NCBI GenBank assembly: GCA_016781845.1
Contig: JADDPP010000033.1
Coordinates: 1 to 37,051 of the forward strand
DNA from: Rubrobacter sp.
GTDB lineage: Bacteria > Chloroflexota > Chloroflexia > Thermobaculales > Thermobaculaceae
Reading direction: 5' to 3'
DNA length: 37,051 nucleotides
Position numbers and translations under genes: made by a program. The notes below the pieces were generated by a model that was not told the origin of the DNA, did no database searches, and saw only the letters and a program-made list of their open reading frames with translations. Of the stretch, positions 1 to 37,051 are shown piece after piece (the stretch's first letter is position 1; each line of letters starts with the position of its first letter).

Positions 1-29
1 ATACCCTTCAATAGAGGAGTAACAGAGCA

Positions 30-140
30 CTAGTGGGTCAGTTGTCACGAAAGTGGCCATTCCTGCACCACAGAAGTCCAACTTTCGCGTCGCATTCGCC
101 CCAGAACGAATGGCTATGAACGTGACAATTGACCCACTAG
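30..140. repeat. TA-flanked imperfect palindrome, MITE-like
   Basis: The arms 30-49 and 121-140 are inverted copies matching at 19 of 20 bases. Inside them, 56-62 pairs with 108-114, separated from the outer stem by a six-base mismatched bulge on each side. The inner end of each outer CTAG tetramer gives a TA dinucleotide on both sides, as expected for the target duplication of Tc1/mariner (IS630-type) elements. No transposase is encoded in the roughly 110 bases, so a non-autonomous miniature element is the best reading. A long structured RNA is the alternative. Confidence 0.55.
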
Positions 141-191
141 CCGTTCGCCTTTTATCCTCCCATACGGTTATGACTGAGGTGTTATCCATTC

Positions 192-272
192 TGTCGCGAC
201 GCGCGAAGCGAGGCATCTCACACATTGCCCGAGCACATCCGGTGAGCGCCTTCGCTCGCGCACAGGATGACA
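192..272. repeat. Degenerate TGTC...GACA palindromic repeat
   Basis: The segment starts with TGTC, has a GCGCGAAGCGAGGC core on the left and TTCGCTCGCGCACAGGATGACA-like sequence on the right, so the ends are imperfect inverted copies. It resembles a short intergenic repeat type with ends like TGTCATTCCGAGCGAAGCGAGG, which I recall from several bacterial phyla. The left arm has drifted. A second degenerate member may lie at 14030-14097. The 141-191 stretch before it shows nothing I recognise. Confidence 0.35.
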
Positions 273-299
273 ATCGGCAGGCGTGTGGTAGGACCCTCC

Positions 300-509
300 T
301 CAGATCCCCTTTTGCATGTTGAAGCTCGTATTGCGGTAACCGAGTGTCTCGTAGAGGGCTACGGCGTCTGCGTGGTCGCTGAACGCGTTCGGACCGATCT
401 ATGTGATACCCGTGTACTTCAACTCTTGCTCCACCAGTTCAAGAGCGCGCCTGCCATATCCTTCGCCCCGCTGGCCTTCCTCTACGGCAGACTTGAGATG
501 AAGGCCCGA
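300..509 (-). pseudogene. GNAT acetyltransferase remnant with in-frame stop
   Basis: Read on the minus strand, the frame ending in TGA at 300-302 gives a recognisable GNAT C-terminal half. It has a motif A-like acetyl-CoA loop (EEGQRGEGYGRRALELVEQE), then an IGPNAF strand, an ALYETLGYR motif and a short tail ending MQKGI. A TAG at 399-401 interrupts the frame between the GIT and IGPNAF segments. No matching N-terminal half is seen upstream, where the frame meets another stop near 510. This is a truncated and nonsense-broken acetyltransferase. It is convergent in decay with the repeats just before it, suggesting an eroding region. The family call rests on motif recognition only. Confidence 0.7.
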
Positions 510-575
510 TTACGGGGGCGTCCCTTGACGGCTCGCGGTGTGTAGTATCTCGTAAACGAGCGCACGCAAGCCAGG

Positions 576-1355
576 TCAACGCCCCTGCCACGCGGGCGGC
601 CGCTTCTCCAGGAAAGCGCGCAGGCCCTCCTGAGCATCCTCGCTGCCCAGCAGGTCGCCGAACGTCCACTCGTCGTCACGGATGGCCTGCCCCTGGCGCT
701 CGCTCTGGCCCTTCACGAGCCGTTCCTTTGTAGCGGCTAACGCCAGCGGCGCGATCGAAGCGAGGGTCCTCGCGAGGTCTTGGGCGCGCGGGACCAGGGC
801 GTCCGGCTCCACGACCTCGTGTACCAGGCCAATCGCCAGCGCCTCGTCCGCGGCCACTGTGCGGCCGGTAAGGAGCAGGTCGAGCGCGCGTCCGCGTCCA
901 ATGAGTCGCGGCAGGCGCTGTATTGCGCCCCACGCGGGTATGAGGCCGAGCTTTATCTCCGGCTGCCCAAAGACCGCCGAGGAGGAGGCGATGCGAAAGT
1001 CGCACGCGAGTGCGAGCTCACTGCCACCGCCGAGGCAGGCGCCGTTCACCGCGGCGATGATCGCCTTTGGATAGGCCTCTATCAGGTTGAAGAGGTCGTT
1101 GCCGAGGCGCATGGAGGGGTGTGGCTCGGAGGAGACATCGTGCTCCGCGAAGCTCCTTATGTCCGCGCCCGCGACAAACGCCCTGCCGGCACCCGTTATC
1201 ACTACAGACCGGATGCCTGCTTCCGCCGCTTCGCCCTCGAAGACATCCAGAAGTCGCTGCAGGAGGGCGGTGTCGAGCGCGTTTACCGGCGGGCGGTCTA
1301 TAGTGATGCTCAGGACGCCAGCCCGAACTTCAGTCCTTACGGTGTCGTGGCTCAT
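576..1355 (-). CDS. Enoyl-CoA hydratase/isomerase family protein
   Basis: This 259-residue protein has the usual crotonase length. It adds water to trans-2-enoyl-CoA thioesters, the second step of fatty-acid beta-oxidation, in the cytosol. The oxyanion-hole segments AGADI and GACLGGGSELAL are present. Both catalytic glutamates of true hydratases are in place: one in GGGSELAL and one in FGQPEIKLG. The usual GGTQRL segment is replaced by AWGAIQRLPR, which keeps the QRL part. The C-terminal helix ends FLEKRPPAW, a common crotonase ending. The ATG at 1355 is preceded by a GCAGGAG ribosome site. The gene follows the SirB1-like gene with a 35-bp gap, so the two may be cotranscribed. The acyl substrate cannot be told from the sequence. 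Confidence 0.92.
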   Translation of the reverse strand: MSHDTVRTEVRAGVLSITIDRPPVNALDTALLQRLLDVFEGEAAEAGIRSVVITGAGRAFVAGADIRSFAEHDVSSEPHPSMRLGNDLFNLIEAYPKAIIAAVNGACLGGGSELALACDFRIASSSAVFGQPEIKLGLIPAWGAIQRLPRLIGRGRALDLLLTGRTVAADEALAIGLVHEVVEPDALVPRAQDLARTLASIAPLALAATKERLVKGQSERQGQAIRDDEWTFGDLLGSEDAQEGLRAFLEKRPPAWQGR

Positions 1356-1390
1356 CGCGCGTACTCCTGCTCATCAGCCATCACTCAGCA

Positions 1391-2248
1391 CTAATTCAGA
1401 AGGCCGGAACGCTCGACAGCTGCGGCAAGCTGCCGACGGATGACCGGGATGTCGGGCGCGCCGGGTAGCATCTCCAGGTACGACAGAAAGTCGGTAGTGG
1501 CACGGGGAAAGTTACCTGTCGCGTAGTGCAGCAGGCCCCGGTCTCGCATGTCCTGGGCGCTCTGGGGCGAGACAATCAGCATGCGGTCCGTGGCCCACAG
1601 AGCGTCCTGAAGGCTGCGAGAGCGCAGATACATGGCCTTGAGGTTGTTGAGCATGCGGTACAGGATGGACCTGCGCTCAGTGGCCGCCAGGTACTCGGGG
1701 CGGAAGGCTACGCTGAGTCCCAGACGATTCTCCAGCAGGTCGCGGCAGTCGCCGGCCGTGAGCAGCTGTCCCTTGTGGAAAGGGTCACAGTAGAGGTCCT
1801 GTGCGGGATCACCGCTCTCACCTGGATGCTTGATGAGGAAGTGTCCTGGCATCCCGACACCCTGCACCGGCAGGCCGAGACGCCAACCTACCTCGAGATA
1901 GATTACCGAGAGGGTGATCGGCAGCCCCGTACGCTGCTCCAGAGCCTCGTTGAGGAAGCAGCCGGCGGGGGAGGCGTAGGCGCGGTCCGAACCGTTGAAG
2001 CCGTGCTGTCCGTGCAGGTACCAGGCAAGCGCGCGCAGGCTCGCCTCTGCGCCTTGGGATCTCGGTACGTGTGGCCGCGCGCCTTCGGCGAGGCTATCGA
2101 GGACGCTCATCTGCAGGGAGAGGTCCAGCTCGGGATACCTGTCGAGTGCGTAAAGCAGCGAGGTGAGCGCCAGATTTATCTCGCCATCCTTGCCTCTCAC
2201 CGCGTTCGCGAAGAGCATTCTGCGCCAGTCGTCGGGTTGACGCTTCAT
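1391..2248 (-). CDS. SirB1 family protein (transglutaminase-like with TPR)
   Basis: The protein has 285 residues from the ATG at 2248. A TTG six codons upstream is possible, but neither start has a clear ribosome site. The N-terminal two thirds match the SirB1/transglutaminase-like fold, with a conserved GLPITLSVIYLEV stretch followed by GVGMPGHFLIK, which contains the family's histidine. The C-terminal third (NNLKAMYLRSRSLQDALWATDRM onward) looks like tetratricopeptide helices. The biochemical role of this family is not settled. A TATAGT sequence at 2256-2261 (minus) could be a -10 lying very close to the start. The next gene, enoyl-CoA hydratase, follows on the same strand. Confidence 0.8.
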   Translation of the reverse strand: MKRQPDDWRRMLFANAVRGKDGEINLALTSLLYALDRYPELDLSLQMSVLDSLAEGARPHVPRSQGAEASLRALAWYLHGQHGFNGSDRAYASPAGCFLNEALEQRTGLPITLSVIYLEVGWRLGLPVQGVGMPGHFLIKHPGESGDPAQDLYCDPFHKGQLLTAGDCRDLLENRLGLSVAFRPEYLAATERRSILYRMLNNLKAMYLRSRSLQDALWATDRMLIVSPQSAQDMRDRGLLHYATGNFPRATTDFLSYLEMLPGAPDIPVIRRQLAAAVERSGLLN

Positions 2249-2319
2249 ACGCAAACTATAACTCAAAGCAGCGGTGGCGCGCTTGGCTGGCAGGGCTTGA
2301 GTCGTGGGCCAGGTGTGAA

Positions 2320-2328
2320 TGATATAAT
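2320..2328 (+). promoter_or_regulatory. Extended -10 promoter for corA
   Basis: TGATATAAT reads as an extended -10 element (TGN plus a perfect TATAAT), 36 bases before the corA start codon. No good -35 is seen at 17 bases, which fits an extended -10 promoter. The corA ribosome site would be the GGGAGG near 2342. Confidence 0.55.
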
Positions 2329-2364
2329 CGGCAAGCCTGTGAGGGAGGATGTGGTGTTCTACCT

Positions 2365-3351
2365 ATGATGCGGATGTTGCTGTCCAGGCGGGACGGTGTC
2401 GTCAACAGGGAGATAGACCCCGCGCACTGCGGATCCCTCCTCGCCGACTCGAACAACCTAGTGTGGGTGGACATAGATAGGCCCACAGCTGAGGATATTG
2501 AGGTCCTGAGGCGGGAGTTCGGGTTTCACGAGCTCGCGATTGAGGACGCTATCAAGCACAGCCAGCGGCCAAAAATCGACAGGTACGACGGGTACTACCT
2601 CATGGTGTTGTACGCGATCACGTTCAACGAGGGCGCGTTGCGCGTAGACGAGCACGAGTTGGACATCTTCGTCGGCAAGAATTACCTGGTGACCTCCCAC
2701 GAGGGGCCCGTAACTGAGTTGGACGATGTCGCGCACAGGTGGGAGCGTAATGCCGAGGCGCTGGACTCCTCCGTGGGCGTGCTGTTGTACAGCGTGATAG
2801 ATACAATCGTGGACTGCTACCTGCCCATCCTGGACCGCATATCCGAGCTGATCGAGGAAGTCGAGGAGGGCATCTTCGGAGAGTATGACCCGAACGCGCA
2901 GGCCAGGATCTTCGCGCTCCGAAAGGAGCTGCTGCACCTTCGGCGAGTGCTTGGTCCGGAGCGGGACGTGGTGTTGCAGTTGACGCGCCGCGAGCTGCCG
3001 GTGCTGGAGGCCAACACAACGGCGTACTTCCAGGACGTGTACGACCACGTGGTGCGTGCCACGGACAGCGTGGACCTGTACCGGGAGCTCCTCAACAGCG
3101 CGCTCGATTCCTACCTCTCCGTGTCCTCCAACAACCTGAACGCTATCTTCCGCACGCTCACGTCTGTATCCATCATCCTGATGACCCTTTCGCTTATCGC
3201 GGGTATCTACGGGATGAACTTCAACACCGAGGTCTCGCGGCTGAATATGCCCGAGCTCAACACGCGGTTCGGGTATCCAGCCACGCTGCTCGTGATGGCG
3301 CTGATCGCGGGCAGTCTCGTGATCTACTTCCGCCGAAGGCGGTGGCTCTAG
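2365..3351 (+). CDS. corA: CorA family magnesium/cobalt transporter
   Basis: The product is a 328-residue inner-membrane channel for Mg2+ (and Co2+ or Ni2+). It has a long soluble N-terminal alpha/beta domain and an extended helical stalk (residues about 150-260). Two transmembrane helices lie at the C-terminus. The signature GMN motif is at the end of TM1 in IYGMNFNTE, followed by the NMPEL loop. The second helix ends in the basic tail FRRRRWL, facing the cytoplasm. Length and architecture are standard for CorA. The start is one of two adjacent ATGs at 2365 and 2368. Transcription probably begins at the extended -10 just upstream. The coaD gene follows after 52 bases on the same strand. Confidence 0.95.
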   Translation: MMRMLLSRRDGVVNREIDPAHCGSLLADSNNLVWVDIDRPTAEDIEVLRREFGFHELAIEDAIKHSQRPKIDRYDGYYLMVLYAITFNEGALRVDEHELDIFVGKNYLVTSHEGPVTELDDVAHRWERNAEALDSSVGVLLYSVIDTIVDCYLPILDRISELIEEVEEGIFGEYDPNAQARIFALRKELLHLRRVLGPERDVVLQLTRRELPVLEANTTAYFQDVYDHVVRATDSVDLYRELLNSALDSYLSVSSNNLNAIFRTLTSVSIILMTLSLIAGIYGMNFNTEVSRLNMPELNTRFGYPATLLVMALIAGSLVIYFRRRRWL

Positions 3352-3403
3352 TGGAGTCTGGAACGCCTTTGTCCGCCCTGTTCGGTTCTGATGCCGCGTA
3401 GCG

Positions 3404-3904
3404 ATGAGTAATAGAAATGCGCCGGACCATACGGCGGTGTATGCGGGCTCGTTTGACCCCGTAACGAACGGCCACCTCGACGTCATCGAGCGCGCGAGCT
3501 CGCTCTTCAGTACACTCGTCGTCGCAGTGGGCGTGAACGCGCGCAAGCCCGCCCTGTTCGACAGGGAGGAACGTGTGCGCATGCTCCAGGCTGCAACCTC
3601 GCACCTGGGTAACGTGTGTGTCGAGAGCTTCGACGGGCTTCTGGTTGAGTATGCCAGGTCGCTCGGAGCGCGGGTCATCGTGCGTGGGCTGCGGGCCGTT
3701 GCGGACTTCGAGTACGAGACGCAGCAGGTGCTCATGAACAAGCGGCTGTGTCCGGAGATCGAGACCGTATTCCTCGTCACGAGTGGCCAGTACTCGTTTA
3801 TCTCTTCCAGCCTGGTGAAGGAGGTAGCCCTGCTCGGAGGGTCGGTGGAGGGTCTTGTGCCCCCGGAGGTAGGGGACCGGCTGCGGCAGATGAGTCGGGA
3901 CTGA
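3404..3904 (+). CDS. coaD: Phosphopantetheine adenylyltransferase
   Basis: This 166-residue enzyme transfers AMP from ATP to 4'-phosphopantetheine, giving dephospho-CoA in the penultimate step of CoA synthesis. The nucleotidyltransferase motif GSFDPVTNGHLD (residues 15-26, with the TxGH catalytic turn) is intact. The RGLRAVADFEYE segment and the C-terminal ISSSLVKE motif are also standard. The length matches the bacterial CoaD family. There is no strong ribosome site before the ATG at 3404, so translation may be coupled to corA or start weakly. The gene converges with the minus-strand GNAT gene across an 87-base gap in which I see no clear terminator. Confidence 0.96.
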   Translation: MSNRNAPDHTAVYAGSFDPVTNGHLDVIERASSLFSTLVVAVGVNARKPALFDREERVRMLQAATSHLGNVCVESFDGLLVEYARSLGARVIVRGLRAVADFEYETQQVLMNKRLCPEIETVFLVTSGQYSFISSSLVKEVALLGGSVEGLVPPEVGDRLRQMSRD

Positions 3905-3991
3905 AACAGTGGATGTGCCTGGTGCAATGGATTACGGAGCGGCCGGAAGTGGCGCGGGGCTGGGGGGGGCGGCTGCGCAGGGCGGCAAGCG

Positions 3992-4936
3992 TCAGATGTT
4001 TCTGTACATGTACAGCCAGGAGCGCTCGAACTCGTAGCCCAGCTCCGTGGCGGCCATCCAGCCCTCCGGCCGGTCCTCAGATACGTAGAGCCGGCAGAGA
4101 GGACGGTCGCTCCTGTTGAGTAGCCCTTCTGCTGCCTGGATCAGGTCGGCCATATAGGGGCCGAGCTCCGGTAGGTATAGTGGTGCAGCGATGTCTGCGA
4201 GTGGCTGCCCAGGGGCGGAGCGAACGCGCAGGAAGCCAGCGACGCAACCATCGAGCAGCACGACCCTCCGCGTGGTGCGCGCGGGGCCAACGCGCTCCTC
4301 GAACCAGCGAGTCACGGTGTTCGACAGGTACTCGGATCGGTACAACTCCGAGAAACTCCATGCTTCCGCCGGGACGCTCGCGCGCAGCACTTCCTCCCAC
4401 CTTGCGTAGTGCGCGCGCCTGACGGGTGACAGCTCGATACGGGGATGAACAGGCGGCGCACGATGTTCCCGCGGGAGTCGCCTGGCGTACGTCCGTCGTC
4501 GGTCGTACTCCTGCATGCCGAGCGACCGGTACAGCTTCACGGCCGCTTCGTTGTGCGCGAGCACTTCCAGCACCACCTGCTTCGCGCCTAACCCGCGAGC
4601 GCGTTCGAGCGCGTGCTCCATCAGCGCGCGGCCTATACCTCTCCCGCGGCGCTCCGGCCGCACCGCGACTGTTGAGATATGAAGGGGGGACGTGCCGTGG
4701 AGTCCGTAGCTTCCCAGTATCTTATCCCCTTCCACGGCAACCCATATCTCCAGGACCGAACCGCCCGCTCGGAGAAGTAGTGAGTCTGGGGGGCGGTTCG
4801 CTGCGATGGCGCTTCGCACCTGCCCCCGAACACTCCCAGCGCCAATGCCGGAGAGGCTGATCTCCTCAGCGAAGCTCTCCGTGAGAAGCGCGACGAGATC
4901 ATTCGTATCCGCCGGTCGCAGCCGCCTGATTTCCAC
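3992..4936 (-). CDS. GNAT family N-acetyltransferase, two-domain
   Basis: The protein has 314 residues, twice the length of a single GNAT domain. The first half carries a full acetyl-CoA binding motif: STVAVRPERRGRGIGRALME followed by VLEVLAHNEAAVKLYRSLGM. The second half (from about residue 170) has a weaker GNAT-like pattern without an obvious RGxGIG loop, so only the N-terminal domain is clearly competent. The substrate is unknown. The ATG at 4936 lies downstream of a well-formed promoter at 4964-4992. The 121-base gap to the divergent phospholipase-like gene holds both genes' control signals. Confidence 0.87.
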   Translation of the reverse strand: MEIRRLRPADTNDLVALLTESFAEEISLSGIGAGSVRGQVRSAIAANRPPDSLLLRAGGSVLEIWVAVEGDKILGSYGLHGTSPLHISTVAVRPERRGRGIGRALMEHALERARGLGAKQVVLEVLAHNEAAVKLYRSLGMQEYDRRRTYARRLPREHRAPPVHPRIELSPVRRAHYARWEEVLRASVPAEAWSFSELYRSEYLSNTVTRWFEERVGPARTTRRVVLLDGCVAGFLRVRSAPGQPLADIAAPLYLPELGPYMADLIQAAEGLLNRSDRPLCRLYVSEDRPEGWMAATELGYEFERSWLYMYRNI

Positions 4937-4963
4937 GCAGCCTCCCCTACGTTTTTGGTCCCC

Positions 4964-4992
4964 AGACTACCCCGACCGCACCCCTGTGTCAA
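4964..4992 (-). promoter_or_regulatory. Sigma-70-like promoter for the GNAT gene
   Basis: On the minus strand there is a consensus -35 TTGACA (4987-4992), a spacer of exactly 17 bases, and a -10 TAGTCT (4964-4969). It sits 28 bases before the ATG at 4936. Confidence 0.6.
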
Positions 4993-5057
4993 ATCCGCTG
5001 TCAGGAGCCTAGGTGACCAGGCGTGTGCTAGACTCGAACCGCTGAGAGGAGGCGTGG

Positions 5058-6122
5058 ATGTCAAGACGGCGTGTCCGGAAGAAAGGCGCCAGGACGCACG
5101 GTGCTTCCTTCCCGCCAGTCCTGCTCGCTGTTGTTCTGCTAGTCCTCGGCTTGCTTGGCTCTTGCGGGCGGGGGCTGCTGGAGGACACCACCAGGGAGGG
5201 TTCCGAGGGACCTGGGAACGTTGCCGTGGACCGGTTTTTTGTGGAGCCGGACGCTGGCCCAGGCCCCGTTCTGACAGAGCTCAGAGCCGCCCGGACATCG
5301 CTCGATGTGGTGGTGTACCTGCTGACGAACCGCGAGGCGGTGGACGAACTGATAGAGGCGCATGAGCGGGGCGTTCGGGTGCGGGTGATGGTGGAGGAGG
5401 ACCCTTTCGGGGGCGGCGCGGGCAATGGCGCTGCGCTGCGGCGCCTCTCCGCGACGGGAGTTGAGTGGAAGTACGGTAATCCGACCTTTCGCTACACACA
5501 CCAGAAGGCGATCATCGCTGACGGACGGCATGCGCTGGTGATGACGGCGAACCTCACGAAGAGCGCGTTCACCCGCAACAGGGAGTACATCGCGCTGCTC
5601 ACCTCCCCAGAGGAGGTCCGGGAGATCCAGGCGATGTTCGATGCCGACTGGGATCGCAGACGCTACGAGCCCCGTGCGGCTTCCCTTGTCGTCAGCGATG
5701 TGAACAGCCGGATGAAGCTGCTCGGGTTGATTCGAGAGGCGCGGGAGAGCCTCGATATCGAGGCCGAGGTTATGGCGGACCGCGAGATACGGAGTGCGCT
5801 GGTGAGCGCGCACGAGCGCGGGGTACGTGTGCGCATCGTGATGAGTCCCCCGGAGCGTGAAGAGAGCAGCTACGAGGGACTTTCTGAGCTTGCGCGGGCG
5901 GGCGTAGGCGTAAGGGTGGTGACGACCCCCTACATCCACTCGAAATCCATCCTCGCGGACGGGCGGAGGGCGTATATAGGCAGTGTTAACTTTACCGCCA
6001 CATCAATGGACCAGAACCGGGAGCTCGGCATCCTCACTACCTCACCCTCAGTGCTCCGCAAGCTTGGCGAGACGTTCGACCAGGATTGGGAGAAGGGCGA
6101 GCCGTTCGAGGGAGGCCGGTAG
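5058..6122 (+). CDS. Phospholipase D-like lipoprotein, two HKD motifs
   Basis: This 354-residue protein starts with a basic stretch and a hydrophobic segment ending in a lipobox (LGSC, Cys36), so it is probably a lipid-anchored extracytoplasmic protein. Two phospholipase D repeats follow. Each has a complete HxK(x4)D triad: His148-Lys150-Asp155 in THQKAIIAD and His294-Lys296-Asp301 in HSKSILAD, each followed by an N-F/L-T segment. Cardiolipin synthases, phosphodiesterases and PLD-type nucleases all share this core, and the substrate cannot be decided here. Cardiolipin synthase is less likely because the usual N-terminal membrane helices are absent. The ATG is preceded by GAGAGGAGG. The next small gene starts one base after the stop codon. 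Confidence 0.88.
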   Translation: MSRRRVRKKGARTHGASFPPVLLAVVLLVLGLLGSCGRGLLEDTTREGSEGPGNVAVDRFFVEPDAGPGPVLTELRAARTSLDVVVYLLTNREAVDELIEAHERGVRVRVMVEEDPFGGGAGNGAALRRLSATGVEWKYGNPTFRYTHQKAIIADGRHALVMTANLTKSAFTRNREYIALLTSPEEVREIQAMFDADWDRRRYEPRAASLVVSDVNSRMKLLGLIREARESLDIEAEVMADREIRSALVSAHERGVRVRIVMSPPEREESSYEGLSELARAGVGVRVVTTPYIHSKSILADGRRAYIGSVNFTATSMDQNRELGILTTSPSVLRKLGETFDQDWEKGEPFEGGR

Positions 6123-6123
6123 G

Positions 6124-6423
6124 ATGCAGGAGGCGCTCTCCTGGCTGGAGGATGAGGGCTGGGAAGTGATGGATGAGAGCCATCTCGAGGCGCGCCGCGA
6201 CCGTGGGGACCGGGTAGAGGTGCTGCGGGTTGGCACGGACGGCCGCGTGCGGTACACCGTGACTCGCGTTGTAGGGGAAGAGGAGTTCCGGCGGGTCCGG
6301 TACGAAGATGTGTTTTGTCGCGTCGTGTCGCGCTCCTATCAGGAGACGACGGTGACAGCCGAGGTGGGGGATGGTTCCGTTCTTGCCACTATGAAGGCTG
6401 TGCTCCGCGCAGCGAGGGCGTAG
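6124..6423 (+). CDS. Small hypothetical protein coupled to the PLD-like gene
   Basis: The ATG at 6124 begins one base after the TAG of the PLD-like gene, so translation is probably coupled. The product has 99 residues, is acidic to mixed, and has no signal peptide or membrane segment. An amphipathic start (MQEALSWLEDEGWEV) is followed by an alternating beta-strand pattern (VEVLRVGTDGRVRYTVTRV). The frame stays open well upstream inside the PLD-like gene, but that part reads as arginine/serine-rich shadow sequence, which supports the later start. I do not recognise the family. The position suggests a role alongside the lipoprotein. Confidence 0.6.
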   Translation: MQEALSWLEDEGWEVMDESHLEARRDRGDRVEVLRVGTDGRVRYTVTRVVGEEEFRRVRYEDVFCRVVSRSYQETTVTAEVGDGSVLATMKAVLRAARA

Positions 6424-6439
6424 GCACTACAAGGAAGGC

Positions 6440-7219
6440 TTGGAAACATACTTGGCGGATTCATGCTTGTTGGACAGGCGGCATGCCTCGGTGAGCAGTG
6501 AGAGCGCGGCGAAGCTGGAGAGGTTCTTCGCGGGGGAACTGGGGGTGTCACCGGAAATGCTCCGGGAACCGGGCTGGCGTGTGGTGTCCAGCCCCAACAG
6601 AGAGGCGAGATCCTGGCACGGTTACAATCTGCCGCTGTTGCTGCTGAGCCGGTCTGGCTCAACAGTAGTCTCCGTGGCCCAGGAGTTCGTGAACGCAACA
6701 CGGCAGGTGATGGACACCCTTCACGAGGCCATAGACCCGAGGGTGGGGGAGAACCTGGTAGACCTCGTAGCGCCACGGTTTCCAGGCGCTAAGTCACTTT
6801 CAGGGTACGCGATGTACTGCGAGCCGGACCAGTTCCGACCGTGCCTCGACCACCCCTCCGACTTGCTGCGGCCAACGGACCCTCAGTGGGATGATATGCG
6901 GGCCCACTTCGATGGGCCTGTCTTCGTTGCGCGCGTTGAAACCGGGCAGGTGGGGTCGTGGGCCGGCATCAAGTGCAAGGCCGGAGACGTGTGGGAGATC
7001 TCGGTCGTTACGGAGGAGGCGTACAGGCGGCGGGGCCTGGCGAAGGTCGTTGTGAGTGCCGCTGCCTGCTACATCCTCGACCACGGCGCGGTCCCACTGT
7101 ACGTATATCCGGCAACGAACGAGGTCTCCGGCCGGGTAGCCCGGTCGCTCGGTTTCACGCAGTTTGCACTCGAAGCGTACTGCTCAGTTAGTGACAGCGA
7201 CCCAACTGGGATGTGGTAG
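6440..7219 (+). CDS. GNAT family N-acetyltransferase
   Basis: The frame encodes up to 259 residues. The C-terminal third is a clear GNAT core: a beta-strand (WEISVVTEEA), an acetyl-CoA loop (YRRRGLAKVVVSAAACYI) and the VSGRVARSLGF motif. The first 150 residues do not match a domain I know. The start is unresolved: the TTG at 6440 lies only one base after an AAGGAAGG site, a TTG at 6452 has a longer spacing, and a GTG at 6491 has no site. The gene follows the PLD-like gene and its small partner within 17 bases of the small gene's stop. It converges with birA at overlapping terminator-like sequence. Confidence 0.78.
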   Translation: METYLADSCLLDRRHASVSSESAAKLERFFAGELGVSPEMLREPGWRVVSSPNREARSWHGYNLPLLLLSRSGSTVVSVAQEFVNATRQVMDTLHEAIDPRVGENLVDLVAPRFPGAKSLSGYAMYCEPDQFRPCLDHPSDLLRPTDPQWDDMRAHFDGPVFVARVETGQVGSWAGIKCKAGDVWEISVVTEEAYRRRGLAKVVVSAAACYILDHGAVPLYVYPATNEVSGRVARSLGFTQFALEAYCSVSDSDPTGMW

Positions 7220-7251
7220 GGGGCCAACGGGTTAGGAGCCCGGACCCCTAC
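7216..7251. terminator. Hairpin spanning convergent gene ends
   Basis: GTAGGGG (7216-7222) pairs with CCCCTAC (7245-7251), and inside it CGGG (7228-7231) pairs with CCCG (7239-7242). The hairpin covers the stop codons of the plus-strand GNAT gene and of birA. It could end transcription in both directions, but there is no T-run on either side, so the call is tentative. Confidence 0.35.
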
Positions 7252-8051
7252 GATGCGGCTGGGTGAGGGTCTTCGATTGCGTCGCCCGCGTATATGACTT
7301 GTGGGGGGATGCCTCGCTCTGTCTGGAGCAGCAGGCCACCGTCGCGAGATACGTCCAGCGCGATGCCCTCGCGAGAACCGGCAGCTGTATCCCTTACGCG
7401 CACGCGCCGTCCCACGGTGTACAGTCCCATCCTCCAGGCCTGCCACACGGCGTCCGTCCCACCGTTGTAGAGCATGGCGAGCAGTGCGTCATAGTGGCGG
7501 AGCGTGCCCGCGAGGATGTCAAGCCGGGTGACAGGACGGGAGGCATGTTGGGCCGCGCACGTGGCGTTGGGGGCTATATCCGGAGGTGGTGCGAGATGTA
7601 CGTTCACTCCGAACCCGAGCACTGCACGCGGAGACTCACCGTGGGGGAGGTCCACCTCGGTGAGGATGCCGCACACCTTGCAGCCTTCCAGCAGCACGTC
7701 GTTCGGCCACTTTATCTGCGGCGGGGCGGTTACGAGCGGGGCGAGGGCGTCGCGCACCGCGAGGGAGCACGCCGCGGTGAGCAGGTAGAGGTCCGGCGGC
7801 AGCAAGGGAGGGCGCAGCAGCACGGAGCAATGGACCGAGCCACCCCGCGGCGCCACCCACGAGCGTCCCTGCCTTCCGCGCCCGGCCGTCTGGTACTCCG
7901 CCACAACAACCAGCCCCTCGGCTTCATGCCTCGCCTCCTCGCGCAGGTACGTGTTCGTGGACCCGATCTCGGGGAACACCCGGTACTCCCGCAGTATCTG
8001 TGTCGGTCCGACATGCGCGCGTATCAGCTCGGGTGTGATCAGGTCGTTCAA
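7248..8051 (-). CDS. birA: Biotin--[acetyl-CoA-carboxylase] ligase
   Basis: This 267-residue cytosolic enzyme activates biotin with ATP and attaches it to the biotin carrier of carboxylases. The biotin-binding GSTN segment, the GRGRQGRSW adenylation loop and the KWPNDVLL motif with its catalytic lysine are intact. A C-terminal beta-barrel domain is present (residues about 215-265). There is no N-terminal helix-turn-helix domain, so this is the monofunctional (class I) form, which does not repress biotin genes. It lies 45 bases downstream of the DUF971 gene on the same strand, so the two are probably cotranscribed. Confidence 0.93.
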   Translation of the reverse strand: MNDLITPELIRAHVGPTQILREYRVFPEIGSTNTYLREEARHEAEGLVVVAEYQTAGRGRQGRSWVAPRGGSVHCSVLLRPPLLPPDLYLLTAACSLAVRDALAPLVTAPPQIKWPNDVLLEGCKVCGILTEVDLPHGESPRAVLGFGVNVHLAPPPDIAPNATCAAQHASRPVTRLDILAGTLRHYDALLAMLYNGGTDAVWQAWRMGLYTVGRRVRVRDTAAGSREGIALDVSRDGGLLLQTERGIPPQVIYAGDAIEDPHPAAS

Positions 8052-8096
8052 GATGCTGCGAGCGCCGTGAGCGCTTCGGGGTGTGAGCAGGGCGAG

Positions 8097-8471
8097 CTAT
8101 GCACCTGTCCGTCCCGTGGCTCCCATCGCGTCTCGCTCCGCCGCATGCTCCGGGCACTCGCAGAGGTAACGAAGCTGGTTGTACGTGTACAAACCGCTGT
8201 CGTGGCCGCTCTGCCATACGGGCGCGAGTGCATACCGACCTATGGGCGCGACGCCCGTCAGCACGTACTCGTCCGGAGGCAGCTCCGAGACGGTCGCCAA
8301 TCTGCCCCGATACCCCATCTCACCGGAGCACTCGGCGCACGGACACTGCCAGCGCAGATTGTACAGCCGGGTGTGCGTCGTATGCCCGTCGCTCCAGTCT
8401 ATCTCCAGCGACTCGCCGTCTTCCGAGAGCCGTATCTCCAGCGGCTCGAGCGTCTCTGTGCTCTCCTTCAT
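8097..8471 (-). CDS. DUF971 (GBBH-like N-terminal domain) protein
   Basis: The protein has 124 residues from the ATG at 8471, which follows a GGAGGTGG ribosome site. The upstream in-frame extension overlaps the divergent Nudix gene and is not needed. It matches the small DUF971 fold: EIRLSEDGESLEIDWSDG, then LRWQCPCAECSGE with three cysteines close together, and a central glycine-rich turn with WQSGHDSGLYTY. Relatives include the N-terminal domain of gamma-butyrobetaine hydroxylase and Fe-S-associated small proteins. The Cys-x-Cys-x2-Cys cluster and later CEC could bind metal, which is inferred. It sits upstream of birA. Confidence 0.85.
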   Translation of the reverse strand: MKESTETLEPLEIRLSEDGESLEIDWSDGHTTHTRLYNLRWQCPCAECSGEMGYRGRLATVSELPPDEYVLTGVAPIGRYALAPVWQSGHDSGLYTYNQLRYLCECPEHAAERDAMGATGRTGA

Positions 8472-8495
8472 ATCTACCAACCACCTCCGCTCTCC

Positions 8496-8503
8496 ATTAT
8501 AGT
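8496..8503. promoter_or_regulatory. Overlapping divergent -10 elements
   Basis: The minus strand carries a perfect TATAAT (8501 down to 8496) for the DUF971-birA unit. The same bases read on the plus strand give TATAGT (8498-8503) for the Nudix gene. The two start codons are only 38 bases apart. The plus-strand -10 would leave the Nudix mRNA almost leaderless. No convincing -35 is seen on either side. Confidence 0.45.
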
Positions 8504-8509
8504 GGCGGC

Positions 8510-9013
8510 ATGCAAGGACCTGTCCGGAGGCCTCCAGACCCGGCCAAACATCAGCATGAAGCACAGAACTACCCGCGCCATATAGTCGCGGCGATGGGCA
8601 TCGTGCGTGACGAGCAGGGCCGCGTCCTGCTCGTGCGGACGCGGCGGCGCGAGTGGGAGCCGCCTGGCGGCCAGGTGGAGGAGGGAGAGGACCTTCTCAC
8701 CGCCCTGAAGCGCGAGGTCGAGGAAGAGAGCGGCTGCACGGTCGAGGTGGACCGATTGGTAGGTGTCTACGCGAACACGGGCGACCTGCCGCAGGTGATC
8801 TTTGCCTTTCTCTGCACGTACCTGGGGGGCGCGCCACGCCCCAGTGACGAGACTCCCGAGGTCGGGTGGTACTCACCGGATGAGGCCGTGCGCATGGTCA
8901 CCCACCCTGCACAGCTTGGCCGGCTGCGTGACGCGCTTGAGTTCAGGGGAGACATCACTTATCGCTGGTACCGCACAGGACCGTGGACACTGTACGGCGA
9001 GAGAGCGTTCTAG
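8510..9013 (+). CDS. Nudix hydrolase
   Basis: The product has 167 residues from the ATG at 8510. No other in-frame start before 8594 exists, and 8594 would cut into the first beta-strand. The Nudix box is complete (GGQVEEGEDLL then REVEEESG), giving a Mg2+-dependent pyrophosphohydrolase acting on nucleoside diphosphate-linked compounds. The substrate cannot be read from the sequence. The start has no ribosome site, and the -10-like element lies just 7 bases upstream, so the transcript may be leaderless. It diverges from the DUF971 gene. Confidence 0.88.
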   Translation: MQGPVRRPPDPAKHQHEAQNYPRHIVAAMGIVRDEQGRVLLVRTRRREWEPPGGQVEEGEDLLTALKREVEEESGCTVEVDRLVGVYANTGDLPQVIFAFLCTYLGGAPRPSDETPEVGWYSPDEAVRMVTHPAQLGRLRDALEFRGDITYRWYRTGPWTLYGERAF

Positions 9014-9097
9014 CCCCTCGATGCCAACCGTCGCGAGGCGCCCGCTATAGGGAGATCCTCTCCGACTGCCGAGCTGTTGGGTTGCCACGTTCCGCAT

Positions 9098-9119
9098 GAG
9101 CCCAGAGCCACGTGGGCTC
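9098..9119. terminator. Short hairpin between convergent genes
   Basis: GAGCCCA (9098-9104) pairs with TGGGCTC (9113-9119) over an 8-base loop, between the Nudix stop and the kinase stop. It is followed by no T-run, so termination is only a possibility. The rest of 9014-9165 shows nothing else. Confidence 0.3.
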
Positions 9120-9165
9120 TACGGAACTGAACGCTAGCATGTTGCGGGTCCAGGCGCGCAGAGGC

Positions 9166-11667
9166 CTAAGCGCTATCGCCTCGTCCGGCGGTCCACGGGA
9201 GAGTAAAGCAGAATATGCTTCCCCGTTCCTCGGCGCCCTCTACCCAGATTCGCCCGCCGTGGCGCTCCACGATGCTCCTGCTGATGTAGAGGCCCAGGCC
9301 CAGCCCCCCGTAGTTCTGGTTGGCGTTGTCGGCCCGCGAGTACATCTCGAATATCCTCTCCCGCTGTCCCTCCGGCACTCCGATGCCATAATCGCGGACC
9401 GTGACCATGGCCTCGGAGCCCGACTCGCGCACGCTCACCTCCACACGGCCGCTGCCGTCGCTGTACCGGACGGCGTTCGACAGCAGGTTCTGCACGACCT
9501 GTCGAATGCCGGACCGGTCGGCGCGGACGTTCAGCGGCCCCCCAGAGGTATCGAAGACGAAGTCGAACTTGGGGAGAGTCTCCGCCATCTCGTCCACCAC
9601 CTCCCGCACGCCCTCAACTAGATCGAACTCCTCGATGTGGAGGTCGAGCTGCCCGGTCTCGATGCGGCTCACATCCAGCAGTTGCTTGATGAGATCGGCC
9701 ATCCTGTCCACGTTCCGCCCCAGGATCTGCAGGGGGCGGTCCAGCTTATGTTCGGACCTCACCGCTTCCGGTAGCCTGGAGGAGAGCAGTTGGACGGGAC
9801 CCTTGATCATTGTGACGGGAGTCTTGAGCTCGTGGGACGCGATGGAGAGGAACTTGTCGCGTAGCTCCAGTGCCCGCTCCACCTCGCGCTTGCGCTCGGC
9901 GAGCTGCCCGGCCAGCTGAGCCACATCGCGGCTGGTGCTCTCTACCTCCGCCCGCAGCACATCCCGTGCCTTCTTCATCGCGATGAGGTTGCCCACCCGC
10001 GCCCTCAGTTCCTCCGCCGAGAACGGCTTCGTTAGGTAGTCCTGCGCGCCCTCGCGCAGCATCCGCGCGCGCAGCTCGTCTTCTGCTCTGGCCGTCAGCA
10101 GGACGATCGGGACGGAATGCAGCTCAGGGTGGCTTCGCGCCTCGCGCACCAGCTCATCCCCGCTCATCTCCGGCATCATCACGTCGGTGAGGATCAGGTC
10201 GGGCCGAAGGTCCAGGGCCTTCTCGACGCCCTCCCTGCCGTTCAGGGCCGAAACTACTCGGTACTGCCCTGCGAGCGTCTCGCTGACGAACCTGTTCATC
10301 TCGGGATTGTCCTCGACCACCAGCACGAGGGCCGTCCCCGGTTCCGTGGTTTCAGCTACGACAACGCTGGTGTCAGGGCGCAGCTCCTCCAGGGCTTGCG
10401 GGGAGCTCTCTTCAGGGCCAGTCGGCGTGACCCGGCCGCGGCGCACCTGTGTACCCTCCGGGGCAAGGAGTGGGAGCTCGACTCTGAAGAGCGCGCCGCC
10501 TTCGGGTGCGTCTCCGATGTTGATCCCGCCACCATGAAGCTCGACGAACTCTCTGGCGATGGCGAGCCCGAGCCCCGTGCCCCCGAAGCGCCGGGTAGAA
10601 CCGCCCTCTCCCTGCCGGAACCGCTCGAACACAGCCTCGCGCAGTTCCGGCTCCACGCCCGGACCGCTGTCCGCGACCTCGATCAGTGCTCGCTCCCCCT
10701 CGGCTCGGAGCTCGGCGCGCACGGAGCCGCCGTCCGGCGTGAACTTGAACGCGTTGGACAGGAGGTTCAGGAGCACCCTCTGGAGCTTCTCAGGGTCTAC
10801 CTGCGCCGACAATGATCGGGGCGTCTGGACCGTGAACGAGATCGCGCGCTCGCGGGCCAGCGGGTCGAAGTGGGAGGCGGTGAGGCGCACCTGCTCCGCG
10901 AGGTCCACCTCCGCGTAGTCGAGATTCATCCTACCCGCCTCCAGCTTCGAGGCGTCGAGCAGGTCGTTGACGTGCTTGAGGAGTATGTGAGCGTTGCGAT
11001 CCACCACATCGAGGTCTCGTCTCTGCCCCTCGCTCAGGTCTCCACCGTCCCGCAGCTTTCGGACAGGTCCGAGAATGAGCGCGAGCGGAGTGCGCAGCTC
11101 GTGGCTGACGTTGGCGAAGAACTGCGACTTGAGCTGGTCCAGTTCCCTGAGCTGCTCTGTGGCCGCCTCCAGCTCACGGTTGGCCTCGAGGAGTTGCTGC
11201 CTGCGCTCCTCGGACAGCCTGCTGGACTCCACCATCGTGAGCACCTTCGGAAGGAGAGGGGGCAGGACGAGCGCTGTGCCTACCGAAGCGATGGCGGTGA
11301 CCACCTTCACCCCGCCTGAGAGCCAGTACAGCGGGGTGTAGACGGTTGCGACCGCCAGGGCATGGGTGAACCCGCACGCGATGATGAACACACCGAACGC
11401 GACGAACGTCCACATGAACGGCAGGCCCGAGCGGGCCTTGATGGCGAGATAGCCGAGCATAGCGGATATAGCCATGTAGCTCAACGCGGTCGAGAGATCC
11501 GCGAGTACGTGCGTGGTGATCAGCAGAACGTCCCAGCCGAGGGCCTCTCCTCGCGGCTCCAGTCCCTCGTGGCCGGTGAACATCTGCACCAGCGCGGGCA
11601 GTGCCAGCGCCGCGGCGACGAGCAGCCAGACGCCGCGGGGAGCTTGCATGGTGGGGCGGTGTAACAA
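9166..11667 (-). CDS. Hybrid histidine kinase with ethylene-receptor-like sensor
   Basis: The protein has 833 residues. The N-terminus is membrane-bound, and residues about 50-145 resemble the plant ETR1 ethylene-binding domain. Asp57 and Tyr64 sit at ETR1 spacing (Asp25/Tyr32). Cys98 and His102 in FIIACGFTH match the copper ligands Cys65/His69 in CGATH, and TAIASVGTALVL matches ETR1's third helix. A coiled linker leads to HisKA with phospho-His189 (SHELRTP) and an HATPase (NAFKFTPDGG, GTGLGLAI). A receiver domain (446-560, Asp495, TKPF) comes next. A second HisKA with His612 (SHELKTP) and a second HATPase follow. The TTG start at 11667 is set by AGGAGG at 11674-11679. No partner response regulator with a DNA-binding domain is nearby. 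The ligand is inferred. Confidence 0.9.
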   Translation of the reverse strand: MLHRPTMQAPRGVWLLVAAALALPALVQMFTGHEGLEPRGEALGWDVLLITTHVLADLSTALSYMAISAMLGYLAIKARSGLPFMWTFVAFGVFIIACGFTHALAVATVYTPLYWLSGGVKVVTAIASVGTALVLPPLLPKVLTMVESSRLSEERRQQLLEANRELEAATEQLRELDQLKSQFFANVSHELRTPLALILGPVRKLRDGGDLSEGQRRDLDVVDRNAHILLKHVNDLLDASKLEAGRMNLDYAEVDLAEQVRLTASHFDPLARERAISFTVQTPRSLSAQVDPEKLQRVLLNLLSNAFKFTPDGGSVRAELRAEGERALIEVADSGPGVEPELREAVFERFRQGEGGSTRRFGGTGLGLAIAREFVELHGGGINIGDAPEGGALFRVELPLLAPEGTQVRRGRVTPTGPEESSPQALEELRPDTSVVVAETTEPGTALVLVVEDNPEMNRFVSETLAGQYRVVSALNGREGVEKALDLRPDLILTDVMMPEMSGDELVREARSHPELHSVPIVLLTARAEDELRARMLREGAQDYLTKPFSAEELRARVGNLIAMKKARDVLRAEVESTSRDVAQLAGQLAERKREVERALELRDKFLSIASHELKTPVTMIKGPVQLLSSRLPEAVRSEHKLDRPLQILGRNVDRMADLIKQLLDVSRIETGQLDLHIEEFDLVEGVREVVDEMAETLPKFDFVFDTSGGPLNVRADRSGIRQVVQNLLSNAVRYSDGSGRVEVSVRESGSEAMVTVRDYGIGVPEGQRERIFEMYSRADNANQNYGGLGLGLYISRSIVERHGGRIWVEGAEERGSIFCFTLPWTAGRGDSA

Positions 11668-11688
11668 GTTCGGCCTCCTGGTGCGGTT

Positions 11689-11706
11689 GAATATTCCCTG
11701 ATATTC
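11689..11706. promoter_or_regulatory. GAATAT-N6-ATATTC inverted repeat upstream of the kinase
   Basis: A perfect 6-bp inverted repeat with a 6-base spacer lies 22 bases upstream of the kinase TTG start, just beyond its ribosome site. The position fits an operator or a promoter-overlapping protein site. No firm -35/-10 pair was identified around it. Confidence 0.4.
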
Positions 11707-11842
11707 TACAAACTTTCAGCACTCTCTCCGCCATATCGCAGCGGGACCGGGCATTGATCTGTGTACGTATCTTGTTCGGTTTCAGAAGCGTTAGATTGCA
11801 CTGGGGCCGAGGTCCTGAGTATACCACTCTCCACAGGAAGCC

Positions 11843-11883
11843 AGAGGCTGCGCCGCTATCGCGGCATAGCGGACGCAGCCTCT
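11843..11883. other. Long stable hairpin in a 325-base intergenic region
   Basis: AGAGGCTGCG-CCGCTAT pairs with ATAGCGG-ACGCAGCCTCT, giving a 17-bp stem with one bulged base and a CGCGGC loop. The surrounding 11668-11992 gap separates the divergent kinase and dioxygenase genes, so the hairpin cannot be an ordinary terminator of an upstream gene. A 5' leader structure of the dioxygenase mRNA or a small RNA is possible. No T-run follows. Confidence 0.45.
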
Positions 11884-11992
11884 CCTGTTCGCTGATACTC
11901 CACAAGAATGTCAGTGGTCTGCGTCTTGATGTAGAAGTGGTCATGACAATGTCGCGGTATGCGGGGAGAATAGGCTGAAAGGAGCGCGTAGC

Positions 11993-12829
11993 ATGGATGT
12001 ATCCTGCCTGCAGCACTGGCTGACACCGGAGGACCGCCGCACCTTTGAGGAGACAGGGGTGCTCACTGTCGAGGATGCCCTCTCGTCCGAGCATGTGGAC
12101 GCGCTGACGGAGGCCACGGACCGGGTTTACGGTCAGGCCAGGTCCTCGGGAGGCGCGGCCCCGGGGAGGAGCTACTTCCACCCCAATTTCATCCCGGACG
12201 ACGCCCTATTCGCTGATCTTGTGGACTACCCTAAGGTGCTGCCAAAAGTGTGGGGCATCCTCGGCTGGAATATCTTTCTGTACCACGCTCACCTCATCGT
12301 CACACCCCCGTCGGGACAGCCGCGGGATGACAAGACGTTTGGATGGCACCAGGATAGCGGGCGCGTGAACGTCGAGATGGAGACCAGCCCCAGGCCGCGG
12401 CTCTCGCTCAAGGTTGCGTACTTCCTGTCCGACACCAGCGAGGAGGGCCGGGGCAACTTCTGGGTTGTTCCCGGCAGCCACCTGCGCGACACTCTGGATT
12501 GCCCGTCAGACGGCGTAGGTCAGCCCGAGGGAGCGACACCCGTACTCGCGAAGCCCGGCACCGCTGTCTTCTTCGACCGCCGCACCTGGCACAGTGCCAG
12601 CCCGAACTGGTCTGATGTCACCCGCAAGGTGCTCTTCTACGGCTACGGCTACCGCTGGATACGCACGAAGGATGACATGACGGTGCAGGGCCTGTGGGAG
12701 AAGAGCGATCCCGTACGCAGGCAGCTCCTGGGGGACGGGATAAACGCGAACGGCCGCTACTCCCCGACGGATGCGGATGTTCCCCTGCGCGTCTGGCTGC
12801 GGGAGCACTGCCCGGAGGACGCGAAGTAA
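11993..12829 (+). CDS. Phytanoyl-CoA dioxygenase (PhyH) family protein
   Basis: This 278-residue protein belongs to the Fe(II)/2-oxoglutarate oxygenases. The facial triad is visible as His119 and Asp121 in GWHQD and His200 in RRTWHSA. Arg211 (SDVTRKV) is placed to bind the 2-oxoglutarate carboxylate. A VVPGSH segment precedes the last strand, as in PhyH proteins. Family members hydroxylate lipids, ectoine or secondary metabolites, and the substrate here is unknown. The ATG follows AAAGGAG with suitable spacing. The gene stands alone, divergent from the kinase and convergent with the EamA transporter 45 bases away. A strong hairpin lies 110 bases upstream. Confidence 0.87.
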   Translation: MDVSCLQHWLTPEDRRTFEETGVLTVEDALSSEHVDALTEATDRVYGQARSSGGAAPGRSYFHPNFIPDDALFADLVDYPKVLPKVWGILGWNIFLYHAHLIVTPPSGQPRDDKTFGWHQDSGRVNVEMETSPRPRLSLKVAYFLSDTSEEGRGNFWVVPGSHLRDTLDCPSDGVGQPEGATPVLAKPGTAVFFDRRTWHSASPNWSDVTRKVLFYGYGYRWIRTKDDMTVQGLWEKSDPVRRQLLGDGINANGRYSPTDADVPLRVWLREHCPEDAK

Positions 12830-12874
12830 GCGTACTCGCGATGGAAGCCATCGTCCGCTCCGAGCGAGCATGTC

Positions 12875-13819
12875 CTAGCGTGAGTGGCTAAGCAGCACTA
12901 CCGCTGCCGCGATGCACGCTCCACCCGCCAGCTTCACGGCTGTTATGGGCTCGGCTAGCAACAATGCCCCCAGGATGACGGCGGTGGCGGGTTCGGTTGT
13001 CGCGACAACGGCAGTCCGGCTTGCACCGATCCTCGCAACCCCTATCAGGTACAGGTAGACGGAGATCCCCGCGAGCAACCCGACGCCGAGGCAGCTGAGC
13101 CAACCCGCTGTGGTGATGCCAGACGGGTAGCCGCCGGAGAGAGCCAGGTATCCACAGAAGCAGGCCGCGGTGACCGGGAGGCTGTATAGCGCCGCGGCCA
13201 GTGGGGACTTGCCCCTGCCCACTATCCCCGCCAGCACTACGTACCACGAGTTGCTCAACGCCGAGCCGAGCGCCCACAGCACGCCCAGCCAGCTGACGCT
13301 GGCGCCGATGGCGAGGGCCGCTACAGGGTCTACCGTGAGTACGCAGCCGAGCAGGGCGAGGCCCAGAGCTCCGACCTTGAGGCGAGTGAGCTTCTCGCCC
13401 ACGAAGAGGACTGACCAGAGCACGACGAGCGCCGGAAAGACGAAGACCAGCACAGCCGCGGTGCTGGCCGGGAGCAGGGCGAGCGACAGAAAGTAGAACA
13501 GCGCGTTTGTTACGAAGAGTAGCCCCAGCGCACCGAAACCGAGGGTCGTGCCGATTGACTGTCGCAGTGCCGGGCGCCGGTCTCGCGGTAGCGCGAACAG
13601 CAGTCCCCACACGAGCATCGAGGCCACTCCGAACCGTACGGCGAGTACGGTTGGCACGTCGGCCCCTCCAGCATACGCGAACTTGGCGAGGATCCCCTGC
13701 GCTCCATAACCCACACTTGCAAGCATTACTGTGCCTATCCCCAGCCAGACCGCACGCCGACTGGCGGCATGCAAGGTTGCCTGATAAGGGGGAGAGATAC
13801 TCTCGAGATTGCACTCCAT
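12875..13819 (-). CDS. EamA (DMT superfamily) transporter
   Basis: This 314-residue integral membrane protein has about ten hydrophobic segments arranged as two five-helix EamA repeats. The first begins GIGTVMLASVGYGAQGILAK and the second SWLGVLWALGSALSNSWY. The late repeat shows the typical TEPATAVILGALLLAEPIT segment. It probably exports or imports small metabolites such as amino acids or drugs, but the substrate cannot be inferred. The ATG at 13819 has no clear ribosome site. A start within the first 25 residues is possible, since the first helix begins after residue 25. The 364-base gap on the far side holds a palindromic repeat and the start of a small gene. Confidence 0.88.
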   Translation of the reverse strand: MECNLESISPPYQATLHAASRRAVWLGIGTVMLASVGYGAQGILAKFAYAGGADVPTVLAVRFGVASMLVWGLLFALPRDRRPALRQSIGTTLGFGALGLLFVTNALFYFLSLALLPASTAAVLVFVFPALVVLWSVLFVGEKLTRLKVGALGLALLGCVLTVDPVAALAIGASVSWLGVLWALGSALSNSWYVVLAGIVGRGKSPLAAALYSLPVTAACFCGYLALSGGYPSGITTAGWLSCLGVGLLAGISVYLYLIGVARIGASRTAVVATTEPATAVILGALLLAEPITAVKLAGGACIAAAVVLLSHSR

Positions 13820-14029
13820 TGTGTGTTTGCTCGTTGTTATGGTCGCCTTCGTCTCCTCGTTCGTCGCCGGGTGCTGGCGGGCCTGGGACTGTTCGCCGCA
13901 CTTATTCTACTCTATCGAAGGTTGGAATGGCCGATGGCTGCTCGATGCCTGGCAAGCCTCTTGCACTCTGACTGCCAACTGAGAAACGCCCGTGGAAGAT
14001 GACTTATGATTCTGGTACCAGCCAACATG

Positions 14030-14097
14030 TGTCATTCCAGACGAATCAAAGAATGTGTAGCTTTGGATCATGGATTCATCGCAAGCTCGGAATGACA
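14030..14097. repeat. TGTCATTCC...GGAATGACA palindromic repeat
   Basis: The ends TGTCATTCC (14030-14038) and GGAATGACA (14089-14097) are perfect inverted copies. The interior is diverged (CGAATC on one side, ATTCATCGCAAGCTCGG on the other). The right half resembles the GATTCATCGC-AGCTCGGAATGACA type of dispersed repeat I recall from other bacterial genomes. The element lies before the small gene starting at 14184. The 13820-14029 stretch has nothing else I recognise. Confidence 0.5.
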
Positions 14098-14183
14098 TAA
14101 GACCAGGGGCGAAGACCGGTGGCCATCAGCGAGCGCCCACAGCCGTACCGGAGGTAACCCAAAGCAGAGAGCGGAGGTACAAG

Positions 14184-14501
14184 GTGTCTGACGAGCAGGG
14201 ACATAGGAGAACAGTGCTGCCTCCTGCCGAGGCGGAGGGAGCGGCGAACTTCGCCGCCGAGCCAAGACTCGACCCCACAGCAGGACCGGGCAACACAGCG
14301 GTTGCTACTGAGATGGAAATGGGCACGCTCAACCAGAACGCCGATCCGAGCGCCGCGGGCGAAGAGGGCAACCGCACGGGTGGTGAGCCCGCGGAGGTCC
14401 AGGCGCAACGGCGCGCGGATAGCGAGGCCGACGGTGTGAGGATGCTTGAGTCCATGGAGGAGCGGGACGCAGCCGCCGGTCAGGAGCCGGACCGGGAGTA
14501 G
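14184..14501 (+). CDS. Small disordered hypothetical protein
   Basis: The GTG at 14184 follows GGAGG (14173-14177) with a 6-base spacer, a strong initiation site. The frame is open further upstream but there runs into the palindromic repeat, which supports the later start. The 105-residue product is rich in Ala, Glu, Gly, Pro and Arg, lacks long hydrophobic runs, and looks intrinsically disordered. Its sequence begins with SDEQGHRRTVLPPAEAEG and ends with MEERDAAAGQEPDRE. I do not recognise the family. It lies 77 bases before the uracil-DNA glycosylase gene on the same strand. It could still be noncoding, since composition alone gives weak support. Confidence 0.5.
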   Translation: MSDEQGHRRTVLPPAEAEGAANFAAEPRLDPTAGPGNTAVATEMEMGTLNQNADPSAAGEEGNRTGGEPAEVQAQRRADSEADGVRMLESMEERDAAAGQEPDRE

Positions 14502-14578
14502 GGATTCGTCCTTGTCGAGCGGGAGACAAGGGCGCCAGCACTTCACGAGAGCGCTGAAAGGGCTTGAGCACGAACACC

Positions 14579-15190
14579 ATGAGCGACCCCGGCACTAACA
14601 TAGAGCTCGCTGCGGTACGTGCCGAAGCGTTGTACTGTCAGCGGTGCGACCTGTGGCAGACTCGTACGCAGGTCGTGATGGGCGAGGGCGACCCTCACGC
14701 AGGCATCCTGCTTATGGGCGAGGGACCGGGTGAGAACGAGGACCGTATGGGCCGGCCGTTCGTCGGCCGCGCTGGTCAACTGCTCGACCGCGCGCTCGAA
14801 GAGGCGGGTCTGGGTCGAGGCGATGTGTACATAACGAACGTCGTGCGATGCAGGCCCACAGCCGTGCAGAACGGCAAGATCACGAATCGTGCGCCGAGAG
14901 CCGGGGAGATAGCAGCGTGCGAGCCGTGGCGCTGGCTGGAGGTCAACCTGGTCAACCCTCGTGTGGTGGTCTGCGTGGGGGGACCCGCGGCGAAGGCGCT
15001 CATTGACAAGAAGTTCAGGCTCACGGAGCAGCGCGGGCAGATTTTCCGACGCGAGGACGGCCGCTCGTACATCGCGACCCTCCATCCGGCGTATGTCCTC
15101 CGCCTGCAGAGCAGCGACCGGGAGGCGTTCTTCCGCGCGCGCGGCCAGCTAGTATCCGACCTTCAGCTCGCGAAGGACACCGCGCGGTAG
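14579..15190 (+). CDS. Uracil-DNA glycosylase, family 4 (Fe-S)
   Basis: The protein has 203 residues from the ATG at 14579. A TTG at 14564 is possible, but an AAAGGG site sits too close to it. Four cysteines suit the family's [4Fe-4S] cluster: Cys20 and Cys23 in CQRC, Cys91 in NVVRCRP, and Cys114 in IAACEPW. The catalytic motif GEGPGENED and the C-terminal HPAYVLR loop are present. It removes uracil from DNA formed by cytosine deamination, starting base-excision repair. Family 4 enzymes are common in thermophiles and many other bacteria. It converges with the FAD oxidoreductase across 40 bases. Confidence 0.93.
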   Translation: MSDPGTNIELAAVRAEALYCQRCDLWQTRTQVVMGEGDPHAGILLMGEGPGENEDRMGRPFVGRAGQLLDRALEEAGLGRGDVYITNVVRCRPTAVQNGKITNRAPRAGEIAACEPWRWLEVNLVNPRVVVCVGGPAAKALIDKKFRLTEQRGQIFRREDGRSYIATLHPAYVLRLQSSDREAFFRARGQLVSDLQLAKDTAR

Positions 15191-15230
15191 GGACGAGTGT
15201 GTTGCGCGGTGCGTCGAGTACCTGCGGCTG

Positions 15231-16250
15231 TCACGGGCGCGCTTCAGCTATCTCTATCAGCTGCGCCGCGGCAGCCAGCCCGGACATCGCCGCCCCCTCG
15301 ACTTTGGGGCCGCCGAACGCATCGCCGGCGAACACGAGTGGTGGAGCGACCGAGGCGAGCAGGCACGGCTCGGGGTACGGCTCGACTGGCATGCTGTAGC
15401 GCCAGCGGCTGAACTGCACTCTCCTGACTGGGGCGCCGACGAAATCCCCCACATATCCCAGAAGCTCCAAAGCCACCGTCTCATCCGCAACCTCCCAGCG
15501 CTCGGCGCTGAACTGAGGTCCCGCGTGGAGCGTGATCGCCGGCACGGGGGAGATGCCTTTGCGCTTGTTGTCCGCGAGCCACCAAACAGGCTCGCCCGTG
15601 CCGTTCTGTCCCGAGTACTGGATGCCTCCGGGCTCGGGCGTCCGGCATGGCCCGTCCAGTAGCGCCATCACCGAGATGCACCGCTGGTAGTCTATGCGCT
15701 CTAACGCCTCTCGCACCTCAGCCGGTAGCCCAACCGCTCCCGCGCTCACAAGGGCGAGGGACTGAGGTACAGGGGCGGTGAGGATGAGGCACCGTGCTGA
15801 GAGCACGGCGCCGCTTTCCGTGCTAGCCCGCCAGGCCCGACCGGCTCGTGCCACCTCAACCACGCGCTGCCCCGTCCGAACGTCCAGCCCGCGCGCGAGG
15901 TGCTTCGCTATAGCTGTCATTCCGGTGCTGCCACGGTAGCGCGGGTAGCCGTCCGGCTCGTAGCGGCCGTCGGGCGTCGCGAAGCCGCGCGACCACTCCT
16001 CGACGATGCCCGCCGCCCACCACTCCGACACCATTTGCTCGAACTGCTCGCCGCGGACGGTGAAGAACTGCGCCCCGTGGTCGAAGACGCCGTCCTCGAT
16101 GCGCTGCGTCGCGAGCCTGCCGCCCACGCCCCGGCCCTTGTCGAGCACGGTCACTTCCCAGCCTCGGTCGCACAGCGTCCGCGCCGCAAGCAGGCCAGAG
16201 AGTCCAGCGCCTACAACCAGACACGATTGCGTGTGCTCTTCGGTGCTCAT
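15231..16250 (-). CDS. FAD-dependent oxidoreductase (renalase-like)
   Basis: This 339-residue flavoprotein has an N-terminal Rossmann dinucleotide motif (VVGAGLSGLLAARTL) and the VLDKGRGVGGRLATQR segment typical of amine-oxidase and renalase-like enzymes. It then has a FDHGAQFFTV substrate-domain strand, and an FAD-contacting FAGDAFGGPKVEGA motif near the C-terminus. It is 154 bases downstream of the prenyltransferase on the same strand, so it may belong to the carotenoid transcription unit. The role there is inferred only. It could also be an unrelated flavoenzyme. The protein is shorter than the CrtI desaturase and lacks its C-terminal signature. Confidence 0.82.
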   Translation of the reverse strand: MSTEEHTQSCLVVGAGLSGLLAARTLCDRGWEVTVLDKGRGVGGRLATQRIEDGVFDHGAQFFTVRGEQFEQMVSEWWAAGIVEEWSRGFATPDGRYEPDGYPRYRGSTGMTAIAKHLARGLDVRTGQRVVEVARAGRAWRASTESGAVLSARCLILTAPVPQSLALVSAGAVGLPAEVREALERIDYQRCISVMALLDGPCRTPEPGGIQYSGQNGTGEPVWWLADNKRKGISPVPAITLHAGPQFSAERWEVADETVALELLGYVGDFVGAPVRRVQFSRWRYSMPVEPYPEPCLLASVAPPLVFAGDAFGGPKVEGAAMSGLAAAAQLIEIAEARP

Positions 16251-16404
16251 CTCGTCCCCTTTCTGGCTCCCTGAAGCAGCGATGCACCCACGGCTACTGC
16301 GACAAGGAACTATGCGAACAGCGCGGTGCCTTCAAGCAAGCCAACACTGCCCGCAAAGGCATCGCGGCCTGGATGTCCATAGCTACCCTCCCGGCCAGTC
16401 CAAC

Positions 16405-17250
16405 TCATCTCGCCAGCGGCCACAGGAACCGCAGCGTGAGGCACATTCCAGCGAGGCCGTTGAGCACGGGAAAGAAGCGGTACCACTGAGAAACGCGCGC
16501 CCGTGCTCTCAGCAACTGCGCGGTCATCACGAGGGGATACACCCCCAGCAGGAGTCCAGCCAGCGCGTCGTGCAGACTGACCAGCAGCGCGGCGCCGAGG
16601 TAGGAGAGGGCACACATCAGAAGCGTCCCCTCGTGGCCCAGCAGGGTCGCGATGGTGCTCAGCCCCGCTCGCCTGTCCGACTCGATGTCCGGCACCGCGG
16701 AGTAGGCGTGCATCGCGGCGCACCAGAGCACTCCGGCCAGCATGAGCGAGGGCAGGGGCATGTCGGACGTGAAGCTCCACCAGCCGGCGAGGAGCGGGGT
16801 CAGGTACAGGGAGTTGCTGAGGCTGTCGAGCACGGGGCGCGCCTTGAGCCGAAGCGGAGGGACGCTGTACGCTACGGCGAGAGCGAGGAAGAGAGCGAAG
16901 GCGAGGACGACCCGCGTGTTGCTGGCGACGAGCGCGGGGACCGCGAGACCCGTCAGCAGGAGTATGGTTCCGAGCAGCGCGGGACGCTCGTGGGGGTAGA
17001 CCAACGCTTCATCGCGGACCTTCTTCGGGTTGTGCTGGTCCGTGTCGTAGTCCGAGATGTCGTTCACCCCGTACAGCAGCAGGTTTGCGGGAAAGGTCCA
17101 CCACGCGAAGAGCGACCAGAACGGCCAGGACCACAGCTGCGATGGGTCCTCCAGCGCGAGCACCGCGCCGAGAAAGTACGGCCCGAGCAGGTACAGCCAG
17201 AACTTGGGTCGCGATATCTTCAGGTACTTGCGTGCATCAGTGGAGTACAT
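16405..17250 (-). CDS. UbiA-family prenyltransferase, lycopene elongase-like
   Basis: The product is a 281-residue membrane protein with about eight to nine hydrophobic helices. Two Asp-rich prenyl-diphosphate motifs are present: NDxxDxxxD at Asn63-Asp71 (NDISDYDTD) and DxxxD at Asp188-Asp192 (DIESD). The early SRPKFWLYLLGP stretch, PANLLLYGVNDISDYDTD and the central PVLDSLSNSLY segment resemble lycopene elongases of the CrtEb/LyeJ kind, as I know them. Those add C5 units to lycopene to make C45/C50 carotenoids. The gene overlaps crtB by 14 bases, so carotenoid use is likely. A quinone or bacteriochlorophyll prenyltransferase is the main alternative. Confidence 0.8.
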   Translation of the reverse strand: MYSTDARKYLKISRPKFWLYLLGPYFLGAVLALEDPSQLWSWPFWSLFAWWTFPANLLLYGVNDISDYDTDQHNPKKVRDEALVYPHERPALLGTILLLTGLAVPALVASNTRVVLAFALFLALAVAYSVPPLRLKARPVLDSLSNSLYLTPLLAGWWSFTSDMPLPSLMLAGVLWCAAMHAYSAVPDIESDRRAGLSTIATLLGHEGTLLMCALSYLGAALLVSLHDALAGLLLGVYPLVMTAQLLRARARVSQWYRFFPVLNGLAGMCLTLRFLWPLAR

Positions 17251-18082
17251 ACGCCGCGTTCCACGCCCGGTACAGGATGGGCAGGTAGTCGGTGCGCCTG
17301 TGCGCGAGTCTCGTCCGCCACACCACCATGGGGTCCCTCAGGATCTGCTGAAGGGTGTGCTGGTACCCGATAGATGAGAGCGCCACCGCGAGCCGGCTCT
17401 GCCAGGGGATGAGCGGAAACCCTGTATGTGCGAATCGGTACTGCCCCAGGTTGCGCTCCGCCTGAAAGCGAATCAGCGCGCCGAACCGGTCCGGGTCCAC
17501 GCCCGCGTTCCAGTCGCGCTCACGGATGCCGAAGCGCTCCAGGTCCTCCAGCGGCACGTAGATGCGCCCGCGCTCCTCCCAGTCCTCGCCGATGTCCCGG
17601 TAGAAGTTCGTGAGCTGCATCGCCAGCCCGAGCTCTCGGGCCGCGTCCAAGCCCTCCTGCGGCACCCCCATCACCTTCGCCATCATGAGGCCCACCACCT
17701 CTGCAGAGCCGTACACGTACTTGCACAGGTCTTCGTACGTATCATAGCGTGAGACGGTGAGGTCCATGGCCATAGCATCGAGGAACGCATCGGCCCATTC
17801 CTTCGGTATGCCCTGGACGCGAGCCGTATTGCAGAAGGCGCGCAGTACGGCGTCGTCCGACGTGCCAGTAGCCCACGTCGCCTCGTATATCTCGCGAAAG
17901 CGCATCATCTCGGCGGTAGGATCGCCCACCGGGTTGTCCACGTACTCATCTGGCGTACGGAAAAAGGCGTACAGTGCGTACACGTGGTAGCGCGTCGTGC
18001 TCGGGAAGAACTGCGAGGAGTAGTAGTACGTTCGCGAGTAGCCCCGAAATATGTTCTGACAGACGAGCAGGTCACTTTCCAT
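17237..18082 (-). CDS. crtB: Phytoene synthase (squalene/phytoene synthase family)
   Basis: This 281-residue enzyme joins two geranylgeranyl diphosphates head to head into phytoene, the first carotenoid-specific step. The first Asp-rich motif is DEYVD (Asp45-Asp49), preceded by TP instead of the usual C-D. The second is in TNFYRDIGEDWEERGRIYVP (about 155-175), with the RGRxYxP tail of the family. The length is normal. The start overlaps crtI by 11 bases and the end overlaps the prenyltransferase by 14 bases, so all three are translationally coupled. No geranylgeranyl diphosphate synthase is in the window, so the precursor comes from elsewhere. Confidence 0.93.
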   Translation of the reverse strand: MESDLLVCQNIFRGYSRTYYYSSQFFPSTTRYHVYALYAFFRTPDEYVDNPVGDPTAEMMRFREIYEATWATGTSDDAVLRAFCNTARVQGIPKEWADAFLDAMAMDLTVSRYDTYEDLCKYVYGSAEVVGLMMAKVMGVPQEGLDAARELGLAMQLTNFYRDIGEDWEERGRIYVPLEDLERFGIRERDWNAGVDPDRFGALIRFQAERNLGQYRFAHTGFPLIPWQSRLAVALSSIGYQHTLQQILRDPMVVWRTRLAHRRTDYLPILYRAWNAAYVLH

Positions 18083-19553
18083 ACATCACACGCTTGTACG
18101 CGAGCTGCGCGCTTATCAGGCACATCGGCATTCCTACCCCTGGGTTTGTGCTCGCCCCCACGTAGTACAGCCCGCGCACCTTCTTGCTACGGTTGCCTGG
18201 TCTCCAGATAGCCGATTGGCGCATCGTGTGCGCCAGCCCGAGCGCGGAACCGCGGTAGCTGTTGTACCGCGACGCGAAGTCGTTGATGGAGAAGATATGC
18301 TGCTTGACGATGTGCTCCCGCAGCTGCGGAATGCCCATCTTTTCAGTTACGAGACTCAGGGTTTTGTCTGCGTACCGCTCGCGAACCTCGGTTGTGTCCT
18401 CAAGACCTGGCGCGATGGGTACGAGGATGAACAGGTTTTCCTGCCCCGGCGGCGCGACTGTTGGGTCCGTCTTGCTGGGACAGCAGATGTACACCGACGG
18501 GTTCTCGGGGTACGCTGGCCTGTCGAAGATATGCGCGAAGTTGGAGCGCCAGTCATCGCAGAAGTAGAGGTTGTGGTGCTCCAGCTGTGGAAGTTGTGTG
18601 TCGAGTCCCAGGTACATGATGAACGCGGACGGCGCGAGCTTCCGCTTCTCCCAGTAGCGCTCTCGGTATGTCTGATACTTGGGCTCCAGTAGTTGCGTCT
18701 CGGTGTGGTGCATGTCTGCATTTGACACAATGATATCCGCCTGCACAATCCCCTCGGCAGTTTGCACCCCCACCACCCGGCCCTTTTCGACGAGGACGCT
18801 TTCCACGGGAGCCCTGCACCTGATCTCCGTCCCCTGCTGCTTCGCGATGCGCGCGAGCACTCGGATGACCTCGTGGATTCCGCCTTCCGGGTACCACACA
18901 CCCATGTTGAAGTCAACGTGGGCCATGATGTTGTACAGCGCGGGTGTGGCGTACGGCGAGCTCCCGAGGAAAACGAGGGTGTACTGGATGATCTTGCGCA
19001 GCTTCGGATGCTTGAAGAAGCGGGAGACGTACCTGTCCATTGACTCAAAGACGTGCAGCTTCGGCCCTTCGAGCAGAGTTTGCCGGGAGAAGAAGTCGCG
19101 GTAAGAGTCGTAGTTCTTCGGCACGAAGTCGCGCATCGCGATGCCGTACTGGTACTCGCTGAGGCGCAGGTACTCACGCAAGCGCTCCCCCGCGCCCGGC
19201 TCGTAACGCTCGAAGGTGGCCGCATCCGTATCGAGGTCGCCGGTCATGTCCATGACCTCGCCATCCTCGAAGAAGATGCGGTAACTGGGCGTCAGGCGCT
19301 GGAGCTTGAGGTGGTCCTCCACCCGCTCCCCCAAGAGCTCGAAGAACTGCTCGAACACATCGGGCATCAGGTACCAGGACGGTCCCATATCCCACCGGAA
19401 CCTGCCGTCCTCCAGCACGCTCGCCCTGCCGCCGACCTGCTCGTTCTTCTCCAGCAGGGTCACATCGTACCCTTCTCTGGAAAGCAGGCAGGCTGCGCCG
19501 AGTCCGCCGAATCCCCCGCCTATGACGACAACTTTCTTGCCTGTATCGGTCAT
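18072..19553 (-). CDS. crtI: Phytoene desaturase (CrtI family)
   Basis: This 493-residue FAD enzyme oxidises phytoene stepwise to coloured polyenes, typically lycopene. The N-terminal dinucleotide-binding motif (VVVIGGGFGGLGAACLLSR) and the EKNEQVGGRA segment are followed by the DMGPSWYLMPDVFEQFF motif typical of CrtI. The C-terminal signature is LYYVGASTNPGVGMPMCLIS. Length and motifs are standard. It is first in the crtI-crtB-prenyltransferase unit, with a -35/-10 pair 77-105 bases upstream and an inverted repeat in between. The desaturation extent cannot be read from the sequence. A diapophytoene desaturase is less likely given the phytoene synthase partner. Confidence 0.93.
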   Translation of the reverse strand: MTDTGKKVVVIGGGFGGLGAACLLSREGYDVTLLEKNEQVGGRASVLEDGRFRWDMGPSWYLMPDVFEQFFELLGERVEDHLKLQRLTPSYRIFFEDGEVMDMTGDLDTDAATFERYEPGAGERLREYLRLSEYQYGIAMRDFVPKNYDSYRDFFSRQTLLEGPKLHVFESMDRYVSRFFKHPKLRKIIQYTLVFLGSSPYATPALYNIMAHVDFNMGVWYPEGGIHEVIRVLARIAKQQGTEIRCRAPVESVLVEKGRVVGVQTAEGIVQADIIVSNADMHHTETQLLEPKYQTYRERYWEKRKLAPSAFIMYLGLDTQLPQLEHHNLYFCDDWRSNFAHIFDRPAYPENPSVYICCPSKTDPTVAPPGQENLFILVPIAPGLEDTTEVRERYADKTLSLVTEKMGIPQLREHIVKQHIFSINDFASRYNSYRGSALGLAHTMRQSAIWRPGNRSKKVRGLYYVGASTNPGVGMPMCLISAQLAYKRVMYGK

Positions 19554-19613
19554 GCTGCCTTCACTCTACGTCCTGCGCACGGCGGGCGTGGTCTGCCGCT
19601 CATTGCCTGAAAA

Positions 19614-19627
19614 TTGTATCCCTACAA
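19614..19627. promoter_or_regulatory. TTGTA-N4-TACAA operator candidate at crtI
   Basis: A perfect 5-bp inverted repeat with a TCCC spacer lies just downstream of the -10 hexamer of the crtI promoter, around the likely transcription start. A repressor bound here could block initiation. The regulator is unknown and none is encoded nearby. Confidence 0.5.
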
Positions 19628-19629
19628 AT

Positions 19630-19658
19630 ACGATACTTGAGGCATGAGGACGGGTCAA
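19630..19658 (-). promoter_or_regulatory. Sigma-70-like promoter for the crt genes
   Basis: On the minus strand, TTGACC (19653-19658) and TATCGT (19630-19635) are separated by exactly 17 bases. The leader to the crtI ATG would be about 70 bases long. The rest of the 19554-19779 gap shows nothing more. Confidence 0.6.
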
Positions 19659-19779
19659 GCGCATTGCTGGAGGGGCAGCGGCAGCGATTCCGAAGGTCTG
19701 AGGCGCCGCCGCTAGAGGAGACTCGGGAACGGCCGGGTAAGTTAGGCCGAGAGCTTAGCAGGCGACGACGCTCGATAGG

Positions 19780-20358
19780 CTAGCCGAGCACGGCCTCCAC
19801 GTCGAGAAGGAGCGATGGCAGGGTGAGGGATGTGATCGTTTCTCCGCAATGAAACCGGTCGCTGGACGGGTAGATGTCCCCGGCGGGGTCCGCGCATGGC
19901 TCGACTGCATTGCCCGCGAGGTCGACGATCCATACCTCTGGTATCCCCGAACGAGCGTGCAGGGGGAGCTTGACTGCACGGTCGTATGCGAGCGAGGAGT
20001 CGGCTACCTCTATGAGTAGCAGGACATCCGCGGCGGTCGGCATCTCCCGCCGCCGCGGGCCTTCGTGTCTGCGGAGGAGGACGACGTCCGGCTGTGGGTC
20101 GAGTCTTGGGCCGAGCCTTACAGGGTTCTGGATGCTGACGATCGCCATCTCACTCACACGCGGCACCAGTAGCTGATTGAGTTCGTTGATGCAGCCGGTG
20201 TGTTGGGCGCCGATAGGGCTCATCGCGATGACCTCTTCTTCGATGAGTTCTGCCCGGTCGTCCTCGTTGAGTATCCCTGCCTCTCCCATGCGGTGGTAGT
20301 CATCCACCGTGAATCGCCATCTCTGCAGGTGGGTCTCTGCCGGCGTCGTCCTTGCCAT
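19780..20358 (-). CDS. Uma2 family endonuclease-like protein
   Basis: This 192-residue protein has the Uma2 (DUF820) pattern with a PD-(D/E)xK-like core: RAELIEEEVIAMSPIG, then QPDVVLLRR with the acidic residue, VLLLIEVADSSLAYDRAVK with Glu and Lys, and GIPEVWIVDL. The fold is nuclease-like, but cellular roles of these abundant proteins are poorly known. The ATG is preceded by GGAGG with good spacing. It lies 54 bases downstream of the dioxygenase gene and 226 bases upstream of the crt promoter region. It is not obviously linked to carotenoids. Confidence 0.85.
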   Translation of the reverse strand: MARTTPAETHLQRWRFTVDDYHRMGEAGILNEDDRAELIEEEVIAMSPIGAQHTGCINELNQLLVPRVSEMAIVSIQNPVRLGPRLDPQPDVVLLRRHEGPRRREMPTAADVLLLIEVADSSLAYDRAVKLPLHARSGIPEVWIVDLAGNAVEPCADPAGDIYPSSDRFHCGETITSLTLPSLLLDVEAVLG

Positions 20359-20412
20359 CAGCCTGTCCTCCGGGAACAGTCTCTCAGTGGGGGCGTTGCA
20401 CGGCAGGCAACC

Positions 20413-21348
20413 TCAACAGACCCGCCCGCGCTTGCCCGCCGAGGTGTGGCCAATCGGGTTCTCGCCGACCCACCGCTCATCAACCTGTTCCGACGCTAGC
20501 TGGTAGCGGAAATCGCACGACAGGCGGATGCGGTCGGGAGTGGTGTTGTCGAGGCTGCCATGGACAGTGAACATCGTGAACGTGAGCAGGTCCCCCGCGC
20601 GGAACTCGCCCGTGAGCCACCGCCCGCCCAGACGCTGACGCAGGTACCTCGGGTTGTTCGAGAGCCAACCCGACCACCACTTGCGGCCGCTGGCGTACTC
20701 CGGCGCATCAGGGCGGTTGGAGCAGTACGCGTCAACGTCCTTCTTGCCGTAGTGGTTTCGGATTCGGTCCAGCTTGTGAGAGCCCTCCAGCATCATCAGG
20801 CCGCCGAGCTCGTAGCTCACGTCGCCGAGCGGCACCCAGCCGGTGTACAGGTTCTGCGTGCCGCGGTTCATGTACACACTGTCGCCGTGCGGCGGCGTGC
20901 CATGGCCGGGACGGACCGCCCGCAGCCAGGTGTAGTCGTAATGCAGCACCTCCCCTCCAAGGAAGTGCGTGTAAAAATCCCTCATTCTTCCGGAGTACAG
21001 CAGCCGCTGCAAGGGCTCGCTTGCTCGGGCAATGTCCGCGCGCAGCCCGCTCTTCCGCTCGGGCGCCGCGTACGCCTCCATTATCGGCGTGTCTGGTTGC
21101 AGGTATCCCTCCGCGGCGAGCCTGGTGAAGATGTCATGCCGCGCCTCCAGCACGAGGTCGCGGTCGAGGTAGCCGGGAAGGTACAGGTAGCCGTCCTCCT
21201 CCATCCGCTCCCGCAGTGCCCGCGCGTCGTCAACCAGGTGCGCTGAGCTACGCAACTCTCCGAGGTTCTCTGGCGCACTGTCGAGAGGGTGGCCGCACGA
21301 CATAATAGAGGGTATGGTTGTTGTGGGTGAAATAGACTGCAGTGTCAC
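20413..21348 (-). CDS. Phytanoyl-CoA dioxygenase (PhyH) family protein
   Basis: The GTG at 21348 follows an AAGGAGG site (21354-21360), so the longer upstream frame is not used. The product has 311 residues. The Fe(II) triad is His154 and Asp156 in PPHGD and His263 in FTVHGS, with Arg273 (PDRIRL) for 2-oxoglutarate. A MMLEGSHKL segment parallels the PGSH of other family members. It differs clearly from the other PhyH protein (11993-12829) in the central insert and C-terminus, so they are not a recent duplication. It lies 118 bases downstream of the ABC exporter genes. Its substrate is unknown. Confidence 0.87.
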   Translation of the reverse strand: MTLQSISPTTTIPSIMSCGHPLDSAPENLGELRSSAHLVDDARALRERMEEDGYLYLPGYLDRDLVLEARHDIFTRLAAEGYLQPDTPIMEAYAAPERKSGLRADIARASEPLQRLLYSGRMRDFYTHFLGGEVLHYDYTWLRAVRPGHGTPPHGDSVYMNRGTQNLYTGWVPLGDVSYELGGLMMLEGSHKLDRIRNHYGKKDVDAYCSNRPDAPEYASGRKWWSGWLSNNPRYLRQRLGGRWLTGEFRAGDLLTFTMFTVHGSLDNTTPDRIRLSCDFRYQLASEQVDERWVGENPIGHTSAGKRGRVC

Positions 21349-21466
21349 ATTCGCCTCCTTGTGCCGGTTAGTGGGGCGTGCAAGTCCAGGGGAACGGCGT
21401 ACGCCGAGACGCTTGATGCATGGGGGGTCCACCGGGCATTGGTATAACCGCTGCCGTTAGCACGCG

Positions 21467-22246
21467 CTACTCCCCCGGCTGCTCCCGTGCCCAGTGCTCG
21501 ATGATACGGCCGTCCTGCATGCGGTAGATCTCATCCGCGTACTGCTCCACGGTAGGGTCGTGGGTAGCCATTATGAGCGTGACACCCTCGCGGTCCACGA
21601 TGTCGCGGAGCAGTTGCATGATCTTCGCGCCGGTCTTGCTATCGAGCTCCCCTGTGGGCTCATCTCCGATGAGGACGCGCGGCCGGCTCACGAGGGCCCT
21701 CGCTATCGCCACCCGCTGCTGCTGGCCTCCGGACATCTCGTACGGGCGGTGGTTTGCCCATCGCTCGAGCCCAACGAGCGCGAGCGCGTCCTCCACGCGC
21801 TGCCTGCGCTCCTTCGCGCCGACCTTGCCCGCGATCCTCAGCGGCAGCTCGACGTTCTCGGCGGTGGAGAGGATGGGTAGTAGAGCGTACGACTGAAACA
21901 CAAAGCCGTACTCCTCGCGCCGCAGCCGGGTCAGCTCGTTGTCCGAGAGCTTGCTCAACGGGCGGCCCTCGACGTACACCTCGCCCGTGCTCGGCTGGTC
22001 GAGCGCGCCGATCATGTTGAGCAGGGTAGTCTTGCCCGATCCCGACCGGCCCATAAGCGCGACGAATGAGCCGGTAGGGACGGAAAGGCTGACACCCGCA
22101 AGTGCGTGTACCTGCTGGTTCCCGACGGTGAAGGAGCGGGTCACGTTGTCGGCTAGTATGACGGGCTGTGAGTCCGCGCCGTTAGCGCCTTGCCGAGTGT
22201 CGCGGACGCGACTTGAAGCCGCCACAGTTCGGGTATCCGCGGTCAC
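21467..22246 (-). CDS. ABC transporter ATP-binding protein (MacB/LolD-type)
   Basis: This 259-residue ATPase has Walker A (GRSGSGKTT, residues 66-74), the signature MSGGQQQRVAIARAL (from 171), Walker B with VLIGDEPTG, and a switch histidine in MATHDPTV. The FVFQSYALLPILSTAENVE stretch and short length mark the MacB/LolD export group, which drives mechanotransmission by FtsX-like permeases. The GTG start at 22246 overlaps the stop of the upstream ATPase as GTGA, and GGAGG lies eight to ten bases before it. It is the second ATPase in the unit, downstream of an ATPase with an extra domain. Confidence 0.93.
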   Translation of the reverse strand: MTADTRTVAASSRVRDTRQGANGADSQPVILADNVTRSFTVGNQQVHALAGVSLSVPTGSFVALMGRSGSGKTTLLNMIGALDQPSTGEVYVEGRPLSKLSDNELTRLRREEYGFVFQSYALLPILSTAENVELPLRIAGKVGAKERRQRVEDALALVGLERWANHRPYEMSGGQQQRVAIARALVSRPRVLIGDEPTGELDSKTGAKIMQLLRDIVDREGVTLIMATHDPTVEQYADEIYRMQDGRIIEHWAREQPGE

Positions 22247-23334
22247 TCTGCGTTACCTCCTCGCTTACGTCCGAAGCGACTAGCCCAACGACGACCGAGG
22301 CCCGGTTTCGGAGGCGGCGGCTCGTCGCTCTCAACCAGGGAGCGCGGCACGGGGCGAGTGTCGCCCTCCACAGGCTTGATGACGATGCCGTCCTCCGTGG
22401 CCTCAAGCGTTACCCGTCCACCCATGCCATACCGGTCCCGATACTCCTCCGGCAACTGCAGGCGCCCGGCCTGGTCGAGCACCGTGTACTCCACCAGGCT
22501 GTGCGGCTGCACCTCGGTGTCAGCCTCCCCGTCCTCAGTATTTCTTGCGGGTTGGCGCAGCGTCTCGCTGCTAGTCTTGCCGTCGCGGATAGCGACGACG
22601 CGGGCGACATGGTTGGCTATCTGCGGGTCGTGCGAGACGATGACGACGGTAAGGCCGTACTGCTCGTTCAGTTTGTGGAAAATGTCGAAGATAACTCCTG
22701 CCGTCGTTGAGTCGAGCTCTCCCGTTGGCTCGTCGGCGAGCAGGAGGTCGGGTTTGTTCGCGAGCGCGACCGCGATCGCCACGCGCTGTTGCTCGCCACC
22801 GGACATCTGGTCGAGGCGGTGGTGTCGGCGGTGGGCGATGCCGACCGCCTCCAGCAACTCTCCAGCCCACTTGCGCCGCTCTGACGGGCGCGTGCCGGCC
22901 ATGAGCATCGGCAGCTCCACGTTCTGCTCGGAGTTCAGGTAGGGGATGAGGTTGCGCGCGGTCTGCTGCCAGACGAAGCCCACGCTGTGGCGGCGGTACC
23001 GGTTCAGCGCGCGCTCGTTCATCTTGAGGAGGTCGTTCCCGCCAACGCTAGCCCTGCCAGCCGTCGGCCGATCCAGCCCGCCGAGGATGTTCAGAAGTGT
23101 GCTCTTGCCGGAGCCGGATTGCCCGACAATCGCCATTACCTCTCCCCGGTTCACCAGGAGGTCAAGTCCCTGGAGCGCCAGGAGCTCTACCTCCTCGAGC
23201 TTGTATATCTTGACCAGACCCTCGCACACTATCAGAGGGTCGGGTGCTGAGGGCTGAGGGACTGCGGGCTGTGTTGCCACGCTTGAATCTTCGGTCCTCG
23301 GTCCTCGGGCCCCATCGCTCGTCGTCTGTATCAC
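22243..23334 (-). CDS. ABC transporter ATPase with C-terminal AbrB-like domain
   Basis: The product has 363 residues. A longer frame exists upstream, but the GTG at 23334 overlaps the permease stop as GTGA and fits the unit. Walker A is GQSGSGKST (71-79), the signature MSGGEQQ (177-183), Walker B LLLADEPTG (197-205), and the H-loop SHDPQ. After the ATPase core, residues about 282-322 form a strand-turn-strand pattern (VLDQAGRLQLPEEYRDRYG, then VTLEATEDGIVIKP) of the AbrB/SpoVT swapped-hairpin type. The tail is proline- and arginine-rich. A fused DNA-binding-like domain on a MacB-type ATPase is unusual. It may act as a dimer or regulatory module rather than bind DNA. Confidence 0.88.
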   Translation of the reverse strand: MIQTTSDGARGPRTEDSSVATQPAVPQPSAPDPLIVCEGLVKIYKLEEVELLALQGLDLLVNRGEVMAIVGQSGSGKSTLLNILGGLDRPTAGRASVGGNDLLKMNERALNRYRRHSVGFVWQQTARNLIPYLNSEQNVELPMLMAGTRPSERRKWAGELLEAVGIAHRRHHRLDQMSGGEQQRVAIAVALANKPDLLLADEPTGELDSTTAGVIFDIFHKLNEQYGLTVVIVSHDPQIANHVARVVAIRDGKTSSETLRQPARNTEDGEADTEVQPHSLVEYTVLDQAGRLQLPEEYRDRYGMGGRVTLEATEDGIVIKPVEGDTRPVPRSLVESDEPPPPKPGLGRRWASRFGRKRGGNAE

Positions 23335-26264
23335 GTTGCCTCTCCTAGCTTCACCGCCCTGAATATCTTGAGCCGCAACAGGAATGCCGCGACGACCACG
23401 AGCGCCCCGCCGAGCAGTACAGCGAAGATCGCGTAGATGAGCTGTATCTGCCCCCATGCGATGAGCACGTGGAACGGAGGGGTCTGGGGGTGCTCCCCGC
23501 CGCGCACCTGCAGGAACGGGATGAAGTATCGGCTTACTCCCAACCCTAGCAGCGTGCCCGACAGAACGCCCATGCCGATGATTAGCGCCTGCTCCCATAC
23601 CAGCAGCACTCCCATCTGTCGCACGGACAGACCGATGGCCCGGAGCATTCCGAGCTCGATGTAGCGCCGCTGGAAGGAGGTAACAGAGTAGAACAGGAAG
23701 CCGAGCCCGGTGAGAAGCGCGGAGGCGAGGAAGCCGACCGAGAGCAGCCCGTACAGCCCCTGCCGCTCGGGACGGTCCTGCGCGGCGAGGACCGTCTTCG
23801 GTGCCTCGTCGGTCACCAGGCTGCGCAGACCGAGCTTTCCAATGCCCATCTCTACCTGTGCCCGCGAGGTGCCGGGCTCAGTATTGAGCCATACCTCGTA
23901 CGGGAACTCGCCGCCCTGCGCCTGGAAGATGTACTCCAGGTTGCCCACGAAGAACGCCCCGTCCTCGGGATAGACTGTGGGGAAGTAATCGAGAACTCCG
24001 CCGACCACGAACGGGACCTGCGCTGGCCGGTCAAGGTCGCGCAGCTCCAGCGTAATTCTGTCGCCTACCTTCGCTCCGCTCTGCTGCAGAAATCCCCGGC
24101 TGACGAGCACAGCCTCCGGCCGCACCGCGAGCGTGTTCATGAGGGCGCCGAGCTGGGCGGGAGCGTAGTCGTCTCGCCAGTGCGCGACACGTGGGAAGTC
24201 CAGACGGTCTATTCCGAGCAGAGTTCCCTGCGCAGTGGTCTTGCCTGCCTGCGCCTCGGCGTCGCTGCGCGATACCCGCGTGGCGCCCGTGACGCCGGGT
24301 ATCTGGAGGTAGTCCGTCACGGGTGTGAACAGGTACTTTGGTGCGGACGCATCGTTGTTGCCCGTGTCCTGTTGCTGCTCACCGGCCTGTCCTGCCTCAC
24401 CTGCCCCGTCTCCGGCGCCAGCGTCGGCCGACCCTGACCCGCCTGCCGCCTCTCCCCCATCCTGCTGCTTCACCTCGCCCAGGTCCGCGACGCGCATCTG
24501 CGCGCCCACGTCGTACAGCACCTGGTCGTTGAGGTGCTTGTCGAGGGTGCGAGCCATGGACGCCGTGAACGTGGCGAGGCTTAGCGTGAGTATGAGCAAC
24601 AGCACGGGGGCGGTGTACGCGCGCGGTGTGCGCGTGAGGTAGCGCAGCGCGAGCAGCCCCGACACCCCGCGCAGCCGGTTCACGGCATCGCCCACCAGGC
24701 CCATCAGGAGCGGGAAGAGGCGGATGCTCAGGAGCGCCAGCGCCAGCAGCCAAAGTGCCGGGGTGAGGATGAGCAGCGGGTTGGAGTACGGATCGCCGCC
24801 CGGTGTGTCGCCTCCACTGAACGAGATCGTGCCTCGCGCGGCGAGCTGCCGGTAGCCGTAGTACGCGATCAGTAGCAGCACCACGTCAAAATAGAGTCGC
24901 TGCCATAAGGGCTTCCGGATGGAGCGCGCGCGCTCTGCCTTGTAGGAGATGATCGTCAGCCCCGCGGCGCCGAACGCGGGCAGCAGGCTTGCCACAAGCG
25001 TCAGAAGCACGACGAAGACGGCGCTCTGTATGCTTTCCGGGGAGATCTCCACGGGCACGTCCGACCGAGGTGTGAACTCCAGGAAGGAGCGAGTCCAGCC
25101 CATAAGCGTGGCGACGAAGCGGCCGAGCAGCACACCGAGCACGAGCGCGGCCAGACCCAGGCCAAGCCCTTCAAGAAGGTAGATTCCCAGCACCTCCGAG
25201 CGTGACGCTCCGCGGCTATGGAGGACAGCTATCTCATTCTGCTGGCGCTGGATCACCAACCCGGTGATCATAATGATGAAGTAGCCGATGAGTCCGAGGA
25301 TGGGCAGGGCGAACATGACGAGGCTGAGAGTCAGGAGGCGGACCTGCCTGAATTGACGTTCCAGCGCGTCCTGCGGCGACACCCGCAGGCTCGTGCCCGG
25401 AAGTACCTGGGTCACCTGGCTCAGGACGGCCTCGGCCCTGCTCGCCAGCACCGGGGCGTGGCGACTGCGCACCTCGGAGCCGTCGAGCACGAAGTACCAC
25501 AGTGCCTGGTAAAGCGCGTCAGGGTGCGGGCGGAGCACGCGCGCCTGGAACGTTTGCTCTGGCACGAGCAACACGTCCTCCAGCGAGCGCGGGCGGATGA
25601 ACCAGTACGAGTCGTTCTCGTTGCGCGCCTGCCAGATGCCGGCTATACGCACGGGAACGCTCATCGCCCCATCACCACCGCCACGTTTGCGGACCACGTA
25701 CTCCTCGCCCGTCTGCAGTCCCAACTGCGTCGCGAGGAGTTCGTGGACCATTACCTCGACGGAGCCGGAAGCGTCCGTCGAGGCTTTCGGGAACGCTCCC
25801 TCAGTAATCTCCGCGTGCTTCTCTATGTCGCTTGCGAACCCGAGGTTGACGTACTCCAGCTGGCCCTCCAGCCGGTACTCGCCCTCCTCCGTTGGTAGAA
25901 GTGGGAGTTTGTCGGTGGTCGCGTACCGTACGTAGATATCGGCGGGTAGACCGAGGTCTTCGGCTCCAGAGCTGGAGAGGTACGAGTCTGCCTGCTGGTA
26001 CTGCTGGGCGGTGATAGGGCCGCCGCTACGGACGCGCGAGAAGAGGTAGGCAAACGGCGGACGGGGAGTGGCCTCGCCTGGCTCCGGTTCCAGCTCGGTA
26101 CGGAGGATGCGGTAGCCGACAGCATCCGCGTATAGAGGGATGCTTACGACGAGCGCTATAGCGACGACAAACCCTGCGAGCCGCGCGAGGACCAGCCCAA
26201 GATAGCTGCGCTGCCTCTGCCCAACAACCTTGATCAGGCCGAGTCCGTTAAGCAGCCAATACAT
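23331..26264 (-). CDS. FtsX-type ABC transporter permease
   Basis: This 977-residue membrane protein has an N-terminal helix (about 20-45), a large extracytoplasmic domain, and three helices near 310-440 (YFIIMITGLVIQRQQNEIAV and following). Two more helix pairs follow near 480-550. A second extracytoplasmic domain lies around 590-800, and a final FtsX domain near 840-970 ends in VVVAAFLLRLKIF. A low-complexity Gly/Ala/Ser/Gln stretch (near 605-645) links the second soluble domain. The arrangement matches the two-repeat MacB/LolCE-like permeases with duplicated FtsX domains. Coupled overlaps with both ATPases and a fusion protein just upstream make it the core of an exporter. The cargo is unknown. 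Confidence 0.9.
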   Translation of the reverse strand: MYWLLNGLGLIKVVGQRQRSYLGLVLARLAGFVVAIALVVSIPLYADAVGYRILRTELEPEPGEATPRPPFAYLFSRVRSGGPITAQQYQQADSYLSSSGAEDLGLPADIYVRYATTDKLPLLPTEEGEYRLEGQLEYVNLGFASDIEKHAEITEGAFPKASTDASGSVEVMVHELLATQLGLQTGEEYVVRKRGGGDGAMSVPVRIAGIWQARNENDSYWFIRPRSLEDVLLVPEQTFQARVLRPHPDALYQALWYFVLDGSEVRSRHAPVLASRAEAVLSQVTQVLPGTSLRVSPQDALERQFRQVRLLTLSLVMFALPILGLIGYFIIMITGLVIQRQQNEIAVLHSRGASRSEVLGIYLLEGLGLGLAALVLGVLLGRFVATLMGWTRSFLEFTPRSDVPVEISPESIQSAVFVVLLTLVASLLPAFGAAGLTIISYKAERARSIRKPLWQRLYFDVVLLLIAYYGYRQLAARGTISFSGGDTPGGDPYSNPLLILTPALWLLALALLSIRLFPLLMGLVGDAVNRLRGVSGLLALRYLTRTPRAYTAPVLLLILTLSLATFTASMARTLDKHLNDQVLYDVGAQMRVADLGEVKQQDGGEAAGGSGSADAGAGDGAGEAGQAGEQQQDTGNNDASAPKYLFTPVTDYLQIPGVTGATRVSRSDAEAQAGKTTAQGTLLGIDRLDFPRVAHWRDDYAPAQLGALMNTLAVRPEAVLVSRGFLQQSGAKVGDRITLELRDLDRPAQVPFVVGGVLDYFPTVYPEDGAFFVGNLEYIFQAQGGEFPYEVWLNTEPGTSRAQVEMGIGKLGLRSLVTDEAPKTVLAAQDRPERQGLYGLLSVGFLASALLTGLGFLFYSVTSFQRRYIELGMLRAIGLSVRQMGVLLVWEQALIIGMGVLSGTLLGLGVSRYFIPFLQVRGGEHPQTPPFHVLIAWGQIQLIYAIFAVLLGGALVVVAAFLLRLKIFRAVKLGEAT

Positions 26265-26288
26265 GTCGGTCCTTTCTACTCTCCAAGC

Positions 26289-27461
26289 TTACTGCCCTAC
26301 AACGACCTGGCCTTCTTCCAGGCCGCTCTTGATCTCAACCTTGCCAGCGCCGGTGATGCCTACCTCGATGTCCACGCGCCGCTGGCGGTTGCCCTCCTGC
26401 ACCACGGCGAACTGCCGTCCCTGGAAGGTGCGCAGCGCCGCGGGGGGAAGCACGAGCACGTTCTCCTTGCGCTGGAGCGTTACGATAGCCTGCGCCAGGT
26501 CGCCAATGTCCAGGTCGAGCTTGCCGGGATCATAGCTGATGTGTACGGTGCTGTCGGGGTTGAGATCGGTGCCGCTGGTGGCTCCCTGCGGCAACCGCTT
26601 GATGACGCCCTGTATAGGAGTCTCCTCGTAACGGTTGAACAGCAACGTGACCCGCTGGTTCACACCCAGTCGCTGCAGCTCCGAGCCCGTGACATTCTCT
26701 ACTCGGACCTCGCGCTCGCTGGGGTCCACTATTGTGACGACTGGAGCGTACTCCTCGACGCTCGCACCTGGCTCGACCGCCACTGCCGACACCTCGCCAG
26801 CGAAGGGTGCGAGCAGACGGCCGGCCTGTGCCTGGGCGTTCAGCCGGTTGTACTCGAGCTGGGCCTGCGCGACCCGCGCCTCTGCCTCCTCGTTCGTGAT
26901 CAGCTGCGCTTCCTGCAGCCCTACCTGTGCTCGGCGCACGCCGATCCGCGCAAGGACACGCTCATCCTCCGTCGTGGCCTGCCGGAGCTTGGCCTGCGCC
27001 TCCTCCAGGTCGAGCTGTGCGCGCTGGACGGCGAAGCGCTGGGACGCCTCCCCACGGTTGAGCTCAAGCTTCGCCTGTTCGAGCGCGGCCCTCGCCTGTG
27101 CGAGGTTGTTAGCCAACTCGCCCTGCTCCAGCTCCGCGAGCAGTTGGCCTTTCTTCACCTTCTGCCCCTGACGAACATGGATGCGCGCTACTCTGCCCGC
27201 TTTCGTGAAACCTACGTCCTCCTGGCGCACGGCCGCGACGCGCCCTGAGAGGCGCAACTCCTCAACGATATCGCCCCGAGCAACTTTGTACGTGGGGCGC
27301 TCGATGGTGCGCGCCTGGGGTATGGGGGTAGGCGTCGGCTGTGCGCCCTGACCCGTGCCGCAGGCCGCCAGAACAGCGCCCGCAACCAGCGCTGCGAGGC
27401 CCGCGCGTAGCGCCTGGGTACCTCTGCCACATTGAGTGGAATCTCGTGTCGCCATATCCAT
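26289..27461 (-). CDS. Periplasmic adaptor (HlyD/MFP) lipoprotein
   Basis: The product has 390 residues from the ATG at 27461, which has a GGAAGGGG site 11 bases upstream. An ATG at 27482 and another at 27455 are also in frame. A hydrophobic signal with a lipobox (LAAC, Cys34) suggests lipid anchoring. Then come a lipoyl-like hairpin pair (VGFTKAGRVARIHVRQGQKV), a long alpha-hairpin (about 125-220, rich in Gln, Glu and Ala) and a beta-barrel domain. It would bridge the permease to the outer layers or cargo. It is 24 bases upstream of the permease and first in the unit. The adaptor family is clear, the exported substrate is not. Confidence 0.9.
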   Translation of the reverse strand: MDMATRDSTQCGRGTQALRAGLAALVAGAVLAACGTGQGAQPTPTPIPQARTIERPTYKVARGDIVEELRLSGRVAAVRQEDVGFTKAGRVARIHVRQGQKVKKGQLLAELEQGELANNLAQARAALEQAKLELNRGEASQRFAVQRAQLDLEEAQAKLRQATTEDERVLARIGVRRAQVGLQEAQLITNEEAEARVAQAQLEYNRLNAQAQAGRLLAPFAGEVSAVAVEPGASVEEYAPVVTIVDPSEREVRVENVTGSELQRLGVNQRVTLLFNRYEETPIQGVIKRLPQGATSGTDLNPDSTVHISYDPGKLDLDIGDLAQAIVTLQRKENVLVLPPAALRTFQGRQFAVVQEGNRQRRVDIEVGITGAGKVEIKSGLEEGQVVVGQ

Positions 27462-27508
27462 CTGCTGGTGGTCCCCTTCCATTTCGAGTGCTCAATCATA
27501 GCGGCTCG

Positions 27509-27530
27509 TAGCTGGCTTTCAGACCAGCTA
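27509..27530. promoter_or_regulatory. TAGCTGG-N8-CCAGCTA inverted repeat
   Basis: A perfect 7-bp inverted repeat (27509-27515 and 27524-27530) with an 8-base spacer lies 48 bases upstream of the adaptor start. It could be an operator or a 5' hairpin of the exporter mRNA. No clear -35/-10 for the exporter was found. Confidence 0.35.
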
Positions 27531-27625
27531 TAGCGTGTTCGCAATCGCTGGTCGGTTGTGCAGGTTTGGGGCGCGTGTTTCCGCGCGATGCTGCAAGTTT
27601 GTGCCGTATCCTGCAGGGTTACCGT

Positions 27626-27648
27626 GCTTTGTAGAGGTTGCACAAAGC
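27626..27648. promoter_or_regulatory. GCTTTGT-N9-ACAAAGC inverted repeat upstream of promoter
   Basis: A perfect 7-bp inverted repeat with a 9-base spacer ends six bases before the -35 of the sugar importer promoter. This is a common place for an activator or repressor site. No regulator gene is adjacent. Confidence 0.45.
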
Positions 27649-27653
27649 CTTCC

Positions 27654-27682
27654 TTGACACAATGTACGGGCTGGCCTATATT
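27654..27682 (+). promoter_or_regulatory. Consensus promoter for the sugar ABC importer
   Basis: TTGACA (27654-27659) and TATATT (27677-27682) are separated by exactly 17 bases, a near-ideal sigma-70-type promoter. It leaves a leader of about 260 bases before the binding-protein ATG at 27953. Confidence 0.75.
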
Positions 27683-27701
27683 ATACAGCACTTGCGACGG
27701 A

Positions 27702-27752
27702 GGTCCCAAAGGACCGCGCGAGAGCGCGTTCGCACAACAAAGGACTAGTCCT
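27702..27752 (+). promoter_or_regulatory. Leader hairpin and palindrome
   Basis: In the transcribed leader, GGTCC-CAAA-GGACC (27702-27715) forms a small hairpin. AGGACTAGTCCT (27741-27752) is a perfect 12-bp palindrome. Further downstream, GGGGCTCCGCCCC could fold. I do not recognise a riboswitch class. The palindrome may be an operator for a LacI-like protein, which is inferred. Confidence 0.35.
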
Positions 27753-27952
27753 GGACGGGCTGTTAGGTTGTTCCATATCGCCCGAGATACCGAGAGGAGG
27801 TGGGGCGAAGTCTGAAGCACGCTTGCCGGGTGCGAATACTCACCGGCTCACGCGCCACAGTAGGGGCTCCGCCCCGTACATCAAACACTGCGATACTGAA
27901 TGGTACGCGCACTACACAATCTCTAGCAGGATATCTCAAGGAGTTTCGATAC

Positions 27953-29314
27953 ATGGCTAACGGCAAGAAACCTTACTCGCTCGACAGGCGCAGGTTCCTG
28001 AAGGCCAGCGCTGGGGCCGTGGGCGGCCTCTCGCTCGCGGGCTGTGCTGGGATGTCTACCGGCGGCGGTGGTGGAGCCGGCGCCGGTAACGTCCAGGGCA
28101 CGCCCGTCGCAGGCCTCAACAACCAGGACGTCGAGGGCAAGACGAACATTACGGTCTGGTTCTGGGACGAGGGTCTGAAGTACGCCGTTCAGGACTACAA
28201 CAAGAACAATAAGAAGAACGTCAACGTGAAGTTCGTCAAGCTGAGCTATGACGACACGCACAACAAGCTCCTGACCTCACTCGCAGCCGGCAGCGGCGCG
28301 CCGGATGTCTGCGCGATCGAGATCGGCCAGGTGGGCAACTTCGTGACAAGGGGAGGCCTCGCGGACCTCACGACGGAGTTCGAAGGCGACCAGTTCAAGG
28401 ACGACATGGTCGAGTACAAGTGGATACACGGGTCGAACCAGGAGGGCAAGCTCATCGCCATGCCTTGGGACATCGGCCCCGCTGGCATGTGGTATCAGCC
28501 CGATGTGTTCAAGAGGGCTGACCTGCCCACCGAGCCGGAGGAGGTCGGGAAGCGCGTTCAGACGTGGGAAGACGTTATGCAGCTCGGCCAGGACCTCAGG
28601 AAGAAGCTGCCGAACACCGCTCTCTTTGCCGACGCGTTCAACGATATATTCGTGCCCATCGTCGAGCAGAAGGGCCACGGCTGGTTCCAGAACAACAAGC
28701 TGATGTTCGAGGAGAAGGGTACGCCGGCGCTGCAAGCCGCTGTGGAGGCCCGCAAGAACAAGGTGGACGCCAACATTGACTGGTGGGGCGCCGAGTGGAA
28801 CGAGGGCTTGAAGCAAGGGGCGTTCCAAGGCATGATGATCGCCTCCTGGATGCAGACTGGTCTCACCCAGTCCAACCCGCAGCTTATCGGCAAGTGGCGC
28901 GTTGTTCCGCCGCCCGAGGGCAACTTCAACTGGGGTGGTTCGTTCCTGACCATCCCCGCTCAGGGCCAGAACAAGGAGGCGGCGTGGGACTTCGTGAAGT
29001 ACGTGTGCTGCACGCCGGAGGGCCAGAACGCGATCTTCAGGTCCACGGGTATCTTCCCGGCGTACAAGCCTGCCTGGAAGGACCCGCTCTACGACCAGCC
29101 TGTTGACTTCTTCGGTGGCCAGAAGACGTTCAGGCTGTGGACGGAGCTCGCTCAGAACGTGCCTGCGAACGTCGTGAACCCGAACGACCGGCAAGCGGGC
29201 GACGTCGTCGGTAACGAGATCACGAAGGTCGAGAAGCAGGGCAAGGATCCGGCGCAGGCCATGAAGGATGCTGAGGCAGCCGCCCTGAAGCGTATCCAGG
29301 GTATCGTGGGCTAA
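27953..29314 (+). CDS. Extracellular sugar-binding lipoprotein (ABC importer)
   Basis: The ATG at 27953 follows AAGGAG. The upstream frame open from 27800 is leader sequence. The 453-residue protein has a twin-arginine-like signal (DRRRFLKASAG) and a lipobox with Cys31 (LAGC), so it is probably Tat-exported and lipid-anchored. A low-complexity Gly/Ala spacer precedes the family-1 solute-binding fold. WFWDEGLKYAVQDYNKNN starts the mature part, and TPEGQNAIFRSTGIFPAYKP matches the C-terminal part of sugar-binding proteins. The substrate is most likely a sugar or oligosaccharide, but which one cannot be told. It is first in an operon with two permeases. Confidence 0.92.
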   Translation: MANGKKPYSLDRRRFLKASAGAVGGLSLAGCAGMSTGGGGGAGAGNVQGTPVAGLNNQDVEGKTNITVWFWDEGLKYAVQDYNKNNKKNVNVKFVKLSYDDTHNKLLTSLAAGSGAPDVCAIEIGQVGNFVTRGGLADLTTEFEGDQFKDDMVEYKWIHGSNQEGKLIAMPWDIGPAGMWYQPDVFKRADLPTEPEEVGKRVQTWEDVMQLGQDLRKKLPNTALFADAFNDIFVPIVEQKGHGWFQNNKLMFEEKGTPALQAAVEARKNKVDANIDWWGAEWNEGLKQGAFQGMMIASWMQTGLTQSNPQLIGKWRVVPPPEGNFNWGGSFLTIPAQGQNKEAAWDFVKYVCCTPEGQNAIFRSTGIFPAYKPAWKDPLYDQPVDFFGGQKTFRLWTELAQNVPANVVNPNDRQAGDVVGNEITKVEKQGKDPAQAMKDAEAAALKRIQGIVG

Positions 29315-29402
29315 TCTGACCAGACGGTGACGACGGCGGCGGGGAGTTGTGGACCAGCGGCTCCCCGCCCCTCCCGCCGCCAACGACACTGGAGGAACTG
29401 AA

Positions 29403-30359
29403 ATGGCATCTACTACTGCGGGGGCTGGTGGCAGAAGTGGGCTGGGGCAGAAGAGGGGCACCTGGTTCGAGGTGCGCCGCAGCTTCTGGCCGTACGTCTT
29501 CATCTCGCCCTTCTTCATCCTGTTCGGGATCTTCGGCCTGTTCCCGTACGTCTACGCTTTCTACCTGAGCTTCGTCGAGTGGAGCGGCATCGGTGGGCCG
29601 GGCACGGAGACATGGGTTGGGCTCCGAAACTACCAGGCACTCCTCGGTGACGATCTGTGGTGGAAGTCGCTGTACAACAGCGTCTGGCTGTTCGTTGTTA
29701 CGAACCTCAACCTGGTGATCGCCCTGGTGCTTGCCTACATCCTGAACAGCGGGTTGATAAGGTTCAAGGAGGTGTACCGCGCGGCGTTCTTCGCGCCGAT
29801 AGTGGCCTCTTCCGTGGCCGTGGCCGTGATCTTCACGACGCTCTTCGGTGAGCGCTACGGCACAATCAACTGGGTTCTGAGCCTTGTCGGACTGCCGGGT
29901 GTGGACTGGCTGGGCAGCGCCACATGGATCAAGCCCGCGATCGCTACTGTTGTGATCTGGCGGTACTTCGGCTGGAACACGGTTATCTACCTGGCAGGGC
30001 TGCAGAGCATCCCTACGGACCTATATGAGGCCGCCAGGGTGGACGGCGCGAGCTGGCCGCAGATCTTCCGGCATATCACGCTTCCTCTGCTGCGTCCCGT
30101 CATCACCTTTACGGTCATCCTCTCGATCATCGGCGCGTTGCAGCTCTTCGAGGAGCCGCTAATGCTTGCTGGTGGCTCTCAGTCCACGTCACCGGGAGGA
30201 ACCGATCAGGCTGGGCTGACGACGCTTGTGTACCTCTATAACCAGGCGTTCAGCTATCTGAAGTTCGGCTATGCGTCCGCTATGTCGGTCGCTTTGTTCG
30301 TGATCATCGTGCTGTTCTCGTTCGTTTACTATCGCACGGTAGGCCGCGAGAGAGACTAA
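29403..30359 (+). CDS. Sugar ABC transporter permease, MalF-type
   Basis: The ATG at 29403 follows GGAGG. The longer upstream frame is not needed. The product has 318 residues with six predicted helices. The conserved EAA loop that contacts the ATPase is EAARVDGASWPQIFRHITLP, near residue 225. It has an N-terminal soluble stretch, a first helix VFISPFFILFGIFGLFPYVY, and belongs to the carbohydrate importer family 1. It follows the binding-protein gene by 88 bases and precedes the second permease by 53 bases. The two permeases form the transmembrane channel. The matching ATPase is not in the window. Confidence 0.93.
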   Translation: MASTTAGAGGRSGLGQKRGTWFEVRRSFWPYVFISPFFILFGIFGLFPYVYAFYLSFVEWSGIGGPGTETWVGLRNYQALLGDDLWWKSLYNSVWLFVVTNLNLVIALVLAYILNSGLIRFKEVYRAAFFAPIVASSVAVAVIFTTLFGERYGTINWVLSLVGLPGVDWLGSATWIKPAIATVVIWRYFGWNTVIYLAGLQSIPTDLYEAARVDGASWPQIFRHITLPLLRPVITFTVILSIIGALQLFEEPLMLAGGSQSTSPGGTDQAGLTTLVYLYNQAFSYLKFGYASAMSVALFVIIVLFSFVYYRTVGRERD

Positions 30360-30412
30360 CGCCCAGTCGTTGGGCCGCGATCAGGAAACCGACTAGCAGG
30401 AGGAACTATCCA

Positions 30413-31321
30413 ATGGCAACTGTTACAAGCCCAGGAGATACCGTATCTCGGATCGAGCCCAAAACTGGAGGCCACGTACGCACGGTCGACAGACTTAGCA
30501 GCGCGATAATGTATCTGCTGCTGACGGCGCTCGCCCTCATCTCCGTGTACCCGTTCTGGTGGATGATCGTCGCTTCCACCAGGCGTACGGCCACAATACT
30601 CACCATCCCGCCGCCAGCAGTTCCAGGTGGGGCCATCCTGCAGAACTACAACGAGCTGGTGTCGCAGATTCCGTACTGGCGTAACATGATCAACAGCGTC
30701 CTGGTCGCCGGTGTCCATACCGCGCTGGTGCTGTTCTTCTGCTCCCTCGGCGGGTACGCATTCGCGAAGTTCGCCTTTCCAGGGCGTGACAAGCTGTTCG
30801 CCCTGATGCTTGCGACGATGATGATCCCCGGCGTGCTGGGCATCATCCCCTCGTTTATGCTCATGCGCTGGCTCGGCTGGCTCAATCCGGACTGGCGCAA
30901 TTACCTGCCGTTGATCATTCCCGGCGTCGCGAATGCGTTCGGCATATTCTGGATGCGGCAGTACATCATGAGCGCGATTCCGGACGACCTCATGGACGCC
31001 GCACGCATTGACGGCGCGCACGAGTTCGGCATCTACTGGCGGATCATCCTGCCGGTAATCACGCCCGCGCTGGCAGCGCTCGCGATCTTCACGTTCATGG
31101 GCAAGTGGAACGACTTCTTCTGGCCGCTCGTCATCCTCAAGGAGCGGTCCATGTACACCCTTCCGGTGGCCCTTGCGAGCTTGCAGAGCCTGTACGCGAA
31201 CGAGTTGGGGGTGCAGCTGCTCGGCGCGACCATCGCCATAGCACCGGTGATGATTGTGTTCCTGATGTCGGCTCGCCGCTTCATGGCGGGCCTCACAGCA
31301 GGCGCCATCAAGGGGGCGTAG
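30413..31321 (+). CDS. Sugar ABC transporter permease, MalG-type
   Basis: This 302-residue integral membrane protein starts at an ATG preceded by CAGGAGGA. It has about six helices and an EAA-type loop, DAARIDGAHEFGIYWRIILP (about 195-214). The C-terminal part ending FMAGLTAGAIKGA is typical of MalG-like permeases. It pairs with the MalF-type protein in the importer. A good terminator lies 38 bases downstream, so the operon ends here. The missing ATPase is probably shared with other importers, as MsmK/UgpC-type ATPases often are, which is inferred. Confidence 0.93.
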   Translation: MATVTSPGDTVSRIEPKTGGHVRTVDRLSSAIMYLLLTALALISVYPFWWMIVASTRRTATILTIPPPAVPGGAILQNYNELVSQIPYWRNMINSVLVAGVHTALVLFFCSLGGYAFAKFAFPGRDKLFALMLATMMIPGVLGIIPSFMLMRWLGWLNPDWRNYLPLIIPGVANAFGIFWMRQYIMSAIPDDLMDAARIDGAHEFGIYWRIILPVITPALAALAIFTFMGKWNDFFWPLVILKERSMYTLPVALASLQSLYANELGVQLLGATIAIAPVMIVFLMSARRFMAGLTAGAIKGA

Positions 31322-31358
31322 GCGCCGCCTGGGTCCAACACATACAGACTTCTGGATG

Positions 31359-31396
31359 GATGCCCGCCGGGTCTACCACTCGGCGGGCATCTTCCT
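31359..31396 (+). terminator. Intrinsic terminator after the sugar importer
   Basis: GATGCCCGCCG (31359-31369) pairs perfectly with CGGCGGGCATC (31381-31391), giving an 11-bp GC-rich stem with an 11-base loop, followed by TTCCT. The T-run is short, but the stem is strong and placed just after the last permease. Confidence 0.7.
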
Positions 31397-31416
31397 ACAG
31401 AGAGCATTGACTGACC

Positions 31417-33114
31417 ATGCACAGGCTTCGGCTATCCATTCGTATATGGCTCCTGGTAACGGCAGCGGTCCTCGCGACCCTGAGTCTCCTGCCCGGACGC
31501 CTCGGAGCCGAGCGGCGTTCGCAGATCGTGTTACCCCGCGCTACGGGTCCTGCTGTTTCCACGCGGGTAGAGCAGACACAACTGCTCACATCCTCAACGC
31601 CATGCAGTGGTACTTTCCAGAGGCATGAGCTTGCGCATACTACGAGTGCGGGTGTGGCCGAGGTGAAGATGTTCGAGAGCAACGGCGCCGGACTGGGAAT
31701 TGATGACCTGGACGGCGACGGTGATCAGGACATCGTGCTGGCGAACCTCGCGGAGCCAAACAGCATTCTCTGGAACGAGGGCGGGCTGCGCTTTCGCAAG
31801 CAAAGCCTGTCTCACGGCGATTCCAGAGGCGTCAACATAGTGGACGTTGACGGTGACGGGCGACAGGACATCGTGTTCACCCGCCACGTCCTGCCACCCT
31901 CGCTGTGGCGTAATCTGGAGGATGGGCGCTTCTCGGAGGACGTGTTGCCCGGCGTGGAGGGAAAGCTGTACTCCTCCAACTGGGCGGACCTCGATGGAGA
32001 CGGCGACCTGGACCTCGCAGGCGCGGCGTACGACACGGCGCTGGAGGAGGACCTCGGATACAACTTCATGTTCACGCGCAGCGGTGGAGGCGCGTACGCG
32101 TACGAAAATCTCGGCGGCGGGCAGTTCGGGTACGACCGGCTCTCGGACAGGGCAGACGCCCTCGCACTTCTCCTGCATGACCTTGATTCGGACGGCAGGC
32201 CCGAGGTTCTGATAGGCAACGACTTCGACCTGCCAGACCAGACCTGGCGGCGAGAGGGCGAAAGGTGGGTACAGGCACAGCCGTTCTCAAAGACGAGCCA
32301 CAGCACTATGAGCCTGGACGCAGGGGATGTGGACAACGACGGTGTGATGGAGATCTTCAGCACCGACATGAAGCCGTACAACCACGATGTGCGTACGGTT
32401 GCACAGTGGCGGCCGCTGATGACGCGAACGCCCCACGAGACGTTCCGCGGCGACCCGCAAATAATGGAGAACGTTCTGCAGGTGCGGGATCGCAGCGGAC
32501 GTTACCGAAACGAGGCGTACGAGCGGCGAGCCGATGCTACCGGCTGGAGCTGGTCCGGGAAGTTTGGCGACCTGGACCAGGACGGCCACCTCGACCTTTA
32601 CGTCGTCAACGGCATGCTGGCCGCGGATCTCTTCGATTATCTCCCCGGCAAGGAGCTGGTCGAGCAGAACCAGGCTCTGCGCAACGACGGGAAAGGGGGC
32701 TTCAGGCGCGTGTCGGAGTGGGGCCTGGGCTCGCACGCCAGTGGCCGGGGGATGAGCATGGCGGACCTGGACAGTGACGGCGACCTGGACATCGTTGTGA
32801 ACAACCTGCATAAGCCGGCGGAGCTTTTCGAGAACAGGCTGTGCGGCGGTTCGAGCCTGCAGGTCGCGCTCAGGTGGCCGGGCAGCGAGAACACGCATGC
32901 CATAGGGGCGCGGCTGGCGCTGCACACTAGCGATGGCTCTTTCTACCGGGACGTGCGTGTGGCGAGCGGATACCTGTCGGGGGACCCTTCGAGAATCCAC
33001 TTCGGCTTCCCCCAGGGCGCGACGCTGGAGCGGCTGGAGATCGTGTGGCCGGATGGGAAGTCATCGCGCGTCGAGAACCTCCGCGCTCAGACACTGGTGA
33101 CGGTAACCCGATGA
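31417..33114 (+). CDS. FG-GAP/VCBS repeat protein with ASPIC/UnbV domain
   Basis: The product has 565 residues. A signal peptide or anchor lies at the N-terminus (RIWLLVTAAVLATLSLLPG). The body is a beta-propeller-like array with seven DxDxDG-type calcium loops: DDLDGDGDQD, VDVDGDGRQD, ADLDGDGDLD, HDLDSDGRPE, GDVDNDGVME, GDLDQDGHLD and ADLDSDGDLD. The C-terminal 90 residues match the ASPIC/UnbV domain (LEIVWPDGKSSRVENL). Such proteins are secreted, but their role is mostly unknown. The gene follows the importer terminator, with only weak ribosome-site sequence before its ATG. A membrane protein gene follows 34 bases downstream. Confidence 0.88.
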   Translation: MHRLRLSIRIWLLVTAAVLATLSLLPGRLGAERRSQIVLPRATGPAVSTRVEQTQLLTSSTPCSGTFQRHELAHTTSAGVAEVKMFESNGAGLGIDDLDGDGDQDIVLANLAEPNSILWNEGGLRFRKQSLSHGDSRGVNIVDVDGDGRQDIVFTRHVLPPSLWRNLEDGRFSEDVLPGVEGKLYSSNWADLDGDGDLDLAGAAYDTALEEDLGYNFMFTRSGGGAYAYENLGGGQFGYDRLSDRADALALLLHDLDSDGRPEVLIGNDFDLPDQTWRREGERWVQAQPFSKTSHSTMSLDAGDVDNDGVMEIFSTDMKPYNHDVRTVAQWRPLMTRTPHETFRGDPQIMENVLQVRDRSGRYRNEAYERRADATGWSWSGKFGDLDQDGHLDLYVVNGMLAADLFDYLPGKELVEQNQALRNDGKGGFRRVSEWGLGSHASGRGMSMADLDSDGDLDIVVNNLHKPAELFENRLCGGSSLQVALRWPGSENTHAIGARLALHTSDGSFYRDVRVASGYLSGDPSRIHFGFPQGATLERLEIVWPDGKSSRVENLRAQTLVTVTR

Positions 33115-33148
33115 GGACGGCTCGCCGTGCAGGAGTGGGAGGGATTTG

Positions 33149-33934
33149 ATGGCGAACGGGTCCGGCGCCGCGCGGCTGTCACGATACCCCCTGCTTGAGC
33201 TGCTGCACCCACGCGAGCAGACGCGCGCCGTGGTCCTGCTGCTCGCCCTCGGCCTGACCGGTTGGGGGGCGCTGGTGTGGGCTGCCAGGATGCCTGTCTG
33301 GGGCGCTACATCCATACTGGTCGGGCTGTTGCTCGTGCCCGGAGTGCGCAAGTGGCGCGCGGACCTGCGGCGCGAAGGTCTGACTGTGATGGTGCTCAGC
33401 GTCATCCTGACGATGCAGGGGTTCCACAGCCTGGAGCACCTGGCGCAGTGGATACAGTACCACATCTTTCACTGGCAGCCACAGCGCTCCAGTGGGCTGA
33501 TCTCGGCGGCAAACGCGGAGTGGGTTCACTTCGTGTGGAACTGGGGAGTAGTGTTCGTCGTGGCACTGCTGATGTTTCGGGGCATACGCAGTCCCTGGGC
33601 GTGGGCGCTTCTCGCGTGGACGCTCGCCCACTCAGCGGAGCACACGTACATGATGGTGCGCTACCTGCAGGTGAAGCAGGAGCTGGGTCTGCTCGGCGAG
33701 CCGTCCGTCTCAGCACAGGGTCTGCCGGGCATTCTGGGCCGCGACGGTTGGCTGGCGACGAGCATGCTTACGGGCGACAGCTGGTGCGGTAGACTGCCGG
33801 GCCTGACGACCACGATGCGTCTCGACGTTCACTTCTGGTGGAACACAGGCGAGACTCTGCTCCTGGCCGCCGCCGGGCACGCCTACCTTCGGCGGCGGGC
33901 GGCCACGTTCAGCCAGAGGCAAGACTGGATGTGA
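33149..33934 (+). CDS. His-rich membrane protein with repeated HSxEH motif
   Basis: The product has 261 residues from the ATG at 33149, which follows GGGAGGG. An adjacent TTG at 33146 is possible. There are about five hydrophobic helices. Two copies of HSxEH occur: His93-Glu96-His97 (HSLEH) and His161-Glu164-His165 (HSAEH). More histidines (HIFHW, VHFVWN, DVHFWWN, GHAYL) lie at or near helix ends. A metal or heme site across the membrane helices is plausible, but it is inferred. I do not recognise the family. It follows the FG-GAP gene and may be coexpressed. It ends just before an integrase remnant. Confidence 0.75.
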   Translation: MANGSGAARLSRYPLLELLHPREQTRAVVLLLALGLTGWGALVWAARMPVWGATSILVGLLLVPGVRKWRADLRREGLTVMVLSVILTMQGFHSLEHLAQWIQYHIFHWQPQRSSGLISAANAEWVHFVWNWGVVFVVALLMFRGIRSPWAWALLAWTLAHSAEHTYMMVRYLQVKQELGLLGEPSVSAQGLPGILGRDGWLATSMLTGDSWCGRLPGLTTTMRLDVHFWWNTGETLLLAAAGHAYLRRRAATFSQRQDWM

Positions 33935-33944
33935 GCAGACTCCT

Positions 33945-34343
33945 GATGTCGCAGACGTCTTCGTCTGCACACTGGATGGAAAGATTTGGGACTGATCTGC
34001 ATAACACACCAGGCGGAAGTGACTGTCGGGGAGGACGGGAGGCTAACCACCACACCAACGAGCAAGCTGACTGAAAGCATCGTCAGCCTCTCCCTAAAGG
34101 ATGCGTATCAGCAGGTTGGAATGCAACACACTAACTCTCACGACCTGAGGCATGGGGGGCCTGACCATCCTCAGCAAAGACCTGCAGGTAAACCTGCCAG
34201 GTCTTCTGCGACTGGCGGGTTATACCGACCCGAGACTGGCCGTCGTACGCTACGGGCACGCCCTGAGCGAGCACGACACCTCCGCAGCGCAGGCGTTCCA
34301 GAAGCTCATATACCGGCAGCGAGCGCAGGACCAGCCTGTCTGA
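33945..34343 (+). pseudogene. Tyrosine recombinase (integrase) C-terminal remnant
   Basis: Three segments in different frames read like one phage-type integrase. DVFVCTLDGKIWD comes near 33957-33992. LSLKDAYQQVGMQ...HDLRH follows (box II HxxR, HDLRH at 34139-34153). After a run of six G at 34154-34159, which shifts the frame, comes LRLAGYTDPRLAVVRYGHALSEHD, then AAQAFQKL to 34343. The RYGHALSEHD stretch matches the end of many tyrosine recombinases. Removing one G would join HDLRH to GGLTILS. The catalytic core upstream is missing, so it is dead. The remnant lies near a tRNA gene, typical of an integration site. Confidence 0.65.
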
Positions 34344-34369
34344 GGTTATAAGCCGGAGAGAGGTTCGCA

Positions 34370-34720
34370 ATGGACGGACGGGCTGATGAGCAGTTCAACT
34401 GCAGCAGCAGGGCGTTGGGACTCGCTCGTGAGCACGCTGGCTACACGCAAGAGGATGAGGCAGAGCGAGTGGGAGTAAGCCAGGGGACAATCAGCCGATG
34501 GGAGAGAGGTAAAACATCTCCGAGCCGAGGTGAACTCCTCCGACTGGCCCAGGTATACGGCGTAGACCTCGAACAGCTTGCCGGTCACATGCCTATTGCG
34601 AAACTTTCTCCAGAAGAGAAGGAAGTCATAGCACATATGCGAAGCCTACCGCATGACGAGATGCGCCGGATCGCAGCCATCGTCAGGGCATACACGGAAA
34701 TAGTCAAAGGGGGAGACTAA
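34370..34720 (+). CDS. XRE-family transcriptional regulator
   Basis: This 116-residue protein has a Cro/CI-type helix-turn-helix (LAREHAGYTQEDEAERVGVS then QGTISRWERGKTSPSRGEL, about residues 19-59) and a C-terminal helical segment (LSPEEKEVIAHMRSLPHDEM). The ATG at 34370 follows a GAGAGG site. It lies 26 bases after the integrase remnant, so it may be a surviving phage- or island-type regulator. Such regulators bind DNA as dimers. No partner toxin is seen next to it, and the 207 bases before the tRNA hold no gene. Confidence 0.85.
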   Translation: MDGRADEQFNCSSRALGLAREHAGYTQEDEAERVGVSQGTISRWERGKTSPSRGELLRLAQVYGVDLEQLAGHMPIAKLSPEEKEVIAHMRSLPHDEMRRIAAIVRAYTEIVKGGD

Positions 34721-34859
34721 ACCACCTGAGGCAAGGGTGCTAACCGTTAGCCCGAGCGCTTTTCCGCGTCATAGTGACACTTGAAACGGGAGCGTTCGAG
34801 AAGCAGATAGCCCGCCAGCAAGTGTAGGAAACGCTAGCCTGACTTTGGCGATTGGCGGC

Positions 34860-34891
34860 AAAAAGGACTCCGACTAACTATCGGAGTCCTT
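34860..34891 (-). terminator. Intrinsic terminator of tRNA-Thr
   Basis: A perfect 11-bp stem (34863-34873 with 34881-34891, 7-base loop) is followed on the minus strand by five T. It lies 36 bases beyond the tRNA 3' end, a good position to end the tRNA transcript. The remaining 34721-34859 stretch shows nothing I recognise. Confidence 0.8.
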
Positions 34892-34927
34892 CTAGCCTGC
34901 GAAACCCTACGTCTTCATGAGGTTTCA

Positions 34928-35002
34928 TGGAGCCGACGGTGGGATTCGAACCCGCGGCCTGCTGTTTACGAAACAGCTGCTCTACCACTGAGCTACGTCG
35001 GC
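34928..35002 (-). tRNA. tRNA-Thr (CGU anticodon)
   Basis: The minus strand folds as a complete 75-nt tRNA. The acceptor is GCCGACG with CGTCGGC, and the D arm is GCTC/GAGC. The anticodon stem GCTGT/ACAGC has loop TTCGTAA, so the anticodon is CGU (Thr). The T loop is TTCGAAT. The discriminator is T (U in RNA), followed by encoded CCA. The T stem has one C-A mismatch (GCGGG with CCCAC). The nearby integrase remnant points to this gene as an integration target. Confidence 0.93.
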
Positions 35003-35091
35003 TTCTCGATACTACGCTAGTATACCGAAACGCTCGCCATAGTCAAGACCTCCAGGCGACCAGTGATGAGGCGAGGTGGAGACGTAGCATG

Positions 35092-36033
35092 CTACGTCTC
35101 TACGGGGTGGCTTGTGGGGCTGGTCGAGAGGCGCTCGATGAGGAATTGCTCAAACGCGCCCGCCTGTACGTCGAGGGCGACATCCGCGGTCGGTGGTGCG
35201 TCGGCCGAGGCGGTGCGCATCAGTGTGGCGCCCGCGCTGAACCGGCCGCCCAGTTCGACGTCAATGTGCAGAGGGTGGAGGCTCACCAGGTCCGGCAGGA
35301 TGACCGAGGCGACCGCGAGGGGGTCGTGCAGGAAGGTGCTGCCCCTCTCTTTGTACCGCGGGTATAGCTCTACCTGCCGCGCTACGGCGTCGTGGAACGG
35401 GGCGCCACCCGCGCGGATGCGTTCCACCCCGTCCAGCCTGATAAGAACCCTCTGGGTGACGTCGAGAGGGATTACGGTCGTGGGTGCGCCCGCGGAGAGG
35501 ACGATGTGCGCCGCCTCTGGGTCGCACCTGATGTTGTGCTCGCTCAGCGGCAGGTCCGCGGCTCTTGCAGCTACGCGTGCGGCCCCGCCCATGATGACGA
35601 GCCGGGCGAGGTTGCGCGGCAGCTTCGGTTCTCGCAGAAAGGCCAGGGCGACGTTCGTGAGTGGCCCGATGGCGATGAGCTGTATCTCGCCTGGGTTCTC
35701 CATCACCGCGCGTACCAGGAAGTCAGCGGCGTGCTCCGGTGAGGGCAAAAGCCCGTCGTCCTCCGGCTCAAGCAGCCCGACGCCCTCGTGCCCCGCCCAA
35801 TAGACGGGGGCCAGCCCGAGCAGGGGATTGCTTACCCCGGCCATAACGGGCACGTCGGACCGCTCCGCGAGGCGCAGCAGCTTCAGCGCCATCCGGGCGC
35901 GCAACTGCACGTCTGCGTAGACGCACGTCACCCCTTCCAGCTTCAGCTCGGGCGAACAGAGGATGAGTGAGAGCGCGAGGATGTCGTCAACGTCGGAGCC
36001 GATGTCCGTGTCCAGTATTACGCGAGTCGGCAT
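35092..36033 (-). CDS. Nucleoside hydrolase (IunH-like)
   Basis: The protein has 313 residues from the ATG at 36033, which has a GAGGAG site ten bases upstream. The longer frame upstream reads poorly. It hydrolyses the N-glycosidic bond of nucleosides. The Asp-rich calcium site is in VILDTDIGSDVDDILAL (Asp8, Asp10, Asp14-Asp17). GPLTNVALAF, VIMGGA, NIRCDPEAA and a HDPLAVA segment with the catalytic-region His are all present. The purine or pyrimidine preference cannot be told. It follows the HAD-like gene by 146 bases on the same strand. Confidence 0.92.
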   Translation of the reverse strand: MPTRVILDTDIGSDVDDILALSLILCSPELKLEGVTCVYADVQLRARMALKLLRLAERSDVPVMAGVSNPLLGLAPVYWAGHEGVGLLEPEDDGLLPSPEHAADFLVRAVMENPGEIQLIAIGPLTNVALAFLREPKLPRNLARLVIMGGAARVAARAADLPLSEHNIRCDPEAAHIVLSAGAPTTVIPLDVTQRVLIRLDGVERIRAGGAPFHDAVARQVELYPRYKERGSTFLHDPLAVASVILPDLVSLHPLHIDVELGGRFSAGATLMRTASADAPPTADVALDVQAGAFEQFLIERLSTSPTSHPVET

Positions 36034-36179
36034 GCGTGGGCTACTCCTCTCATGGATGCACCTGCCCCAGGTGACCACTGCTATGGCAAGGGGCATAGGT
36101 AGTGAACGCACCGAACGGGCTCTGGTGCGTGAGCGGGGTGATGCGCGAGCGCGTCCCTGGCCTCGTCTCTACGATAGAT

Positions 36180-36851
36180 TCAATCTTTCTTACCGTCGGT
36201 TCCGAGAACTGAGTCGAGGTTAGACATCAGCTCGTACGCGTTCTCGTACACCGCTTTTGCCCCGGCCTGGAGCAGCCGCTCTCGCTCGAGGCCGCCGGTT
36301 AGCACGCACACGCACGGCACCCCCAGCTTCTGCGCAGCCTCGATATCGTATGTGGTGTCGCCTATTACGACCGCGCTCGACGGGTTCCCCAGCTTCTCCA
36401 GCGCCCTCCTGAAGATGTCCGGCTCGGGTTTCGTGCCGGACACTTCGCTCATGTTCACAATCGCGTCCAGGTACTCCTCACCGCCCAGGTACTGCAGGTA
36501 TCTCGAGACCTCTTCTTCCTTGCCGGATGTTGCGAGCGAGACCTTTACTTTGCGCTCCTTCAGCGCCTGCAAGAGGTCAGTGGCGCCGGGAAGCGGCTCC
36601 GCGTGGTCTATAAGTCCCTTGTCGGAGTACTCCTCGCCGTGGTACGTGTCGGCCAGCTCTATTTGCTCGGTCGCGTCCTCCCCAAGGATCTCGGGCGCGA
36701 GCTTGTCGGTACCCATGCCTATCAGGTGGTGTATTCTGGCTGTCTCCACTTCGAGGCCGAGCCGCCGAAAGGCGCGGTGCCAGGCGAGCGTGTGCAGCGC
36801 ATTGCTGTCTATCAGTGTTCCGTCTATGTCCACGAGTACAGCTTCGACCAT
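36180..36851 (-). CDS. HAD-superfamily hydrolase (phosphoglycolate phosphatase-like)
   Basis: The protein has 223 residues from the ATG at 36851, which follows GGAGGAG. The first motif is DIDGTLIDSN with nucleophile Asp8 and Asp10. Motif II is LATSGK, the Lys is in GTKPEPDIF, and motif IV is GDTTYDIEAA. The alpha-helical cap (residues about 16-85) marks it as subfamily IA, such as phosphoglycolate phosphatase or beta-phosphoglucomutase-like enzymes. The substrate is unknown. It lies upstream of the nucleoside hydrolase. Confidence 0.92.
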   Translation of the reverse strand: MVEAVLVDIDGTLIDSNALHTLAWHRAFRRLGLEVETARIHHLIGMGTDKLAPEILGEDATEQIELADTYHGEEYSDKGLIDHAEPLPGATDLLQALKERKVKVSLATSGKEEEVSRYLQYLGGEEYLDAIVNMSEVSGTKPEPDIFRRALEKLGNPSSAVVIGDTTYDIEAAQKLGVPCVCVLTGGLERERLLQAGAKAVYENAYELMSNLDSVLGTDGKKD

Positions 36852-36985
36852 TCGTGTCTTTCTCCTCCTGCTATCTGTAACGTTTCCGCGAGGAGGCAAT
36901 CGGTATGCCACGTCGAATCGCTTAGTTTGACGGCTGAGTTTCCTGCCGGTTTGGTAGTGAGCACCGAGTCTACCTCTTGGGGTAG

Positions 36986-37051
36986 GGCAACGAGGCCACC
37001 GTGGTGGTTAACTACAAGAGCGACGGCAGCAGCAACCGTGTCGGGAGAGCA
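36986..37051 (+). other. Possible short-chain dehydrogenase fragment at window edge
   Basis: After a TAG at 36983-36985 the frame reads GNEATVVVNYKSDGSS to the window end. The TVVVNY segment resembles the second strand of a short-chain dehydrogenase (a VVVNYxS pattern). No glycine-rich first strand or start codon precedes it, so it may be a frameshifted remnant or a chance match. The rest of 36852-36985 shows nothing else. Confidence 0.25.

Follow-up and report, generated by a model that had tools for sequence, protein, structure and literature searches.

The locus considered here raises the question of whether a bacterium of the Chloroflexota carries a true ethylene receptor on a kinase of unusual design, or a known type of sensor whose ligand may be something else. 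The gene lies in the window, by which we mean the whole analysed stretch of 37,051 nt, as a single open frame of 833 aa on the minus strand (9166-11667), and the sequence can be read with a TTG start at 11667 and an AGGAGG ribosome-binding site (11674-11679, minus strand) 6 nt 5' of it. Taken together, the analyses show that its product is an ETR1-type sensor on a well-formed hybrid kinase, of an already known kind.

Pfam places an ethylene-receptor-like membrane domain, ETR1_N (PF25487), at residues 49-144 (11236-11523, minus strand), with an E-value of 5.7e-27 and a score of 94.3 bits for a curated cut-off of 27 bits, and a genome profile search found this domain once in the 3.6-Mb draft genome (E 3.8e-28). 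Ahead of the ETR1-like helices, a hydropathy peak of 2.0 near residue 22 marks an extra N-terminal hydrophobic helix at about residues 11-31 (11575-11637, minus strand). Behind them, also on the minus strand, Pfam and motif inspection located a first histidine kinase (HisKA and HATPase_c, 10468-11130, phospho-acceptor His189), a receiver (Response_reg, residues 448-558, 9994-10326, phospho-acceptor Asp495) and a second histidine kinase (HisKA and HATPase_c, 9193-9876, phospho-acceptor His612). Each kinase retains its H, N and G boxes, and the Asp, Thr and Lys of the receiver are likewise present, so that kinase and receiver, with His189, Asp495, His612 and the nucleotide boxes in place, make up a hybrid histidine kinase in the order that the preliminary description had given. 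Within the 833-aa protein, Pfam found no sensory domain other than ETR1_N.

Across the whole-domain alignment, the sensor is 30% identical to AtETR1, the residue numbering of the reference sequence agreeing with the cited papers. The alignment equates Asp57 (codon 11497-11499, minus strand, as for all codons here) with Asp25 of ETR1, Tyr64 (11476-11478) with Tyr32, Ile67 with Ile35, Ile95 with Ile62, Cys98 (11374-11376) with Cys65, His102 (11362-11364) with His69, and Lys121 (11305-11307) with Lys91, for which a salt bridge to Asp25 has been proposed. ETR1 binds Cu(I) through Cys65 and His69 (PMC13012798, PMC6586836), which makes Cys98 and His102 the candidate Cu(I) ligands here. The earlier claims of homology to the ETR1 sensor and of a Cys/His copper motif are thus upheld by the profile match and by Asp, Tyr, Cys and His at matching positions, and Cys98, His102 and Asp57, the loss of which in orthologs would have spoken against them, are retained in all rows of the co-linear family described below. 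The near-identical spacing also claimed holds for the intervals from Asp to Tyr (+7) and from Cys to His (+4), which are the same as in AtETR1; the TM1-TM2 loop is one residue longer than in ETR1.

Structure prediction agrees with this assignment. AlphaFold2, supplied with an alignment of 38 sensor sequences, gave a three-helix layout with a mean pLDDT of 90, the predicted helices covering residues 47-77 (with Asp57, Tyr64 and Ser68), 85-110 (with Cys98 and His102) and 114-175 (with Lys121), and these helices together with hydropathy describe a three-transmembrane-helix sensor; in the model, helix 3 continues into the cytosol. Sequence searches with the window sensor and ETR1 as queries yielded no PDB template for the ETR1 membrane domain, and a PDB fold search with the sensor model returned no significant match. 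In a viral structure library, the model had one significant match, the unnamed 289-aa protein A0A8E4UZR7 (E 2.7e-4, TM 0.68, 25% identity).

The one departure concerns a residue that matters for ethylene. Alanine scanning showed that seven ETR1 residues, including Pro36, are required for ethylene binding (PMC11819568, PMC6586836), and a tomato receptor with Pro36Leu makes the plant ethylene-insensitive (PMC6727826). Six of these seven residues and Lys91 are kept in the window sensor, which favors the ethylene and Cu(I) reading, whereas Ser68 (11464-11466, minus strand) replaces Pro36 and leaves the ethylene-binding set incomplete, a point that the preliminary description did not contain. Ethylene is bound by both SynEtr1 of Synechocystis and AzoEtr1 of Azospirillum brasilense (PMC11819568), bacterial proteins that, like the window protein, join an ETR1-type sensor to a histidine kinase; they count in favor of ethylene, but they retain all seven residues. 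The same complete set is present in AzoEtr1 and the Geitlerinema receptors, and in AzoEtr1 it is identical to that of SynEtr1 and the Arabidopsis receptors (PMC11819568, PMC6682694); Pro36 is kept in every ethylene binder of the cited studies.

The substitution at Pro36 is not peculiar to this protein. In 115 aligned sensor domains, the position of Cys65 is conserved in 115/115 and that of His69 in 112/115, and the sensors found by the Pfam profile alone, with no peptide pattern, give similar figures (Cys 86/86, His 83/86). When the Pro36 column is masked, a tree of the 115 rows on 92 columns still divides, at 94/91, into branches of 40 and 75 rows. The 40-row branch, which includes the window sensor, has no Pro at the Pro36 position (34 Ser, 1 Thr, 3 Ala, 2 Phe), whereas the 75-row branch, which includes AtETR1, has Pro in 64/75 and Ser in 5/75. 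The branches also separate at ETR1 positions 33, 34, 57, 97 and 106, and the Pro36-less branch has a TM1-TM2 loop one residue longer, so that the window sensor combines Ser68 with the longer loop; with only 92 columns and many open forks, this split is supported rather than firm. In the cited literature, we found no ethylene-binding data for members of the Pro36-less branch. Tentatively, and with rather less than even confidence, we propose that this branch is a separate functional class, which would use the same Cu(I) site for a non-ethylene ligand or for ethylene at quite different affinity. Bacterial ETR1-type domains tend to receive the ethylene-receptor label by homology, and a large branch in which the copper site persists without a residue that ETR1 needs for binding indicates that this label needs testing. 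A different change was seen in three sensors from Bacteriovoracaceae, Muproteobacteria and Betaproteobacteria (L061, the same gene as L032; L036; and L063, the same gene as L042), in each of which Asn takes the place of Asp25 and Arg that of Lys91; in ETR1, Asp25Asn lowers ethylene affinity about 100-fold (PMC13012798).

Ser68 makes another gas, or copper itself, a serious rival to ethylene as the ligand. The Pro36-less branch may have kept its Cu(I) site to sense copper or redox state, CO, or some other small unsaturated molecule, a possibility that we rate well above a marginal one yet short of an even chance. The Pro36 that ETR1 requires (PMC11819568) has been lost in 40/40 branch rows, although Cys, His, Asp and Tyr hardly vary, and the five further positions and the longer loop point the same way; on the other hand, the remaining binding residues and Lys91 are all kept, and the Ser found in 5/75 rows of the Pro branch suggests that the change may be tolerated. 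The Fe sensing also suggested in the preliminary description drew no support from any of the tests run. It is improbable that the ETR1-like domain is a membrane anchor or dimerization module with little sensing of its own and input from elsewhere: the PAS or GAF domains of some relatives could sense instead, but the buried polar and metal-ligand residues, which an anchor does not need, are nearly invariant across phyla. That an ordinary membrane kinase should match ETR1 by chance, conceivable because CGxTH by itself is short, is refuted by the ETR1_N match at 5.7e-27 and further opposed by the absence of the domain from control genomes (0/14) and by the whole-domain identity to ETR1, and has next to no probability.

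The dual-kinase layout likewise has precedents. Pfam gives an identical domain order for seven cyanobacterial proteins (L010, L011, L017, L018, L022, L023 and L026), among them those of Phormidium tenue FACHB-886 (L022), Microseira wollei (L011) and Planktothrix (L023 and L026), and these cyanobacterial proteins share the residue set of the window sensor, including Ser at Pro36. Six of the seven are 43-50% identical to the window protein by BLAST over nearly the full length (838-902 alignment columns), L010 having been merged with its near-copy L074; L022, at 50% identity over 841 columns, is a co-linear homolog. In a family tree built on the sensor, first kinase and receiver with two outgroup rows, the window protein and its co-linear relatives form one group (100/100). 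The shared order, the co-linearity and this grouping indicate that the layout belongs to an existing family. Within the tree, the window protein pairs at 92/88, as two long branches, with L016 of Candidatus Chloroheliaceae, a member of the same phylum (Chloroflexota) and class that is 55% identical over the first 585 residues but carries a PAS domain ahead of its second kinase and is followed immediately by a response regulator gene. Other relatives differ as well, L013 by an extra receiver and L021 by a GAF domain, both absent from the window protein. AzoEtr1 is a 525-aa PAS-histidine kinase with a response regulator nearby, without internal receiver or second kinase, and AtETR1 shares the homologous three-helix sensor, the Cys/His Cu(I) ligands, the kinase and the receiver but differs in Pro36, a GAF domain and the lack of a second kinase.

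On this basis, the reading that we consider most likely, at about even odds, is that the window protein is a Cu(I)-dependent sensor of ethylene or another small gas that feeds a phosphorelay. By analogy with ETR1, the three-helix domain would probably be a dimer in which Cys98 and His102 of TM2 hold Cu(I) while Asp57 of TM1 and Lys121 of TM3 link the Cu(I) site to helix 3. A Cu(I)-binding small gas, most likely ethylene, would alter the Cu site, and the shift would travel along the continuous TM3 helix to the first kinase, which would then phosphorylate its receiver, if phosphate flows in that direction. From there, the receiver and second kinase may either relay phosphate to a response regulator encoded elsewhere or control its transfer. 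Direct support for this scheme comes from the domain order, the conserved residues, the intact kinase and receiver motifs, the three-helix prediction and the co-linear relatives, and the HMA copper-domain proteins of the genome, one of them on an 812-aa frame, count in favor of a Cu(I) sensor; against the scheme stand Ser68, at a position required for ethylene binding, and the lack of a response regulator among the scanned neighbor genes. A single-domain response regulator gene adjoins L013, L016, L017 and L022, which suggests a partner of that kind, whereas the window gene, unlike those of L013, L017 and L022, has none beside it. No response regulator or second receiver-domain gene was found among the window genes scanned around the sensor kinase, so the partner is probably encoded elsewhere.

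The distribution of the domain bears on the statement in the preliminary description that this combination would be of interest outside the cyanobacteria. ETR1_N domains are known from Cyanobacteria, Pseudomonadota, Planctomycetota, Acidobacteriota, Chloroflexota and others, and samples drawn around named genomes, every count taking in its centre genome, contain it in 45/146 (cyanobacterial), 18/249 (Pseudomonadota), 11/149 (Planctomycetes) and 7/119 (Acidobacteria) genomes. Putative ethylene receptors in non-cyanobacterial phyla have already been published, and AzoEtr1 is a proven ethylene receptor outside Cyanobacteria (PMC11819568). ETR1-type sensors are therefore common in bacteria outside cyanobacteria, as already published, and with an architecture common to cyanobacterial proteins, there is no support for calling the combination unusual. 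In Chloroflexota, its occurrence is patchy: ETR1_N was found in 6/400 genomes of the phylum sample, in 6/101 relatives of the source genome, those of its class including Candidatus Chloroheliaceae, Herpetosiphonaceae and Thermomicrobiales, and in 0/6 other genomes of the same family, the last of which counts against the scheme proposed above. Some cyanobacterial genomes hold many copies; the genome carrying L010 (G447) has seven ETR1_N matches, some with Pro36 and some with Ser36, and another (G587) has nine.

The sensor kinase gene stands by itself, its neighbors being a PhyH gene in divergent and a NUDIX gene in convergent orientation. A search for a terminator at this gene found none, and the single weak promoter-like match near it is on the opposite strand. 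Recent transfer from cyanobacteria was considered on the basis of composition and rejected, since 12 other window genes span GC3 values of 0.76-0.87 and this gene, at 0.84, falls among them and shows no sign of it; an older transfer may have occurred. Elsewhere in the window, two PhyH-type dioxygenase genes are present, the divergent neighbor (11993-12829) and another at 20413-21432. A minus-strand gene run at 15231-19553 gives FAD amine oxidase/desaturase-type, UbiA prenyltransferase and squalene/phytoene synthase matches, which suggest a pathway for carotenoids or related isoprenoids. Finally, the co-directional genes at 21467-27482 encode a pair of ABC ATPases together with an FtsX-type permease of 977 aa and an HlyD-type adaptor, and likely form an export system.
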